Shown here: positions 1 through 64,000 of the stretch, in pieces
How the letters are laid out: every line of letters starts with the position of its first letter
Position numbering within the stretch: position 1 is the stretch's first letter
NCBI RefSeq assembly: GCF_004217565.1
Contig: NZ_SHLA01000001.1
Span: 3,410,001 to 3,474,000, forward strand
Source: Zhihengliuella halotolerans
GTDB taxonomy: Bacteria > Actinomycetota > Actinomycetes > Actinomycetales > Micrococcaceae
Direction of reading: 5' to 3'
DNA length: 64,000 nt
The notes under the pieces: generated by a model
What the model saw: the letters and a program-made list of their open reading frames with translations, nothing else
What the model was told of the DNA's origin: nothing
Database searches by the model: none
Translations under genes and position numbers: made by a program

Positions 1-255
1 GTTCTCGCCGAAGACCTCGAGCGAGCCGGTCTCCGGCTGCTCGAGCCGGGCGATGCAGCGCGCGAGGGTCGACTTGCCGGAGCCGGACTCGCCGACGAGG
101 GCGACGATCTCGCCGGCGCCGATCTCGAGCTCGATGTCCCGCAGGGCCCGCAGCCGCGTGCGGGACACGAAGCTCCCCGAGGTGAAGGTCTTGTTGAGGC
201 CGCGGATCCGCACCGCCGGGGTCCCGGCGGCGGGAGGGGCCGTCGTCGTGCTCAT
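1..255 (-). CDS. Peptide/oligosaccharide ABC transporter ATP-binding subunit (DppF/OppF-like), partial
   Basis: Only the first 85 codons are inside the window; the gene runs off its left edge. The product begins [11 protein letters not shown] and carries a Walker A loop GESGSGKST at residues 55-63, as in the second ATPase of dipeptide/oligopeptide importers (OppF/DppF). Its start codon overlaps the stop of the preceding ATPase gene as ATGA, so it is the last visible gene of a five-gene transporter operon. The Q-loop, signature and Walker B regions lie outside the window. The family assignment is firm from the P-loop context and the paired ATPase upstream; the substrate is not known. Confidence 0.85.
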
Positions 256-1172
256 CGCTGCGTCTCCTTCTCGAAGGGTGCTTCCGTGGTGTCGGCCGGG
301 GCGACGAAGTGGCCCGGCGCGACCTCCGCGAGGTCGCCGATGGACGTGAAGCGCACGCCCTCGCCGAGCCCGGTGAGCTTCACCCGCGGGCCGGTGATGG
401 GCGGGAACGCGCCCATGAGGGCCTGCGTGTAGGCGTGGCGCGGTTCGCGCCGCAGCGCCGACGCCGGCGCGAGCTCGACGATCCGGCCCGCGTACATGAC
501 GCCGATCCGGTCGGAGAGCTCGAGCATGAGGGACATGTCGTGCGTGATGAACAGGACCGCGAAGCCGAGCTCGGCCTGCAGCTCGCGGATCTGCGCGAGG
601 ATCTCCTGCTGTACGACGACGTCGAGCGCCGTCGTCGGCTCGTCGAGGATGAGCAGCCGCGGCCGCAGCGCGCAGGCCATCGCGATGACGACGCGCTGGC
701 GCTGGCCGCCGGAGAGCTGGTGCGGGTAGGCGTCGATCCGGGAGGAGGGGATGCCGACGAGCTCGAGCAGCTCGGCGGCCCGCGCCGCCGCCGCCCGCTT
801 GGGCATTCGCTCGTGGGTCGTGAAGACGTCGGCCAGCTGGTCGCCGATCCGCATCACCGGGTTGAGCGAGTTCATGGCCGACTGGAACACCATCGCCACC
901 TCGCGCCAGCGCCACGAGCGCAGCTCGTCGGGGGCCATGCCCAGCACGTCGGCGCCGTCGAACCGGATGGACCCGTGAGTGATCCGCGCCGGATCCTTGA
1001 GCAGGCGCATGATCGAGTGGGCGATCGTCGACTTGCCGCAGCCGGATTCACCGGCCAGCCCCAGAATCTCCCCGGGGGCGATCTGCAGGCTGACGCGGTC
1101 GGCGCCGCGGACGGAGCGCTCGTCGCTGACGTATTCGACCGTCAGCTCGTCGATGTCGAGAACTGGTCTCAT
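252..1172 (-). CDS. Peptide/oligosaccharide ABC transporter ATP-binding subunit (DppD/OppD-like)
   Basis: This 306-aa cytoplasmic ATPase powers the importer. Walker [10 protein letters not shown] is at residues 41-49, followed by the signature LSGGQRQRV and the Walker B stretch [12 protein letters not shown]; the C-terminal extension resembles the oligopeptide-transporter ATPase tail. Length is normal for OppD/DppD. I start it at the ATG at 1172 ([10 protein letters not shown]), which overlaps the permease stop as ATGA, indicating translational coupling. The longer open frame upstream is read through the permease gene and is not coding. The order permease-permease-ATPase-ATPase is typical of family-5 importers. 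Confidence 0.93.
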
Positions 1173-2122
1173 GCTTGTGCTCCTTGCGTGACGGCGGTCG
1201 GGGCGTTCGCGCTGGCCGCGCGCCGGGGCTTGCGCAGCCGCGGGTTGGTGATTTCGTCGACCGCGTAGTTGCACATCGCCAGGGCGAAGGCGACGAGGGC
1301 GATGGCCAGGCCGGAAGGGGCGAAGATCCACCACTGGCCGAGCATGAGCGAGCCGTCGGTGGAGGCCCAGAACAGGTTGGTTCCCCACGAGATGGTGTTG
1401 GCGTCGCCGAGGCCGAGGAATTCGAGGCCGGCCTGCGCGCCGATGGCGCCGATGACGCTGCCGAGCAGGGTCGTCATCACGATCGAGGCCATGTTGGGCA
1501 GGATTTCCCGCAGCATGATCCGCAGCGGGCGCTCGCCGGTGACGAGGGCAGCCGCGACGTAGTCTTTGCCCCGGATCGACAGGGCCTGCGACCGCAGGAC
1601 GCGGGCGCTGCCCGCCCAGCCGGTGATGACAAGGACGATGATGACCGTGCCGAGGCCCGGCGGCATGAACGCGGCGAGGATCACGAGCAGCGGCAGCCCG
1701 GGCAGCAGCAGGAACACGTTCGTCAGGAGCGAGAGGACGTCGTCGACGGCCTTGCCGAAGTAGGCGCAGGCGAGCCCGACGATGATGCCGACGATCGTGG
1801 CGAGGATGCCCGCGATCACGCCGACGAACAGCGAGGAGCGCGAGCCCCACACGGTCAGCGCGAGCACGTCCTGCCCCTTGGCCGTGGTGCCCAGCCAGTG
1901 TTCGGCGCCGGGCGCACTCGCACCGCCGGACCCGATGCGGGAGGGGTCCTCGGGGAAGAGGACGGGGGCGAGCAGGGCCAAGGCGATGAAGATCGCGAGG
2001 ATCGCGAGGCCGGCGACGGCTTTGCCGTTGCGGCCGAGGGCCCGCAGGAAGCGCAGCGAGGCGCGGCCGGGCGGCGGGCCGGCGGTCCCGGTGGACGGCG
2101 GGGCTGGTGGCGCTAGTGCCAT
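1169..2122 (-). CDS. ABC transporter permease (DppC-like)
   Basis: The 317-aa membrane subunit has a proline-rich cytoplasmic N-terminus, a first membrane span at about residues 35-55 (VAGLAILAIFIALALLAPVL), a periplasmic loop, then about five more spans with the inner-membrane EAA-like segment around ALVTGERPLRIMLREILPN. This is the DppC/OppC type, which pairs with the DppB-type protein encoded just upstream. The start at 2122 (MALAPPAPP) lies 14 nt after the stop of that partner. Its stop overlaps the next ATPase start. Confidence 0.92.
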   Translation of the reverse strand: MALAPPAPPSTGTAGPPPGRASLRFLRALGRNGKAVAGLAILAIFIALALLAPVLFPEDPSRIGSGGASAPGAEHWLGTTAKGQDVLALTVWGSRSSLFVGVIAGILATIVGIIVGLACAYFGKAVDDVLSLLTNVFLLLPGLPLLVILAAFMPPGLGTVIIVLVITGWAGSARVLRSQALSIRGKDYVAAALVTGERPLRIMLREILPNMASIVMTTLLGSVIGAIGAQAGLEFLGLGDANTISWGTNLFWASTDGSLMLGQWWIFAPSGLAIALVAFALAMCNYAVDEITNPRLRKPRRAASANAPTAVTQGAQA

Positions 2123-2136
2123 GGTTTCCTCCGTGG

Positions 2137-3114
2137 CTAACCGACCCGCACGCGCGGGTCGAGGCGGACGTAGACGAGATCGACGAGGAAGTTCGCGAGC
2201 AGGACGGCCGCGGTGATCGTCAGGAACAGGCCCTGCATGAGGGGGTAGTCGAGCCCCTGGACGGCGGCCAAGAGCTGGTAGCCGACGCCGGGGTACGCGA
2301 AGACGACCTCGGTGAGCAGCGCGCCGCCGACGATGAAGCCGAGGCTCATGCCGATGTTGGTCACGGACGGCAGCAGCGCGTTGCGGGCCGCGTAGTTGAA
2401 CATGATGCGACGCGGACGCAGGCCTTTCGCCTCGGCCATCAGGATGTAGTCCTCGGCGTTGGTCGAGATCATGGTGTTGCGCATGCCGAGCATCCAGCCG
2501 CCGATCGAGACGAGGACGATCGAGAGGGCGGGAAGGATGAGGTGCGCGGCGACGTCGGAGATGAAGGTCAGGTCCCACGACGGGGTGAGCCCGACCGAGA
2601 ACGCGTGGCGCAGCGGCGAGATCCCGAGGGCGACCCCGAAGACGTAGAGCGAGCCCATCGCGAGCCAGAAGTACGGGAAGGATCCGATGAACACGAGCAG
2701 TGGCGGCACGACCGAATCCAGCGCCCCGCCGCGGCGCCAGGCCGCAAGGATGCCGAGGAGGTTGCCGATGATGACGGCCAGGAACAGGGATACCGCTCCG
2801 AGCAGCAGCGTCCACGGCAGCTGGGCGGCGATGACCTCGCTCACCGGGGTGGGAAAGCGAGAGATCGACACGCCGAAGTCGCCGGTGAACACGCGGCCGA
2901 TGTAGGCGAAGTACTCCTGCCACCAGGGGCCGCCCTCGACGCCGAGGAGTCGCTGCAGGGATTCGACCTGCTGCGGGTCGAGTCGCTGCTGTGAGCGGGA
3001 GAGCATGCGGGTGACGGGGTCGCCCGGCATGAGCCGGGGGAGCATGAAATTAAGGGTGATGGAGGCCCAGAACGCGACGAGGTAGAAACCGAGCCTGCGC
3101 AGGATGAAGCCCAT
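2137..3114 (-). CDS. ABC transporter permease (DppB-like)
   Basis: A 325-aa DppB/OppB-type permease: MGFILRRLGFYLVAFWASIT forms the first span, followed by the conserved LMPGDP motif of the family, a large loop, and five further membrane segments. The EAA-like segment (AKGLRPRRIMFNYAARNALLP) contacts the ATPase. The start at 3114 is chosen because it gives the canonical family N-terminus; upstream in-frame codons fall inside a strong hairpin. It is separated from the binding-protein gene by 119 nt containing that hairpin. Confidence 0.92.
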   Translation of the reverse strand: MGFILRRLGFYLVAFWASITLNFMLPRLMPGDPVTRMLSRSQQRLDPQQVESLQRLLGVEGGPWWQEYFAYIGRVFTGDFGVSISRFPTPVSEVIAAQLPWTLLLGAVSLFLAVIIGNLLGILAAWRRGGALDSVVPPLLVFIGSFPYFWLAMGSLYVFGVALGISPLRHAFSVGLTPSWDLTFISDVAAHLILPALSIVLVSIGGWMLGMRNTMISTNAEDYILMAEAKGLRPRRIMFNYAARNALLPSVTNIGMSLGFIVGGALLTEVVFAYPGVGYQLLAAVQGLDYPLMQGLFLTITAAVLLANFLVDLVYVRLDPRVRVG

Positions 3115-3142
3115 GACTGTCCTTCCGAAGGGGGTGGCGGAG

Positions 3143-3171
3143 CCGGCGCGGCGGTCTCGCCGCCGCGCCGG
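3143..3171 (-). promoter_or_regulatory. Strong hairpin between binding-protein and permease genes
   Basis: An 11-bp perfect inverted repeat (CCGGCGCGGCG / CGCCGCGCCGG, 7-nt loop) sits in the only sizable gap of the transporter operon. It lacks a following T-run on the transcribed strand, so I read it as an RNA-stabilising or partially terminating element that raises binding-protein levels over the membrane subunits, a common arrangement in importer operons. The function is inferred. Confidence 0.5.
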
Positions 3172-3233
3172 GTGCGCGGGTGCTGCGCCCGTTGGATCCG
3201 GGCGGATGTGGATGCGCCGGGTGGCGCCGGGGC

Positions 3234-4895
3234 CTACTCGGCCGGCTCGAGCGAGGTCAGCACGAGGACCGTCGTCGGGGCCCGGGTAGCCAGCGTGGCG
3301 TACGGGTCCTCCTCGGTGGGCCAGCCGACGAAGTTGTCGGTCGTGTAGGCGCCCCACTCCGGGCCGGGGAAGAGCGGCACGACGGGCGCGAGCTCGGAGT
3401 AGATCCGCTGCAGCTCGCTCATGATGTCGGCCTGCTCGGCCTCGTCGGAGGTCGCGGCGAAGTCGGCGAGCAACTCGTCGGCGCGCTCGTCGCCGAGCCG
3501 GTGGTAGTTGTCGAACGTCTGCTCTCCGACGTCCTTGACCGACTCGGTGGACATGATGTTCCGGTAGTACTGGTACGGGGTGGGCGCGTTGGCGCTCCAG
3601 ACGATCCCCGTCTCGAACTCGCCGGTCTCGTAACCGGCGACGACGGCGGCCCAGTCGGGTGAATCGACCGTGGCCTTCACGCCGATGTCCTGGAGGTTCT
3701 GCGCGATGATGTTCGCGACCGAGAGCCAGTCGGAGGAGGTCGAGCCGACGGAGATGTCGAACGCGAACGGCTCGCCGTCCGGCGTCGTGCGCTGCCCGTC
3801 GGCACCGGCGGTGAAGCCGGCGTCGTCGAGCAACTCGGCGGCCGCGTCGGCGTCGTACCCGGTCCAGTCGCAGTCGGCGACGACGTCAGCGTCGCGCCAC
3901 TCGTCGTAGTTGCCCGAGAGGCCCGTGCAGTCCGCGGGAATCGTGTAGTCGGACATCCCGACCTTCACGATCTGTTCGCGATCGATCGCCATGCTCAGCG
4001 CCTTGCGGACGTCGGGGTCGGCGAACATGTCGAGCGTCGTGTTCAGCTGCCAGTTGATCTCGGCGCCGGTCGGCGGGAACCAGTAGGCCCGGTTTTCCGG
4101 GTCCTTGTCCACGAACGTGGACTGGATGTCGGGCATGTACTGCGGCGCCCAGTCGACGTCGCCGTTGACCGCGGCGAGGTTGGCGCCGTCGTTGCCGGCG
4201 AACGCGAGCATCCGCACGCCCGGGATCTTCTGCTTCTCCGGCTGCCAGTAGTTCGGATTGGGCAGCAGGTCGAAGGACTGGGTCTGGAAGTTCGAGACCT
4301 CGGTGTAGGGGCCCGTGCCGACCGGCGTCGGATTCTCCTCGTTGCCCGGGTCCTCGAACTCGGACCAGATGTGATCGGGCACGATGACCTGCTGTCCGAC
4401 CTCGAAGAGCGCCGGGGAGAACTTCCGGTTGAACGTGAACTGCACGGTCTTCTCGTCGATGGCCTTGACGGTGTCGAGGTAGTCGAAGCCGCCGAGCAGC
4501 TCGCGCTGCAGCTCGAAGGTCGTGACGATGTCGGCGGCGACGAAGTCCGCCCCGTCGGACCACTTGACGCCTTCGCGCAGGTGGAAGGTCTGCGACAGGC
4601 CGTCGTCGGCGGCCTCCCACGACTCGGCGAGCCACGGGACGGTGTCGCCGCCGGCGGGGTTGTAGATCAGCAGCGATTCGTAGACCGACTGCGTGGTCAT
4701 GGGTGCGGCGTTGGGGGAGAACGGGTTGAAGTTTTGGGAGAACGTGCCCATGTCTTCACGGGGGACGGTGAGCATGGGGCCGGACTCGGCGGCGCCGTCG
4801 TCGGGCGTCGCCGTGCAGCCGGTCAGGGCCAGGGCCCCTATCGCGGTGACGGCGCCGGCCCTGAACAGGGCGCGCCGGATGGATGTGGATATCAT
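3234..4895 (-). CDS. Extracellular solute-binding lipoprotein, family 5 (DppA-like)
   Basis: A 553-aa secreted lipoprotein: positively charged start, hydrophobic segment, then lipobox LTGC, with the Cys at about residue 27 as the lipid anchor. The mature part follows the SBP_bac_5 pattern (LAESWEAADDGLSQTFHLR, KALSMAIDREQI, YYRNIMST). It captures the substrate for the permease pair encoded downstream. The gene lies 47 nt after the LacI-type regulator on the same strand, so regulator and transporter are probably co-transcribed. Family-5 binding proteins take peptides, nickel or oligosaccharides; LacI control argues for a sugar, but this is inference. Confidence 0.92.
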   Translation of the reverse strand: MISTSIRRALFRAGAVTAIGALALTGCTATPDDGAAESGPMLTVPREDMGTFSQNFNPFSPNAAPMTTQSVYESLLIYNPAGGDTVPWLAESWEAADDGLSQTFHLREGVKWSDGADFVAADIVTTFELQRELLGGFDYLDTVKAIDEKTVQFTFNRKFSPALFEVGQQVIVPDHIWSEFEDPGNEENPTPVGTGPYTEVSNFQTQSFDLLPNPNYWQPEKQKIPGVRMLAFAGNDGANLAAVNGDVDWAPQYMPDIQSTFVDKDPENRAYWFPPTGAEINWQLNTTLDMFADPDVRKALSMAIDREQIVKVGMSDYTIPADCTGLSGNYDEWRDADVVADCDWTGYDADAAAELLDDAGFTAGADGQRTTPDGEPFAFDISVGSTSSDWLSVANIIAQNLQDIGVKATVDSPDWAAVVAGYETGEFETGIVWSANAPTPYQYYRNIMSTESVKDVGEQTFDNYHRLGDERADELLADFAATSDEAEQADIMSELQRIYSELAPVVPLFPGPEWGAYTTDNFVGWPTEEDPYATLATRAPTTVLVLTSLEPAE

Positions 4896-4942
4896 GAAGT
4901 GACCTCTTCCGGATCAAATGGTGGTGCGGGAGGGTGAGTTCT

Positions 4943-5974
4943 TCAGCGGAGTGCGATTCCAACTGAAGAACGCTGTCGCAGCGGGCAGTCGAGGGCGAGG
5001 TGCGAACTCGTCTCCCGGCTGCCCGTTGTCAGTTCGGCCAGTTTCCTGACCCCGGCGGCGCCCATCTCCTCGAAGGGGAGGGCGACGGTCGTCAGGCCCG
5101 GCCGAAGACTGTCGGCCAGTGCCTGCTGATCATCGAAGCCGATGATCGAGATTTCGTGGGGGATCCGCAGACCCCGTTCCTTGACGGCGTCGTAGGCGCC
5201 CATGGCCATGCGGTCGTTTCCGCAGAAGAGCGCCGTCGGCGGGTTCGGTCCGTCGAGAAGTTCCGCCGCACCCCGGTAGCCGCTCTCCGCGGTGCCGTCG
5301 CCGGCGACGACCCGCTTGTCCGGGAGCGCGACGCCCGCGGCGGAGAGCTCACCCCCGAAGCCTCGGAGGCGTCCCACCTGCGCGGGGATGCCCGGGGGCA
5401 GGGTGATGTGGGCGATCTCGCGGTGGCCGGACGCCAACAGCTCCCGCGCGGCAGCCCTGCCCCCGGCCTCTTCGTCCGGCACGATGCTCGGCAGCCGACC
5501 CGACTCGTCAAAGCAGTGCACCAACACGGTCGGGATTTGGTGGGCGTTCTCCGGAACCCGGACGGCCTGGTGCCACGAGGCCGCGATGATCAGGCCTTCG
5601 ATGCGCTGCTCGAGCAGCTTCTCGATCGCCGCCGACTCCATGTCCTGCTCGTTCTCGCTGGGGGCGATGAGGAGGAAGCGGTTGTCCTCCCACGACTGCC
5701 ATTGCGCGCCCTTGATGACATCGGCGGCGAAGGGGCTCGTCACGATTTCGGTGACCAGCCCGAAGAGCCCGGACCGCTGGCTGGCCAGCGCCCGGGCTGC
5801 GGCGTTGCGTCGGTAGCCGAGCCGTTCCGCGGCCTCGGCGATGCGCGCCCGGGTGGAGGCCGGGATGTTGGCCCCCGAGCGGTCGTTGAGCACGAAGGAG
5901 ACCGTGGTCCGGCTGACGCCGGCCGTGCGCGCGACGTCGGCCATGGTGACGGCCCGTCCCGGTGTGGTCTCCAT
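4943..5974 (-). CDS. LacI-family transcriptional regulator
   Basis: A 343-aa repressor with the LacI helix-turn-helix near residues 11-30 (MADVARTAGVSRTTVSFVLN), the hinge helix (NAAARALAS), and a periplasmic-binding-protein-like sensor domain with the ALFCGNDRMAMGAYDAVKERG segment. The start at 5974 has a GAGGAG ribosome site 6 nt upstream. It is the first gene of the operon with the family-5 ABC transporter, and three operator-like palindromes lie just before it, so autoregulation together with transporter control is likely. The ligand is probably a sugar or sugar derivative. Confidence 0.93.
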   Translation of the reverse strand: METTPGRAVTMADVARTAGVSRTTVSFVLNDRSGANIPASTRARIAEAAERLGYRRNAAARALASQRSGLFGLVTEIVTSPFAADVIKGAQWQSWEDNRFLLIAPSENEQDMESAAIEKLLEQRIEGLIIAASWHQAVRVPENAHQIPTVLVHCFDESGRLPSIVPDEEAGGRAAARELLASGHREIAHITLPPGIPAQVGRLRGFGGELSAAGVALPDKRVVAGDGTAESGYRGAAELLDGPNPPTALFCGNDRMAMGAYDAVKERGLRIPHEISIIGFDDQQALADSLRPGLTTVALPFEEMGAAGVRKLAELTTGSRETSSHLALDCPLRQRSSVGIALR

Positions 5975-6006
5975 CGATGCTCCTCGTGTAGGTGTTTCGG
6001 TTGCTA

Positions 6007-6064
6007 GTAACTCGCGTTACCAGCGCATGGATCAAAGGTAACGCGCTTCACTAACACGTGTCAA
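6007..6064. promoter_or_regulatory. Three LacI-type operator palindromes
   Basis: Three 14-bp near-palindromes with a central CG occur upstream of the lacI gene: GTAACTCGCGTTAC (6007-6020, 6 of 7 half-site pairs), GTAACGCGCTTCAC (6038-6051, 5 of 7) and CTAACACGTGTCAA (6051-6064, core TAACACGTGTCA). The central CG and the T(A)AC half-site are typical of LacI-family operators. They lie between lacI and the divergent SbnA-like gene, so they could also affect that promoter. Binding is inferred. Confidence 0.65.
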
Positions 6065-6233
6065 GGGTCACATTCCCTGCTTGTCGCCCGACGCCGGCGG
6101 GGAACCTGAATACTGGCCGTGAATCCGCGGCACGGCGCGCCGCAGGCGCCGCCGCGATGGCACAGTGGGTCATGATGTGAGCAGGCTGCGCATCTCGTGC
6201 CGGCCGTTGCAGACTCGTGACGAGGAGGGCTCC

Positions 6234-7253
6234 ATGATTACCCCGGATGGTGGAAACTGGCTGCAGACACCGGTCGTCGAACTGGACCGGCTGTTCCCGG
6301 ACGCGCAGGCGAGGATCTTCGCGAAGCTCGACCAGTTGCAGGTCGCCGGCAGCACCAAGGAGCGCACCGCGGCCTCACTGTTGGACGGCGCTGAGGCCGA
6401 CGGGCTCCTGCTCCCCGGCGGCACCGTCGTCGAATCGAGTTCGGGCAACCTCGGCATCGCCCTCGCCCGGCACTGCGCCCTGCGCGGCTACCGCTTCGTC
6501 GCCGTCGTCGATGAAAACGCCAACTCTGCCGCCGTGCGCATGATGGAGGCGTTCGGCGCACGCGTGGACCGCGTCGACCCGGAGGACGGCAACCTGCTCG
6601 CCGCTCGCCGGCTCCGCGTGCGCGAGCTGTTGGCCGAGATCGAGGGCGCCGTCACCACAGATCAGTACGGTTCGCGCCACAACCCGCGCGCCCACGAGAC
6701 GTCCACCATGCCGGAGTTCCTCGCCGCGGCCGGCACCTTGGACACCCTCTTCGTCGCCACCAGCACCACCGGCACGCTCGTCGGCTGCCACCGCTACGTG
6801 CGCGAGCACGGGCTGGGCACGCGCCTCGTCGCCGTCGACGCCGCCGGTTCCGTCCTCTTCGGCGGCGATCCCGCGCCGCGCCGCTTGCCCGGCCTCGGCG
6901 CCGGTGTCCTGCCAGCGCTGCACGATCACGCCGCCCCGGACGCCATCGTCCGCGTCCCGGAACCCGACATGATCTGGGGCTGCCGCCGCCTCGCCCGCAC
7001 CGAGGGCCTGCTCGCGGGCGCCTCCACCGGAGCGATCGTCGCCGCCCTGGCGCGGAGCCTCGCCGCGGACGAGGGCGCGCTCGGCGCGCGCGTCGGGGTC
7101 CTCGTGCACGATTCCGGCGTGCCGTATCTGGACACCGTGTACGACGACGACTGGGTCGCCTCCGCGTACCCGCACGTCGCCGAGGGGCTGCTCGGCGCGG
7201 GCGCGCTGGACGGGCCGCTGCCGCCGTCGTACGCAGAAAACGCGGCGCCGTGA
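6234..7253 (+). CDS. PLP-dependent cysteine-synthase-fold enzyme (SbnA-like)
   Basis: A 339-aa fold-type II PLP enzyme. The Schiff-base lysine is K42 in GSTKER (GSxKDR in cysteine synthases), the substrate loop is SSSGNLG with N72, and the phosphate-binding loop is TSTTGT. These fit the SbnA/cysteine synthase group; SbnA makes N-(1-amino-1-carboxyethyl)glutamate from O-phosphoserine and glutamate in 2,3-diaminopropionate synthesis. The start at 6234 has GAGGAGGG 4 nt upstream. Its stop overlaps the next start as GTGA. Context with a decarboxylase-type PLP enzyme and an exporter suggests an amino-acid-derived small molecule; the actual substrate is unknown. Confidence 0.8.
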   Translation: MITPDGGNWLQTPVVELDRLFPDAQARIFAKLDQLQVAGSTKERTAASLLDGAEADGLLLPGGTVVESSSGNLGIALARHCALRGYRFVAVVDENANSAAVRMMEAFGARVDRVDPEDGNLLAARRLRVRELLAEIEGAVTTDQYGSRHNPRAHETSTMPEFLAAAGTLDTLFVATSTTGTLVGCHRYVREHGLGTRLVAVDAAGSVLFGGDPAPRRLPGLGAGVLPALHDHAAPDAIVRVPEPDMIWGCRRLARTEGLLAGASTGAIVAALARSLAADEGALGARVGVLVHDSGVPYLDTVYDDDWVASAYPHVAEGLLGAGALDGPLPPSYAENAAP

Positions 7254-8881
7254 ACGCACCTGAAGTGCGCGTCGCCGTCGTCGGCGCCGGGCCGAAGGCG
7301 CTGTTCGCGCTGCAGGAACTGCACGAGCGACTGCCCTCCGACGCCCGGGCGAGTGTCGACGTTTTCGATCCGGCGCCACCCGGCGGTGCCGTCTGGGATC
7401 CGGAGTTGCCGGCAGTGCTGCGCCTGAACGCGCCGGCGGCGATGGTCGACGCGCGCTTCTCCGGCTTCGGCGAGACCCTGAGCGAGTGGATCGCGCGCAC
7501 GCACCCGGCGCACGCAGGGGAGTCGTTCCCGCCGCGCCGGATCGTGGGCGAGTACCTGGGCCTGGCCTTCGACCGGCTGGCGCGGAGCCCGCGGCTCGAC
7601 CTGCGCCACCATCGGCGCCGGATCCACGGGCTCGGTACCGGGCCGGGGCTGCTCGACGCCGACGGGTTCGACGAGGTGCTGCTGTGCACCGGGCACGCGG
7701 GGCCCGGTGCGCGGCTCCCGGAGGCCGTCGCGGCGGCGGAAGCGGGCGGGTGTGTGGACGTGCGCGGGGCAGCGCTGACCGGGCTCGATGCGGTGCTGCT
7801 GTTGACCGAAGGACGCGGCGGGCGCTGGAGCCGGATCCCCGGCGACCGACTCGGCTTGCTCGCGTACGAACCCTCCGGCGCCGAGCCCGCGCGCATCCGC
7901 CTCGTTTCGCGCACGGGGGCCGTCCTGTCGCCCAAACCCGAGCGCAGGCACCCGGAGCTGGGGCCGGTCATCGACGCGGCCACCGAGCGGATCAGGGCCT
8001 GGGCGACAGCCATGCGCGGGACGCCGGCCGGTGCGGTGCGGCCGGCGTCACCGGTGTCGCTGGATCCGCTGTGGCGAGTGCTCCTCGGCGCGGCCGCCGA
8101 AGCAGCCGCCGTCTTCGGCGTCGAGACCACCGGCCTGCGGCTCTGGCGGACGCTGCTCACCGGGCGCCCCGAACGTGACGCCGAGGTGTGGGCCGGGCGC
8201 CGGCAGGCCGAGTTCCTGCGTCAGCGGCTCGAGATCGACGCCGGGCTGCGCCGCCCCGACGAGGCGTGGATCCTCGGTCGGCTCTGGCAGGGCCTCTACC
8301 GCGAGATGGTGCGCGCACTGGACCGCGTGCCGCGCACCGCGCGCGACCAGAGGCGCTTTCGCGCCGCGGCGGCCTGCCAGGAACGCACCGCCTTCGGCCC
8401 GCCGGCGGAGACCGTGCGCAAGCTGCTTGCCCTGGTCGGCGCCGGGATCGTGGAGATCCGAGCCGGGATGCCGGCGGGGGAGTTCGTGGATGCGGTGACG
8501 ACCGGCCCCGGCGTGCTGCGCCAGCCGGTGCCGACGGCGCCCGAGCCCGCCCGAACGCCCGCCCCCGCACTGCAGGTCTCCGTGACCGACTTCCACGACC
8601 CGCTCTACGCGGACTTGCACGCCCGCGGCCTCATCAGCGTGCGGCCCGGCGAGCGAGGGCTCCTGACGGACACCGACGCCGCCTGCCTGAGACCTGACGG
8701 CCGGCGGACGGAGTGGCTCGCGTGCCTGGGCCGGCCCACGGAGGATCCCGTGCTCGGCCACGACACGCTTGACCGCACCCTGCACGCCGACGGCCGGCGG
8801 TGGGCGGCCGCCGTCGTCGAACGACTCGCCCGCCCGCAGGACCCGCGCCGCAACCCACGGAAGGAACACGCACGCGCATGA
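7250..8881 (+). CDS. FAD/NAD(P)-binding protein of the SbnA/Y4yA operon
   Basis: A 543-aa protein starting with GTG at 7250, overlapping the stop of the SbnA-like gene. The N-terminus (VAVVGAGPKALFALQEL) is a Rossmann dinucleotide-binding motif GxGxxx of the FAD_NAD_binding type; further features are LRLNAPAAMVDARFSG and an LCTGHA segment typical of these flavoproteins. The remaining part has no motif I recognise. It is translationally coupled on both sides and so probably acts in the same pathway, perhaps taking the redox role that SbnB (an unrelated NAD-dependent dehydrogenase) has in staphyloferrin B precursor synthesis. That role is inference. Confidence 0.75.
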   Translation: MNAPEVRVAVVGAGPKALFALQELHERLPSDARASVDVFDPAPPGGAVWDPELPAVLRLNAPAAMVDARFSGFGETLSEWIARTHPAHAGESFPPRRIVGEYLGLAFDRLARSPRLDLRHHRRRIHGLGTGPGLLDADGFDEVLLCTGHAGPGARLPEAVAAAEAGGCVDVRGAALTGLDAVLLLTEGRGGRWSRIPGDRLGLLAYEPSGAEPARIRLVSRTGAVLSPKPERRHPELGPVIDAATERIRAWATAMRGTPAGAVRPASPVSLDPLWRVLLGAAAEAAAVFGVETTGLRLWRTLLTGRPERDAEVWAGRRQAEFLRQRLEIDAGLRRPDEAWILGRLWQGLYREMVRALDRVPRTARDQRRFRAAAACQERTAFGPPAETVRKLLALVGAGIVEIRAGMPAGEFVDAVTTGPGVLRQPVPTAPEPARTPAPALQVSVTDFHDPLYADLHARGLISVRPGERGLLTDTDAACLRPDGRRTEWLACLGRPTEDPVLGHDTLDRTLHADGRRWAAAVVERLARPQDPRRNPRKEHARA

Positions 8882-10311
8882 ACACCACACCGACAAGGGC
8901 CCCCGTGGACAGGAGCCTCTGCGCCGGGCCGCAGCCGCTGACGGCGCGGCTCGAGCCGTGGATGCGCGACCTGCTGGCCGACCACGAGGTCTGCCGTGCG
9001 CTGATCGCAGAGCACGGTTCGCCCGTGAACGTCATCGACACCGCTCCGCTGGCGCGGAACATCGGCGAGCTGCGGGCGGCCGCCGCGGCGCACGGCGTCG
9101 ACTTCGAGGTGTACGTGGCCCGCAAGGCGAACAAGGCGCTGGCGGTCGTCGACGCGGCGCGCGCGGCCGGGGCCGGCGTCGACGTGGCGAGCGACGACGA
9201 GCTCGCCCAGGTGCTGGACCGAGGGGTCGAGCCGGAGAAGATCATCCTCACCTCCGCCGTGAAACCGCCGGCGACCCTGCGCCGCGCCCTGGACGCAGGC
9301 GTCGTCGTGAGCCTCGACAACCGCGACGAGCTCGACGACCTGCTCGCCGAGGCCGGGGCCGGCGGGGCCGACGTCGCGCTGCGCATCGCCGCGCAGACCG
9401 CCGGCGTCCGGCCCACGCGATTCGGACTGGCGCCGGCGGAATGGATCGAGGCGCTCGGCGTCGCGGGCGACCGGGTGCGGGTGGCCGGCGTGCATTTCCA
9501 CCTGCACGGGTACGCGGCCGCGGACCGGATCGCGGTGCTGGGCGAGGCGCTCGCGTTCGTCGACCGGCTGCGCGGGCACGGGCACGACGTGCGGTTCGTC
9601 GACATCGGCGGCGGCATCCCGATGACGTACCTCGACGACCGGACCCAGTGGGATGAGTTCTGGGCCGCGATGCGCGCGCGGCGTGCGGACCTGGCCGCCG
9701 GTGGAGCGCTGACCGGAGAGCTGACCTGGAACGACGACCCGCTGGGGCTCGACGGGTCCGGCGGCGTCTATCCGTTCTGGCAGGAGGCCACCCGCGGCCC
9801 GTGGCTCGAGGAGGTGCTGACCGGCCGCGTCGGCGGTACGAGCGTCGCGACGGCCCTGCGCGAGCGGGGGCTGCAACTGCGCTGCGAGCCCGGCCGCGCG
9901 CTCCTCGACGGCTGCGGGCTGACGCTGGCGTCGGTCGCCTTCCGCAAGAAGCGCGCCGACGGCGTCCCGCTCGTCGGCCTGCACATGAATCGCACGCAGA
10001 TGCGCTCGACTTCGCTCGACGTGCTCATGGATCCGCTCCTGGTGCGTCCGCCCGACGCGGCCGGCGCCGACCCCGTCGAGGCGTACCTCGTCGGCGCGTA
10101 CTGCATCGAGGACGAACTCATCCTGCGCCGGCGCCTGAGCTTCCCGGCCGGCGTGCGGCGCGACGACGTGGTCGCGTTCCCCAATACGGGCGGCTACCTC
10201 ATGCACATCATCGAGAGTGCGTCCCACCAGATCCCGCTCGCCGCCAACGTCATCCGGAGGGCGAACGGCTTCGAGGGGGACCTCATCGACGGGCCGGTCG
10301 CCGGGGCATGA
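8878..10311 (+). CDS. PLP-dependent decarboxylase-like enzyme (Y4yA / SbnH-like, fold type III)
   Basis: A 477-aa enzyme of the alanine-racemase-fold decarboxylase family. The PLP lysine is K83 in ARKANK, with the downstream markers HFHLHGY, DIGGGIP and CEPGRAL; a second active-site region VGAYCIEDE supplies the Cys and acidic residues used by ornithine/diaminopimelate-type decarboxylases. It resembles the Y4yA subfamily and SbnH, which decarboxylates a citryl-diaminopropionate intermediate. The gene starts at the ATGA overlap with the flavoprotein gene. No citrate-condensing NIS synthetase gene is present nearby, so the product is not obviously a carboxylate siderophore. Confidence 0.8.
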   Translation: MNTTPTRAPVDRSLCAGPQPLTARLEPWMRDLLADHEVCRALIAEHGSPVNVIDTAPLARNIGELRAAAAAHGVDFEVYVARKANKALAVVDAARAAGAGVDVASDDELAQVLDRGVEPEKIILTSAVKPPATLRRALDAGVVVSLDNRDELDDLLAEAGAGGADVALRIAAQTAGVRPTRFGLAPAEWIEALGVAGDRVRVAGVHFHLHGYAAADRIAVLGEALAFVDRLRGHGHDVRFVDIGGGIPMTYLDDRTQWDEFWAAMRARRADLAAGGALTGELTWNDDPLGLDGSGGVYPFWQEATRGPWLEEVLTGRVGGTSVATALRERGLQLRCEPGRALLDGCGLTLASVAFRKKRADGVPLVGLHMNRTQMRSTSLDVLMDPLLVRPPDAAGADPVEAYLVGAYCIEDELILRRRLSFPAGVRRDDVVAFPNTGGYLMHIIESASHQIPLAANVIRRANGFEGDLIDGPVAGA

Positions 10312-10364
10312 GTCGTCCGGGGCAGGATCGCGCCCGCGGAGTTCCGGCGACACGGACCCGGTGC

Positions 10365-10395
10365 TAGAGTCCTATTCCATGAATGCTTGGAATAG
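10365..10395 (+). promoter_or_regulatory. Promoter -10 and inverted-repeat operator over the start codon
   Basis: A -10-like TAGAGT (10365-10370) lies 8 nt before the ATG at 10379 and there is no Shine-Dalgarno sequence, so the message is probably leaderless. A perfect 8-bp inverted repeat, CTATTCCA (10372-10379) and TGGAATAG (10388-10395) with an 8-nt spacer, covers the transcription start and the first codons. This is a good candidate operator for the ArsR-rhodanese protein encoded here (autoregulation). Confidence 0.6.
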
Positions 10396-11038
10396 TGGAA
10401 CGGCGGAAAAGACGGACGTCTTCGACTCCTTCGCCGAGATCGTCAAGGCCGTCGCGAACGGCCGCCGGCTGGAGCTTCTCGAGCTCATGGCCCAGGGCGA
10501 GCACGCCGTGGAGGAGCTCGCCCGGGCCACGGGTGCCGCGGTCACGACGACGTCGGCGCACTTGCAGACGCTCAAACGCGCCGGGCTCGTCGCCACGCGC
10601 CGGGAGGGCAACAGCATCCGCTACCGGCTCGCGGGTGACGATGTCGCTGAGCTCTACACCGCGGCCAAGCGCGTCGCGTTGGCGCGCTCGCCGCGACTCC
10701 GCGAGGCGCTCGAGTCCTACCTAGGGCCAGCGCAGCCGGCCGCCGTGGACCCGGCCGCCGTGACCGCAGAGATGTTCGTGCTCGACGTGCGCCCGCGCGA
10801 GGAGTACGACGCGGGCCACTTCGTCTCGGCGGTCTCGATCCCGCTCGCCGAGCTCGAGGATCGCTACGGAGAGATCCCCGACGGGGTGCGTGTCGTCGTC
10901 TATTGCCGCGGCGAGCTGTGCCGCATGGCCCGCGAGGCCGCCGCCTGGCTGCGCGAGCGCGGCGTCGACGCGGCGGCGATGGTCGGCGGCGTCGTCGAAT
11001 GGCGCGCCTCCCGGGAGGTGCGTCTTGCCGTCGCGTGA
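10379..11038 (+). CDS. ArsR-type HTH fused to a rhodanese domain
   Basis: A 219-aa regulator: winged helix at about residues 15-95 (TTTSAHLQTLKRAGLVATRR recognition region) and a rhodanese domain at 130-215 (FVLDVRPREEYDAGHF; active loop YCRGELCRMA). The only two cysteines in the protein are C176 and C181, both in the rhodanese loop; the usual ArsR metal site ELCVCDL is absent. I infer a thiol, persulfide or sulfur-type sensor rather than a metal sensor. It follows the Y4yA-like gene by 67 nt, has its own promoter, and overlaps the MFS gene, so it likely controls export and perhaps the biosynthetic operon. Confidence 0.88.
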   Translation: MNAWNSGTAEKTDVFDSFAEIVKAVANGRRLELLELMAQGEHAVEELARATGAAVTTTSAHLQTLKRAGLVATRREGNSIRYRLAGDDVAELYTAAKRVALARSPRLREALESYLGPAQPAAVDPAAVTAEMFVLDVRPREEYDAGHFVSAVSIPLAELEDRYGEIPDGVRVVVYCRGELCRMAREAAAWLRERGVDAAAMVGGVVEWRASREVRLAVA

Positions 11039-12302
11039 GGTGGAGCCGGCCGCGTCCGCAGCGCCGGACGCCGCCGAGATTGCGCGCGTCCAGCGACGCA
11101 CCCTCGGCGTGGTCGTGACCAGTCAGGTCCTCGGTGGTGCCGGACTGGCTGCCGGGATCACCGTGGGCGCACTGCTCGCGCAGGACATGCTCGGCTCGGA
11201 GGGACTCGCCGGCGTCCCCACGGCCCTGTTCACCCTCGGCTCCGCGCTCGCCGCGTTCCTCGTCGGGCGCCTCACCCAACGCTGGGGCCGCCGGATCGGC
11301 CTCGGCCTCGGATTCGGTGCCGGAGGACTCGGCGCGTTCGGCGTCGTCGCAGCGGCGGTGACCGGCGACGTCGTGCTGCTCTTCGCCTCCCTGTTCGTCT
11401 ACGGGGCGGGCACCGCGACCAACCTGCAGGCGCGCTACGCCGGCACGGATTTGGCCGCGCCCGAGAAGCGCGGCACCGCCGTGAGCATCGCGTTGGTCTC
11501 GACCACGCTGGGCGCCGTCGCCGGGCCGAACCTCGTGGAGCCGCTCGGGCACCTCGCGACGGGCCTGGGGATTCCCGCGCTCGCCGGGCCGTTCCTGCTG
11601 GCCGGGGCCGCCTATCTGGCGGCCGGCGCGGCGCTGCTGGCGATGCTCCGGCCGGATCCGTTCCTGCTGGCGCGGAGCATCGAGGCCGCGGAACGGGCGG
11701 CGAGCCCGGAGACCGACGGCCCGGCGCCGCGCCCGGGCACGGGCGCGTACGTCGGAGCGGCGGTCATGGTGCTCACGCAGATCGCCATGGTCGCGATCAT
11801 GACGATGACGCCCGTGCACATGCGCGCCCACCACCACGGGCTCGGCGCCGTGGGCCTCGTCATCGGGCTGCACGTCGCGGCCATGTTCCTGCCGTCGCTG
11901 GTCACGGGCCTGCTCGTCGACCGGCTGGGCCGCATCCCCGTGGCGGTCGCCGCGGGGGTCACGCTACTCGCCGCGGGCGGCGTTGCGGCGTTCGCGCCCG
12001 GGGATTCGCTCGGGCTGCTCATCCTCGCCCTCGTGCTTCTCGGGTTGGGCTGGAACTTCGGGCTCATTTCCGGGACCGCCCTCGTGGTCGACGCGACGGT
12101 CCCGGCCAACCGCGCCCGCACGCAGGGCACTATCGACGTCGGCATCGCGCTCGCCGGAGCCGGCGGCGGGATGATGTCGGGCATGGTCATGGCCGCCACC
12201 AGCTACGCCTTCCTGTCGACGGCCGGCGGCTTCCTGGCTCTGCTGCTCATCCCGGTGCTGATCTGGGCGCACCGGTCGCGCAAAGTTCCGGTCGCGACCT
12301 GA
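11025..12302 (+). CDS. MFS transporter (probable exporter)
   Basis: A 425-aa protein with about 12 membrane spans and MFS loop signatures (VGRLTQRWGRRIGLG after span 2; VDRLGRIPVAVAAG in the second half). I choose the TTG at 11025 because GGGAGG lies 6 nt upstream; the next in-frame candidate, GTG at 11040, has poorer spacing. The start lies inside the 3' end of the ArsR-rhodanese gene, so the two are coupled. Adjacency to the PLP/flavin biosynthetic genes and a sulfur-type regulator suggests export of the product or of a toxic compound. It converges with jetC, 25 nt away, with no obvious terminator between. Confidence 0.85.
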   Translation: MPSREVEPAASAAPDAAEIARVQRRTLGVVVTSQVLGGAGLAAGITVGALLAQDMLGSEGLAGVPTALFTLGSALAAFLVGRLTQRWGRRIGLGLGFGAGGLGAFGVVAAAVTGDVVLLFASLFVYGAGTATNLQARYAGTDLAAPEKRGTAVSIALVSTTLGAVAGPNLVEPLGHLATGLGIPALAGPFLLAGAAYLAAGAALLAMLRPDPFLLARSIEAAERAASPETDGPAPRPGTGAYVGAAVMVLTQIAMVAIMTMTPVHMRAHHHGLGAVGLVIGLHVAAMFLPSLVTGLLVDRLGRIPVAVAAGVTLLAAGGVAAFAPGDSLGLLILALVLLGLGWNFGLISGTALVVDATVPANRARTQGTIDVGIALAGAGGGMMSGMVMAATSYAFLSTAGGFLALLLIPVLIWAHRSRKVPVAT

Positions 12303-12327
12303 AGCCGCCCGGGTTCACCGATCGCGC

Positions 12328-15300
12328 TCAGCGGAGCACGATGTCCGTCGCGACCGCCGGCGAGAGGCCAGTCGCCACGAAGCCGGAGACGTTGGATCCC
12401 GGGTGCTTGACGATGTCCGTGATCGAGCCCAGGTGCTTCGCCAGGTCCACCTTGTCCTCGGGAGCGGCCAGCAGCAGCTGGAACCCAAACTCCTGCAGCG
12501 CGTTGATGCCGGCGCCCGCGTACTCCGCGTTGGCCTGGATGAATGCCTCGTCGATCATCACGGTCCCGTAGGTCGTGAAGCCCTGCGTCGCTAGGCCGAG
12601 CTGGTACGCGAGCGCGGCGCCCATGATGAACGACGTGAAGCGCTGGCCCTCGCCGCCGGAAAGCGTGCCCGGCTCGAGCCCGGCCTCGATCTCGCCGTTG
12701 CCCTTGTGTTCGTTGCAGCTGATCACCACGTGGCGGCGGACGTCCAGCACGGTGTCCCGCCACGCGGCGCGCCCGGTGTCGTCGAGGGCGTCGACGAGCC
12801 GCTCGAGCCGCTCGTACTGCGCTGACAGATCGTCCGCGGCCGCGCCGTACGCGTGCCCGAGCGCCTCTTTCAGCTCCGCCTTGAAGGCCCGCGCCTCCTC
12901 CGGAACGGCCGTTGTCAGCTCGAGCCGCAGCCGCGAGCTCGTCCCGTCGGGCCCCTTCTCGAACGGCACGTCGGAGAGGATCTGGTTGAGTGGCTCGATG
13001 CGTTCGCCGATCGCCCGCCGTTCCTCCTCGAGCAGCTGCAGCAGGTCGGAGAACCGCTCGTAGGAGCGGTTGGAGAAGTACTCGCGGAACTCCTCTTCGC
13101 GCTGGGGCAGCCCCTCGGCGACGATTGATTCGTACAGCCGCACGTAGTCCGGTGCCGCGTCGACACCCGTGCCGTACGATGCCGAGGCCCCGGGCCCGAA
13201 GGTTCGCGCGAACTCGCGGAACGTCTCCGTCAGGTCGGCCTCGGCGGCGAAGATGGCCTGCCGCGCCTGCGCCTCCGCTCCCTGCAGCTTCAACGCCGCG
13301 GACGACGCCGCGGCCTCCACCTCCGCGCCGCTCGCCGCACCCGCGAGGTCGGGGAAGCGGGTGAGCAGTTCGGCGCACTCGTCCTCGGTCGCGGGGTCGG
13401 TGGCCGCGGCGTCGTCCGGGGCGGACCCGGTTCCCGCACCGGATGCGGCCGCGGGGAGGGGCGCCGCGGCGAGCCGCCGCTCGGCCGCGCTCAGAGCGGA
13501 CTCGAGCCGCGCGGCCTCGCTGCGCAGCACCGCGAGCCGGCCCACGGTCCCCTCCCGCTCGGCCTGCGCTTCCTCCAGGGCGGAGCGCACCTCCGCAAGC
13601 GAGGCGTCGTCGTTCATGACGGCCTGCAGCCGCGACTCGAGGTCGGCGACGGCCGCGGCGGCAGGAGTCGTGTCGAGGCGCGCGAACTCGCGGGCGTCAT
13701 CGGCCAGAGCGGCCAGCGCGCGCATCCGTCCGGCGAGGTCCCGGGTCGAGGCGCTGCGCTCGTCGGCGGCCGCCTCGGCTGCGTCGCGCTCGGCCGCGAG
13801 CGCTGCGGCCGACTCCTCGAGTTCGGCGATCTTGGCCTCGTTCGTGAAGCCCAGGAGGTAGTCCGAGGCCGCGATGGGCCGGGTGTCCCGCTCGAACGAT
13901 CCGCGCCCGGTCTTCAGGGTTCCGGCCAGCGAGATCGCCCGCTCGTGCTCGTGCAGCCCGGCGTCCGTCTCGACGCAGGCCAGCGGGTAGTCGGCGGTGA
14001 TCTTCGCGCGGAGCCACGCACCCGCCGCGTTGTCCTTGAACTCGAGCCTGGTCACCAGGTCGGTCGCCCCGGGGGTCGCCGGCCGGGGCGCCTGCGCGAG
14101 ATCGACCCAGCGCAGCCGCGAGCCGACCCCGTCCGCGACGCCGGAGTCGATCGCGCGCGTCACCGCCTCCAGGTGCTCGCCGGGCACGAGCAGCGTCGTC
14201 GCCAGGCGGCGGAGCGCCTTCTCCGCGGCGGGACGCCACGCGCCCGCGTCCGGGGCCAGGTCCACGAGCTCGCCGCCGAACGGCAGCGACTCCGGATCGA
14301 TCCCGGTCACCGAGCAGATCGCGCGCCGCGCGGTCGCCGAGCGGTCATCGATGTTGGACCCGCGGCGCCGGTACGAGTCGATGTCGGCCCGCAACTGCCG
14401 CAGCTTCTCGCGGGTGGCCATGACCTGGGCCATCGCTTCGTACTCGAGCGTGCGGGTGTCCTGCTCGATCGAGGAGAGCCGCCGCGCGGTCGCGGCCGCC
14501 TCGGTCCGCATCGCGGCCAGGCCTTCGGCGGTGAAATCCAGTTCGACGCCGGCGCGCCCGGCTTCCGCGACCAGCTTCGCGGCCGTTTTCTCGCGTTCGG
14601 CGAGAGCGGAGCGCGCGGTCTCGAGCTCGCGTTCTAGGGTGCGCAGCGCCTGCCCGCCGTGGGCGTCGTGCTGCTCCTGCAGGGACGTGACCCGGGCGTC
14701 CAGCCCGCTCTTCTGCCGCGCGGCCGCAGCGATCTGCGCCCGGTGCTCACCCAGCTCGGCCTCCAAGCGGGCCGCCTCGGCGCCGTGCACCTCGGCGGTG
14801 CGTGCGGCCCGCACGTGCGGCAGCACGTCGTCGTACCAGCGCTTGGCGGCGGAGCGCTCGGCGAGCAGCTCGAGATAGCGGCCGTAGCGCTCGGGCACCA
14901 GCTCGAGGGCATCGCGCTGGGCGCGGGCGGTCTCGAGTTGGCGGTGGATCCCGCGCAGGTGGGCGAAGTCCTCGACGGCCCCGTCGGCGGCCGCGAGCGT
15001 GGCCGGGGCCTCGAGCACCTCCTGGCGGAAGAAGAGGTTCACGCCGCGGTCCAGGCCCTTGCCGTTCTGCAGGGTGCGCAGCAGGCTGAACGCCTTGTCG
15101 TGGTCGATGCCGAGGCGGCGGCGGAAGCGCTCGGCGAACGTCTTGTGGGTGTCGTAGACCTCGAACCCGGTCAGCGCCTTCGACAGGGTGGACGCGGAGA
15201 AGCGGCGGGAACCGGGCTGGGCGAGCTGCTCCTCGAGAGCGGCCGTGTCGAGGGGGCCGTCGCCGATGACGTAGTGCTTGCCGACCTGGCCCTCGAGCCC

Positions 15301-15711
15301 GCCGGAGGGCACGTCGAAGAGCGCGGCGATGCACGTCTGGGAACCAAGCCCGTTCTCGTAGACGAGTCCGACGGCGCTCCACGTCGAGCCGGGGCGCTGC
15401 GCGACGACGCCGTCGGCCGTCTTGAACTGCCGCCCGCGCATGTACGAGTAGGTGGTGCGGCGGTCGCGTCGGGTCGAGGCCTCGTGGGCGGACTCGTTCA
15501 GACGCGGGAGAGCATGGAAGATGTGCCCGATGCCGTCGAACAGCGTGGACTTGCCGACGCCGGGGTGGCCCGTGAGCAGCGTGCCGTGCCGGTCGACGTA
15601 GAGGCTGTGCCGGCCGTGGAACGTGCCCCAGTTGATGACCTGGATCTCGCGCAGCCGGTGCTGGCCCGGGTTGACGGACTCGCCGAGCGGGAGGGTGTAC
15701 TCGATGCCCAT
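12328..15711 (-). CDS. jetC: SMC-like ATPase JetC (MksB-type), Wadjet/condensin
   Basis: A 1127-aa SMC-family ATPase. Walker A GHPGVGKST is at residues 48-56, long alpha-helical coiled-coil arms fill about 280-480 and 630-860, the ABC signature LSGGEGQ is at 1017-1023 and Walker B MIDEAF at 1052-1057, so the ATPase looks intact. It belongs to the MksB/JetC group of bacterial condensins that extrude DNA loops; in Wadjet systems JetABC recognise small circular DNA and JetD cuts it. It abuts jetB (stop and start adjacent). In type I systems jetD follows jetC, but here the next gene is the convergent MFS gene 25 nt away. Confidence 0.88.
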   Translation of the reverse strand: MGIEYTLPLGESVNPGQHRLREIQVINWGTFHGRHSLYVDRHGTLLTGHPGVGKSTLFDGIGHIFHALPRLNESAHEASTRRDRRTTYSYMRGRQFKTADGVVAQRPGSTWSAVGLVYENGLGSQTCIAALFDVPSGGLEGQVGKHYVIGDGPLDTAALEEQLAQPGSRRFSASTLSKALTGFEVYDTHKTFAERFRRRLGIDHDKAFSLLRTLQNGKGLDRGVNLFFRQEVLEAPATLAAADGAVEDFAHLRGIHRQLETARAQRDALELVPERYGRYLELLAERSAAKRWYDDVLPHVRAARTAEVHGAEAARLEAELGEHRAQIAAAARQKSGLDARVTSLQEQHDAHGGQALRTLERELETARSALAEREKTAAKLVAEAGRAGVELDFTAEGLAAMRTEAAATARRLSSIEQDTRTLEYEAMAQVMATREKLRQLRADIDSYRRRGSNIDDRSATARRAICSVTGIDPESLPFGGELVDLAPDAGAWRPAAEKALRRLATTLLVPGEHLEAVTRAIDSGVADGVGSRLRWVDLAQAPRPATPGATDLVTRLEFKDNAAGAWLRAKITADYPLACVETDAGLHEHERAISLAGTLKTGRGSFERDTRPIAASDYLLGFTNEAKIAELEESAAALAAERDAAEAAADERSASTRDLAGRMRALAALADDAREFARLDTTPAAAAVADLESRLQAVMNDDASLAEVRSALEEAQAEREGTVGRLAVLRSEAARLESALSAAERRLAAAPLPAAASGAGTGSAPDDAAATDPATEDECAELLTRFPDLAGAASGAEVEAAASSAALKLQGAEAQARQAIFAAEADLTETFREFARTFGPGASASYGTGVDAAPDYVRLYESIVAEGLPQREEEFREYFSNRSYERFSDLLQLLEEERRAIGERIEPLNQILSDVPFEKGPDGTSSRLRLELTTAVPEEARAFKAELKEALGHAYGAAADDLSAQYERLERLVDALDDTGRAAWRDTVLDVRRHVVISCNEHKGNGEIEAGLEPGTLSGGEGQRFTSFIMGAALAYQLGLATQGFTTYGTVMIDEAFIQANAEYAGAGINALQEFGFQLLLAAPEDKVDLAKHLGSITDIVKHPGSNVSGFVATGLSPAVATDIVLR

Positions 15712-16404
15712 CTACGCGTTCTCCTTCGTCTCGGTCGCCTCGAACAGGTCGTCGTCGACGGCGGATGCGGCGCTCGGCGCCTCGTCGAGCGGCACCGATC
15801 CGGCGTCGGTGCGTTCGATCGCCGCGAGGTAGGCGGGGATCTCGTCGATCGTCGTGAACGGCAGCGCGAGCGCCAGCGCCGCGGAGACCCGGTACTCGTG
15901 CTCGAGCTCGGTCGGCACCACGAGCTTCAGGGCCAGCAGGCGCGCCAGCGAGGAGTCGGTGAGTTCCTCGAGCCGCTTGTCGTCGACGGCGCCCGGCTGC
16001 CGGTGCTCCTCGAGGATGTCGCGGGCGCCCGCCCGCGAGATGACCGGATCCGTGCCGGTGCCGGCGTGCCGCTCGAGCAGCAGCCGCAGCCGCAGGGCGA
16101 GCAGTGTCTCCTCACGGCGCAGGGGGCGGCGCGGGGCGATCGGCGTCGTGTGCGGCTCGTCCATCTCGACCGGCGCCAGCAGCGCGATCTTGCGGTCCTC
16201 GTCGATGACCAGGTGCAGGAACAGCTCGGAGACGAACGCGGAGATGTCTTCGCGCCGGTCCAGGATCCGCTGCCACAGCTTCGCGTCTCCGGTCCCGTCG
16301 ACGTACGGCCCGCGCAGCAGCCGCACGAGCGCCTGGCGCAGGGGCAGCTCGAACCGGCCGGCGTCGCCCTCGAACAGGGCCCCGTCGGGGATGGGATCGT
16401 TCAT
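15712..16404 (-). CDS. jetB: JetB / MksE-like kite subunit (DUF4194)
   Basis: A 230-aa protein of the DUF4194 type: winged-helix segments (LRQALVRLLRGPYV; RREDISAFVSELFLHLVIDED; RREETLLALRLRLLLERH) and a variable acidic C-terminus. It is the MksE-like accessory subunit bridging the kleisin and the SMC heads. The start at 16404 overlaps the jetA stop as ATGA and its stop directly abuts the jetC start. Length is close to other JetB proteins. The call rests on order and motifs. Confidence 0.82.
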   Translation of the reverse strand: MNDPIPDGALFEGDAGRFELPLRQALVRLLRGPYVDGTGDAKLWQRILDRREDISAFVSELFLHLVIDEDRKIALLAPVEMDEPHTTPIAPRRPLRREETLLALRLRLLLERHAGTGTDPVISRAGARDILEEHRQPGAVDDKRLEELTDSSLARLLALKLVVPTELEHEYRVSAALALALPFTTIDEIPAYLAAIERTDAGSVPLDEAPSAASAVDDDLFEATETKENA

Positions 16405-17933
16405 GCTGTCTCCTCGGTTCTCGTGGCCGCGGTGCCGTGCGCGGCAGCGAATTCGGGTGCGTACGTCACGCGCGGCAGGTAGGCCGTGCGCTCGGAGCCG
16501 TCGACCTGCCGGATGTCGACGGCTTGGAAGTCGGTCGTGTCCAGGGCGGCCGCGTCGGTGATCCGGGCGAGCTCGATCAGGTACCGGACCGAGTTCAGGT
16601 GGCGGTGCTGCGGCTCGAGCGTCTCGAAGACCTCCCCGAGCGTCACCGAACGCCCGCCGCCGGCGGGCGCCGCCGTCGTGCGGGATTCCAGGGCGTGCAC
16701 GACGGCGGCGCGCAGCACGCCCGTGTCGGCGCCGGGGGTGATGGGGGTGCGGTGGATGTCGGCGGCGGAGAGGGGCGGCGGGTCGGCGAGCTTCGGCGGG
16801 GCGACGTGCTCGGCGGGGTCGAAGATGCCGAGGTCGGCGAGCGTCGCGAAGTGCGGTTCGTAGAGGCTCAGCGGCGCGACGGGCGTGCGCGGGCGCAGCG
16901 CTGGCGAGGCGGCCGTGGCGAGCTCGGCGGCGCGGATGGCACGGCGGAGCTGCTCGGACTCGCGCAGCTCGTCCGACTGGACGTAGGCGTGCAGGGACTC
17001 GGAGAGCTTTCCGTAGGTCGCATGCACCTCGGTGGCCTGGCGCCGCAGCTCACGCAACATGTTCGCGATCGTGTGGCGCTCGCCGGCGGTGAGGTCGTCG
17101 ACGAAGCCGCGCGCGAGGACCTCGGTGACGGCCTCGCGGAAGCGGGCCTGCTGGGCGGGGTCGTTGAGGAAGTCGGTGAAGCCGCGGAACGTCTCGCCCT
17201 CGGGCGTCGAGCGGAGCTGGCGGTCGCCCTCGAGCACCTGGCCGACCGCGACGCCCTTGGAGACGGAGGACTCCATGATCTCCTGGCGGATCCCGTGCAG
17301 CATCTCCTGCACGCCGTCGCGCATGCGCTTGAAGTCGGCCGGCAGGTTGGCGGCGAGGTCGAGGATGCTACGGGCGGCGGCGACGGCGCCGTCGTCGGAG
17401 AGCATGGCCGGCGCCTCGCCGCTGCGCAGCGCGTCGAGCCGGGCGCGGCGGTCGGCGATCTCGGACTCGAGCTGGCGGATGCGGGCCTCGGGGTCCGGGT
17501 CGGTCTCGTGGGCGAGGGATTCGAGGCTCGAGAGCAGTGCGGAGAGGCGGGAGGAGTTCAGGTTGGTGCCGGAGCCGGCGACGGAGTCGAGGAAGCGCAG
17601 GACGCGGGCCGTGTGCGCCGTCGGCTCGTAGACGAAGAAACCGTCGACGAGCGGACGCGCGAGGAACCCCGCCTTGACCCACGAGTCGGCGTACTGGGCG
17701 GCGCGCCAGGCGTCGTTGAGCGGGACCTCGGGGGAGTCGGCGCGCAGCTGCTTGAGGAACGTGTCGAGGCTCGCGTGGAACGCCTCGAGCGCGACGCGCG
17801 GCGCCGCGGACGTGAATTCGGCGCGCAGGAAGGCGGCGACCCAGGGCGCGGCCGAGAGGAGCTTCCACCCCGCGGATTCGCGAAAGTCCAGCTGGTCGGC
17901 CCAGGTGGCGACAGCGGGGTGGGGGAGGCGCAT
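16401..17933 (-). CDS. jetA: JetA / MksF-like kleisin (DUF3375)
   Basis: A 510-aa DUF3375-type protein. The N-terminus (SAGWKLLSAAPWVAAFLRAEF, then FFVYEPTAHTARVLRFLDS) is the conserved winged-helix part, followed by a helical, charged central region (RIRQLESEIADRRARLDALR) and a C-terminal domain (SVRYLIELARITDAAALD). It acts as the kleisin that closes the JetC ring. The start at 17933 (MRLPHPAVATW) is preferred; upstream in-frame codons are low-complexity. It is the first gene of the jetABC operon. Confidence 0.85.
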   Translation of the reverse strand: MRLPHPAVATWADQLDFRESAGWKLLSAAPWVAAFLRAEFTSAAPRVALEAFHASLDTFLKQLRADSPEVPLNDAWRAAQYADSWVKAGFLARPLVDGFFVYEPTAHTARVLRFLDSVAGSGTNLNSSRLSALLSSLESLAHETDPDPEARIRQLESEIADRRARLDALRSGEAPAMLSDDGAVAAARSILDLAANLPADFKRMRDGVQEMLHGIRQEIMESSVSKGVAVGQVLEGDRQLRSTPEGETFRGFTDFLNDPAQQARFREAVTEVLARGFVDDLTAGERHTIANMLRELRRQATEVHATYGKLSESLHAYVQSDELRESEQLRRAIRAAELATAASPALRPRTPVAPLSLYEPHFATLADLGIFDPAEHVAPPKLADPPPLSAADIHRTPITPGADTGVLRAAVVHALESRTTAAPAGGGRSVTLGEVFETLEPQHRHLNSVRYLIELARITDAAALDTTDFQAVDIRQVDGSERTAYLPRVTYAPEFAAAHGTAATRTEETA

Positions 17934-18006
17934 GCGGTGCTTTCTCGAGACGAACAAGTGGCGGACGTCCGCCCTGGTGCCGGGCCTGCTCGCGCCCGGG
18001 CATCCG

Positions 18007-18012
18007 ATTCTA
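18007..18012 (-). promoter_or_regulatory. Candidate -10 element for jetABC
   Basis: On the minus strand TAGAAT lies about 75 nt before the jetA start and fits a sigma-70-type -10; no convincing -35 was seen. This would give a leader of roughly 65 nt. Confidence 0.35.
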
Positions 18013-18056
18013 GGCCACGGTGCTGAACACGCGCTGGTCGAAGTGCTCTGCGCCTC

Positions 18057-18082
18057 AACACCGTGCGCGAACACCGTGCGCG
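18057..18082. repeat. 13-bp perfect tandem duplication
   Basis: AACACCGTGCGCG occurs twice head to tail (18057-18069, 18070-18082), with a partial related copy near 18025. It lies between the jetA promoter region and the end of the DUF1206 gene. It may be a replication-slippage duplication; a binding site is possible but unsupported. Confidence 0.6.
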
Positions 18083-18099
18083 CGAGGGCCGGGGCCGAG

Positions 18100-18915
18100 T
18101 CAGCGCATGGTGTCGAACCGGGCGCGGAGCACCTGGTACGCGCCGTAGAGCACCAGCCCCGCGGCCAGGGCCAGCAGCCACCATGGGCCGTACGGCTGGT
18201 CCCGCACGGACTGCAGCGCGCCGTCGAGCCCGCGGGAGTCGTTCGGGTCGTTCTGGACGGTGGCGACGACGAACAACAGGCCGAGGGAGGCCAGAACGAG
18301 CCCCTTGGCGATGTACCCCGCCGTGCCCAAGATCGTGGTGACGAGGCGGATGGGGCTGTTGGGCAGCGTGTGCAGGTCCTTGGGGAAGCGGCGGGAGAGG
18401 CCCTTGTAGATGTGATAGCCGGCGACGACGAGGATCGCCACCCCGACGCCGATGAGCAGCGCCGAGCCGGCCGGGTTCTTCATGAGTTCGGCGGAGAGGC
18501 TCTGCGTGCTCTCCGCGGAGCTGCTCCTCGCTCCGAGCGCGTAGCGCAGGATCGTCACCGCGATGGTGAGGTAGACCGCCGTCGTGCCGGCATTCTTGAG
18601 GCGACCCGTAACCTTTTCACGGCCGAACAGCGCCCGGCCCAGCATCCACAGCCCGAGCAGGGCGCAGGCGGCGCCGGCGAGCACGAGGCCCGCGACACCG
18701 AACGGCCGCGCGGCGACGGCCTGCAACGCGCCGGTGTGATCGGCGTCCGCGCTGCCGCCGAGGGCGACGATCGCCGTCAGCCAGCCGAGAATCATGTGCA
18801 GCACGCCGCTGGTGACGTAGCCCGACCGGGCGAGCGCCGCGAAGCGGTCGTCGTGGACGGCGGAGCGGGCGGCGCGCAGCGGCTTCGACGTGCTGGATTC
18901 TCCGCGGTCCTTCAT
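18100..18915 (-). CDS. DUF1206 family membrane protein
   Basis: A 271-aa protein with three repeats of a two-span module (GYVTSGVLHMILGWLTAIVA; AGTTAVYLTIAVTILRYAL; TAGYIAKGLVLASLGLLFVV), as in DUF1206 proteins, which are common in actinobacteria and of unknown function. I take the ATG at 18915 because TATGCT, a good -10, ends 7 nt upstream, suggesting a leaderless message; an alternative ATG is four codons earlier. It stands alone, divergent from the gltS-type gene. Confidence 0.8.
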   Translation of the reverse strand: MKDRGESSTSKPLRAARSAVHDDRFAALARSGYVTSGVLHMILGWLTAIVALGGSADADHTGALQAVAARPFGVAGLVLAGAACALLGLWMLGRALFGREKVTGRLKNAGTTAVYLTIAVTILRYALGARSSSAESTQSLSAELMKNPAGSALLIGVGVAILVVAGYHIYKGLSRRFPKDLHTLPNSPIRLVTTILGTAGYIAKGLVLASLGLLFVVATVQNDPNDSRGLDGALQSVRDQPYGPWWLLALAAGLVLYGAYQVLRARFDTMR

Positions 18916-19003
18916 GAGCACAAGCATAGAGCCAGACCGCCAGCCCGGCTGGGGTGTCGACGCGTCGAGACACCGCTGTTGCCGACGTGGGACGTGCCTG
19001 CTC

Positions 19004-19039
19004 TAGCATTGATGAGTTGCCGAGGGGAGTGCCCTCGGC
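19004..19039 (+). promoter_or_regulatory. -10 element and 5'-leader hairpin before the glutamate symporter
   Basis: TAGCAT (19004-19009) fits a -10. Ten nt downstream a perfect 8-bp stem GCCGAGGG (19019-19026) and CCCTCGGC (19032-19039) with a GAGTG loop is followed by TTTCTC. The transcript would begin with this hairpin, which could be an RNA-stability element or a weak attenuator. Confidence 0.5.
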
Positions 19040-19066
19040 TTTCTCATGTTCGACAAAGAGGTGTAC

Positions 19067-20425
19067 ATGACCGCGTGGTCCCTGTTTACCGATCTTGGCT
19101 GGATCTGCGCCCTGCTGCTCGTGGGCGCCTTCCTGCGCGCCAAGGTGCCGTTCATCCAGAGCATCTTCCTGCCGTCGAGTCTCATCGCGGGGGTCCTGGG
19201 CCTCGTGCTCGGCCCGAAGATGCTCGGGATCATTCCCTTCTCCTCGGAGATCTCCAGCTACGCGGGTGTCTTGATCGCCGTGGTCTTCGCCGCCTTGCCG
19301 TTCACCTCCAAGGTGGCCTCGCTCAAGGGCGTAATGCGGTCCGTGGGGACGATGTGGGCGGTGTCGCAGTCGGCGGTGGTCCTGCAATGGGGTGTGGGGC
19401 TGCTCTTCGCGCTCGGCGTCGTCAGCATCTTCTTCTCCTCGGTTCCGGACGGTTTCGGGCTGATGATCGCCACGGGATTCATGGGTGGGCACGGCACGGC
19501 CGCCGCCATCGCCGAGAGCTTCGGCGACCGCTGGCCCGAAGCGGCGAGCCTGGGCATGACGGCCGCGACCGTGGGCATCATCGTCTCCGTCGTGGGCGGC
19601 ATCATCCTCATCAAGATCGAGTCCATGCGCGGCAACACGGTCTATCTCTCGCATTTCAAGGACCTGCCGCGCAGCCTGCGCACGGGCATGATCGAACCAG
19701 AGAAGCGAGAATCGATCGCCTCAAGCCCCGTCTCCTCGATGTCGATCGACCCGATGATCTACCACGCCGGAGTCCTCTTCGCGATCGCCGGTCTCTCCTA
19801 CGTGATCTCCGACTGGGCCGGGTCCATGGTGGAGGGCCTGAACATCCCGACCTTCTCCGTCGCGTTCATCGTCGGGTACCTGGTGTTCGGCGTGATGACC
19901 AAGGCCGGCGCCCTGCGCCACTTCGACACCCGGCTCTTCGAACGCACCTCGAGTTCGTCGACCGACCTGCTGGTCGCGTTCGGGATCGCCTCGATCGACC
20001 CGGCCATTGTCGTCGCCTACGCCGGACCGCTCGCGCTGCTGATGGTCTTCGGGATCGTCGCGATGGTGGGGTTCTACTTCTTCGTCGCCAAGCGCTTCTT
20101 CACCGACCACAAGGTCGAGCAGTCCGTTTTCACGTGGGGCTGGGGCACGGGAACGGTCGCGATGGGGATCGCCCTCCTGCGCGTCGTCGACCCTCAGATG
20201 CGATCCAAGACCCTCGACTACTACGGCCTGGCCTACATCCCCATCGGCTTCGGCGACATCGCCTTCGTCGCGTTGCTGCCGGCGCTGATCATGGCCGGCC
20301 TGGCCTGGCCGGCGGCGATCACGCTGACTGTCGCCGGGGTCGCGATCCTCACCGCAGCGAGGCTGCTGCGCCGGAAGGGTGCGCAGTCGCCGGACGAGGT
20401 CAAGGTCCCGGCCGCCGTCGACTGA
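19067..20425 (+). CDS. Sodium/glutamate symporter-like membrane protein (GltS family)
   Basis: A 452-aa protein with about ten to twelve membrane spans and two inverted half-repeats; the motif GFMGGHGTAAAIAESF matches the glycine-rich re-entrant hairpin of GltS-type carriers, mirrored by FTWGWGTGTVAMGIALLRVVD. It would import glutamate or a related dicarboxylate with sodium. The start at 19067 is supported by AAAGAGG just upstream; an ATG seven codons earlier lacks a ribosome site. It stands alone, preceded by a leader hairpin. Confidence 0.8.
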   Translation: MTAWSLFTDLGWICALLLVGAFLRAKVPFIQSIFLPSSLIAGVLGLVLGPKMLGIIPFSSEISSYAGVLIAVVFAALPFTSKVASLKGVMRSVGTMWAVSQSAVVLQWGVGLLFALGVVSIFFSSVPDGFGLMIATGFMGGHGTAAAIAESFGDRWPEAASLGMTAATVGIIVSVVGGIILIKIESMRGNTVYLSHFKDLPRSLRTGMIEPEKRESIASSPVSSMSIDPMIYHAGVLFAIAGLSYVISDWAGSMVEGLNIPTFSVAFIVGYLVFGVMTKAGALRHFDTRLFERTSSSSTDLLVAFGIASIDPAIVVAYAGPLALLMVFGIVAMVGFYFFVAKRFFTDHKVEQSVFTWGWGTGTVAMGIALLRVVDPQMRSKTLDYYGLAYIPIGFGDIAFVALLPALIMAGLAWPAAITLTVAGVAILTAARLLRRKGAQSPDEVKVPAAVD

Positions 20426-20491
20426 TTTTCAGGAGATTCCTAGCGGGCCGGGGTTCACAGGCCGCGGGCCGGATTCTACGCTGAAAAGACC

Positions 20492-20521
20492 GGTCCCGTT
20501 GAAGGGACCCCGCCTGCGGGG
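20492..20521 (+). promoter_or_regulatory. Two adjoining hairpins in the SRPBCC gene leader
   Basis: GGTCCC/GGGACC (20492-20509) and CCCCGC/GCGGGG (20508-20521) form overlapping, mutually exclusive stems between the symporter gene and the SRPBCC gene. They may act as a terminator for the upstream gene or as leader structure; no T-run follows. Confidence 0.4.
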
Positions 20522-20575
20522 CCGGACGAGCTGATCCTGAACGGACGCTCGAACGCCGACCCGAAGGAGTGCATC

Positions 20576-21166
20576 ATGGCAACGGTCTCCGAACGCATCG
20601 AAGTCCTCGTCCCCGTGAGTACCGCCTACAACGAGTGGACGCAGTTCGAATCCTTCCCGCGGTTCATGCACGCTGTCCAGGACGTCACACAGGTCGACGA
20701 CGCCACCAACCGCTGGACGGTCTCCGTCGCGGGCGTCGAACGCACCTTCCGGACCCGTATCACCGAGCAGGTGCCCGACGAGGTCATCGCCTGGGAGACC
20801 ATCGATGGCAAGGGCCACAACGGGCGCGTGACGTTCACGTCGATCGAGGTGGCCGAGTCGGAACCGGACCCGGACAACCTGCACGTCGCGGGCTCAGGCC
20901 CGTTTGTGGCCGGGCTCGAGGTGACGGCGGCGACGCGCGGCCTGCACGTCACTCCGGAACCCGAGGAGCCGGCCATGCCGAAGGGCCGACCGGGCACGCT
21001 CGTCGAGGTCGAGATCACGTGGGACGACGAGACGTTCCTCGAGAAGCTCGGCGACAAGCTGGGCCTCGACGACGCTCAGGTGAAGCGGGATCTGCGCCGG
21101 TTCAAGAAGCTCGTCGAGGCCGAAGGGGCCGAGGGCGAATGGCGCGGCGAGATCCACGATGGGTAG
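20576..21166 (+). CDS. SRPBCC-family (polyketide cyclase/dehydrase-like) protein
   Basis: A 196-aa cytoplasmic protein with an SRPBCC/START-like fold: MATVSERIEVLVPVSTAYNEWTQFESFPRFM is the usual N-terminal beta strand and helix, written here only as its pattern (VSERIEVLVPVSTAYNEW), followed by ITEQVPDEVIAWETIDGKG and the C-terminal long helix. A linker at about 95-130 is an insertion relative to short family members. Such proteins bind hydrophobic ligands in a cavity; the ligand is unknown. AAGGAG lies 7 nt before the ATG. Confidence 0.8.
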   Translation: MATVSERIEVLVPVSTAYNEWTQFESFPRFMHAVQDVTQVDDATNRWTVSVAGVERTFRTRITEQVPDEVIAWETIDGKGHNGRVTFTSIEVAESEPDPDNLHVAGSGPFVAGLEVTAATRGLHVTPEPEEPAMPKGRPGTLVEVEITWDDETFLEKLGDKLGLDDAQVKRDLRRFKKLVEAEGAEGEWRGEIHDG

Positions 21167-21175
21167 GGGCCGGGA

Positions 21176-21937
21176 TCACGCGATCGTGAAGCCGCCGTCG
21201 ATGCGCAGGTCCGCCCCGTTGACCATGGCCGCCTCCGTCGAGACGAGGTAGAGCGCGGCCGCCGCGACCTCCCGCGGCTCCGCGAAGCGCCGGGCGGGGA
21301 TCTGGGCTTTGTGCGCCTCGCCGCGCGGACCCGCCCAGGCCTCGCGGCCCATGTCGGTGAGCACGACCGTCGGCGAGAGCGTGTTGGCCGTGACCCCGTG
21401 CGGGCCGAGTTCCCGGGCGAGTGAACGCGTAAGACCGAAGAGCCCCGACTTGGACGCGGCGTAGGCCGCGTGGTCCTCGAGCGCGACGTGCGCCGCCTGC
21501 GAGGCGATGTTCACGATGCGGCCGTACCCGGCGCGCTTCATGTGCGTCGCCACGGCCCGGCAGGCGGCGAACGTCCCGGTGAGGTTGACGCCGATCACCC
21601 GGTCCCAATGCTCGTCGGGGACCTCCGTGACCGGGGCCAGCAGGGCGATGCCCGCTGAGTTCACGAGGATGTCGATCCGCCCCAGGGCGCTGGCGAGGTC
21701 GTCCACGGCGCGCGTGAGCGCATCGCGGTCCGTGACGTCGACGGCGAGGGTACGCGCCTCCAGACCGTCGGCGGCAAGCGCATCCGCCGCGGCGCCCAGG
21801 GCGGCGGCGTCGCGGTCGGCCAGCACGACGACGGCGCCTCGTTCCGCGAGCGCGCGGGCGATCGCGTTGCCCAGGCCGGACGCGCCGCCGGTGACGATCG
21901 CCGTGCGGCCGGTCAGGTCGAAGAAGCCGCCGCCCAT
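21176..21937 (-). CDS. Short-chain dehydrogenase, D-threitol dehydrogenase-like (GolD/DthD family)
   Basis: A 253-aa SDR: cofactor motif TGGASGLG, NSAG, the catalytic S-Y-K set (NIASQ, YAASKSG) and the C-terminal block SPTVVLTDMG, which I associate with the GolD/DthD group that oxidises D-threitol or galactitol-type polyols at C2. It is the last gene of the tetritol operon, coupled to the isomerase gene by a TGATG overlap. It would make D-erythrulose from D-threitol with NAD+. Substrate assignment is by context and family. Confidence 0.75.
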   Translation of the reverse strand: MGGGFFDLTGRTAIVTGGASGLGNAIARALAERGAVVVLADRDAAALGAAADALAADGLEARTLAVDVTDRDALTRAVDDLASALGRIDILVNSAGIALLAPVTEVPDEHWDRVIGVNLTGTFAACRAVATHMKRAGYGRIVNIASQAAHVALEDHAAYAASKSGLFGLTRSLARELGPHGVTANTLSPTVVLTDMGREAWAGPRGEAHKAQIPARRFAEPREVAAAALYLVSTEAAMVNGADLRIDGGFTIA

Positions 21938-22410
21938 CAGCAGGCCCCCGTCTGTTCGAACGCGGTGATGGAGCGGACCTTCTCCTGTGAGGGGCTCTCC
22001 GGGTCGAACGCGTAGCCGAGCCACTCGGACGCCAGGCGCCGCGCCAGCTCGCGGCCGATCACGCGCTGGCCCAGGCAGAGGACCTGGGCGTCGTTGGAGA
22101 GGACCGAGCGCTCCACGGAGAACGAGTCGTGGGCCGTCACGGCGCGGATCCCCGGCACCTTGTTGGCCGAGATGGCGACTCCGAGGCCGGTGCCGCAGAT
22201 CAGGAGGGCACGGTCGGCGCGGCCGTCCGCGACAAGCTGTGCCGCTTCGACGGCGATGCGGGGGTAGGGGGTGTGCCCGTCGGCGTCGACCCCGACGTCG
22301 ATCACGGACGCGACGCGGGCGTCGGCCTCGAGGTCGGCCCGAATCGCCTCCTTGTAGTCGAACCCGGCGTCGTCGCAGCCGACGACGAGGCGCAGTTGCT
22401 GGGTGCTCAT
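21937..22410 (-). CDS. RpiB/LacAB-type sugar-phosphate isomerase (erythrulose-4-phosphate isomerase-like)
   Basis: A 157-aa RpiB-fold isomerase. [13 protein letters not shown] replaces the GSDHAG of ribose-5-phosphate isomerase B, and the active-site loop is [20 protein letters not shown] with the catalytic Cys. The GCDDAGF form is typical of DerI/EryI proteins that convert D-erythrulose 4-phosphate to D-erythrose 4-phosphate, an intermediate of the pentose phosphate pathway. Its place between an erythrulose-type kinase and a threitol-type dehydrogenase supports this. It overlaps the following SDR start. Confidence 0.8.
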
Positions 22411-22433
22411 GGTGTCTCCTTCGGGGTGCGCTG

Positions 22434-24140
22434 TCAGCGCACGTGGGTGGCCAATGCGGTGATGATCAGGGACAGCGACGTGGCGCCGGCGTCGGGTGTG
22501 CCGACGCTCTTCTCAGCGAGGGGGCGGGCGCGCCCGAGTGCGGGCCGCAGCGACGCCGTCGCCTCCGCCGCTGCGGTGGCCACGGCGGCGGCCGCGGACC
22601 AGGCCGCGGGCAGCGCTTCGCCGTCGTCGACCGCGGACTCGAGCGTCGCGGCGAAGGGCGCGAGCGCGTCGATGAGCGTCTTGTCGCCCACCTCGGCCTT
22701 GCCGAGTCCGGTTATCGAGTCGCGAAACGCCCGGACGGCGGCGACGGCGTCGCGCGCGGTGTACCGCTCGGCCGTGTCGTCGAGTTCGTTGCCGGCGGCC
22801 TCGAGGGCTGCGCCCCAGAGGATGCCGGAGGTGCCGCCGGCGTCGTCGGCCCACGCGCGACCGGCGGCGCGCAGCACTGCCCGCGGCCCGGCCTGGTCCG
22901 GCACCGACCGGCCCGCCGCGGCGGCGGCCGAGATGCCGCGCACCATGCCGCGGCCGTGGTCGCCGTCGCCGGCGACGGCGTCGATCCGGCCCAGCTCGGC
23001 GCTGTTCTCCTCGAGCAGGGACTGCACGGAGTCGAGCGCGCGGCGGACCGATGCGGCGAGGTCGACGCCGGTGGCGGACGCCTCGACGAGCGGCGCGGCG
23101 GCCGCCGTCGTGCGGACGAGGTCCGCGGCGGCGGCACGCGCCGGGACGGCCGCGCCGACCCGCCGGAACGCCGGGGTGTACGCGTCGGCCGTCCACCAGC
23201 GCTCGAGGTCCGGATCGAGCCACATCAGCGTCAGCGAGCAGCCGCCCATGTCGAGGCTCGTCACGAGCTCGCCGACCTCCGGCTGCACGACCTCGTACCC
23301 GCGCTCGGCCAAAAGGCGCGACACCCGCCCCCAGAGCAGGAACAGCTCCTCGTACTTGGTGTCGCCCAGCCCGTTGAGCACGGGTGCGACGCGGCGGCCG
23401 GCGCCCTCCGGGGCCTCGGCGAGGACGCGGTCGACGAGAAGCTGCGCGAGCTCGTCGGCGGACATGAGCGGGATGTCCTTGATCCCGGGCTCGCCGTGGA
23501 TGCCGAGCCCGAGGCCCAGGTGGCCGTCCGGGACCTCAAACAGCGGGGTCGCCTCCCCGGGCATCGTGCATCCGGAGAACGCGACGCCGAGCGTGCGGGT
23601 CGCGTCGTTTGCGCGGTTGCCGGCCTCCTCGACGGCGTCGAGGTCCAGCCCCTGGGCGGCCGCGGCGCCCAGGACCTTGAAGACCGTGAAATCGCCGGCG
23701 ATGCCGCGGCGCTTGGCTGGGTCGTCCGCCGAGGCGATGTCATCGGTGACGACGACGAGGCGGGCGTCGATCCCCTCGGCGGCCAGGCGTTGCTGGGCGA
23801 GGCCGAAGTTCATGTTGTCGCCGGCGTAGTTTCCGTAGGTGAAGACCACCCCGCGGCCCTGGCTGGCGGCCCGGGCGACGTTGGCCGCCCAGTTCGCCGA
23901 CGGGGAGGTGAAGATGTTCCCGACGACGGCACCGGCGGCGAAGCCCGGGCCGACGAGCCCGGCGAACGCCGGGTAGTGGCCGGAGCCGCCGCCGACGACG
24001 ACCGAGACCTGCTCGGAGCCGGGTGCGGAGGCGGACACGACGCCGCCGTCGACGCCGACCAACCGGTCGGAGTACAGGTCAAGGAAGCCGGCGAGCTGGT
24101 CCTCCATGAAGCGGGCGGGATCGTTGAACAGGGTAGTCAT
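22434..24140 (-). CDS. Dihydroxyacetone-kinase-family enzyme (erythrulose kinase-like)
   Basis: A 568-aa fused DhaK-DhaL kinase. The DhaK half has [15 protein letters not shown] and the His of LGIHGEPG, which covalently binds the keto sugar; the DhaL half (from about residue 370) has the Mg-ATP motif GDGDHGRGM and [12 protein letters not shown]. Related proteins LerK and DerK phosphorylate L- or D-erythrulose in tetritol catabolism, which fits the neighbours better than dihydroxyacetone. It lies 24 nt downstream of the MFS gene and 23 nt before the isomerase gene. Confidence 0.82.
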
Positions 24141-24164
24141 GAGTCGGGAGTCCTTACGAGTGGA

Positions 24165-25562
24165 TCAGGCGTCGGCGGGGGACGTGGTCACGGGTGCGGC
24201 ACGGCGGCCGAAGAGCCGGCCGTATTTCTCCTTGGCCTCGTCCTCCGGCACTTTGAGGTGGCGGATCATCGCGAAGGCGCAGGCGTACAGGGCAACGAAC
24301 GTCCATACGACGACGGAGTTCCGCGTGAAGTCGTCCCAGCCCAGGCCGGCGGCGATGTTGAAGACAATCGCGACGACGGCGGAACCGAGGAACGTGGCGC
24401 CGCCGGCCGCCGTCGTATACATCGCGATGGCCGCGCCGCGGTGGTTCGGAGCGAGGGCCGGCATGATCGCGCCCATCGGCACGAATCCGGCGAGCAGGCA
24501 GCCGAAGATGCAGCCGGCCACGACGGAGGCGATGTAGCCCCACGTCGAGCCCGCCGGCACCATGTGCGGGACGTACCACCAGAGCAGCAGGCCGATCGCG
24601 GAGCCGGCGATGCCGAACCACTTGACGGTGCGGCGCCAGCCCCAGCGGTCGCCGATGGCGCCGAAGACGGCGTTGACGAGGATGTTCGTCGCGTACACGG
24701 CGACGGTCATGGCGAGCCAGCGGGACTGGCCCCAGCCGAGCGTCGTGGAGATGACGGCGGGGAGCATGATGAACATGCCGAACTGCGGGGCGGTGTTGAT
24801 GAGGCGGATGAGGAAGCCCATGGCGACCTTGCGGTTCGTGAACGTCAGGCGCAGCCCGGCGGTCAACACCTGCGCCGCGGACTCGCCGGCGGGGGCGATC
24901 CGCTGCGATCCCCGGGCGTCCTTGATGCCGAACCAGGAGATCAGGAAACCGGCCGCGACGAGCACCGCGGCGAGCCACATGGCCCCCGTCTCGCCGGCGC
25001 GCCCGCCGCCGAAGGTCGGGATCGCGCCGATGGCGACGAGCGAGCCCAGGGTCGGCAGGCCGCCCGTGTACATCACGTAGAACCAGCCGATGGCGGTGGA
25101 GTTGCGCTCCGGCGGGGCGGTGATATTGACCCAGACGATGAAGGCGAACGCGAACATCGGGAAGCCGAAGCCGCGCAGGAAGTATGTCACGGCGGCCATC
25201 TCGAGGCTGCCCGCGGACAGGGAGATCAGGAACAGGACCTGGAAGACGAGGAAAATCGCCGCGCCGATCGCCATCACGCGGCGCGGGCCGAACAGGTCGG
25301 AGAGCGATCCGCCGAGGTAGGAGGCGATGAGCACGGCCACGGAGTGCCCGGTGATGATGGAGGAGATCGTGGCCTCGGGGGAGCCGAGGACGTCCACCAT
25401 GTGCGGAGTCAGGATGTTGGACTCGAGGCCGACGGCCGTCATGACGAGGAGCAGGCCCAGGAAGCCGAAGCGCAGCATGTGCGGCATGCCGGCCCGGTCC
25501 AGGCGCGTCTCGTCGGGGTGCCCTGCGGGCAGCGGGCGGGCGGCGGTTCCGGTGGTGCTCAT
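24165..25562 (-). CDS. MFS polyol transporter (RbtT/DalT/CsbX-like)
   Basis: A 465-aa carrier with about 12 spans, the MFS loop GGSLSDLFGPRRVMAIG and a charged central loop. It resembles the ribitol/arabitol transporter group. In this operon it is likely the tetritol importer. The start at 25562 overlaps the dehydrogenase stop as ATGA. The C-terminus ends in a charged cytoplasmic tail. Confidence 0.82.
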   Translation of the reverse strand: MSTTGTAARPLPAGHPDETRLDRAGMPHMLRFGFLGLLLVMTAVGLESNILTPHMVDVLGSPEATISSIITGHSVAVLIASYLGGSLSDLFGPRRVMAIGAAIFLVFQVLFLISLSAGSLEMAAVTYFLRGFGFPMFAFAFIVWVNITAPPERNSTAIGWFYVMYTGGLPTLGSLVAIGAIPTFGGGRAGETGAMWLAAVLVAAGFLISWFGIKDARGSQRIAPAGESAAQVLTAGLRLTFTNRKVAMGFLIRLINTAPQFGMFIMLPAVISTTLGWGQSRWLAMTVAVYATNILVNAVFGAIGDRWGWRRTVKWFGIAGSAIGLLLWWYVPHMVPAGSTWGYIASVVAGCIFGCLLAGFVPMGAIMPALAPNHRGAAIAMYTTAAGGATFLGSAVVAIVFNIAAGLGWDDFTRNSVVVWTFVALYACAFAMIRHLKVPEDEAKEKYGRLFGRRAAPVTTSPADA

Positions 25563-26728
25563 GCTGTCTCACCGCCCTGCAGGTTCGCGGCCGAACCGGA
25601 CGGGACGGGCCCGTTCGGGAGGATCGAGACCTTGACCGAGCCGCCGGCGGAGTCGGCGACCATGTCGAGGGCCTCCTGGAAGCGCTCGAGCGGGAACTGG
25701 TGCGTGCAGATCGTCTCCATGGGCAGCGTGCCGCTCTCGATGAGCTTGATCGCCGCCGGCCAGCAGTGCGGGCCGAGGTGCGCGCCGAGGACGTCGAGCT
25801 CCTTGTCGTCGGAGATGATCGACCAGTCGACGCTCGGCTTGTCCTTGAAGACGGAGTACTCGACGAACCGCCCCAGCTTGCGCAGCAGGTTCAGGCCCTG
25901 CCCGACGGCGGAGGGGTGCCCGGTCGCCTCGATGTAGACGTCCGCGCCGTAGCCGCCCGTGAGCTCCTTGACGGCCGCGACGGCGTCGGTCCGTGCGATG
26001 TTGATGACGACGTCGGCGCCGCACGCCGTGGCGAGCTCGAGCTTCTCATCCAGCATGTCGAGGGCGATGATGCGCAGCGGGTTCTTCTGCCGCGCCCCGG
26101 CGATCGCGGAGAGGCCGATCGGGCCGGCGCCGGCGACCACCACGGTGTCCTCGAACTGGATGGAGGCGCGCTCGACGGCGTGCATGGCACAGGAGAGCGG
26201 CTCCGAGAAGGCGGCGAAGTGGCCGGGCAGGTCGGCGGCGACCCGGTGCGTGAGGGCCCGGGTGGGGACCAGCACGTACTCGGCCATGGCGCCGTCGTGC
26301 CCCTTGAACCCGAACATCTCGTGCGGCTCGCACATCCAGTAGATGCCGCGGGAGCAATAGAAGCAGTCGGTGCACGGCACGATCTGCTCGCACGCGAGGC
26401 GGTCGCCGAGGCCGACGCCGCGGGTCTCCAGCGCGCCGTCGCCTGCGGCGACGACCGTGCCGACGAATTCGTGCCCGGGGATGCGGTCGCGCTCGGCCCA
26501 GGCCGGCTTGTGCGCCCCGCCCCAGAACTTCTCCGCGCCCTGGTAGCACTTCAGGTCCGAGGCGCAGACGCCGACGGCGTCGGTGCGCAGGAGGAGCTCG
26601 CCCGGCCCCGGGGTCGGCACAGGTCGCTCCTCGAGTCGGTAGTCCTCTGGGCCGTGTACGACGACGGCCCGCATCGTCGCGGGCAGGTTCGTCCCGCTGG
26701 GGGCGGGGATGGTGGTTGCCTCAGTCAC
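25559..26728 (-). CDS. Zinc-dependent alcohol dehydrogenase, erythritol/L-threitol dehydrogenase-like
   Basis: A 389-aa medium-chain dehydrogenase. Catalytic zinc ligands are in VGVCASDLKC and GHEFVG; the structural zinc site is the CTDCFYCSRGIYWMC cluster; the cofactor loop is VVVAGAGPIGLSA. The sequence pattern (MFGFKGHDGAMAEY) matches the EltD group that oxidises erythritol and L-threitol to L-erythrulose. The start is the GTG at 26728, with AAGGAG 8 nt upstream; other in-frame ATGs lack a ribosome site. It is the first gene of the five-gene tetritol operon, divergent from its regulator. Confidence 0.82.
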   Translation of the reverse strand: MTEATTIPAPSGTNLPATMRAVVVHGPEDYRLEERPVPTPGPGELLLRTDAVGVCASDLKCYQGAEKFWGGAHKPAWAERDRIPGHEFVGTVVAAGDGALETRGVGLGDRLACEQIVPCTDCFYCSRGIYWMCEPHEMFGFKGHDGAMAEYVLVPTRALTHRVAADLPGHFAAFSEPLSCAMHAVERASIQFEDTVVVAGAGPIGLSAIAGARQKNPLRIIALDMLDEKLELATACGADVVINIARTDAVAAVKELTGGYGADVYIEATGHPSAVGQGLNLLRKLGRFVEYSVFKDKPSVDWSIISDDKELDVLGAHLGPHCWPAAIKLIESGTLPMETICTHQFPLERFQEALDMVADSAGGSVKVSILPNGPVPSGSAANLQGGETA

Positions 26729-26839
26729 GCTGATCACTCCTTGACACATGGTCATCTCGGTTAGGTCGACGCTGCGGCGGGCCTGTCGAGGTGTGGCGCA
26801 GACCATGTGCGTGGCGTCACAACCCATAGTGAGCGACTC

Positions 26840-26868
26840 GCGAACAAACGTCAAGCACATATGTTCAC
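26840..26868. promoter_or_regulatory. Operator between tetritol operon and SorC regulator
   Basis: Arms GCGAACAAACGT (26840-26851) and ACATATGTTCAC (26857-26868) match as an inverted repeat at 9 of 12 positions with a 5-nt spacer. On the minus strand a -35-like TTGACG (26854-26849) sits inside it. This is a good candidate site for the SorC-family regulator controlling the divergent dehydrogenase promoter. Confidence 0.65.
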
Positions 26869-26927
26869 AGGGAGGATTTGGCGCGATACGGTGGAAGTGC
26901 TCCAGTACGATGAGGGCGGAGGCGAAT

Positions 26928-27902
26928 GTGACGGAGAATGCAGAACGACCGGAAGTGGGGGCGGTAACCGACGAGATCGGCCACGCCGAACTCGATCGGT
27001 TGTACCGGGCTGCGCAGATGTACTACGAGCAGGGCGCCACGCAAGCGCAGGTCGCCGAGCAGCTGCAGGTCTCGCGGCCGTCGATCAGTCGCATGCTCGG
27101 GGAGGCCCGGCGTCTGGGGATCGTGGAGATCCGCGTGCACAAGCCGAGTGCGGTGGGCACGGATGCGCTCGCCGAGCAGCTACGCGATGCCCTGGGGCTC
27201 GACGAGGTGCATCTTGCGCCCGGAGACCAGTCCGGCCGGCTCGGTGCCGGGCTGGCGCCGGCGACCCGGCAGGCCCTGCGCGACGTCGCTCTCAATGCGG
27301 GCGATGTGCTGCTCGTCGCCTCAGGTGAGACGACCTACTCGCTGGCTCAGCAGCACCTGGGTGACTTCGGCGGGATCATCGTGGCCCCGGCCGTCGGCGG
27401 GCAGGCGGAGCCGGACCCGTGGCATCAGACCAACGAGGTCGTCCGGGCCTTCACGGCGGCCTCCGGCGGCTACCCGCACTACCTCTTCGCCCCGTCGATG
27501 CCGTCGGCGCCACTGCTGGAGGCCTTGCAGGACGACCCGGGATACCGGCAGATTGTCCAGGACTGGGAGACCGCCAAGGTCGCGATCGTCGGCATCGGCG
27601 CGCCGGCCCTCTCCCGTGAATCGATCTCCCGTTCCGTTCCGCGCGAGCACCCGAATCTGGAGCGCTCGGTGGGAGACGTGTGCCTGGCCTTCTTCGACGA
27701 GGAGGGGTGCGAGGTGGAGTTCCCGGGCAGTGAGCGCATGGTTCGGATCCCGCGGAGCACGCTGACGCGCATCCCGACGCGCATCGCGGTCGCCGTCGGC
27801 ACGCGCAAGGTCCCGAGCATCCGCGTTTCGGCGCGGTCCGGCTGGTTCAACGTCCTCGTCACGGACGAGGTGACGGCCCGCGCGATCCTGCACGCCGGAT
27901 GA
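26928..27902 (+). CDS. SorC/DeoR-family sugar-binding transcriptional regulator
   Basis: A 324-aa regulator: N-terminal helix-turn-helix (GATQAQVAEQLQVSRPSISR at about residues 33-52) and a C-terminal sugar-phosphate-binding domain (VLLVASGETTY; VGIGAPAL). This is the SorC type, as is EryD of erythritol operons. The GTG at 26928 is preferred because GGAGG lies 5 nt upstream; an ATG six codons earlier is an alternative. It is divergent from the tetritol operon with a shared palindrome, so the ligand is probably an erythrulose phosphate. Confidence 0.85.
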   Translation: MTENAERPEVGAVTDEIGHAELDRLYRAAQMYYEQGATQAQVAEQLQVSRPSISRMLGEARRLGIVEIRVHKPSAVGTDALAEQLRDALGLDEVHLAPGDQSGRLGAGLAPATRQALRDVALNAGDVLLVASGETTYSLAQQHLGDFGGIIVAPAVGGQAEPDPWHQTNEVVRAFTAASGGYPHYLFAPSMPSAPLLEALQDDPGYRQIVQDWETAKVAIVGIGAPALSRESISRSVPREHPNLERSVGDVCLAFFDEEGCEVEFPGSERMVRIPRSTLTRIPTRIAVAVGTRKVPSIRVSARSGWFNVLVTDEVTARAILHAG

Positions 27903-27909
27903 GCCGTTG

Positions 27910-28653
27910 CTAGGAGGCTGAGCCGTCGGCGAGGAAACCCCGCAGGAGTGCGGCGGTGCCCTCGAGATGCTCGAGCATCAGCGTGCGGGCCAGCGCCGAG
28001 TCGCCCGTGAGGATGGCCGTGGTGATCCGCGTGTGCTGTTCGTCGGAGTGGGCGATGTTCGTCTCCAGGAACGGGATGCGGTCCAGCAGCTGGCTCGTCG
28101 CCGCGCGCGCTTCCGCGACCGAGGCGGCGAGCATCGACGACCCGGAGAGCTCGGCGATGGTGACGTGGAAGCGGGCGTCCAAGGGGCGGTAGTGCGCCGG
28201 CTCTGCTGCGCGCAGCGCCTCCAGTGCGGCATTCAGTTCCGTGCGCTGGGCAGCCGTCAGTGCCGCCCGTGCGGCGAGCTCCGCGGCGGCCGGTTCGACG
28301 ACGGCGCGGTAGACCAGCACGTCCTCAACTCGCCCCTGGTCCTCGGAGCGCAGTTCAGCTGTCTCAGCGGGCGGCTCCGCGGCGACGAAGGCTCCGCCGT
28401 AGCGGCCGCGCTGAATGGTGATGAAGCCGGCGGCCTGAAGCTCCGCCAGTGCCTCCCGCAGCGTCGCCCGGGAGACACCGAGCGACTCGGCCAGCTCGCG
28501 CTCGGCGGGCAGTTTTCGCCCCGGCGCGAGGACGCCGAGCCGCATCCCGCGCAGGAGCTGCTCCATGGTCTCCTCGAAGACGTTGCCGCGCCGGACCTGC
28601 CCGAGGTGACGCAGCGGGCCCGCGGTCGTCGGCGTTTCCAGCTCTTCGGTCAT
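27910..28653 (-). CDS. GntR-family regulator (FadR/FCD type)
   Basis: A 247-aa repressor: winged helix at about 20-90 (LPAERELAESLGVSRATLRE) and an all-helical FCD ligand domain with its metal/ligand residues spread over VYRAVVEPAAAELAARAA, DARFHVTIAELSG and EQHTRITTAI. It is divergent from the permease of the gamma-glutamyl operon and has likely operators in the shared region, so it probably represses that operon. It ends 7 nt from the convergent SorC gene. Confidence 0.88.
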   Translation of the reverse strand: MTEELETPTTAGPLRHLGQVRRGNVFEETMEQLLRGMRLGVLAPGRKLPAERELAESLGVSRATLREALAELQAAGFITIQRGRYGGAFVAAEPPAETAELRSEDQGRVEDVLVYRAVVEPAAAELAARAALTAAQRTELNAALEALRAAEPAHYRPLDARFHVTIAELSGSSMLAASVAEARAATSQLLDRIPFLETNIAHSDEQHTRITTAILTGDSALARTLMLEHLEGTAALLRGFLADGSAS

Positions 28654-28731
28654 GTCCTCAGCATTCCACAGTGCGGAGGTACCTCAAAGGCCTGATTACA
28701 TACTTTTAACATGTGCATTCCTCTGAACCTG

Positions 28732-28790
28732 TTGACAGCATGCTGTGACGCGGTTCACGATAGGTGAGTTCAAAGGACTGAAAACAGTCC
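28732..28790 (+). promoter_or_regulatory. Promoter and two palindromes before the permease operon
   Basis: A consensus -35 TTGACA (28732-28737) is followed after 18 nt by a weak -10 CACGAT. A 12-bp perfect palindrome ACAGCATGCTGT (28735-28746) overlaps the -35, and an inverted repeat GGACTG-AAAA-CAGTCC (28775-28790) lies downstream of the expected transcription start. Either could bind the divergent GntR protein. Confidence 0.6.
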
Positions 28791-28825
28791 AATAACCATC
28801 GTTCGCTCACCGACAGCGAGGCATC

Positions 28826-30262
28826 ATGGCGCGGAAAACCCACATCGACTACCAGGACGTCGATCAGCACTACCTCGAACACCGGCAACTGAGGCGCGGC
28901 GCCGCAGGATGGATCCTGCTGGCCGGGCTCGGCGTCGCCTACGTCATCTCCGGCGACTTCTCCGGCTGGAACCTGGGCCTGGGCGTGGGCGGCTGGGGAG
29001 GCCTGCTCATCGCGTTCGTGCTCATGGGCATCATGTACACGGGCATGGTCCTCGGCCTCGCCGAGCTCTCGTCGACGCTGCCGACTGCGGGCGCCGGCTA
29101 CGGGTTCGCGCGCCGAGCGCTCGGGCCGCTCGGCGGCTTCGCCACCGGCATGGCCGTGCTCATCGAATACGCCGTGGCCCCCGCGGCGATCGCCACGTTT
29201 ATCGGCGGATACATCGAGGCGCTCGGCCTCTTCGGGATCACCAACTCGTGGCCGGTCTACCTGATCACCTATCTGGTCTTCATCGGCATCCACCTCCGCG
29301 GCGTCGGCGAGGCACTCAAGGTGATGTTCGGGATCACGGCCATCGCCGTCGTCGCCCTCGCCGCCACGGTCTTCGGCCTGCTGCCGAAGTTCGACGCGAC
29401 CCGGCTCTTCGACATCGTGCCCGACGGCTCTGTGGGCTCCAGCGCGTTCCTGCCGTTCGGCATCTCCGGGGTGCTGGCGGCCCTCGTGTTCGGCATCTGG
29501 TTCTTCCTCGCTGTCGAGGGCGTCCCGCTGGCCGCCGAGGAGTCGGCGAACCCCGCGAAGGACATGCCGCGCGGCATCATCACGGCGATGATGATCCTGC
29601 TCGTCTTCGGCGCCTTCATGCTCGTGCTCGTTCCCGGGGCAGCCGGAGCGGCGGCGATGAGCACTTCCGACTCGCCGCTGCCGGAGGCTCTGCGGGCGGC
29701 CCTCGGGCCGGACTCCGCACTCGCGGACTTCGTCAACTACGCAGGGCTCGCCGGGCTGATCGCGAGCTTCTTCTCGATCGTCTACGCGTACTCGCGCCAG
29801 CTCTTCGCCCTCTCCCGGGCCGGCTACCTGCCACGCTTCCTGTCGCTGACCTCCAAGCGACGCACCCCCTGGGTGGCCCTCCTCGTGCCCGGCACCATCG
29901 GCTTCGTCCTCGCGGCGGCGACGGGCGACGGCGGGCTGCTCATCAATATCGCCGTCTTCGGCGCCGCGGTCTCCTACGTGCTCCTGAATCTGAGCCACAT
30001 CGTCCTGCGGTTCAAGGAGCCGAACCTCGAGCGCGGCTACCGCACCCCTGGCGGCGTCGTGACGACCGGCATCGCCCTCGTCCTCGCCGTCGTGGCACTC
30101 GCCGCCACCTTCGTCGTCGACGTCTTCGCGGCGGGCATCACCGCCGTCGTCTTCCTCCTGGCCCTCGCCTACTTCTGGTTCTACAGCCGCCACCGGCTCG
30201 TCGCCTCGGCACCGGAAGAGGAGTTCGCGCTCATCGAACGTGAAGAAAGCAACCTGAACTGA
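28826..30262 (+). CDS. APC-family permease, ethanolamine permease-like
   Basis: A 478-aa carrier with about 12 membrane spans. The first span region AGWILLAGLGVAYVISGDFS and the stretch FFLAVEGVPLAAEESANPA are characteristic of the ethanolamine permease branch of the APC superfamily, while PuuP-like putrescine permeases are related. It is the first gene of the gamma-glutamylation operon; the ligase gene follows after 16 nt. Uptake of ethanolamine or a small amine is the likely role. Confidence 0.8.
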   Translation: MARKTHIDYQDVDQHYLEHRQLRRGAAGWILLAGLGVAYVISGDFSGWNLGLGVGGWGGLLIAFVLMGIMYTGMVLGLAELSSTLPTAGAGYGFARRALGPLGGFATGMAVLIEYAVAPAAIATFIGGYIEALGLFGITNSWPVYLITYLVFIGIHLRGVGEALKVMFGITAIAVVALAATVFGLLPKFDATRLFDIVPDGSVGSSAFLPFGISGVLAALVFGIWFFLAVEGVPLAAEESANPAKDMPRGIITAMMILLVFGAFMLVLVPGAAGAAAMSTSDSPLPEALRAALGPDSALADFVNYAGLAGLIASFFSIVYAYSRQLFALSRAGYLPRFLSLTSKRRTPWVALLVPGTIGFVLAAATGDGGLLINIAVFGAAVSYVLLNLSHIVLRFKEPNLERGYRTPGGVVTTGIALVLAVVALAATFVVDVFAAGITAVVFLLALAYFWFYSRHRLVASAPEEEFALIEREESNLN

Positions 30263-30278
30263 CCCCGTGAAGGAAACC

Positions 30279-31700
30279 ATGACACCGAACCACGTCACGA
30301 CCGCAACGACCGCGCAGACCGCCGCCGCGGACAGCCCGACCCGCAACGAGCGCATGCTCTCCGTCGAGCAGCTGACCCGCGACATCACCGACGGCGAGAT
30401 CGACTCCGTCATCCTCGCCTTCACCGACATGCAGGGCCGCCTGCAGGGCAAGGTCATCCACGGCGGGTTCTTCGCCGATTCCGTGCTCCGGGACGGCACG
30501 GAGGCCTGCAACTACCTGCTCGCCGTCGACACCGACATGAACACCGTCGACGGGTACTCGCTCACCAGCTGGGACACCGGCTACGGCGACATGGAGTTCC
30601 TGCTGGACTACCAGACCATCCGCCGCGTCCCGTACCTGGAGAAGACCGCCATCATCCAGGTGGATCTGGCGACCACCGACGGCCGGCCTGTCCCGGTCTC
30701 GCCCCGGTCCCTGCTGCGCGCGCAGCAAGACAAAGCGGCCGGGCGCGGGCTCAAGGCCCTCGCCGGGACGGAGCTCGAGTTCGTCATGTACGAGGACTCG
30801 TACGAGTCCGCCTCGGAGCGCGACTACCGGGGTCTCACCCCGGCGAACCGCTACAACGTCGACTACTCGATCCTTGGGTCGATGCGCGTGGAGCCGCTGC
30901 TGCGGGACATCCGCAACGCGATGTACGCGGCGGGCATGACAGTCGAGTCGGCCAAGGGCGAGTGCAACCTCGGCCAGCACGAGATCGCCTTCAAGTACGA
31001 CGACGTCGTCACCACTGGCGACAACCACACCTTCTACAAGCTCTCGGCCAAGCACATGGCCTCCCAGCGCGGGCAGTCGATCACGTTCATGGCCAAGCCC
31101 AACCAGCGCGAGGGCTCGAGCTGTCACATCCACATGTCGCTGCGCGGGCTCGACGGCTCGCTCGCGTTCTGGGACTCCGAGAAGGGGGAGCGCACCGCGC
31201 TGTACAACCACTTCATCGCCGGCATCCTCGCGACGATGCGCGAGTTCACGCTGTTCTACGCGCCAAACATCAACTCCTACAAGCGCTTCGCCAAGGGTTC
31301 GTTCGCGCCGACGGCGGTGGCCTGGGGACTGGACAACCGCACCTGCGCGGGACGCCTCGTCGGGGAAGGATACGGCGCGCGGATCGAGAATCGGCTCCCG
31401 GGCGCGGACGCGAACCCGTACCTGGCGATGTCCGCGATGCTCGCCGGCGGCCTCTACGGGATCGAGCACGAGCTCGAGCTGCCGGCGATGATGCAGGGCA
31501 ACGCGTACGACTCGGACGCCGAACACGTCCCGCACACGATGGCCGAGGCCCGCGACCTCTTCGCGAACTCGCAGATCGCCCGCGAGGTGTTCGGCGAGGA
31601 AGTGGTCAAGCACTACACGCACTACGCCGACATCGAGCTCGAGCAGTACAACGCGGCCGTGACCGACTGGGAAGTCAGGAGGGGATTTGAACGCCACTGA
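30279..31700 (+). CDS. Glutamine-synthetase-like gamma-glutamyl-amine ligase (GlnA4/PuuA type)
   Basis: A 473-aa GS-fold enzyme. Active-site markers are present: ELEF (metal), KGECNLGQHEIAF (metal and glutamate), GSSCHIHMSL (His of the ATP/metal site) and the KRFAKGSFAPTAVAWG stretch. It lacks the regulatory features of housekeeping GS. In this context it would join glutamate to an amine: GlnA4 of Streptomyces acts on ethanolamine, GlnA3 on polyamines, PuuA on putrescine. The start at 30279 has GAAGGA 4 nt upstream. It overlaps the hydrolase gene. Confidence 0.83.
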   Translation: MTPNHVTTATTAQTAAADSPTRNERMLSVEQLTRDITDGEIDSVILAFTDMQGRLQGKVIHGGFFADSVLRDGTEACNYLLAVDTDMNTVDGYSLTSWDTGYGDMEFLLDYQTIRRVPYLEKTAIIQVDLATTDGRPVPVSPRSLLRAQQDKAAGRGLKALAGTELEFVMYEDSYESASERDYRGLTPANRYNVDYSILGSMRVEPLLRDIRNAMYAAGMTVESAKGECNLGQHEIAFKYDDVVTTGDNHTFYKLSAKHMASQRGQSITFMAKPNQREGSSCHIHMSLRGLDGSLAFWDSEKGERTALYNHFIAGILATMREFTLFYAPNINSYKRFAKGSFAPTAVAWGLDNRTCAGRLVGEGYGARIENRLPGADANPYLAMSAMLAGGLYGIEHELELPAMMQGNAYDSDAEHVPHTMAEARDLFANSQIAREVFGEEVVKHYTHYADIELEQYNAAVTDWEVRRGFERH

Positions 31701-32490
31701 ACCGGCGGCGGGCGGCGCCTACCGCCCGCGTATCGGACTGACCACGTACTTCCAGCGCGCCAGCTGGGGCGTGTGGGACGGCACGGCCGCGATTGTTCCG
31801 GCGAGCTACGTGCACCGGGTCGTGGAGGCCGGGGGCACGCCCCTGCTGCTGCCGCCGCTCGGCACGGACCCGTCCGTCGTCGACCTTCTCGACGGGCTCA
31901 TCGTCATCGGCGGGGTCGACGTGGACCCGGCCGGATACGGGCAGGAACCGCACCCGACGACGGCGTCGCAACCGGAGCGCGACCTGCACGACGTCGCGCT
32001 GACGCGCGCCGCGATCGACGCCGCGCTGCCGCTGTTCGCGATCTGCCGCGGGATGCAGGTGCTCAACGTCGCCTACGGCGGATCGCTGCACCAGCACCTG
32101 CCCGAGATCGTGCCGGACGCGCAGCAGCGCTACCAGCCGGCCCCGGGGCGCTTCGGCACCGTCGACTTCGCCGTCGCTGACGGGACGCTCTCCTCGCAGC
32201 TGCTCGGCCCGGCCGCGAGCTCGCCCTGCTATCACCACCAGAGCCTCGACCGGGTCGCCGATCCGCTCGCGGTGACCGCCACCGCGGCGGACGGCACCGT
32301 CGAGATGGTCGAGATTCCGTCCGCGGCGGGATGGGTTCTCGGCACCCAATTCCACCCCGAGGAGAACGCGGAGGACCTGCGGCTCTTCACCGGCTTCGTA
32401 CACGCCGCCCGAACGTATGCCGAACGCCGCGGCCGCGCCCCGGCGCGCGGCACCGGAACCCCCGACGTCATGGAGGACGCCCCAGCATGA
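31687..32490 (+). CDS. Class I glutamine-amidotransferase-like gamma-glutamyl hydrolase (PuuD type)
   Basis: A 267-aa hydrolase with nucleophile Cys in [16 protein letters not shown] and the His-Glu pair in GTQFHPEEN. PuuD-type enzymes release glutamate from gamma-glutamyl compounds such as gamma-glutamyl-GABA. It starts at a TTG (31687) with AGGAGG 4 nt upstream, inside the end of the ligase gene, and its stop overlaps the aldehyde dehydrogenase start as ATGA. It would complete the pathway by removing the glutamyl group. Confidence 0.85.
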
Positions 32491-33866
32491 ACACCTGCAC
32501 CGTCATCAACCCGGCTACCGGGCAGCGCATCCGCGACGTCCAGCTCGCCGATGTCGCAGAGACCGACGCGGTCATCGCCCGCGCTGCGGCCGCCTATCCC
32601 TCCTGGCGCGAGGTGGCCCCGGCCGAGCGCGCGCGGCTGCTGCGCCGGTTCGCGAACCTGGTGGACGAGAACATCGAGTCCCTCGCCCGGCTCGAGGTCG
32701 AAAACTCCGGCCACACGATTTCCAACGCGCGCTGGGAGGCCGGGAACGTCCGCGACGTGCTGAACTACTACGCCGGCGCGCCGGAGCGGAACTCCGGGCT
32801 GCAGATCCCGGTCGACGGCGGCGTGAACGTCACGTTCCGCGAGCCCCTCGGCGTCGTCGGCATCATCGTCCCGTGGAACTTCCCGATGCCGATCGCGGCG
32901 TGGGGCTTCGGCCCGGCGCTCGCCGCCGGAAACACCGTGGTGCTCAAGCCGGCCGAGCTCACGCCCCTGACCGCCATGCGCCTCGCGGACCTGGCGCTGG
33001 AGGCGGGGCTGCCGGAGGGCGTCTTCACAGTCATCCCGGGCAAGGGCTCGGTCGTCGGCGAGCGGTTCGTGACGCATCCGGACGTCCGCAAGGTCGTCTT
33101 CACGGGCTCCACCGAGGTGGGCCAGCGCATCATGGCCGGGGCGTCCGAGCAGCTCAAACGGGTCACGCTGGAGCTCGGCGGCAAGAGCGCGAACATCGTG
33201 TTCGACGACGCCGACCTCGCCCAGGCCGCGGCCAGCGCCCCCGGCGGCGTCTTCGATAACGCCGGCCAGGACTGCTGCGCCCGCTCGCGCATCCTCGTCC
33301 AGCGCAGCGTCTTCGACGAGTTCATGGCCCTGCTCGAGCCCGCGGTCAAGGCGGTGCGGGTCGGCGATCCGGCGCTCGAGGACACGGTCATGGGGCCGCT
33401 CGTCTCCGCCCGGCAGCGGGAGGCAGTCGCCGCGTTCGTGTACGACGACGCCGGCAACCTGCGCTCGGACGTCGCCTTCCAGGGCACGGCGCCCGACGGC
33501 GAGGGGTTCTGGTTCCCGCCCACCGTCGTCGTGCCGGCGGACCCGGGAGACCGGATCCTCTACGACGAGGTGTTCGGACCGGTCGTCGCCGTCGTGCCCT
33601 TCGAGGACGAGGCGGACGCGATCCGCATCGCGAACGACTCCGAGTACGGGCTCTCCGGGTCCATCTGGACCCGCGACGTCGGGCGCGCGCTGCGCGTGGC
33701 CCGCGGAGTGGAGGCCGGCAACCTGTCGGTGAACTCCCACTCTTCGGTCCGCTACTCGACGCCGTTCGGCGGCTTCAAGAAGTCCGGCATCGGCCGGGAG
33801 CTCGGCCCTGACGCGCTGGACGCGTTCACCGAGGTCAAGAACGTTTTCATCGACACCCAGTCCTGA
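32487..33866 (+). CDS. NAD(P)-dependent aldehyde dehydrogenase
   Basis: A 459-aa ALDH with the PWNFP loop, the general base Glu in LELGGKS, the catalytic Cys in [10 protein letters not shown] and the C-terminal [14 protein letters not shown]. It would oxidise the gamma-glutamyl aldehyde formed in the pathway (PuuC-like position). It overlaps the hydrolase gene as ATGA and precedes the SDR gene by 67 nt. Confidence 0.88.
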
Positions 33867-33933
33867 GCCGGCGCCGCGTGCAGAGCGGTCCGCCGGCGGA
33901 GATCAAGCAGACACAGACAGCAAGGAGAGACGC

Positions 33934-34755
33934 ATGAGCGAGAACAACACGACGGGCGCCGCGGAAGCACCCTACGGCGGCCTGGTCACGAACCGGCTGG
34001 CCGGACGCGTGGCGACGATCACGGGCGGCGCGTCCGGCATCGGGCTGGCCACGGCCCGCCGCCTCGCCCACGAGGGCGCCAGCGTGGTCATCGCGGACAT
34101 CTGCGACGAGGAGACCGGTCAGCGGGCCGCAGCCGAGGTCGGCGGGCTGTTCGTGCGCACCGATGTGACGAGCGAGGACGACGTCGTCAACCTGTTCGCC
34201 AGCACCAAGGAGAAGTACGGGTCGGTGGACATCGCGTTCAACAACGCCGGCATCTCGCCGGCGGACGACGCCTCGATCCTGGACACGGGCATCGACGCGT
34301 GGCGGAAGGTGCAGGAGGTCAACCTGACGAGCGTGTACTACTGCTGCAAGCACGTCATTCCGTACATGAAGGAGCAGGGGAGGGGCTCGATCATCAACAC
34401 GGCCTCCTTCGTGGCGGTCATGGGCGCGGCGACCAGCCAGATCAGCTACTCGGCCTCCAAGGGCGGCGTCCTGTCGATGAGCCGGGAGCTCGGCGTGGAG
34501 TTCGCGCGCGAGGGGATCCGCGTCAACGCGCTGTGCCCCGGGCCGGTGAATACGCCGCTGCTCAAGGAGCTCTTCGCGAAGGATCCGGAGCGGGCGGCGC
34601 GCCGGCTCGTGCACGTTCCGCTGGGGCGTTTCGCCGAGCCGGACGAGCTGGCGGCGGCCGTGGCGTTCCTGGCCTCCGACGACTCGTCCTTCATCACGGC
34701 GAACCAGTTCCTGGTCGACGGCGGCATCGCCGGGGCGTACGTCACCCCGCTTTAG
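33934..34755 (+). CDS. Short-chain dehydrogenase/reductase of the gamma-glutamyl operon
   Basis: A 273-aa SDR with TGGASGIG, NNAG, catalytic Ser in NTASFVA, and YSASKGG. Ribosome site AAGGAG precedes the ATG. In an amine-utilisation operon lacking a PuuB-type FAD oxidase, this enzyme could oxidise the alcohol of gamma-glutamylethanolamide to the aldehyde. That role is inferred; similar SDRs are often annotated as 3-oxoacyl-ACP reductases. Confidence 0.82.
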   Translation: MSENNTTGAAEAPYGGLVTNRLAGRVATITGGASGIGLATARRLAHEGASVVIADICDEETGQRAAAEVGGLFVRTDVTSEDDVVNLFASTKEKYGSVDIAFNNAGISPADDASILDTGIDAWRKVQEVNLTSVYYCCKHVIPYMKEQGRGSIINTASFVAVMGAATSQISYSASKGGVLSMSRELGVEFAREGIRVNALCPGPVNTPLLKELFAKDPERAARRLVHVPLGRFAEPDELAAAVAFLASDDSSFITANQFLVDGGIAGAYVTPL

Positions 34756-34763
34756 AGGTACGA

Positions 34764-34804
34764 CGCCGGGCGGCCGCCTTCCCCGCGGGAGGCGTCGCCC
34801 GGCG
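34764..34804. terminator. Bidirectional hairpin terminator
   Basis: Outer arms CGCCGGGCG (34764-34772) and CGCCCGGCG (34796-34804) enclose a further imperfect GC-rich stem, between the convergent SDR and aldo/keto reductase genes. A T-run is lacking, as is usual in high-GC genomes. Confidence 0.55.
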
Positions 34805-34808
34805 CGCG

Positions 34809-35663
34809 TCAGGCGACGTCGTCGGGGTGGGATCCGCTGCGGAAGCCGCGGTCGAGCCCGGCGATGTGGCGCATCGTCTCCTTCTCCAGAGTGAACCCGA
34901 AGACGTCGGCGTTCTGCGCCATGCGCTCCGGCGTGCTCGCCTTGGGGAACACGATGGTGCCTTCCTGCAGGTGCCAGCGCAGCACGACCTGCGCGACCGA
35001 TACGCCGTGGGCGGCGGCGATGGCGGTGAGTTCGGGGTCGTCGAGCAGGCGGCCGCGCGCGAGCGGCGACCACGCCTCGGTGGCGATGCCGAGTTCGGCG
35101 TGCACCTCGCGCAGCTCCCGCTGCTGCAGCCACGGGTGCAGCTCCACCTGGTTCACGGCCGGCACGACGTCGGCGCTCTCGAGCAGGTGCCGCAGGTGCG
35201 CGGGCTGGAAGTTGGAGACGCCGATCGCGCGGACCAGGCCGTCGTCGTGCAGTTTCTCGAGGGCGCGGTACGTCTCTGTGTAGAGGCCGCGGGCGGCGCA
35301 CGGCCAGTGGATGAGGTAGAGGTCCAGGTAGTCGAGGCCGAGGTCGTTGCGGGTGGCCTCGAAGGCGCGCAAGGTGGAGTCGTAGCCCTGGTCGTCGTTC
35401 CACACCTTGGAGGTGACGAACAGGTCCTCGCGGGCCAGGCCGCCGTCGAACGCGGTGCGCAGGGCGCGGCCGACACCGGCCTCGTTGCCGTAGAGCGCGG
35501 CCGAATCGAGGTGCCGGTAGCCGGCGGCGAGGGCCTGGCCGACGATGGTCTCGGCCTCGTCTTCGGGCACCTTGTAGAGGCCGAACCCGAGCTGCGGGAT
35601 CGAGACGGACGACGTCAGCGGGACGGCGGGCGCGGGCAGGGGCGATGCGTTGGTGGAGGCCAT
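34809..35663 (-). CDS. Aldo/keto reductase
   Basis: A 284-aa AKR with the catalytic tetrad context: Asp in RHLDSAALYGNE with its Tyr, Lys in TSKVWN, His in LIHWP; and the C-terminal PKASTPERM NADPH site. Likely a 2,5-diketo-gluconate-reductase-type enzyme with broad substrate range. TACGAT lies 6 nt before the ATG, so the gene is probably leaderless. Convergent with the gamma-glutamyl operon. Confidence 0.88.
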   Translation of the reverse strand: MASTNASPLPAPAVPLTSSVSIPQLGFGLYKVPEDEAETIVGQALAAGYRHLDSAALYGNEAGVGRALRTAFDGGLAREDLFVTSKVWNDDQGYDSTLRAFEATRNDLGLDYLDLYLIHWPCAARGLYTETYRALEKLHDDGLVRAIGVSNFQPAHLRHLLESADVVPAVNQVELHPWLQQRELREVHAELGIATEAWSPLARGRLLDDPELTAIAAAHGVSVAQVVLRWHLQEGTIVFPKASTPERMAQNADVFGFTLEKETMRHIAGLDRGFRSGSHPDDVA

Positions 35664-35747
35664 GGACCGATCGTAGCCGGAGGGGCGGCTGCTGAATCAT
35701 GCGCGCGGGCGGGGAACCGGGGGTGGCCGGCTGGTATCTTGCGACGG

Positions 35748-36242
35748 GTGACCTACGTTCTTCGCGTCCCCGACCTGACCGATGCGCCCGAGATCGCCGA
35801 ATTGCACGTGTCGACGTGGCGGGAGACCTACGGGCGCCTGCTCCCGGATGACTTCTTCGATGAGGAGCACCTGGCGGGCCGCCAGCGGATGTGGAACCAC
35901 ATTCTCACCCGGCGGCCGGAGGGGCTGCGCGTGTGGATCGCGGAGACCGCCGGTCGGATCGTCGGCTTCGGCCTCGCCGGGCCGAGCTACGGCGCCGGAG
36001 GAGCGGCGTTGCCGCGCGAGTTGCAGTTGTTCGCGCTCTATCTCGCATCCGATCTCCACGGCTCCGGTGCCGGTCAGGAGCTGTTGGAGGCCGTGCTCGG
36101 TGACGATCCGTCGATGTTGTGGGTCGCCCGGGAGAACCCCCGGGCCATCGGTTTCTATCGGCGCAACGGGTTCGAGTTCGACGGTGTGGAGCAGGCCGAT
36201 CCAGCTGCGCCCAAGATCACGGATGCCCGGATGGTTCGCTAG
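35748..36242 (+). CDS. GNAT-family N-acetyltransferase
   Basis: A 164-aa acetyltransferase: N-terminal VPDLTDAPEIAELHVSTW, the CoA-binding segment LASDLHGSGAGQELLEAV (R/Q-x-x-G-x-G/A type) and C-terminal NPRAIGFYRRNGFEFDG. It starts at a GTG with TATCTT 7 nt upstream and no ribosome site, so probably leaderless. The substrate is not predictable. Divergent from the aldo/keto reductase gene. Confidence 0.8.
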   Translation: MTYVLRVPDLTDAPEIAELHVSTWRETYGRLLPDDFFDEEHLAGRQRMWNHILTRRPEGLRVWIAETAGRIVGFGLAGPSYGAGGAALPRELQLFALYLASDLHGSGAGQELLEAVLGDDPSMLWVARENPRAIGFYRRNGFEFDGVEQADPAAPKITDARMVR

Positions 36243-36321
36243 AATCTCGAGTCCCGGGCCGCATTGAGGTGCGTCCGGTCAGTATGGTCCACGCGTCGCA
36301 CAGGATGAATCGAGGATAAGC

Positions 36322-36709
36322 GTGAGCCAGAGCAACGGTGGCATGGAGATGCAGAGCCGGCAACGATGGACACTGCTGCAGATCGTCGCGGCGGTTCGTG
36401 AGTCTTGTCGGTGCCGTCGTTTCCGTGCCCGCTGCTTTCATGCTGTCGTGGGGGATCAACGAGTGGTACACGAGGATGGACTGCGGCCCGCGACCGATCG
36501 GATCAGGCTGTTATGAAGGCGAACTCGCCTCCAGCCTGTTCATTTTCGCAATGATGTACTTGCCGTTCTTCCTCTTTTCGCTCATCGTCTTTCTTGATCG
36601 CCGGGCAAGAGGTTTCGGGAACTGGTGGCCGTTCATTGTTCTTTGCGCGGTCCCCGTGGCCGTCATGCTGCTTTTCAGGATTCTCTTCATGGTCACTGCC
36701 GGGCGCTGA
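36322..36709 (+). pseudogene. Small membrane protein split by an apparent frameshift
   Basis: A GTG at 36322, preceded by GAGGA, opens a frame MSQSNGGMEMQ... that reaches VAAVR and then becomes Arg/Cys-rich and non-membrane-like. From about 36398 the +1 frame encodes a convincing hydrophobic protein (VSLVGAVVSVPAAFMLSWG; LFIFAMMYLPFFLFSLIVFL; WPFIVLCAVPVAVMLLF) to the stop at 36709. Joined by a one-base shift near 36385-36400 the product would be about 128 aa with three spans. It may be a pseudogene, a sequencing error, or a gene starting at GTG 36398. No family recognised. GC content is lower than its surroundings. Confidence 0.5.
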
Positions 36710-36821
36710 AGAAGCTAGCAAACGCGCCACGACGACGGCGAGTTCTAGGCGGAGCTTGCGGGCCTCAAACCCGCGTACCACCCGTCGCTGATCTCTGGGC
36801 TGGTATTTCTGTGGATAACAG

Positions 36822-36848
36822 AACGTTTGAGCCAAATGTTTTGATAAT
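36822..36848 (+). promoter_or_regulatory. Inverted repeat and -10 before the flotillin gene
   Basis: AACGTTTG (36822-36829) and CAAATGTT (36833-36840) pair at 7 of 8 positions around AGC, directly followed by GATAAT (36843-36848), a good -10. The AT-rich stretch stands out in this genome and is a likely regulated promoter for the SPFH gene about 45 nt downstream. Confidence 0.5.
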
Positions 36849-36893
36849 CTCGATAGGACGCTCGTCACACAGTCCACAGAAAGGCCCGTTCCC

Positions 36894-38312
36894 ATGGAAC
36901 TCACCTTCCTCGCCGGGGCCAGCCTCGTCGCCGCGCTGATCGTCCTGCTGATCGGCTACATCACCTTCCGGCGGGCGTACCGCGTCGCCGCGCCCAACGA
37001 GGCTCTGGTGATCACGGGCCGCGCACCGGCACGCGTCAAGGGCGGCGACATCGACCTCGAGTCCGGCACGCGCATCGTCGTTGGGTCCCGCGCCTTCGTC
37101 CGCCCGCTCTTCGACCGCGCCCACTCGGTCTCGCTGTCCTCGCGCCAGATCAACGTCGAGGTCGAGAGTCAGTCGGTCGACGGCATCTTCCTCCGCCTGC
37201 AGGCCGTCGCGCAGGTCAAGATCGGCGAAGAGGTCGGGGAGATCCGCAAGGCCGCCCAGCGTTTCCTCGACCAGCAGGACAAGATCGACTCCTACAGCCA
37301 GGAGATCCTCTCCGGCGCGCTGCGCGCCGTCGTCGGAACCCTGACCGTCACAGCGGTTCTGCAGGACCGCACGACCTTCGCACTGAAGGTCCAGGAGAAT
37401 GCGGTCGACTCCATGAACAACCAGGGTCTGGTCATCGACACCCTCCAGATCATCTCTGTGGCCGACGACGGCGACTACCTGCGCAACCTCGGGCGCCCAG
37501 AGGCCTCGAAGAAGGAGCAGGAGGCGCGCATCGCCGAGTCCGAGGCCCGCCGCACATCGACTGAAGCGGAGAACCGCGACAGCCAGAAGATCGCGGAATC
37601 GCAGAAGGAACTGGACCTGCGCAACGCCACCATCGCCAAGGAGACGGCGGAGCAGCGCGCCGAGGCCGAGGCCGCCCAGGAGCTCGCCCGCTCCCGCCAG
37701 CGCCAGCAGGTACTGGACGAACAGCAGAAGATCGCCGACCAGGAGAACGACCTGCGCGAACGCGAGCTCGTCCGCGAGATCCGCAAGCCGGCCGACGCCC
37801 AGGAATACGCGGCGGGACGCCAGGCCGACGCCGAGCGCTACGCCCGCGAGCAGGAGTCCAAGGCTGCGCTCATCGAAGCTCAGAACGAGGCCGAATCGGT
37901 CCGGGCGCGTGGTGTGGCCGAAGCCGACGCCACCCGCGCCAAGGGTGAGGCTGACGCCGCGAGCATCCAGGCCAACGCCGAGGCCTACCAGCAGTTCAAC
38001 GAGGCCGCCGTGCTCTCCCAAGTGCTCGAGGCGCTCCCCGGCATCGCCCGAGAGATCGCCGCTCCCATGAGCAACATCGACTCGCTCTCGATCGTCTCCT
38101 CCGACGGCGAATCCAAGCTCTCGCAGAACGTCTCGGCCGGCATGGCCCGCACCATGGAATCGGTGCAGTCCGCCACGGGCCTGGACATCAAGTCCCTCAT
38201 CGAGTCGGCGCTCAGCGGCAGAGATCGCTCCGAAACCGTCGCGAATGTCGCGTCTCAGGTCGATGCCGAGCCGGAGGCCACGGACGTCCCGTCGGAGAAG
38301 CCGGCCGAGTAG
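36894..38312 (+). CDS. Flotillin-like SPFH-domain protein
   Basis: A 472-aa protein: one N-terminal membrane span (LAGASLVAALIVLLIGYI), an SPFH/band-7 domain at about 28-190, then a long charged coiled coil (about 195-380, rich in Glu, Ala, Arg, with AEA repeats) and a short C-terminal tail. This is the architecture of bacterial flotillins (FloT/YuaG), which organise membrane microdomains. It is not followed by the NfeD partner often seen. A hairpin terminator follows. Confidence 0.88.
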   Translation: MELTFLAGASLVAALIVLLIGYITFRRAYRVAAPNEALVITGRAPARVKGGDIDLESGTRIVVGSRAFVRPLFDRAHSVSLSSRQINVEVESQSVDGIFLRLQAVAQVKIGEEVGEIRKAAQRFLDQQDKIDSYSQEILSGALRAVVGTLTVTAVLQDRTTFALKVQENAVDSMNNQGLVIDTLQIISVADDGDYLRNLGRPEASKKEQEARIAESEARRTSTEAENRDSQKIAESQKELDLRNATIAKETAEQRAEAEAAQELARSRQRQQVLDEQQKIADQENDLRERELVREIRKPADAQEYAAGRQADAERYAREQESKAALIEAQNEAESVRARGVAEADATRAKGEADAASIQANAEAYQQFNEAAVLSQVLEALPGIAREIAAPMSNIDSLSIVSSDGESKLSQNVSAGMARTMESVQSATGLDIKSLIESALSGRDRSETVANVASQVDAEPEATDVPSEKPAE

Positions 38313-38324
38313 CCCGGACTTCTC

Positions 38325-38378
38325 ACGACGATGACGGGGCCGTCACCTTTTGCTGGATGGTGGCGGCCCCGTCGTCGT
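38325..38378. terminator. Bidirectional terminator hairpin
   Basis: Left arm ACGACG plus ACGGGGCCG (with a 3-nt bulge) pairs with CGGCCCCGTCGTCGT ending at 38378, around a loop containing TTTTGC. It separates the convergent flotillin and DUF4143 ATPase genes. Confidence 0.65.
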
Positions 38379-38399
38379 ATGGGTCGAGTGCGGCCGCAC

Positions 38400-39650
38400 C
38401 TACGGGCCGAGGAGTGCGAGGGGAACGACGGCGACTCCGTCCGGCCGCCGATAGGCGTAGCGTCCGGTCGTGACCAGCAGGAGGTCGGCCACGTCGTCCC
38501 CCATCTTGTCGCGGAGCCAGAGCAGGTGGCGGACGTCCTTGTCCTCGACGGTAGCGGCGAGTTTCACCTCGATACCGACAACCTGGCCTTCCCGTCCCTC
38601 GACGATCAGGTCGATTTCGCGATCCCCGTTCCCGGAGCGCAGATGCCCGACGCGGGCGCGTGCGGCCTGAGCGGACACTCGCACTCCTAGTGTGACCAGG
38701 GATTCGAAGAGCGGGCCGGACATGTGCGCACCTCGCGGTGACGCCAGCGAACGCGCTGTGAGGTTGAGCAGGCGTGCTGAGAGCGCCGGGTCGGCCAACT
38801 GGTGCTTCGGCGCCTGCTGGAGGCGTGCGAACGGGCTGAGGCTCGGACTCCAGCCCGGAACCGGGTCCAGGAGCCACAGCTTCGCCAAGTGTTCCCGGTA
38901 GGCGATGGTCGTCACCTTCGTCGGCTGGGTCCCGTCGCCGGGGGTCGTCGCATCGAGCAGAGTCGAGTACTTGGCCGTCGTAGACGATGCCGCCGCGTAC
39001 GCGCCGAGCCAGCGGCGGAGCGTCTCCGGGCGCCGTGCGCGGAACCCGGTTTCGGGCAGGTCGCGGTCGACGATTCGCTGCAGGTAGGCGTCCAGCATGT
39101 CCTGTCTGAACTCGCGGGGCAGCTCCGTCATGCCCGGGAAACCACTGGCCTCGATCGCCTCGAAGTACTCCCTGGTGGCGACTTTCGTGGTGCCTGAGAC
39201 GTCTTTCAGCCCTCCGCTCAGGGCATCCAGAAGGCTGACGGTTGGACGTTCGAAACCGCGCTCGTGGAATGCCATGGGGCGCATGCGCAGTGACAGGATT
39301 CGACCGGAGCCGCTGTGGGTCCCCTCGACGGATGCCGGCGTCGCGCTCCCGGTCAGAAGGAAGCTGCCCGGGGCGGCCCCGTCGTCGACTTGGCGGCGGA
39401 CGGAATCCCAGATCTGCGGGAGGCGCTGCCATTCGTCGATGAGTGCAGGTGCGCCCCCTCTGGTCAGCAGGCCCGGGTCGGACTCGAGGACGGCACGTTG
39501 ATCGCCGTCGTCGAGCATCCACGTCGAGGAGGCTCGACGAGCAGCGGATGCCGTCTTTCCCACGCCTTTCGGGCCCTCGATGGCGATCGCGGGAGCCGTG
39601 CGGAGGAGCTCGTCCAGTTGGCCATCAAGGGTGCGAGCGCGGTAGTCCAT
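38400..39650 (-). CDS. AAA ATPase with DUF4143 domain
   Basis: A 416-aa protein: N-terminal AAA_14 ATPase with P-loop EGPKGVGKTAS and Walker B-like ALIDEWQ, sensor-like SFLLTGSATP, then a DUF4143 region and a C-terminal PD-(D/E)xK-like segment (DREIDLIVEGREGQVVGIEVKL), with the D and E-x-K residues of that fold. Members are abundant, variably distributed and poorly understood; some are discussed as defence or mobile-element-related genes. It is a single gene preceded by three promoter-phased direct repeats. It is not JetD, which has a Toprim-type fold. Confidence 0.85.
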   Translation of the reverse strand: MDYRARTLDGQLDELLRTAPAIAIEGPKGVGKTASAARRASSTWMLDDGDQRAVLESDPGLLTRGGAPALIDEWQRLPQIWDSVRRQVDDGAAPGSFLLTGSATPASVEGTHSGSGRILSLRMRPMAFHERGFERPTVSLLDALSGGLKDVSGTTKVATREYFEAIEASGFPGMTELPREFRQDMLDAYLQRIVDRDLPETGFRARRPETLRRWLGAYAAASSTTAKYSTLLDATTPGDGTQPTKVTTIAYREHLAKLWLLDPVPGWSPSLSPFARLQQAPKHQLADPALSARLLNLTARSLASPRGAHMSGPLFESLVTLGVRVSAQAARARVGHLRSGNGDREIDLIVEGREGQVVGIEVKLAATVEDKDVRHLLWLRDKMGDDVADLLLVTTGRYAYRRPDGVAVVPLALLGP

Positions 39651-39659
39651 GGTAGCTAG

Positions 39660-39720
39660 ACTATACCTCTAGCAGGGCTCTTACTATACCTTGAGCACAA
39701 CTTGGACTATACCTCTAGCA
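39660..39720 (-). repeat. Three 15-bp direct repeats with 23-bp period in the DUF4143 promoter
   Basis: On the plus strand ACTATACCTCTAGCA (39660-39674), ACTATACCTTGAGCA (39683-39697) and ACTATACCTCTAGCA (39706-39720) repeat every 23 bp. Read on the gene's strand each ends in TATAGT. The copy nearest the gene places TATAGT 9 nt before the ATG as a -10, and the next TATAGT lies exactly 17 nt further upstream, where a -35 would be. This suggests an operator array combined with the promoter. Confidence 0.8.
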
Positions 39721-39853
39721 TGATCCGGCTCTTCCTTCCGCCAGTGCTAGGCGACTTGATCAGTCCCCGAGAGCGGCATGGCAGCCGTCGAACGCCATCG
39801 GGCCATCCTCGCACTTGTGTTTCCACGTGACGCCAAGGCTGCTGCCGAGCCTT

Positions 39854-40408
39854 CTAGCTGGTGGCGAGGCGGTGGCGGTTGGCGTTCACCCAGGCGGCGA
39901 TGTCGCGCGGCGAGGCGGGCAGGTACGGCGGGAAGAATGCACCGTCGCCGCCGGTGTAGGACTTCTGCGACGCGTGAACGCGAGCCGCCCTGCCGGTGAG
40001 GGCCCCTTCGTAGGCGGCCATTCCCTCCGGTGTCAGCCGCAGGACGCCGTGGGTTTGCGGGCCCTGGGTGACGTGCCCGGCGCCGGCCACCGCCTCCCAC
40101 GGGATCAGCGGCCGGCGGGTGATCAGGACGCCATCGGCCGTGAACGTCAGGCTCCGCGGCTTGAAGAAGAGGTAGACGCACGTCGGGACGCCCATGACGC
40201 CGAAGAAGAGAAGAGCCAGTACGCCGGCGATGGCAGCAAGCGGCCTCTCCACACCCAACATCCAGAAGCCTGCGGCGACGAACACGAGGCAGCCGAGCAA
40301 TGCCAGCACGGACACGTGCCGTCCAGTGCGGAAATGCAGCGTACCGGTCGAGTCGAAGGCGCGATCCCACTCGGGGAAGCGCGAGGCGGCGGGGGCGTCA
40401 CGGGTCAT
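39854..40408 (-). CDS. Small membrane protein with PH-like domain
   Basis: A 184-aa protein: two adjacent spans at about 32-72 (VLALLGCLVFVAAGFWMLG; AAIAGVLALLFFGVMGVPT) followed by a soluble PH-like or STM3941-like beta domain (RSLTFTADGVLITRRPLIPWEAV). Function unknown; AAGGA lies 9 nt before the ATG. Single gene. Confidence 0.7.
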   Translation of the reverse strand: MTRDAPAASRFPEWDRAFDSTGTLHFRTGRHVSVLALLGCLVFVAAGFWMLGVERPLAAIAGVLALLFFGVMGVPTCVYLFFKPRSLTFTADGVLITRRPLIPWEAVAGAGHVTQGPQTHGVLRLTPEGMAAYEGALTGRAARVHASQKSYTGGDGAFFPPYLPASPRDIAAWVNANRHRLATS

Positions 40409-40603
40409 GGGTGCTGTCCTTCGTCGATGCTCTTCGGTTCCCCGGATCGGCTGCAGCGGGGCACGCGTTCCACCCTAGCTACGGTTCGCAGGCACTGGAG
40501 GACGCCTGTGGATAAACGCTGGGCTCGGTCGGATTTCCGGCACCGCGAGCGGTTCTCGGAGACCCCGTTCCGTCTCATGCGTGCCTCGTTGCCGAGGCTG
40601 AGG

Positions 40604-40627
40604 TGTGACGGGATTATGATCGTCACA
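40604..40627 (+). promoter_or_regulatory. Inverted repeat flanking a -10 before the AmiS/UreI gene
   Basis: TGTGACG (40604-40610) and CGTCACA (40621-40627) form a perfect 7-bp inverted repeat whose 10-nt spacer holds TATGAT (40615-40620), a near-consensus -10. The spacing (TGTGA-N14-TCACA) does not fit CRP. A repressor bound here would block the promoter. Confidence 0.55.
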
Positions 40628-40682
40628 GGGGTACAACGCGCCCGGCGCCGGAGCCCCTTCCACTGCTTCCCCGGGAGTTTTC

Positions 40683-41354
40683 ATGTCCAGTGTCGGGCTT
40701 CTCTACGTCGGCGCCGTGCTCTGCGTCAACGGTCTGATTCAGATCGGTCTCGTCCGCCCGCGCGGCGCCACCGTCCTCAACTTCACCGTCGGCGCCATGC
40801 AGGTGGTCTTCCCGACGATTCTGCTCGCCGGCACGGACGGCGATCCGGCGGCGATCCTGGCGGCCTCCGGCCTGTATCTCTTCGGCATCACCTACCTCTG
40901 GGTCGGCGCCATCGGCGCCTTCGACCTGCCCGCCGAGGGCTTCGGCTGGTTCAGCCTCTACGTGGCGGTCACGGCCGTCGTGTTCGGCGGGGCCGCCGTC
41001 GTTCTGCAGTCGGACCCGGTCGCGGCCGCGATGTGGTGGCTGTGGGCTGCACTCTGGTTCCTCTTCTTCCTCCTCGATGCCCTCGGCTGTACCTGGCTGC
41101 GGGGTCCGACCGGCTGGTTCGCGATCTTCTGCGGACTCGGCACGTGCACGGTCCCGGCGCTCCTCCAGCTCCTCGGGCTGTACGCGCCCTCCGCAGCCGC
41201 CGGCGCTGCCCTTGGCCTGGCGGGCGCGACGGTCCTGGCCTTCGCACTGTTGCGCGGCCGCCGCTCCCTGCCGGTCGCAGCCGGCGATGGGGCGGCAGGT
41301 CCTGGCGGGCCGGACTCGACGCGGATCCCCGCGCGGATCGTCATCAGGGGTTAA
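40683..41354 (+). CDS. AmiS/UreI-family channel
   Basis: A 223-aa protein with six to seven membrane spans matching the AmiS/UreI pattern (VGLLYVGAVLCVNGLIQIG; YLFGITYLWVGAIGAFDL; FFLLDALGCTWLRGPTGWF). The family conducts urea or short amides. No urease or amidase genes are adjacent. GGGAG lies 6 nt before the ATG. The C-terminal tail is a disordered Gly/Pro/Asp-rich stretch. Confidence 0.85.
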   Translation: MSSVGLLYVGAVLCVNGLIQIGLVRPRGATVLNFTVGAMQVVFPTILLAGTDGDPAAILAASGLYLFGITYLWVGAIGAFDLPAEGFGWFSLYVAVTAVVFGGAAVVLQSDPVAAAMWWLWAALWFLFFLLDALGCTWLRGPTGWFAIFCGLGTCTVPALLQLLGLYAPSAAAGAALGLAGATVLAFALLRGRRSLPVAAGDGAAGPGGPDSTRIPARIVIRG

Positions 41355-41360
41355 CGAGAC

Positions 41361-41406
41361 GACGGCCGTTGCGCCCCCGGAAAGTCCGGGTGGTGCAACG
41401 GCCGTC
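41361..41406. terminator. Bidirectional terminator between amiS-like gene and purL
   Basis: A 12-bp perfect outer stem GACGGCCGTTGC / GCAACGGCCGTC encloses an inner CCCGG-AAAGT-CCGGG hairpin. It lies exactly between two convergent genes, a strong intrinsic-type terminator for both strands despite the missing T-run. Confidence 0.8.
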
Positions 41407-41425
41407 AGGTCCCGAGCGGCATCGA

Positions 41426-43744
41426 TCAGCCGAAGTACTTCTCCATGGTGCCCTCGTGGGCCTCGCGGAGCTCGTCGATGCTTGCCGTGAACTGGCCCTG
41501 CACCTCGAGTGCGCCGGACTGCGCGTCGACGACGCCCAGTCGCGCGACCGGGAAGCCGCGGGCCGAGAGCATGTCGTTGAAGCGGACCTCTTCCGACCGC
41601 GGCACCGCGACAACAGCGCGGGCCTGCGACTCGGAGAAGAGCGCGGTGAACGCGTCGATCCCGTCGCGCTCGCACACGTCGTCGAGCGCCACGCGGGCGC
41701 CCACACCGTGGCGCAGGACCATCTCGGCCAGGGCTGCGGCGAGGCCGCCCTCGGAGAGGTCGTGCGCCGCGTCGATCATGCCGTCGCGGGAGGCGTTGAT
41801 CAGCAGCTCGCCCAGGAGGCGCTCCTTCGCCAGGTCCACCTTCGGCGGCGTGCCGCCCAGATGGCCGCGCAGGTTCGCGAACTCGGAGCCGTCCAGCTCG
41901 TCGGCCGTGGTGCCCATGAGGTAGATCGCCTGGCCGTCGGCGTCCGCGCGCCAGCCCGACGGCGTGCGGCGGGCGACGTCGTCGAACTTGCCGAGCGTCG
42001 CGACGACCGGCGTCGGGTGGATCGCCTTGTCGCCGGTCTGGTTGTAGAGCGAGACGTTGCCGCCCGTGACCGGGACGCCGAGTTCCATGCACGCGTCCGA
42101 GAGGCCGCGAATGCCCTCGGCCAGCTGCCACATCACGTCCGAATCCTCGGGGGAACCGTAGTTGAGGCAGTCGGAGACGGCCGCGGGCACGGCGCCGGAG
42201 GTTGCGACGTTTCGGTACGACTCGGCCAGGGCCAGCTGCGCGCCGACGTACGGGTCGAGGTAGGTGTAGCGGCCGTTGGCGTCCGTGGCGATCGCGACGC
42301 CGAGGCCGGACTCCTCGTCCACGCGCACCACACCGGCGTCGTCCGGCATCGCGAGGGCGGTGTTGCCGCCAACGTAGCGGTCGTACTGGCGGGTGATCCA
42401 CGACTTGTCGCACATGTTCGGGCTGGCGATCAGCTCGAGCACGGCGGCCTTGAGCTCGTCGCCGGTCTGCGGCAGGATCGCCGCGTTGACCGAGCCACGG
42501 AACGTGTTGGCCTGGAGCTCGTCCTGCCACTCCGGGCGGGCGAACGGGCGGTCGTAGACCGGTCCGTCGTGGGCGACGGTCTTCGGGTCGACGTCGACGA
42601 TGACCTCGCCGTTCCACGTGATGATCAGGCGGTCGTCGTCGGTAACCTCGCCGAGCCACGAGTACTCCACGTTCCACTTGGCCATGGTCGCCTCGAACGC
42701 CTCGACGTTCTCCGGGGTCACGACGGCCATCATGCGCTCCTGCGACTCCGACATCAGGATCTCGCCCGGAGTCAGGGTTGGGTCGCGCAGCAGCACGTCG
42801 GTCAGCTCGACGCGCATGCCGCCGTCGCCGTTGGACGCCAGCTCGCTCGTTGCGCAGGAGATGCCCGCGGCGCCGAGGTCCTGAATGCCCTCGACGAGGG
42901 AGCCCTTGAACAGCTCGAGGCAGCACTCGATGAGCACCTTCTCGCTGAACGGATCGCCGACCTGGACGGCCGGGCGCTTGGACGGCTTCGAGTCGTCGAA
43001 GGACTCCGAGGCCAGCACCGAGGCGCCGCCGATGCCGTCGCCGCCCGTGCGGGCCCCGAAGAGGACGACCTTGTTGCCGACGCCGGAGGCGTTCGCGAGA
43101 CGCAAGTCCTCGTGGCGCAGCTTGCCGACGGCCAGGGCGTTGACCAGCGGGTTGCCCTGGTAGATCGGGTCGAACACGGTCTCACCGCCGATGTTCGGCA
43201 GGCCGAGCGAGTTGCCGTAGCCGCCGATGCCGGAGACGACGCCGTGCACCACGCGCTGTGAGTCCGGGTGGTCGATCGCGCCGAAGCGCAGCGGGTCCAT
43301 CACGGCGATCGGGCGGGCGCCCATCGAGATGATGTCGCGCACGATGCCGCCGATGCCAGTCGCCGCGCCCTGGTAGGGCTCCACGAACGACGGGGAGTTG
43401 TGGGACTCGATCTTGAAGGTCACGGCCCAGCCGTCGCCCAGGTCGGTGACGCCGGCGTTCTCGCCGATGCCGACCATGAGGTCCTTCTTCATCTCGTCCG
43501 TGACCTTGGCCCCGAACTGGCGCAGGTGGTTCTTGGTGGACTTGTAGGAGCAGTGCTCGCTCCACATCACGGAGTACATCGCGAGCTCGGCGGCCGTCGG
43601 GCGGCGGCCGAGGATCTTCACGATCTCGTCGAACTCGTTCTGCTTCAGGCCCAGCTCGGCCCACGGCAGGTCGACGTCCGGGCTCGACGCCGCGTTCTCG
43701 ACGGTGTCGATGTTGAATTCCTTCTCGGTTGCCTCTGTGGTCAC
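41426..43744 (-). CDS. purL: Phosphoribosylformylglycinamidine synthase subunit PurL
   Basis: A 772-aa small-type PurL, the FGAM synthase catalytic subunit of purine synthesis that uses ATP and ammonia delivered by PurQ. Visible motifs include [45 protein letters not shown] and the second-half [14 protein letters not shown]. It overlaps the purQ stop by a few bases, as last gene of purSQL. Length is normal for the three-subunit form. Confidence 0.97.
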
Positions 43745-44490
43745 TTGGCGCCTCCAACAAGGGTGGTCAGGACGGAGGTGAAGAAGCCCAGGCCGTCGGT
43801 TCCGGTGTGGTCGGGTCCGTAGCCCGCCTCCACGGCGTGCTCCGGGTGCGGCATCAGTCCGACGACGTTGCCCGCCGCGTTGGTGATGCCGGCGATGTCG
43901 CGGCGCGAGCCGTTGGGGTTCCAGCCGACGTAGCGGAAGGCCACGCGGCCCTCACCCTCGAGCTCGTCGAGGGTCTTCTCGTCGGCGACATACTGGCCGT
44001 CCTGGTTCTTCAGGACGATCGTGATCTCCTGGCCGGACTCGTACTGGTTGGTCCACGCGGTCTGGTTGTTCTCGACGCGCAGCACCTGGTCGCGGCAGAT
44101 GAACTTCAGGTGGTCGTTCTTGATCATCGAGCCCGGCAGCAGGTGCGACTCGGTCAGCACCTGGAAGCCGTTGCAGATGCCCAGCACGGGCAGCTTGGCG
44201 TCCGAGTTCGCGGCGTCGACGATCTTGTCCATGAGCGGCGCGAACCGGGAGATCGCGCCGGCACGCAGGTAGTCGCCGTAGGAGAACCCGCCCGGGATGA
44301 CGATCGCGTCGACGTCGGGCAGCTCGGTGTCGGCGTGCCACAGGGACACGGCCTCGCCGCCGGCCAGACGCACGGCGCGCGCGGCGTCGCGGTCGTCCAG
44401 GGTGCCGGGGAAGGTCACGACGCCGATGCGGGCGCCGGAGAGCGCGGTGGTCGGCGCCGAGTAGTCGCCGATGAGGGGGAGGTCCGTCAT
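43741..44490 (-). CDS. purQ: Phosphoribosylformylglycinamidine synthase subunit PurQ
   Basis: A 249-aa class I glutamine amidotransferase that supplies ammonia to PurL. The nucleophile is the Cys in [12 protein letters not shown] and the His-Glu pair is in [10 protein letters not shown]; the N-terminal [20 protein letters not shown] is typical. An N-terminal extension of about 18 residues precedes it. It lies 2 nt after purS and overlaps purL. Confidence 0.97.
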
Positions 44491-44492
44491 GA

Positions 44493-44744
44493 CTAGTCCT
44501 CGACCACCTGGACGTTGACGACGTCCTCGATCACCGGGTTGGAGAGCAGCGTCTCCGCGGCCTCGCGCGCCTGCTGCAAGATGGTTTCGGTCACCTCGCC
44601 GTCGACCTTGAGCTCGAATCGCTTGCCCTGGCGGACGCCGGAGAAGGCGTCGAATCCGAGGCGGGGCAGCGCGCCCACGATGGCCTTGCCCTGGGGGTCC
44701 AGGATCTCGGGCTTGGGCATGACATCAACAACAATCCGGGGCAT
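44493..44744 (-). CDS. purS: Phosphoribosylformylglycinamidine synthase subunit PurS
   Basis: An 83-aa PurS, the small bridging subunit of the FGAM synthase complex: [20 protein letters not shown] and the conserved [10 protein letters not shown]. First gene of purSQL. A minus-strand TAGACT (44846-44841) about 95 nt upstream may be its -10. No purine riboswitch was recognised in the leader. Confidence 0.96.
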
Positions 44745-44972
44745 CCGGTGCTACTCCTGTGGGCGAGGGGTGGGGGTCATCGTCCGCGGAGGGTCCAGGC
44801 GCCGTCTCACGCCTCAGGCGCTCCGCGAGCTTGCGACCCAAGTCTACCGGGCGCGGAGCCTTTCCGTGTTCAGTGTGAAAGCGTGCGGTCCGGGGCGGAT
44901 TCCCATAGCCTGCTGATCAGGAGAGCCGCTCGACCGGAACCACGAGGTCAGGCATTGACGCGAGGAGGCGTG

Positions 44973-46511
44973 ATGGCGCGAAGGGCCGTGATCGGGCTGG
45001 ACATCGGCACGGGGTCGACCAAGGCCGTCCTGACCGACGCCGGTGGCGAGATCCTGACGACGGCGGTGCGTCACCACGCGATGTCGATGCCGCACCCCGC
45101 GTGGGCGGAGATGGACGCCGAACGAGACTGGTGGGGCGACGCCGTCGCCTGCCTGCGTGAACTCGCCACGGCCGGAGCCGACCTGGACTGCACGATCGAA
45201 GCCGTCTGCGTCTCCGGACTCGGGCCCGCCGTCGTCGCGGAGTCGGCGACCGGTCACGTCCGCGGCCCGGCGATCCTCTACGGCGTCGACACGCGAACCG
45301 GCGAGCAGATCGAACAGCTCAACCGCGGCCTCGGCCCGGCCCGCATCCTGGAACGGGGCGGGACCGCGCTGTCCTCGCAGGCCGCGGGCGCCAAGCTCCT
45401 CTGGTTGGCCCAGCACGGCGCCCTTGAACCGGGGGACCGGTTCTTCTCGTCTCATACGTTCGTCACGTGGCGGCTCACCGGGGCGTACTACCTGGACCAC
45501 CAGACCGCGAGCCAGTTCGACCCGTTCTACGACATGCGGACGGGTGCGTGGGCTGACGACTGGGCCGGGCGCTTCCTGCCCGGGTGCGAGCTGCCTCAGC
45601 TGCGCTGGCCCGGCGAGATCGTCGGCGAGATCAGCGCCGCTTCGGCGGCGTCGACCGGGCTCGTCGCCGGCACGCCCGTCCTGGCCGGAACCATCGACGC
45701 CTGGGCTGAGGCGTACTCGGTCGGGACGACGTCGCCCGGGGACGCGATGCTCATGTACGGGTCGACGGTCCTGGCGATCTCCTCACTCGCGGGCTTCCGG
45801 AGCCACCCGGGGCTCTGGGCGACGACGGGAATCACGCCCGGATCGCACACCCTCGCCGCGGGGATGTCGACGAGCGGGTCACTCATGTCGTGGATCCGCG
45901 ACCTCTGCAGCGGGCAGTCGTACGAGGACCTCATCGAACAGGCTCGCGCGGTGCCGCCGGGGTCAGACGGCCTGCTGATGCTGCCCTACTTCGCCGGCGA
46001 GCGGGCCCCGGTCTCGGACCCGAAGGCGCGCGGCGTCATCGCGGGGCTGACGCTCGGCCACGGCCCGGGGCACCTCTTCCGCGCGGGGTACGAGTCCATC
46101 GCGTTCGGCGTCCGGCAGATTCTGAATCTGCTGGGCGAGGCTGGCGCCGCGCCGACCCGGATCGTGGCCGTCGGCGGCGGGACCCAGGGTGGGCTGGGCC
46201 CGCAAATAGTCTCGGACGTCTGCGGGGTAGAACAGCACGTGCCCCGCACCGTCATCGGCGCCAGCTACGGCGATGCGCTCCTCGCCGCGCAGGCCGTCGG
46301 GCTCGCGGGGGCGGACGAGAACTGGTGCAGCCTCGACCGGATCATCGCGCCGGACCCGGGGCACCGTGCCGACTACGACGAGCTCTATGCGAATTACTCC
46401 CGGCTCTACGCGGCCACGCGGCCGATCGTGCACGACCTCGCGGACTTCGCCGCCGCACGCGAATCGTCGGCTGAAACTCGTCCGCCCTCAGCTCGTCCGC
46501 CCTCAGAATGA
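44973..46511 (+). CDS. FGGY-family carbohydrate kinase
   Basis: A 512-aa sugar kinase: N-terminal phosphate-1 motif VIGLDIGTGSTKAVL, catalytic Asp in the AGTIDAWAEAYSVG region, and the C-terminal adenosine loop VAVGGGTQGGLGPQIVSD. The family includes xylulo-, glycero-, glucono- and ribulokinases; the substrate cannot be told and no sugar-operon neighbours are present. GAGGAGG precedes the ATG at 44973. The C-terminus ends in a short PPSARPPSE repeat-like tail. Confidence 0.85.
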   Translation: MARRAVIGLDIGTGSTKAVLTDAGGEILTTAVRHHAMSMPHPAWAEMDAERDWWGDAVACLRELATAGADLDCTIEAVCVSGLGPAVVAESATGHVRGPAILYGVDTRTGEQIEQLNRGLGPARILERGGTALSSQAAGAKLLWLAQHGALEPGDRFFSSHTFVTWRLTGAYYLDHQTASQFDPFYDMRTGAWADDWAGRFLPGCELPQLRWPGEIVGEISAASAASTGLVAGTPVLAGTIDAWAEAYSVGTTSPGDAMLMYGSTVLAISSLAGFRSHPGLWATTGITPGSHTLAAGMSTSGSLMSWIRDLCSGQSYEDLIEQARAVPPGSDGLLMLPYFAGERAPVSDPKARGVIAGLTLGHGPGHLFRAGYESIAFGVRQILNLLGEAGAAPTRIVAVGGGTQGGLGPQIVSDVCGVEQHVPRTVIGASYGDALLAAQAVGLAGADENWCSLDRIIAPDPGHRADYDELYANYSRLYAATRPIVHDLADFAAARESSAETRPPSARPPSE

Positions 46512-46542
46512 CGCGTTGCCTGGGGGCTGACGCACGAGGTGG

Positions 46543-47280
46543 CTACCCGGCGGCAGCGATCGTTTCATCGGCCCGCGAGACGGCGAGCTCGTGTAGTGCG
46601 GAATGCTCCTCCAACTGGGCATCGGAGATTTCTGCCACGGGCGGCATGAGCGTGTACCCGGTCACGACAAGGTAGCCGCCCAGGGCTGTGATCCGCGCGT
46701 AGTCGCGCCTCTCGGGCACGAGCGACTTTTCGTTCGCGTCGTGCATGTGCGTGATCGTCGCTACCGTGTCGTCGACTGTGGGCTCAAGGCGTTCGAGAGT
46801 GACGGTCGTGGGCTCCCGCCCCGACTCGGGTACTTCGGTGGGCTCGCACTCATCGATTCTCGCGTCGAAGACCTGCACGAGGTCCCGATCCTGATCCGTG
46901 CGGAAGACGGAGGACGTGACGACGGTGGTGGAGTCCCCAGCGGAGGTCGTGAAGATACGCGAAGAACCCGGCGCGGGCTCGGTGATGACGCCTGCCAGAT
47001 CGCCTACACAGATGGCCAGGTCCCCCGGGTCCGTGAGTCGGCCGTCAGCCAAGTTCAAAGCCTCCGTGCCCTCTTCCGTCCAGCCTTCGCCCGGCATGTC
47101 GGAGACTGAGAGGAGGGCGTCGTCGAGTTCGATGGACGATGCCGCGTCGGTGGGTTCCGGTTTCTCGGAATCACTGACGCTCGGGGAACTCGATAGGGGC
47201 GCCGACGGGGACGCAGAGCAACTCGTGAGAAGAAGCGCGGGAACGGCCAAGGACAGTGCGATTCCGTGGACGGGTCTCAT
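46543..47280 (-). CDS. Putative lipoprotein, PknH-sensor-like
   Basis: A 245-aa exported lipoprotein: signal peptide with lipobox LLTSC (Cys at about 21), a Ser/Pro-rich linker, then a globular region with DMPGEGWTEEG and late conserved cysteines (AICVGD; DECEPTEV), reminiscent of extracellular PknH-like sensor domains. TAACGT lies 6 nt before the ATG, so probably leaderless. Function unknown. Confidence 0.75.
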   Translation of the reverse strand: MRPVHGIALSLAVPALLLTSCSASPSAPLSSSPSVSDSEKPEPTDAASSIELDDALLSVSDMPGEGWTEEGTEALNLADGRLTDPGDLAICVGDLAGVITEPAPGSSRIFTTSAGDSTTVVTSSVFRTDQDRDLVQVFDARIDECEPTEVPESGREPTTVTLERLEPTVDDTVATITHMHDANEKSLVPERRDYARITALGGYLVVTGYTLMPPVAEISDAQLEEHSALHELAVSRADETIAAAG

Positions 47281-47366
47281 GTCCCGACGTTAGCACAAGG
47301 GGTGGATCCCCGGGTGTCTTTTTGGTTGAGAATCCGGCTGATCAACTGGTCTCGTAGGCTGGTTGC

Positions 47367-47783
47367 ATGTCCCAGAACACCGACAACGGCCTGCGCTGCC
47401 CGTGCGGGACCGGCGAGACCTACGGGCAGTGCTGTGGCCGCTTCCACGCCGGGTCCGCCGCGCCGACCGCCGAGGCCCTCATGCGCTCGCGATATTGCGC
47501 GTACGCGCTCCTGGCGCGCGACCCGCACCGTTTCGGCGCGTACCTGCACGAGACGTGGGACCCCGCGACCCGCCCCGCACTTGCCGAGTTGCGCGAGCCC
47601 GGCCCCGAGTGGGTTCGCCTGCAGATCCTCGGCACCACGGGCGGCCCGTTCGATGACACCGCCACCGTCGAGTTCGTCGCCCTCTATCGCGACGACGACG
47701 GGGCCCGTCACCGCATGCACGAACACAGCAGGTTCCGCCGCGAAGGCGGCCCCTGGCTCTACATCGATGGCGACGTGCGCTGA
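47367..47783 (+). CDS. YchJ-family SEC-C motif protein (UPF0225)
   Basis: A 138-aa protein with an N-terminal zinc-binding SEC-C motif (CPCGTGETYGQCCGRFHAG) and the YchJ core (ALMRSRYCAYAL; FVALYRDDDG; HEHSRFRR). Function unknown, widespread. TAGGCT lies 6 nt before the ATG and there is no ribosome site, so likely leaderless. Confidence 0.88.
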   Translation: MSQNTDNGLRCPCGTGETYGQCCGRFHAGSAAPTAEALMRSRYCAYALLARDPHRFGAYLHETWDPATRPALAELREPGPEWVRLQILGTTGGPFDDTATVEFVALYRDDDGARHRMHEHSRFRREGGPWLYIDGDVR

Positions 47784-47843
47784 ACCGCGCTGCGTGCACG
47801 CCGCCTCCGTGCTCGCTCCCGCCGGGGGTGGCCGGCTGTCAGC

Positions 47844-49415
47844 TCAGCGCTCGAGGGTGACCGTGCGTAGATCCAGGCGGCGCAGCACGACGTCGGCGGC
47901 CTCCGGGTCCGTGCCCGGCGCCTTCCGCGCGGCGAGGACCTCGCGTCGGGCTGCGTCGAGGGCCTCGCGCTGGACCTGATCCATGACCGCGAGGGTCTGG
48001 CGCAGCAGATGCATCTTCTTCGGGTCGGATTCGGCGTCCGTCTCGAGCAGCGTGTGCAGCGACTCCATCCGTTTGGCCAGCACCGCTCGGCGTTCAGGCG
48101 ACAGCTTCTGCGCGGCCGTGGAGTTCTTCACGGCGTCGAGCGCGACCGCCTGGGCCCGCCGGGCCAGCAGGTGCTCCTGGCGCTCGAGGTCCGCGCGATC
48201 GTCGGGCAGCTTGAGCCGGCGCATGAGCGCGGGCAGCGTCAGACCCGGCACCACCAGGGTCACGAGCAGGACGGCGCACGCGGCCGCGATCACGAAGTTC
48301 CGGCCCTCTAGTGGCTCGCCGGCTGTCGTCGTCGTGGGCAGGGCGAGCGCGAGCGCGAGTGTCGCCAGCCCGCGCATGCCGCACCACGTGAGCACCAGGA
48401 CCTCCTTGAGCGAGCCGGGCACCTTGTTTCGGCGCTCGGTCCCGCCGAGCCGCAGGATCCCGTACATCCACCCGAAGCGGACGAGCAGCACAGCCACGCA
48501 GACCACCAGAATGCCGGGGATGAATCCGATCAGGTCGGCGCCCTCGTCCTCGATGACGTAGCGCATCTCGATCCCGACCAGGCCGAACGCGACGCCGGTC
48601 GTCAGCAACTCCACAACCTCCCAGAACGACGCGCGCGTCAACCGCTCCTCGGAGTCCTGCGGGCGGGCCCGCCGCCCCAGCTCGAGGGCGGTGACGACGA
48701 CGGCGACGACGCCCGAGCAGTGCAGCTCCTCCGCCAGCAAGTACACGGCATACGGCGCGACGAGCGTCGTCGCGGAGCGGGCGACGAGGTTCGGCACGAA
48801 CCGGTTCAGCGCACCGACGAGCCAGGCCATGCCCAGGCCCAGGATGCCGGCGCCGGCCGCACCGAGCAGGAACGCGGGGATCACGCCCCAGCCGACCTCG
48901 CCTCCGCTGACGGCCGCGGCGACGGCGGCCTGGAAGATGACGATCGCCATCGCGTCGTTGAAGAGGCCCTCGGTCTGCAGCGTCGAGACGAGGCGGCGGG
49001 GCATGTTCACTTTGCCGGCGACGGCCTCGACGGCTACGGGGTCCGGTGGGGCCACGATCGCACCCAGGGCGATCGCGGCCGGCAACCCGATGGCCGGGAC
49101 GATCCACCAGGCGAGCCCGGCGACGACGGCGACCGTCGCCACGATGAGGAGAACGGCCAGCAGGATCAGGCTGCGCCATCGCAGCCGGAAGACCGACCAC
49201 GAGCTGCGTTGCGCGGCCGCGAAGAGCAGCGGCGGCAGGAACAGCGGCAGGATCAGCTCCGGGTCGATCCGGATCTCCGGGATGAACGGCAGGAAGGCGA
49301 CTCCGGCCGAGAACAGCAGCATGAGCACCGGGTAGGGCAGCCGGATGCGTTCGCCGAGCCCGACGACGAGCACGGTGCCGAAGAGGAGACCGATGAGCAG
49401 GATCAGGAAGTCCAT
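47844..49415 (-). CDS. Na+/H+ antiporter (CPA1 family)
   Basis: A 523-aa antiporter with 12-13 spans in the first 400 residues, the ion-binding region APPDPVAVEAVAGKVN and FNDAMAIVIFQAAV with its conserved Asp, and a cytoplasmic helical tail of about 110 residues. It exchanges Na+ or K+ for protons. TAGATT lies 6 nt before the ATG, suggesting a leaderless message. Neighbouring K+ channel and this antiporter are on the same strand, 79 nt apart. Confidence 0.9.
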   Translation of the reverse strand: MDFLILLIGLLFGTVLVVGLGERIRLPYPVLMLLFSAGVAFLPFIPEIRIDPELILPLFLPPLLFAAAQRSSWSVFRLRWRSLILLAVLLIVATVAVVAGLAWWIVPAIGLPAAIALGAIVAPPDPVAVEAVAGKVNMPRRLVSTLQTEGLFNDAMAIVIFQAAVAAAVSGGEVGWGVIPAFLLGAAGAGILGLGMAWLVGALNRFVPNLVARSATTLVAPYAVYLLAEELHCSGVVAVVVTALELGRRARPQDSEERLTRASFWEVVELLTTGVAFGLVGIEMRYVIEDEGADLIGFIPGILVVCVAVLLVRFGWMYGILRLGGTERRNKVPGSLKEVLVLTWCGMRGLATLALALALPTTTTAGEPLEGRNFVIAAACAVLLVTLVVPGLTLPALMRRLKLPDDRADLERQEHLLARRAQAVALDAVKNSTAAQKLSPERRAVLAKRMESLHTLLETDAESDPKKMHLLRQTLAVMDQVQREALDAARREVLAARKAPGTDPEAADVVLRRLDLRTVTLER

Positions 49416-49494
49416 GGGCTCAATCTATTGCACGTCGCAGTCGAGCCGGAGACACGGGCCGGACGGACGTCGTCGTACGGTGGGTCGCTTGCGG

Positions 49495-50256
49495 TCAGCT
49501 CGACGCCGCAGGGCCGGGCGCGGGGGTGTGCTCGTCGTGGTTGGACGAGGACCAGATGCCGACCAGGCGGGCCACTACAATCGTCAGGTAGAGGGTTGCA
49601 CCAACCCCGTGGAACGTGACGAGCGAGCGCGACCAGGCGGTGGTCGCGAGGATGTCCCCGTAGCCGACGGTGGACATCGTCACGTAGCTGAAGTAGACGA
49701 GCTGTGGCCACGCGGGGGAGGCGTCCGGCGTGAGCGGATCGACGAAGCTGCCGGGCGCCAGCTGCTCGATGCCGGCGTACACCGCGCCGAAGAACCCGCC
49801 CAGGATCACGTAGATCGTCAGCGCCGCCAGGATCAGGGAGAGTCCGTCGGCGCGCTGGCGGCGGAACAGGAAGACGCCGAGCTTGCCGATGATCGCCCCC
49901 ATGAAGAGGGCTACGGCGAACAGCATGATCACGGTGACCGTCGCGTTGTGCTGATTAAAGGAGTAGACGATGCCGATCGTCGTCGAGACGGCGCCGAGCA
50001 CGACGAATGGAAGAAGCCCGCGGCCCTGTTCGTGCACGATCAGGAGGGCGAAGAACAGCATGCCGCCGTAGAGCGCCATGTAGAGGCCCGTCCAGAGTTC
50101 CCCGTGGAGAGTCGCCGGGTACCCGAACTGCAGGACGACGGCGAACGCGAGCATCAGTGCGAGGGAACCGCGCAGCCCGATCCGTGCGATGAGCCGGTCG
50201 GCGGCGGACCCGACGAACCGGTGCAGTCGGCTGCGCGGTGGCTGGGCGGTCTTCAT
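49495..50256 (-). CDS. Potassium channel family protein (Ion_trans_2)
   Basis: A 253-aa membrane protein with about four N-terminal spans and a C-terminal pore module with selectivity filter STVGYGD between two helices. It should conduct K+. The ATG at 50256 is chosen because AGGAGG lies 4 nt upstream. There is no RCK domain; the C-terminus is a short charged tail. Confidence 0.88.
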   Translation of the reverse strand: MKTAQPPRSRLHRFVGSAADRLIARIGLRGSLALMLAFAVVLQFGYPATLHGELWTGLYMALYGGMLFFALLIVHEQGRGLLPFVVLGAVSTTIGIVYSFNQHNATVTVIMLFAVALFMGAIIGKLGVFLFRRQRADGLSLILAALTIYVILGGFFGAVYAGIEQLAPGSFVDPLTPDASPAWPQLVYFSYVTMSTVGYGDILATTAWSRSLVTFHGVGATLYLTIVVARLVGIWSSSNHDEHTPAPGPAASS

Positions 50257-50289
50257 CTGGCCTCCTGGACGTGTGGTGTTCACCGACAA

Positions 50290-50309
50290 CCTACGGGCAT
50301 CCGTAGGAT
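50290..50309 (+). promoter_or_regulatory. Palindrome over the -10 of the LtrA gene
   Basis: CCTACGG (50290-50296) and CCGTAGG (50301-50307) form a perfect 7-bp inverted repeat with a GCAT loop. The right arm includes the first bases of TAGGAT (50304-50309), a -10 that lies 6 nt before the ATG of a likely leaderless gene. A repressor site is likely. Confidence 0.55.
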
Positions 50310-50315
50310 GTTGCC

Positions 50316-51500
50316 ATGTTCGAATCGCGCGGAGCCCTCGGAGTCCTGAGAAACCAACGTCCCGGAACGCACGGCGTGGGCGGCATGGAACTCTTCTTCG
50401 ACCTCGTCTACGTCTTCACGATCATCCAGCTGTCCCACTTCCTGTTGCACCATCACTCGTGGCAGGGGGCCGCCGAGGCGGCTGTCCTTTTCGCCGCTGT
50501 CTGGTGGGGCTGGAACTACACCGCGTGGGCGATGAACTGGCTGGACCCGCAGCACGCGGCGGTCCGGGTGCTCCTGGCGTTCCTCATGCTGTGCGCCCTG
50601 GGGATGGCGATCGCGATTCCCGAGTCGTTCGGGGATCGCGCGTGGCTGTTCGTCGGCGCCTACGTGACGTTCCAGATCGTGCGCAGCACCTTCATGGTGC
50701 TCGCCTTCCGGGGCCAGCAGATGGGGCGGAACTACGCGCAACTGCTGTCTTGGAGCGGCATCGCGAGCGTCGTCTGGATCGCCGGGGCGGCCGCGCCGGA
50801 GGAGTACCGGCTGGCGATCTGGGCGCTCGCGGTCGTCGTCGACTACGCGGGGCCGCTCGTCGGATTCTGGCTGCCAGGCGTCGGCACGAGCGACATGAGC
50901 ACGTGGCCACTTGACGAGCCGCACCTGGCCGAGCGCAGCCGGCTGGTCTTCATCATCGCCCTCGGCGAGTCGATCCTCATCCTCGGCGGCGTCCTCCTGG
51001 AGGCGGAGCTGACCGCGGCGGTCGTCACGGCCGCTGTCATGGGGTTCTGCGCGATCGTGATCCTGTGGTGGCTGTACTTCTCGGCGCGACACGGCAACGC
51101 CGCCCACGAGGCGCCGGATCTCGACCAGGCGTCGCAGGTGGCTCGCGCGGCATACGCGTATGCGCATGCATTCATGGTGGCGGGCGCCATCGTGGCCGCC
51201 GTCGCGATCGAGCTCGTCGTCGCGCATCCGCTGGACAACGAGGGCTGGCCGGTCGCGCTCACCCTGTCCGCCGGCCCGGCGCTCTTCCTCCTGGGCAATA
51301 TCGTCTTCGTCGCCGCGCACACCGGCCGCGCACCGAAGTCGCGCATCGTCGCCCTGATCCTGCTGGCGGTCGTCCTGCCGCTCAACGCCCTCCTCATCAA
51401 CCTCCTGGCCGGAGCGGTGGTCACCCTGATCCTGCTCGGTCTCTTGCTGGCCACGGTGACGCTCCGCCAGTCGTCCCGGCCCGAGGTGCCGGCGCACTAA
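50316..51500 (+). CDS. Low temperature requirement protein A (LtrA) family
   Basis: A 394-aa membrane protein with about ten spans beginning with the LtrA hallmark MELFFDLVYVFTI; ALGESILILGG is the second conserved block. LtrA was linked to growth at low temperature in Listeria; the molecular role is unknown. Start and -10 spacing point to leaderless translation from ATG 50316. Confidence 0.88.
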   Translation: MFESRGALGVLRNQRPGTHGVGGMELFFDLVYVFTIIQLSHFLLHHHSWQGAAEAAVLFAAVWWGWNYTAWAMNWLDPQHAAVRVLLAFLMLCALGMAIAIPESFGDRAWLFVGAYVTFQIVRSTFMVLAFRGQQMGRNYAQLLSWSGIASVVWIAGAAAPEEYRLAIWALAVVVDYAGPLVGFWLPGVGTSDMSTWPLDEPHLAERSRLVFIIALGESILILGGVLLEAELTAAVVTAAVMGFCAIVILWWLYFSARHGNAAHEAPDLDQASQVARAAYAYAHAFMVAGAIVAAVAIELVVAHPLDNEGWPVALTLSAGPALFLLGNIVFVAAHTGRAPKSRIVALILLAVVLPLNALLINLLAGAVVTLILLGLLLATVTLRQSSRPEVPAH

Positions 51501-51545
51501 CGGACGACCTCTCAGCAGCGACGACGCAGTGAAAGTGAGGACCGA

Positions 51546-52751
51546 GTGAAGGCGATGAATCCCTTGGAGGAGCTCTCGCTCGCCCAGCTCAGGCAGCGCA
51601 AGAGTCTGAAATGGCGGGCCCACCCCGACGACGTCCTGCCGCTCTGGATCGCCGAGATGGACGTGCGCCTGGCACCCGCGGTGGCCGACATGCTGCACGC
51701 GGCCATCGCCCGCGGCGACACCGGCTACCCGTCCGGGCACGCCTTCGCAGAGTCCCTGCAGGGCTTCGCGCGGCGGCGCTGGCGGTGGGACGGCATCGAC
51801 GTGCGCCGGGTCCGGCTCGTTCCCGACGTCATGACGGGTGCCGTCCAGGTGTTGCGCCTGGTCACGGACCCGGGCGACGCCGTCGTCGTCACCTCACCCG
51901 TGTACGCGCCGTTCTATGCCTACGTCACGCACGACGACCGGCAGGTTCTCGAGGCGCCCCTCGGGGCCGACCTACGGATCGACCTCGGCACGCTCGAGGA
52001 CGCGTTCCGGCGGGCCCGCTCCGGAGGCGGCAAGGCCGCCTTCCTCATGAGCAATCCGCACAATCCGACCGGCACCGTGCACACGGCGGCCGAACTGACG
52101 GCGGTCGCGGAGCTCGCACGCCGGTACGGGGTGCGCGTCGTGGCCGACGAGATCCACGCTCCACTGGTGCTCCCCGGGGCCTCTTTCACGCCCTACCTCA
52201 GCGTGCCGGGCGGCGAGGACGCGTTCTCGCTGATGTCGGCGACCAAGGGCTGGAACCTCGCGGGTCTCAAGGCGGCCCTGTCCATCGCGGGGCCGGAGGC
52301 CGCTGACGATCTGCGCCGGATGCCCGAGGAGGTCGGGCACGGGGCGTCGTACCTCGGCGTCATGTCGCACACGACGGCGTTCGAGCACGGGGACGCGTGG
52401 CTCGACGCCCTGCTCGTCGGGCTCGATGCCAACCGGTCGCTGCTGGGCGAGCTCGTCGCTGAGCATCTGCCCGGCGTGCGCTACCACACGCCGGAGGGGA
52501 CGTACCTGGCCTGGCTCGACTGCCGCGGACTGGGGCTGGAGGCGGAGGCCGCTTCGACGGGACCCGCCGTGGTCACGGAGCTCGCGGGTCCGGCGAGGTT
52601 CTTCCTCGCCGAGGCCAGGGTTGCCCTCAGCTCGGGCCACGTCTTCGGCACGGGCGGCGCCGGGCACGTGCGGCTGAACTACGCGACCTCGCGGGCTGTC
52701 CTGACGGAGGCCCTCACTCGCATGGGGGCTGCGGTGCGGGCCCGCGCATGA
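51546..52751 (+). CDS. MalY/PatB-type PLP-dependent C-S lyase / aminotransferase
   Basis: A 401-aa fold-type I aminotransferase: [10 protein letters not shown] at the N-terminus, [18 protein letters not shown], and the PLP lysine in [12 protein letters not shown]. The WIAEMDV and DEIHAPL signatures are those of MalY/PatB cystathionine beta-lyases. It starts at GTG 51546 with GAGG 5 nt upstream, 46 nt after LtrA. Role in sulfur amino-acid metabolism or C-S bond cleavage. Confidence 0.9.
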
Positions 52752-52772
52752 TTGCAGCGCGCCCGGCGTCCC

Positions 52773-53825
52773 TCATCCGGCACCTGGCCCCTCGGCCAGC
52801 CCGGGCACCGAGCGCAGGCCGTCGAGACCGCGGATCTCCTCCGCGGCCAGCCGGAGGTTGAGGACGGGGACCCCTGGTAGCGCGGACGCCAGATCCGCGA
52901 CGAACGGCTTCTCCTGGGCGCGCCGCCGGGCCAGGAACTCCCCGGCGTCGGCGGGGGAGCGCTTGTTGACCACGAGCGAGCGCACCCCGATGCCCTGGGC
53001 GCGCAGCTGCCCGGCGAACTCGATCGTTTCCGCCACGGGCAGCCGCTCGGCCGCCAGGACGAGCACGAAAGCGCATCGGGCCGGATCCGAGAGCAGCTCC
53101 CGCAGCTTGGCGAATCGGGTGCGCCGCCGGGTCAGGACGGACCTGATCCGCGCATCGCGGGTCTCGGCGGCCCCGGACTTCCCGCCGAGTCCGACGAGCG
53201 CCGCCCCGAACTTCTCGCTCGCTTCGCGGCGCTTGAGCAGCCCGTCCGTCCAGGCCGTCATCATCTCCGGCAGCTCCATGAGCCGCGCGGTGTGGCCGGA
53301 CGGGGCGGTATCGAAGATCACGACGTCGTAGCCCACCTCCGGCTGCGCGCTCGCCGTCGATTGGCGGCCGGCCGGGTCCGCTTCGCCGGCGACCTGCTCG
53401 GTCAGTTCCGCGATCCGCTCGAGCACCGAGGCCTCGTGGGTGCCCGGCGCCTCGGACGCGAGGCGCAGGTACTTGTCCACCTCGCGGTGCAGGTGTTCGG
53501 GCATGAGCGCGCGGATCGTCGCCCCGACCTCCCGCAGGTGCTTCTCTGTGGCCGCCGCCGGGTCGAGCTCGAGCGCGTCGAGCCGGCCCGCGCCGCAGGC
53601 GCCGTCGTCGTGCTGGATCAGGGCGGTGGGAGCGTCGGTGAGCCGCGCGCCGAAGAGGTGGCCCAGGTTGTGGGCGGGGTCGGTCGAGACGAGCAGGACG
53701 CGCCGCCCGGCGTCGGCCTCCGCGACCGCGGTCGCGGCGGCGAGCGTGGTCTTGCCGACGCCGCCCTTGCCGGAGAAGAACACGACGCGCGCGCCGGCAG
53801 CGAGGGCGGTCAGGTCAGCGGGCAT
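52773..53825 (-). CDS. ArsA/Get3-type ATPase
   Basis: A 350-aa single-domain ATPase with the deviant Walker A GKGGVGKTT at the N-terminus, STDPAHNLG (switch I-like) and FDTAPSGHT (switch II). Classical ArsA has two such halves and acts with ArsB on arsenite; no ars genes are here, and the Cys pattern for metal binding is not evident. It lies 9 nt after the cory-CC-star gene and follows cstA, so a role in membrane-protein handling or transport linked to those is likely. Confidence 0.85.
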   Translation of the reverse strand: MPADLTALAAGARVVFFSGKGGVGKTTLAAATAVAEADAGRRVLLVSTDPAHNLGHLFGARLTDAPTALIQHDDGACGAGRLDALELDPAAATEKHLREVGATIRALMPEHLHREVDKYLRLASEAPGTHEASVLERIAELTEQVAGEADPAGRQSTASAQPEVGYDVVIFDTAPSGHTARLMELPEMMTAWTDGLLKRREASEKFGAALVGLGGKSGAAETRDARIRSVLTRRRTRFAKLRELLSDPARCAFVLVLAAERLPVAETIEFAGQLRAQGIGVRSLVVNKRSPADAGEFLARRRAQEKPFVADLASALPGVPVLNLRLAAEEIRGLDGLRSVPGLAEGPGAG

Positions 53826-53834
53826 GCGGTCCTT

Positions 53835-54089
53835 TCAGCAGCAGGAGATCGAGTCGAGCGGGGAGTGGTCCATGCCCATCCGCCGGTGCCAGTCGTGGAA
53901 ATTCTCGAAGACCACGGGCAGCAGCTCGAGCGTGTAGTACCCGGCCGGGTTGGGCACGCCGAGCGACTCGGAGAGCACCAGCATCATGAACAGGTCCTCC
54001 TCGTCGCGCTTGGCGCGCGCGAGGGTCCGCCGGTACGGCGCGTAGTAGAACTCGCGCAGCCCGGCGGCGAACCCCGCCATGCGTCCCAT
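53835..54089 (-). CDS. cory-CC-star protein
   Basis: An 84-aa soluble protein with conserved FYYAPYRRTL and the C-terminal tail ending in Cys-Cys directly before the stop (C83, C84), the feature for which this actinobacterial family is named. Function unknown. AGGAA precedes the ATG. It is placed between cstA (52 nt upstream) and the ArsA-type ATPase, in the slot where other bacteria carry the small YbdD/YjiX partner of CstA. Confidence 0.8.
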   Translation of the reverse strand: MGRMAGFAAGLREFYYAPYRRTLARAKRDEEDLFMMLVLSESLGVPNPAGYYTLELLPVVFENFHDWHRRMGMDHSPLDSISCC

Positions 54090-54141
54090 TTCTGTTCCTG
54101 ACGTCTTCTCCGTGCCGGATCGAGCGTACGACGGCGCCCGG

Positions 54142-55854
54142 CTACCCGCGCTTGTCGGCGTCGGCGGCGATGTTCTCCCGTTCCTCGTCGAGGTCGCTGA
54201 GCGGCCCCGCGCGGCGGGCCCGGTTCATCGCGGTGACGGCCTCGATGATGACCCAGATCGCGGCGATCAGGATGATGACGTCGAGGACGAGAAGCAGCCA
54301 GTTGCCAGCCGCGTAGAACTGGCCCATCTGCACGAACAGCGCGATCACGCTCATGACGAGCACGAACGTCAGCGGGATGAGGGCCGGCAGCACCGGGCGG
54401 CGCTTGCGGATGAGCATGACCGCGACGATGGAGAGGGTCAGACCCGCGAGGATCTGGTTGGTGGTGCCGAAGAGCGGCCAGATGAGCATGCCGCCGGAGC
54501 CGTCGGCACCGGCGGAGAACGTCAGGCCGACGGTGATGACGAGGACAATCAGCGTCGCGGGCAGGGGCTTGAGGCGGAAGCCGGCGATCTGGCCCATCTC
54601 CGAGACCACGAAGCGCTGCAGGCGGATGCCGGTGTCCATCGTGGTCGCGGCGAAGAGCACGGCCATGGTCGCGAGGATCGTGCCGGAGAGGGACTCGGGG
54701 ATGCCGAGGCCCTGGTTCACGATCGCCCCGCCGCCGGTGACGAACGCGCCGACGCCGCCTTCGCCGAAGGCCGAGTAGACCTCTTCCCACGCGGCGACCG
54801 TCTGGAAGCCGGCGGAGACGGCGATGACCGTGCCGAGCGCCAGCAGGCCCTCGCCGACGGCGCCGAAGTAGCCCACGAACCGGGCGTCGGTCTCCTTGTT
54901 GAGCTGCTTCGCCGTCGTGCCGGAGGCGACGATCCCGTGGAAGCCGGAGATCGCTCCGCACGCGATGGTGACGAACAGCAGCGGCACGATCGAGGGGGTG
55001 CCCTCCGGCACGTTGGTGTTGAACGCCGGCGCCATCATGGACGGGCCGGAAATGATGATCGCCGCGTAGAGGATGCCGAGCGCGATGAACAGCTGCAGGC
55101 CGTTGATGTAGTCGCGCGGCTGCAGGAGCATCCAGACCGGCAGCAGCGAGGCGATGCCCGCGTAGAGGAAGAGGACGACGATCCAGAACGCGTTGGCGCT
55201 CAGGCCCATGATCGTGTCCGGCAGGATGATCGGGAACGCGTCGCCGAGCAGCATGAGCGCGTAGAGCGCGACGACGCCGACGATCGAGACGACCGGCAGC
55301 GACCACTTGAGCTTGTAGATCGCCTGCCCGATCAGGACCGCGACGACGACGGCGCCCCACGCGGGGATGACCGCCGTCGGAGTGGTGACCAGCAGGTTGG
55401 AGATGACGACGGCGAAGGCCGCGTTGACCATGAGCAGGACCAGGAAGATGACCACGAGGAAGAGGTTGCGCCCGTGGCGGCCGATGTAGCGGCCGGCGAG
55501 CGTGCCGATCGACTGGCCCTTGTGCCGGTTGGAGGCCCAGAGCGCGCCGAGGTCGTGCATGCCGGCGAAGAAGATCGTTCCGAGAGTGACCCAGAGCAGG
55601 GCCGGCAGCCAGCCCCAGATGACCGCGATCGCCGGTCCGACGATCGGGGCCGCTCCGGCGACGGACGTGAAGTGGTGGCCCCACAGGACGTACTTGTTGG
55701 TCGGGACGTAGTCGATGCCGTCTTCGAGCTCGTGGGCCGGTGTCTTGAAATCCGGGTCGAGCGCGTAGACCTTCTTGGCCAGGAACTTGGAATAGAACAA
55801 GTAGCCCGCGACGATCATCGCGATGCCTATCAGTGCCAGAACGACGGAGTTCAC
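54142..55854 (-). CDS. cstA: Carbon starvation protein CstA
   Basis: A 570-aa membrane protein with about 16 spans; conserved blocks WGHHFTSVAGAAPIVGPAIA, GMHDLGALWASNRHKG and ISGFHGIVASGTTAKQL are typical of CstA, a pyruvate/peptide transporter family induced on carbon starvation. First gene of an operon with the cory-CC-star and ArsA-type genes. A CRP/GlxR-like site lies about 115 nt upstream. Confidence 0.93.
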   Translation of the reverse strand: MNSVVLALIGIAMIVAGYLFYSKFLAKKVYALDPDFKTPAHELEDGIDYVPTNKYVLWGHHFTSVAGAAPIVGPAIAVIWGWLPALLWVTLGTIFFAGMHDLGALWASNRHKGQSIGTLAGRYIGRHGRNLFLVVIFLVLLMVNAAFAVVISNLLVTTPTAVIPAWGAVVVAVLIGQAIYKLKWSLPVVSIVGVVALYALMLLGDAFPIILPDTIMGLSANAFWIVVLFLYAGIASLLPVWMLLQPRDYINGLQLFIALGILYAAIIISGPSMMAPAFNTNVPEGTPSIVPLLFVTIACGAISGFHGIVASGTTAKQLNKETDARFVGYFGAVGEGLLALGTVIAVSAGFQTVAAWEEVYSAFGEGGVGAFVTGGGAIVNQGLGIPESLSGTILATMAVLFAATTMDTGIRLQRFVVSEMGQIAGFRLKPLPATLIVLVITVGLTFSAGADGSGGMLIWPLFGTTNQILAGLTLSIVAVMLIRKRRPVLPALIPLTFVLVMSVIALFVQMGQFYAAGNWLLLVLDVIILIAAIWVIIEAVTAMNRARRAGPLSDLDEERENIAADADKRG

Positions 55855-55966
55855 GGCGGCGCCTCCTCTTTGAGCGGTGTGAGCGGTGCGGTTCGGTCTC
55901 CGCGGCGCGGGAGCTGGTCCCTGACCGGGGTGTGACCTGATGACTTGCCTCCCAGCGTACGCCGTC

Positions 55967-55982
55967 CGTGCCGTGGCTCACA
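55967..55982 (-). promoter_or_regulatory. Possible CRP/GlxR-type site upstream of cstA
   Basis: CGTGCCGTGGCTCACA agrees with TGTGA-N6-TCACA at 8 of 10 defined positions. cstA genes are commonly cAMP-receptor controlled. No second site was seen; this is a weak call. Confidence 0.3.
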
Positions 55983-56073
55983 TGAGGGGCGCGGGGTTCG
56001 AGTAGGGATGCCTTGCCGACGATGGAGGGATGCTGGCGTCCCCCTGTTGCATGTCACGTTGTGTCGTTAAGGT

Positions 56074-56109
56074 GGTGGCAACAGCGGTGGCAACAGCGGC
56101 GACGACAGC
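56074..56109 (+). repeat. 12-bp tandem repeat before the lipoprotein gene
   Basis: GGTGGCAACAGC occurs twice head to tail (56074-56085, 56086-56097) followed by a degenerate third copy GGCGACGACAGC (56098-56109). It ends 12 nt before the ATG at 56122, so it lies in the leader. Confidence 0.75.
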
Positions 56110-56121
56110 GGGGAGAAGACC

Positions 56122-56676
56122 ATGGGGCCGGTACGGAAACAGTCGCCGAGACGGGGGGCTGCAGTCGCGGGGATGGTGATGCTCGCCGCGCTCGCCCTGG
56201 CCGCTTGCGCCGGGGACGCGGAGGAGCCCACCGCGAGTGCGAGCCCGACGGGCGGCAGCGCGTCCGCACCGCCCGCGTCGGATGCCCCGTCGGAAGGGGA
56301 CGACGGGTTCCCTGATGACTGGGAAGAACCCGCGCTGTGGTGGATCGTCGAGAAGTACGACGACGAACTGGTTCTGGCCGGCACGGCGAATTCCGATCAG
56401 GAGGGGGTCAGAGAGTCGAGATTGGATCACCAGGTCGCGCTTGATTCGAGTGAATTCGAGGTCCACGTGTACTGCACGCCCGTCGGAGCGGCGGCCGTGT
56501 TGGAGACGAATTCCCAGCGGACGGACATCGAATGCCCTGGCACCGAGGACCCGCAGGTCGTCCGCGTGAGCGCGGAGGGCCTCGAGACGAGCACCGATAT
56601 GTCGTGGCAGTTGACGCTCGAGGAGACCGGCGAGGACTGGCAGCAGGCCGTCGTCTTCCTGCCCGCCGACTCCTAG
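56122..56676 (+). CDS. Putative secreted lipoprotein
   Basis: A 184-aa exported protein: signal peptide with lipobox LAAC (Cys at about 29), a disordered Ser/Ala/Pro linker (EEPTASASPTGGSASAPP) and a small globular domain with two cysteines (HVYCTPVG; IECPGTE) that may pair. No family recognised. A decayed paralogue follows 400 nt downstream. Confidence 0.7.
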   Translation: MGPVRKQSPRRGAAVAGMVMLAALALAACAGDAEEPTASASPTGGSASAPPASDAPSEGDDGFPDDWEEPALWWIVEKYDDELVLAGTANSDQEGVRESRLDHQVALDSSEFEVHVYCTPVGAAAVLETNSQRTDIECPGTEDPQVVRVSAEGLETSTDMSWQLTLEETGEDWQQAVVFLPADS

Positions 56677-57069
56677 CCGGTCAGTGGCAGGACGAACGCG
56701 CCGTGTGGTGGCAAGCTTCAGCCGGTGGAGGAATACCGGGGGTGGGCCGTCGTCGGCGCCTCAGCGCCCGCCCCGGGAAGCTCCCCGCGGCCCGCGCATG
56801 CGGCCGTGTCACCAGGCGGTGTCCGCCTCATAGCGGGACAGATCGCGGTCGCATGAGCGGTCCGAGGCGGTTCCGACATGGCCACTTGTCGTCAACCGCG
56901 CCCCGCCGCCGCTTCGTTGCCCTCGTTCGGCGAACGCGCCGGTCCGGGGCGCGGGGACGGCAGCCGGCCGATGTCATGTGCGAAACGGATTTGCGCGGAT
57001 CTCTGGTGGATATCCCGCGGTGTCGCTAGGGTATGGCACATAGTGTTTGTGGCAGTTCGGAGGGGGACG
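56677..57069. other. 393-nt non-coding stretch
   Basis: No convincing gene or RNA was found. Frames open here are antisense or low-complexity. The end of the stretch carries a promoter-like TAGGGT and a GGAGGGGG ribosome site serving the decayed lipoprotein that begins at 57070. Confidence 0.5.
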
Positions 57070-57240
57070 ATGGAGTCGGGACGGTTGCGTTCGTCGCAGC
57101 GGGTCGCGGCCGTCGCGGGTGCATTGGTGCTCGCTGCCGGGACGCTAGCCGGATGCACGTGACAGCCGGAGGGGGAGCAGACCGCGAGTGCATCCGCGGC
57201 CTCCCCGGGCGGGGCAGGTCTTCCCCGTCCAGTGCCGTAT
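57070..57240 (+). pseudogene. Decayed lipoprotein gene, paralogue of the preceding one
   Basis: ATG 57070, with GGAGGGGG upstream, encodes a complete signal peptide and lipobox (VAAVAGALVLAAGTLAGC) but a TGA stop (57160-57162) falls one codon after the lipid-anchor Cys. Read past the stop in the same frame, QPEGEQTASASAASPGGAG resembles the linker of the lipoprotein at 56122. The reading then runs into the 3' end of the opposite-strand gene, so the body of the gene is missing. Confidence 0.6.
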
Positions 57241-58109
57241 CAGACGGCTGACGGCAGCGCGTTCGCGACTGTCAGCAGCCGACCGCGCAGCGCATCGGAC
57301 CGCTCGGCGAACTCTTTCTGCAGCCGCACGTACTCGGCCTTGCCCTCCGGCGTTTCGATCCGGATCGGCTCGTAACCCCAATCCGTCAGGTCGTAGGGCG
57401 AAGCCCGCATGTCCATGGTGCGGATGTCCCACGCGAGCTCGAAGCAGTCCATCACCAGCTCGCTCGGAACCGCCGGCGTGAGCTTGTACGCCCACTTGTA
57501 GAGATCCATGTTCGCGTGCAGGCAGCCCGGCTGTTCCAGGTCGCGCTGGGTCTCCCGCGTCGGCTGGAGTTCGTTGAGGGGCACGGCCTCCGGCGTGTAG
57601 AACCGGAACGCGTCGAAGTGCGTGCAGCGGATCCGGTGCTCCTGAACCACCCGGTCCGTCCCGGCGGCGCCGAGCCGCAGGGGCAGGTACTCGTGCCGGA
57701 TCCCGTTGCTCTCCGACTTGTACGCCATCGCCCACTCGTGCAGCCCGAAGCACGCGAAGTTCCCCGGCCGGCTCGCCGTGCCCGCCAGGATGATGCGCGC
57801 GAAGCGGATCGCCTCGGCCCGAGCGGCGCCGAACGCCTCCAGATCGAGGCCCACGCCGCCGTCGTTCTCCGTGTAGAACTTCCAGCCGAGCCGCTGCGCG
57901 GCGGCTGAGCCCTCCAGCACGACGCCGGCGCCCGGGTGCCAGCGCTGCAACTGACCGGGCTTCTGGGTGTAGTAGGTGAAGAGGAAGTCCTCCACGGGGT
58001 GCTTCTGCTGCCGCATCCGGCGCTCGAGAAAGGGCGCGGCGAAGCGCTCCACGCGTGCCTCGTAGGCGGCGGCGCGCGGAAGCCACTCGGATTCGGGGAG
58101 GGAGAGCAT
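57240..58109 (-). CDS. Conserved actinobacterial protein (often labelled 3-methyladenine DNA glycosylase)
   Basis: A 289-aa soluble protein (MLSLPESEW; KHPVEDFLFTYY; RWHPGAG; CFGLHEWAMAY; RCTHFDAFRFYTPEA; PGCLHANMDLYKWAY) rich in conserved His, Cys and aromatic residues. Homologues carry the glycosylase label in databases as I recall, but no HhH-GPD or AlkA/Mpg motif is visible, so I doubt it. The conserved His/Asp/Cys set suggests a metal-binding enzyme. TAGAAT lies 7 nt before ATG 58109, so probably leaderless. Confidence 0.7.
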   Translation of the reverse strand: MLSLPESEWLPRAAAYEARVERFAAPFLERRMRQQKHPVEDFLFTYYTQKPGQLQRWHPGAGVVLEGSAAAQRLGWKFYTENDGGVGLDLEAFGAARAEAIRFARIILAGTASRPGNFACFGLHEWAMAYKSESNGIRHEYLPLRLGAAGTDRVVQEHRIRCTHFDAFRFYTPEAVPLNELQPTRETQRDLEQPGCLHANMDLYKWAYKLTPAVPSELVMDCFELAWDIRTMDMRASPYDLTDWGYEPIRIETPEGKAEYVRLQKEFAERSDALRGRLLTVANALPSAV

Positions 58110-58141
58110 CCCCACCATTCTAGGAGCCGGGAGAGCCGGGG

Positions 58142-58912
58142 TCAGGTCGCGTCCCAGACCTCACGGTAGAACGCGATCCGCTCCGCGTCGGGTTCGACGC
58201 CGTAGCCGGCGTAGACGAGGCCCTCGAAGCCGGGGCCGTAGTTCCAGACCGTGCTCCAGGCCGCTATCGAGAGGTCCGCCCAGAAATCGGCGATACCCAG
58301 GGCGCCGAGGTCCACGTGGGCGCTCCAGTATCCGTCCGCGCCGATGAGGGTGTTCGGCGCGCACGCGTCGCCGTGGCAGACGACGAGTCGGTCGACGCCG
58401 GGCGCCGCGCCGGCCAGTTCCCGCCCGCGCGCCGGGTCCTTCGCGTCGGTCAGGCGCGAGGCCAGCGACCAGTCGAACGGGCAGTCCTCCACGGGCAGTG
58501 CGTCGTGCAGGGCCCGCAGGCCGGCACCGATGGCTCGCGCCGCCTGGTCCGGACGGGCGATCCAGCGGGGCGACACCGCTGCCTCACCGGGAACCGCGGC
58601 CGTGACGAGCAGCTGGGCCCCGTCGTCGTGCCGGGCCGAGTGGAGCGGGCGTGGGACCGGCGTGAACGGCGCGGCCCAGGCCAGGCGCTCGGCCTCGTCC
58701 TCCAGATCGACGCCGGCCGAGGCCGGCGACCATTTGGCGTACTCGACCCCGCCGGACGGCAGGCGCAGCCGGAACGTCAGGCCGCCGAGCTGGTTCAGCC
58801 AGACGGGGACGAGGCGCTCGCCATCGGCGCCGCGGCCGGCGGCGTATTCGGCAACGGGCTCGGGCACCTCGACGTCGGCTTCGGGCGCGGCCGCGAGTGG
58901 TCGGTAGGTCAC
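58142..58912 (-). CDS. APH-type phosphotransferase (aminoglycoside 3'-phosphotransferase-like)
   Basis: A 256-aa kinase-fold protein with the Brenner motif VVCHGDACAPNTL (catalytic Asp, metal Asn) and the DFG-equivalent HVDLGALGIADFWADL. This matches APH(3')-type antibiotic kinases, but many actinobacterial relatives phosphorylate other small molecules. GTG start at 58912 with GAGGAG 4 nt upstream. It is divergent from hipBA. Confidence 0.8.
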   Translation of the reverse strand: MTYRPLAAAPEADVEVPEPVAEYAAGRGADGERLVPVWLNQLGGLTFRLRLPSGGVEYAKWSPASAGVDLEDEAERLAWAAPFTPVPRPLHSARHDDGAQLLVTAAVPGEAAVSPRWIARPDQAARAIGAGLRALHDALPVEDCPFDWSLASRLTDAKDPARGRELAGAAPGVDRLVVCHGDACAPNTLIGADGYWSAHVDLGALGIADFWADLSIAAWSTVWNYGPGFEGLVYAGYGVEPDAERIAFYREVWDAT

Positions 58913-58986
58913 AGGTCTCCTCGATCGGCGAGTACAGCCTATCGTCGCAGGGCTGGACTGCTCCGACGGGGCCCGCGAATGACAGC

Positions 58987-59091
58987 TTAATGTAGCGGAA
59001 TAATCGGCGTTAGTCGTCCCGGGCCTTAATGTGGTCAAAAACCATACATTAAAGGTCGAGGGTGCTAAAGTGGTTGAAAGCGTTGCATTAA
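58987..59091. promoter_or_regulatory. Nested palindromic operator array and promoter of hipBA
   Basis: Four half-sites occur: TTAATGT (58987-58993), TTAATGT (59026-59032), ACATTAA (59046-59052) and GCATTAA (59085-59091). The inner pair and outer pair are both inverted and share one centre at 59039; each inner-outer distance is 39 bp. An extended -10 TGCTAAAGT (59063-59071) lies inside the array, and GAGGGG precedes the ATG. This is a strong candidate for autoregulation by the HipB-like protein. Confidence 0.75.
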
Positions 59092-59104
59092 CGAGGGGTG
59101 GGCG

Positions 59105-59386
59105 ATGAGCGAGCAATTGCGAAGGGTCGGCGCTTCGATGCGTGCCAGGAGAATCGAGCTCGGATTGTCGCAGGTGGAATTCTGCGAGCAGCTGGGGATC
59201 GACAGGAGTCGGATCAGCGCGATCGAGCGCGGCGTCCCTGGCAGGAGCGCAATCCTCGCGGAAGTGGCCGATGCTCTCGGGATGGATCTATTCGCCCTCC
59301 CGCGCGAAGATCGTCGAGCGGCGTCGGTCCGGGCTGAAGATGTCGAGGCGGCAAGCAATCGCCGAGTGGCTAGGAGCCGGCAATGA
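59105..59386 (+). CDS. HipB-like XRE-family antitoxin
   Basis: A 93-aa DNA-binding protein with a Cro/C1-type helix-turn-helix (GLSQVEFCEQLGIDRSRISA at about residues 20-39) and a charged C-terminal tail. It overlaps the HipA-like gene as ATGA, the usual antitoxin-first order. It should bind the palindromic array upstream and neutralise HipA. Confidence 0.85.
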   Translation: MSEQLRRVGASMRARRIELGLSQVEFCEQLGIDRSRISAIERGVPGRSAILAEVADALGMDLFALPREDRRAASVRAEDVEAASNRRVARSRQ

Positions 59387-60669
59387 CTCTCGTCGCTTGG
59401 TTGGATGGAATGCCAGTTGCCCGTCTTGAAGATGCCGGTCCCGGGTACGGTCTCTCACTCCGGTACACGGACGAGGCCATAGCGAAGCATGGCGAGGGAG
59501 CACTTCTCCTGTCGCTACGCTTGCCCGTGCGCCGAGAAGCGTATCCCAGTGTGGCTGCCAAGTACTTTCTGGACGGCCTCCTGCCCGAGGATCATGTCCG
59601 GGCGGCTCTTGCGAACAAGGCGAGACTAGCGACAGAGGACACCTATGGACTCCTCAGAGCCTATGGCCTCGACTGTGCCGGAGCCGTGCAGGTCACGGAG
59701 CCGGCCCAGGGGCCGCAGACGCGGGCCGGCGGTATTTTGTGGCTGAGTGACGATGGGCTGGCCCAGGCGGTATCGGGTCTACCAGCGGCACCGCTGGGCA
59801 TCGGCATCGACCCTGGAGTCCGCTCCAGTCTTGGTGGTATGCAGGGCAAGCTCGCCGTTGTTGTCGATGGCGGTCGTATCGGCGTTCCGCTCGATGGCGA
59901 GCCCTCAACACATATTCTCAAACCCGCGCGAATCAACGAGGACGGCACGGAACTATGGCCGGGCATCGCGGCCGGGGAAAACTTCTGCCTGCAACTCATT
60001 CGAGCCGCTGGAGAGCGATCCCTCAAAGGCAGTGCCGCCGAGAGTCGAGTCCTCAGCATCGGAGGTCGCAGAGCCATCCTCGTAAAGCGCTTCGATCGCG
60101 AAGGCGCGGGCGAGGAACTTCGCCGCGTGCACCAAGAAGATCTTGCGCAGGCCCTCGGGACGAATCAGAAGTACCAGACGGACAGCTTGACGCCGCCTCG
60201 GCTTGTCGATGCCGGTCGTCTGTTGCGGCGGACAGCATCGATCAGGGATGTCACAGCCCTCTTCGAACGCATCGTTCTCGGTGCTGTTCTCGGTGACTGT
60301 GACATGCACGCAAGGAACCTCAGCGTTGTTCTCGATGGTGGAAAAGTAGCTCTGTCGCCCGCCTACGATGTGGTGCCGACGAGTGTCTGGCCTGAGCACG
60401 ATCGAGAGTTGGCGTTGCGTATCGGCACCGAGATCTCGATCGACGAGGTGTCCGGAGGCGACCTTCTCGAGGAGGCAAGTGAATGGGGAATGCGGACTCC
60501 GGCCGCCCGATCGACCTTGCTGAATGTGCTGGCGGAGGCGGAACGACTTCTCCCCGTCATTCTGACGAGGTCGCATGACGAAGGCTGGCACGATCCAGTG
60601 CTTGGAGACCTGGTCCGACAGGCGCAGGAGAGAATCCAGCGCTTGGCTCCGGGGAGCCGCGTGCACTGA
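59383..60669 (+). CDS. HipA-like serine/threonine kinase toxin
   Basis: A 428-aa HipA-family kinase: N-terminal HipA_N region, ATP-binding loop around GGMQGKLAVV, Lys180 in HILKP, catalytic segment GDCDMHARN with D307, and the metal Asp in SPAYD (D329). HipA of E. coli phosphorylates GltX; the target here is unknown. Length is typical. GC content is lower than in neighbouring genes, in line with horizontal spread of such modules. Confidence 0.88.
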   Translation: MTLVAWLDGMPVARLEDAGPGYGLSLRYTDEAIAKHGEGALLLSLRLPVRREAYPSVAAKYFLDGLLPEDHVRAALANKARLATEDTYGLLRAYGLDCAGAVQVTEPAQGPQTRAGGILWLSDDGLAQAVSGLPAAPLGIGIDPGVRSSLGGMQGKLAVVVDGGRIGVPLDGEPSTHILKPARINEDGTELWPGIAAGENFCLQLIRAAGERSLKGSAAESRVLSIGGRRAILVKRFDREGAGEELRRVHQEDLAQALGTNQKYQTDSLTPPRLVDAGRLLRRTASIRDVTALFERIVLGAVLGDCDMHARNLSVVLDGGKVALSPAYDVVPTSVWPEHDRELALRIGTEISIDEVSGGDLLEEASEWGMRTPAARSTLLNVLAEAERLLPVILTRSHDEGWHDPVLGDLVRQAQERIQRLAPGSRVH

Positions 60670-60753
60670 TCAAGTGATGATCGGCTCAAGATCGTCAACC
60701 GACGATCACCGCGGGTTCACATGGCCGTTGACCGCGCAGGGCAGGGTGGAGCC

Positions 60754-62400
60754 ATGGCACATATCTCCCGTCGCTCCCTCGTCCTCGGTTCACTCGCCGC
60801 CGGCGCAACCGGCCTCGCCGCGGCCGTCACCGCAACCCCGGCCGGAGCCTCCGGGTTGCTGCGCCCGGCCGCGCCCTCGCTCGTCCGATCGAGGCTGAGC
60901 CTGCCCTCCGGCATCCAGTTCGGAGATGCCGGCACCGACTCCGCGGTGTTGTGGTCGCGCTCCTCGGGTCCCGGGCGGCTCGTCGCGAAGCTGCGCGCCG
61001 TCGACGCTCAGGGCGCCGTGATCCGCGGCAAGGGCGCCTTCCAGCGCACGCTGCGCGGCCCCTGGGCCACCGAGGACTCCGACTTCACGGCGAAGATTGC
61101 CGCCAACCGCCTGCCGTCGGGCAGCCGGTTCGCCGTCACGATGGCGTTCGAGGACGAGCACGGCACGCTCGGCGAGGCCGCCGACGGCACCTTCACGACG
61201 GCGGCCGGACCCAACGCCGCGGGCCGCTCCCCGGCGCGTGGGGGCGACGTGCCGCGCGGGCAGAGCTTCGTCTGGACGGGCGACACGGCCGGCCAGGGGT
61301 GGGGCATCAACGAGGAGATCGGCGGCATGTTCGCCTACTCGGCGATGCGGGCGACGAAGCCGGACTTCTTCGTCCACTCCGGCGACACCGTCTACGCCGA
61401 CGGCCCGCTGGAGGAGACCGTCGTCGAGCCCGACGGCCAAGTCTGGCGCAACCTGGTGACCGAGGAGGTCTCCAAGGTCGCCGAAACCCTCGACGAGTTC
61501 CGCGGCAACCACCGCTACAACCTCATGGACGCCAACGTGCGCGCCTTCTACTCCGAGGTCCCTGTCATCGCCCAGTGGGATGATCACGAGACGACCAACA
61601 ACTGGTGGCACGGCGAGATCCTCGAGGACGACCGCTATACCGTGCGCGACGTCGACACGCTCGCCGCCCGCGGCCGCCGCGCGTGGCAGGAATACCAGCC
61701 GATCGCGAACCCGCGGGCCATGGCGCGCGGCACCGGATTCGAGCCGGCGCGCATCTACCGGAAGATTGAACGCGGCGCACAGCTGGACCTCTTCTGCCTC
61801 GACATGCGCACCTTCAAGAGCGAGAACACTGCAGGGCTCGAATCGCATGCGACGAGCATCCTCGGCGAGGAGCAGCTGCAATGGCTCATCAAGGGGGTCA
61901 AGAAGTCCAAAGCCACGTGGAAGGTGATCCTCGCGGATCTGCCGCTGGGCATCATTGTGCCCGACGGTGACGCTCAGGAATCGATCTCTAACGCCGACCA
62001 CGGGGCGCCGCTGGGCCGCGAGCTCGAGCTGGCCCGGCTGCTGAAGGCGTTCAAGGCGGCGGGCGTGAAGAACATCGTCTGGCTGACGGCCGACGTGCAC
62101 TACTGCGCCGCCCACCACTACTCACCCGAGCGCGCGGCCTTCACCGACTTCGACCCGTTCTGGGAGTTCGTCGCGGGTCCCATCAGCGCCGGCTCCTTCG
62201 GTCCGAACAAGATGGACGGCACGTTCGGCCCGGACGTCGTCTTCGCGAAGGCCGGCGAGCGGCCCAATCAGTCCCCACGCGACGGGAAGAGCCAGTTCTT
62301 CGGCCACGTCGCGCTCGACGAGGCGGACACCTTTACGGTGAGCCTGCGCAACGGGCTCGGGGAGACGGTCTTCACCCGGATCCTGACACCCGAGCGGTAG
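60754..62400 (+). CDS. phoD: PhoD-like alkaline phosphatase, Tat-exported
   Basis: A 548-aa metallophosphatase with a twin-arginine signal (SRRSLVLGS, then hydrophobic stretch to GASG), an N-terminal PhoD domain and the metal-site motifs FFVHSGDTVYADG, QWDDHETTNNWW, and ADVHYCAAHHY. PhoD hydrolyses phosphodiesters and monoesters at the cell surface, using Fe and Ca. The ATG at 60754 has GGAG nearby; an earlier ATG at 60721 lacks a ribosome site and would bury the Tat motif. Confidence 0.9.
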   Translation: MAHISRRSLVLGSLAAGATGLAAAVTATPAGASGLLRPAAPSLVRSRLSLPSGIQFGDAGTDSAVLWSRSSGPGRLVAKLRAVDAQGAVIRGKGAFQRTLRGPWATEDSDFTAKIAANRLPSGSRFAVTMAFEDEHGTLGEAADGTFTTAAGPNAAGRSPARGGDVPRGQSFVWTGDTAGQGWGINEEIGGMFAYSAMRATKPDFFVHSGDTVYADGPLEETVVEPDGQVWRNLVTEEVSKVAETLDEFRGNHRYNLMDANVRAFYSEVPVIAQWDDHETTNNWWHGEILEDDRYTVRDVDTLAARGRRAWQEYQPIANPRAMARGTGFEPARIYRKIERGAQLDLFCLDMRTFKSENTAGLESHATSILGEEQLQWLIKGVKKSKATWKVILADLPLGIIVPDGDAQESISNADHGAPLGRELELARLLKAFKAAGVKNIVWLTADVHYCAAHHYSPERAAFTDFDPFWEFVAGPISAGSFGPNKMDGTFGPDVVFAKAGERPNQSPRDGKSQFFGHVALDEADTFTVSLRNGLGETVFTRILTPER

Positions 62401-62438
62401 GCCGCGCGACGCAAGGAGGGCCCGTCCCGGCACCGGGA

Positions 62439-63725
<1,287 letters not shown>

Positions 63726-63969
63726 GCCGCAGCACTCTCCCAGGGGTTGGTCTTCCTGCGCCGGACTGCGGCGCCGTGCCTCGTGACACTGCCGAACAGT
63801 CTAGCGAGCAGGAGTCGACGCCGCCGTGTTCGATGACCCCAAAAGGTCACATTCGCCGCGTGGGATTTCATACCGTGGGAGGTACTGGGGACGCACGCTC
63901 GTTGCCTAAAGTTGAGAGTGCGGGGCCGACGTTGCCCGCAGCAACGCATGAAGCATCAGGAGGACCGCC

Positions 63970-64000
63970 GTGCCAGACGCACCCACTTCAGTCGAGCCGA
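63970..64000 (+). CDS. 5' end of an unidentified gene
   Basis: AGGAGGA (63958-63964) precedes a GTG at 63970 by 5 nt; the frame VPDAPTSVEP stays open to the window end. Only ten codons are visible, too few to identify. Divergent from lysC. Confidence 0.5.
   Translation, partial: MPDAPTSVEP

Follow-up and report, generated by a model that had tools for sequence, protein, structure and literature searches.

Three adjacent genes in Zhihengliuella halotolerans encode a pyridoxal phosphate (PLP) enzyme resembling the ligase SbnA, a flavoprotein, and a PLP decarboxylase of the Y4yA type, and they are followed by a regulator gene and a transporter gene. What could these enzymes make, and how many of the five genes belong to the pathway? 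The genes lie in a stretch of 64,000 nucleotides, referred to here as the window. All five gene positions given by the first-pass annotation are confirmed (Table 1), and so is its description of two PLP enzymes placed around an FAD/NAD(P) protein in a coupled arrangement. The GTG start codon of the flavoprotein gene overlaps the ligase stop codon (GTGA), and the decarboxylase start overlaps the flavoprotein stop (ATGA). The same annotation took all five genes for one fully coupled unit, but 67 untranslated bases separate the decarboxylase stop from arsR. Only three of the five genes form the unit, namely those of the ligase, the flavoprotein, and the Y4yA-type decarboxylase, hereafter the trio.

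Table 1. Genes and repeat of the trio operon and its 3' neighbors in the window.
Feature	Position	Strand	Remarks
SbnA-like PLP ligase, 339 aa	6234..7253	+	PLP lysine K42; TIGR03945 match
Flavoprotein, 543 aa	7250..8881	+	PF13454; L-aspartate N-hydroxylase (FzmM/CreE) group
Y4yA-type PLP decarboxylase, 477 aa	8878..10311	+	PF02784; ornithine/diaminopimelate decarboxylase fold type
Inverted repeat ATTCCA-N8-TGGAAT	10374..10393	.	Overlies the arsR start codon
ArsR-family regulator with C-terminal rhodanese domain	10379..11038	+	NF033788 above cut-off; PF00581
MFS transporter	11025..12302	+	PF07690; TTG start, alternative GTG at 11040

The trio is widely conserved. In a scan of genome contigs from named records, the order ligase-flavoprotein-decarboxylase on one strand recurs in 61 of 67 loci, one of which (L013) has a 1.6 kb gap 3' of the ligase gene; four of the remaining six lie at contig ends. 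The homologues, which might have proved never to be co-located, clearly are, and the arrangement is thus more than chance. The view of the SbnA-like enzyme, the flavoprotein, and the Y4yA decarboxylase as a coherent conserved set is therefore borne out. Carriers include many corynebacteria, Rothia, Galactobacter, Arthrobacter, and Propionibacteriaceae. No published account of the trio was found in searches of an open-licence library. For comparison of gene content, 73 loci holding both flavoprotein and Y4yA were fetched, with flanks that are short at some contig ends; 69 of them have a ligase match and one plasmid is present twice (L093, L142). The gene table omits short duplicate loci (below 4800 bases, L047 excepted).

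The ArsR-rhodanese regulator and the MFS transporter had been read as the operon's own regulator and exporter, which would make a five-gene pathway. In favor of this, the two genes adjoin the operon in the window, L006, and G1062, the last two of which may represent a single organism. L006 is the only one of the 73 loci with homologues of both genes, L047 having a rhodanese-like match only, and among those examined the pair adjoins the operon in just the window and its closest relative. Elsewhere the genes are positioned apart: the MFS gene lies away from the operon clearly in G1063 and G1080 and on a different contig in G1061, and within about 1.5 kb 3' of Y4yA these three genomes have no ArsR or MFS match. 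The pair also occurs independently, since G1096 has an ArsR-MFS pair with almost the same operator and no Y4yA match; in the congener G1064 the MFS gene occurs without any match to Y4yA. The inverted repeat over the arsR start codon is a probable ArsR operator, and a near-identical repeat adjoins the ArsR-MFS pair of L159. Given these separate positions and this independent occurrence, we reject the two genes as pathway parts and judge the pair, from its genomic distribution, to be a separate module. A five-gene pathway is highly improbable.

The ligase matches the SbnA equivalog model TIGR03945 with an E-value of 5.8e-99 and 331 bits, which is below the cut-off of 349.95, and it is therefore filed as SbnA-like only. 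Its best solved relative is SbnA itself (5d84, E 1.9e-53), and residues R125, Y145, and S177 of the window protein align to R132, Y152, and S185 of SbnA, which we take to be a signature for O-phosphoserine use. The positions of K42, R125, Y145, and S177 are kept in 70, 70, 69, and 69 of 70 trio-type rows, the window included, whereas the R, Y, and S of the signature are found in 4, 2, and 0 of 12 SbnB-type loci. The trio ligase is expected to use O-phosphoserine.

The flavoprotein groups, by its predicted fold and its profile, with the L-aspartate N-hydroxylases FzmM and CreE. A Foldseek search with its AlphaFold model (pLDDT 89.3) gave the aspartate N-hydroxylase 8cp2 as the best match at an E-value of 1.6e-28, the next other enzyme being at 2.4e-6, and profile A3 found 8cp2 among PDB sequences at 2.3e-43. 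By Foldseek the overall fold of FAD, NAD(P), and helical domains is common to both, although superposition on 8cp2 gave a TMq of 0.61 and an rmsd of 11.6 over 662 columns, values which indicate that domain placement differs. The best fold matches listed are the N-hydroxylase, flavin monooxygenases, and a few reductases; an opine dehydrogenase, which was considered, is rejected, as none occurs among the 50 matches listed. The available part of PMC10404684 assigns Asn62 to the catalytic center and names Arg13, Arg266, Arg276, Arg409, Arg412, Asn413, Arg416, and Arg577 among the aspartate-binding residues. In 40 flavoprotein rows (39 distinct, with L034 present twice), the counterpart of Asn62, N60, is Asn in all 40, and the counterpart of Arg13, position 16, is Arg in 32, Lys in 7, and Ser in 1, so the likeness to FzmM/CreE extends to the catalytic Asn and perhaps to some basic substrate-site positions. 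The mid-domain profile A4 gave no alignment to 8cp2, and counterparts of Arg276, Arg409, Arg412, Asn413, Arg416, and Arg577 were not placed.

The flavoprotein also departs from FzmM/CreE. Arg266 is paired with K229, a Lys in 40 of 40 rows, in a pairing that falls one residue beyond the end of the printed alignment. The NADP-binding glycine motif of 8cp2, RGLGLN, is not retained: the window protein has RGAALT instead, and Ala takes the place of the second Gly in all 40 rows. A loop, TEGRGG...SGxEP, is missing from 14 of the 40. The altered NAD(P) motif and the loss of the loop suggest that NAD(P)H-driven oxygenation may fail in some members. Relatives of the PF13454 type also occur outside the trio; no SbnA or Y4yA was found near the one in L145 (27-28% identity) or, by annotation, near that in L177.

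In the decarboxylase, K83, H208, G244-246, EPG 337-339, and C409 are invariant among the 23 rows of alignment A2, and R340 is present in at least 90% of them. We take K83 to be the PLP lysine, EPGR a conserved motif, and C409 the catalytic Cys, and assume catalytic roles for these residues, H208 included. Solved relatives of the Y4yA-type enzyme are decarboxylases and their kin. On a 97-row Y4yA tree, from which entries below 400 aa and L036 were excluded, the trio-type enzymes form one group with an SH-aLRT of 100, made up of 70 flavoprotein-type rows and L011, whose contig starts within the operon. The decarboxylase and the flavoprotein are a single fused frame in 37 of 65 loci, a count that includes L066, with a frame shift near its end, and the contig-edge pieces L021 and L043. 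The fused and split states changed 5 times, at least 4 of them forced, on a 68-row tree that excludes L036, L063, L069, L092, L142, and entries below 400 aa. The model of the fused protein has a pLDDT of 87.1 and a pTM of 0.84, and SbnH (6knh) is among its fold matches. An enzyme fused in this way from an N-hydroxylase and a decarboxylase is unusual, and it can be produced and assayed on its own.

Like the staphyloferrin B system of Staphylococcus aureus (SbnA/SbnB/SbnH), the trio has an SbnA-like ligase with three signature residues and a PLP decarboxylase that shares the fold of SbnH; unlike it, the trio adds an N-hydroxylase-like flavoprotein. The NIS synthetases and SbnB, reported missing, were not found beside the operon: with the probes used, IucA/IucC and SbnB/cyclodeaminase types were found in 0 of the 73 loci, and those neighbors in the window that were scanned are of other kinds. 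The y4yA operon on pNGR234a of Sinorhizobium fredii NGR234 had been named as a comparable gene set. The comparison stands for Y4yA (31% identity), the SbnA-like enzyme of cysteine-synthase type (33%), and an MFS gene, but not for the flavoprotein, which has no match in that neighborhood; in its place are a dehydrogenase of the octopine/nopaline type and a synthetase of the IucA/IucC family. From the gene content of these loci, the redox enzyme beside the SbnA/Y4yA pair is seen to be swapped among at least three types: the flavoprotein, the SbnB/cyclodeaminase type, and octopine dehydrogenase.

We propose that the trio is a stand-alone three-enzyme pathway of ligation, N-oxygenation, and decarboxylation leading to an N-oxygenated ethylenediamine-type compound, a proposal to which we give slightly less than an even chance. 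The ligase would turn O-phospho-L-serine into aminoacrylate and add this to the amino nitrogen of an amino dicarboxylate, either L-Glu, as SbnA does, or L-Asp; the product would be an N-(2-amino-2-carboxyethyl)-amino acid similar to ACEGA. The flavoprotein would oxygenate one of the nitrogens of this product, the Glu or Asp part of which resembles the aspartate bound by the related N-hydroxylase. If a double oxidation took place as in its relative, the secondary amine could become a nitrone, and loss of 2-oxoglutarate could leave N3-hydroxy-diaminopropionate. The Y4yA-type decarboxylase would then take off an alpha-carboxylate, and the end product would be the N-oxygenated ethylenediamine-type compound. 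Three enzyme families, their fixed order and coupling, the repeated fused/split change, and a clade of their own can be read from the sequences; the substrates, the order of the second and third steps, the product, and the biological role we infer. Points that count against the proposal are the altered NAD(P) motif and the lost loop, the differing domain placement, the PF13454 relatives outside the trio, the ligase score below the TIGR03945 cut-off, and the failure to find a metal-response signal or a probed exporter.

The trio could instead be an operon for an aminopolycarboxylate metallophore of the EDDS/EDHA type, in which the flavoprotein only takes the place of the SbnB/cyclodeaminase type and serves to add the second arm or to reduce it. 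Y4yA and an SbnA-like enzyme, with a redox enzyme in the operon, are common to the trio and to EDDS/EDHA systems (aes genes; the probable EDDS locus L131), and an EDDS-like cluster is reported in the available part of a Corynebacterium striatum pangenome study (PMC10486106). That report probably rests on the trio operon, as the single Y4yA match at an E-value of 1e-5 in C. striatum ATCC 6940 is that of the trio. The ligase signature differs from that of EDDS loci, the redox enzyme belongs to a different superfamily, and the Y4yA enzymes group separately, the window protein being 33% identical to that of L131 in alignment A2. A MATE exporter gene, which is the exporter beside L131, occurs in 11 of 12 SbnB-type loci but in 0 of the 73 trio-type loci, where no other probed exporter was found either; the 12 come from 22 of 39 listed places read with their surroundings and are part of what exists. 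A 335-aa ORF beside the SbnA gene of L131, first probed as MFS, belongs to no family and was left uncounted. With the Zur consensus used, no box was found in 67 trio loci and the window, whereas L131 has one with 2 mismatches; when 30 random segments of the locus with the best trio match (3 mismatches, L035) were scanned, 2 held a match as good. Likewise, no DtxR box was found in the 67 loci (best match, 7 mismatches of 19), and 69 upstream segments share no inverted repeat whose 7-base arms match exactly. Metal-starvation control of the trio is rejected, as none of the Zur or DtxR matches stands out, and a metallophore of this type is unlikely.

A supply of diaminopropionate or ethylenediamine is a further reading, and we consider it rather unlikely. 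Here the flavoprotein would stand in for SbnB: acting as an amine oxidase or dehydrogenase, it would split ACEGA into diaminopropionate and 2-oxoglutarate, after which ethylenediamine would be formed by the decarboxylase. The SbnA-like ligase signature agrees with this, the weakened NAD(P) motif and lost loop fit an enzyme independent of NAD(P)H, and SbnH gives the diaminoethane part of staphyloferrin B according to the available part of PMC3179956. Against it, the top listed structure matches are flavin monooxygenases, the catalytic-center Asn is invariant, and the 73 loci hold no consumer of the IucA/IucC type. The flavoprotein might also make N-hydroxyaspartate or nitrosuccinate from free aspartate, as in the aspartate-nitrosuccinate pathway, for use by the ligase and the decarboxylase; its grouping with FzmM/CreE speaks for this reading, which is nevertheless quite improbable. 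A CreE/CreD pathway and a CreE/CreD fusion, SpiED, are described in the part of PMC11705231 available; the fusion partner here is a PLP decarboxylase, not a nitrosuccinate lyase such as CreD, and no CreD-like lyase was seen among the single neighbors scanned at some loci.

The three-enzyme pathway to an N-oxygenated ethylenediamine-type compound would make the trio a compact and testable system. It may also, more tentatively and with real doubt, point to a widespread and so far overlooked class of actinobacterial metabolites, N-oxygenated ethylenediamine-type amino acids whose synthesis would need an O-phosphoserine-dependent ligase and an N-oxygenase fused to a PLP decarboxylase, and which genome mining perhaps files at present as an EDDS-like metallophore. 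The results suggest that 'EDDS-like' calls in corynebacteria may name the wrong product.

Scanning genome contigs with the decarboxylase yielded 67 loci, mainly from Corynebacterium but also from Rothia, Galactobacter, Arthrobacter, Propionibacteriaceae, and Micropruina. The order ligase, flavoprotein, decarboxylase on one strand is kept in 61 of them; four of the six exceptions are truncated at the end of a contig, while the other two (L069 and L071) hold fragments. The first-pass annotation had treated these three genes as a unit, and their conserved neighbourhood bears this out. The trio is also plasmid-borne in Sulfitobacter and Tsukamurella. The distribution is patchy: of 394 genomes searched in the class, four, counting that of the window, matched the flavoprotein at E 1e-10, and in one of these four (G221) ligase and decarboxylase genes are not nearby. 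At other loci, the single neighbouring genes that were scanned encode unrelated proteins, for example of photolyase, DNA polymerase IV-type, peptidase, or glyoxalase kind. The host genome of the window, a single contig of 3.58 Mb, contains one Y4yA match, and the closest named relatives of the operon are records titled Kocuria polaris and Zhihengliuella salsuginis. No JetD_C (PF09983) match was found in this genome at E 0.001.

Features of the window and of two comparison loci
Feature	Location	Positions	Remarks
SbnA-like PLP enzyme	window	6234-7253	
PF13454 flavoprotein	window	7250-8881	start overlaps stop of SbnA-like gene
Y4yA-like PLP decarboxylase	window	8878-10311	start overlaps flavoprotein stop
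ArsR-rhodanese gene	window	10379-11038	after decarboxylase
MFS gene	window	11025-12302	after ArsR-rhodanese gene
Type I Wadjet genes JetA, JetB, JetC	window	12328-18074	minus strand
Sodium/glutamate symporter match (PF03616)	window	19046-20425	weak, 51 bits; near operon
G1019 locus	L131	about 7595-12411	SbnB/cyclodeaminase type, Y4yA, SbnA-like, MATE exporter
y4yA operon of pNGR234a	L095	7468-14513	ParB-like, Y4yA, cysteine-synthase family, octopine/nopaline dehydrogenase, IucA/IucC, MFS

Among 17 segments upstream of the ligase gene judged by eye, a TAAGAT/TAGAAT-like -10 hexamer lies a few bases before the ATG at L019, L020, L026, L027, L029, L035, L038, L040, L049, and L067, a placement as expected of leaderless transcripts.

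Invariant decarboxylase residues across 23 rows covering all locus types include K83, H208, the glycine triplet, EPG, and C409. In a quick, midpoint-rooted tree of 97 Y4yA rows, which carries a long-branch warning for the fourth type, the flavoprotein-type proteins cluster together with SH-aLRT 100 (70 rows, and L011 from a contig that starts within the operon). The SbnB-type proteins make up a separate group (support 98), and the octopine-dehydrogenase-type proteins a third (support 100). The fourth context, in which Y4yA is accompanied by a class V aminotransferase homologue, was seen at L083, L087, L088, L089, L096, L137, L138, L143, L144, L146, L148, and L149. Most of these loci encode a PALP enzyme roughly 440 aa long, which in L083 has a C-terminal rhodanese domain, and five (L088, L089, L137, L138, and L149) hold a relative of an HMA-domain protein. 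The y4yA operon of pNGR234a, which adjoins type III secretion genes, and the similar operon at L098, whose MFS is an MFS-like match, look like an opine-type plus NIS siderophore cluster.

The best-scoring solved relative of the ligase is S. aureus SbnA, and the ligase scores below the SbnA equivalog cut-off. Equivalents of SbnA R132, Y152, and S185, which we take to be the residues needed for O-phosphoserine use, occur in 70, 69, and 69 of 70 flavoprotein-type ligases, the window's included. The corresponding counts are 4, 2, and 0 of 12 at SbnB-type loci, 2, 0, and 0 of 2 at octopine-dehydrogenase-type loci, and 0, 11, and 0 of 11 at fourth-type loci.

The flavoprotein gave no NCBIfam match at E 0.001, and a PDB search with its single sequence returned nothing up to E 1. 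Its predicted model (pLDDT 89.3) matches the fold of L-aspartate N-hydroxylase (8cp2/8cp5, E 1.6e-28), the first match outside this enzyme standing at E 2.4e-6, and a profile of the family retrieves 8cp2 with E 2.3e-43. In L-aspartate N-hydroxylase, the catalytic centre is described as containing Asn62, and aspartate as being bound by a cluster of arginines (PMC10404684). In a 40-row alignment of the flavoproteins (39 distinct), the Asn62 equivalent is invariant. At the Arg13 position 32 rows have R, 7 have K, and one has S, and the Arg266 equivalent reads as an invariant Lys. Plain transfer of the N-hydroxylase function is nevertheless disfavoured, because the second Gly of the hydroxylase NADP motif is Ala in all 40 rows and a loop near this motif is missing in 14 of them.

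Flavoprotein and decarboxylase share a single open frame in 37 of the 65 loci having both. The fused/split label changes five times on a 68-row tree, with at least four changes forced by supported branches. The fused L015 protein was modelled with pLDDT 87.1 and pTM 0.84; decarboxylases lead its fold matches, and aspartate N-hydroxylase appears at rank 50 (E 1.1e-18). Shared frames, repeated label changes, and the fused model together provide strong evidence that the two proteins act together. The L066 fusion gene has a frame change, and separate 3' fragments of this gene occur elsewhere (L071, on one C. wankanglinii contig with L066, and L069). In our reading of the sequences, O-phosphoserine and glutamate or aspartate would be joined first, and the joined product would then undergo N-oxygenation and decarboxylation. 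This working model of the putative pathway is the one that would account for all three enzyme families and the fusion.

The ArsR-rhodanese and MFS genes had been taken for the operon's own regulator and exporter, an assignment that the relatives do not support. An MFS gene like that of the window is present in 32 of 59 relatives, its own genome counted (E 1e-40), and Y4yA in 4 of the 11 such genomes searched for it. The pair stands beside the operon in the window, L006, and G1062. The MFS gene lies away from the operon in G1061, G1063, and G1080, where the stretches examined 3' of Y4yA gave no ArsR or MFS match; G1064 carries the MFS gene and gave no match to Y4yA, and neither did the genome of L159, a locus with an ArsR-MFS pair and the operator ATTCCATGAATTCATGGAAT. 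The pair is an independent module. Exporters were sought with MATE and MFS probes in fetched flanks. Long genes of cluster c40, the longest encoding about 863 aa, lie near the operon at L019, L022, L054, L059, L063, L064, L065, and L066; the two members scanned, both from L059, are ABC-2 type membrane proteins, and c40 is a possible export route for some corynebacterial loci.

An order-wide search gave matches at E 1e-25 in 27 of 348 genomes, among them G1019, which we take to be the EDDS producer Amycolatopsis japonicum. Its locus L131, with a Zur-box-like site upstream (2 mismatches), is probably the EDDS locus. EDDS synthesis is described as being under Zur control (PMC6103462, PMC9252823, PMC4993170), and the EDHA operon genes are named AesA-AesD (PMC10702961). 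Flavoprotein-type loci differ from the EDDS type in four tested features, namely redox enzyme, exporter, Zur box, and ligase signature: within fetched flanks a MATE exporter was found in 0 of 73 compared with 11 of 12 SbnB-type loci, and no Zur box was found in 67 flavoprotein-type loci. An aminopolycarboxylic-acid class exists in antiSMASH 7 (PMC10320115) and is listed for skin corynebacteria (PMC12542688), and an EDDS-like cluster is reported for C. striatum (PMC10486106). In C. striatum ATCC 6940 the sole Y4yA match is that of the trio operon, and EDDS-like or aminopolycarboxylic-acid calls in corynebacteria may therefore rest on this operon.
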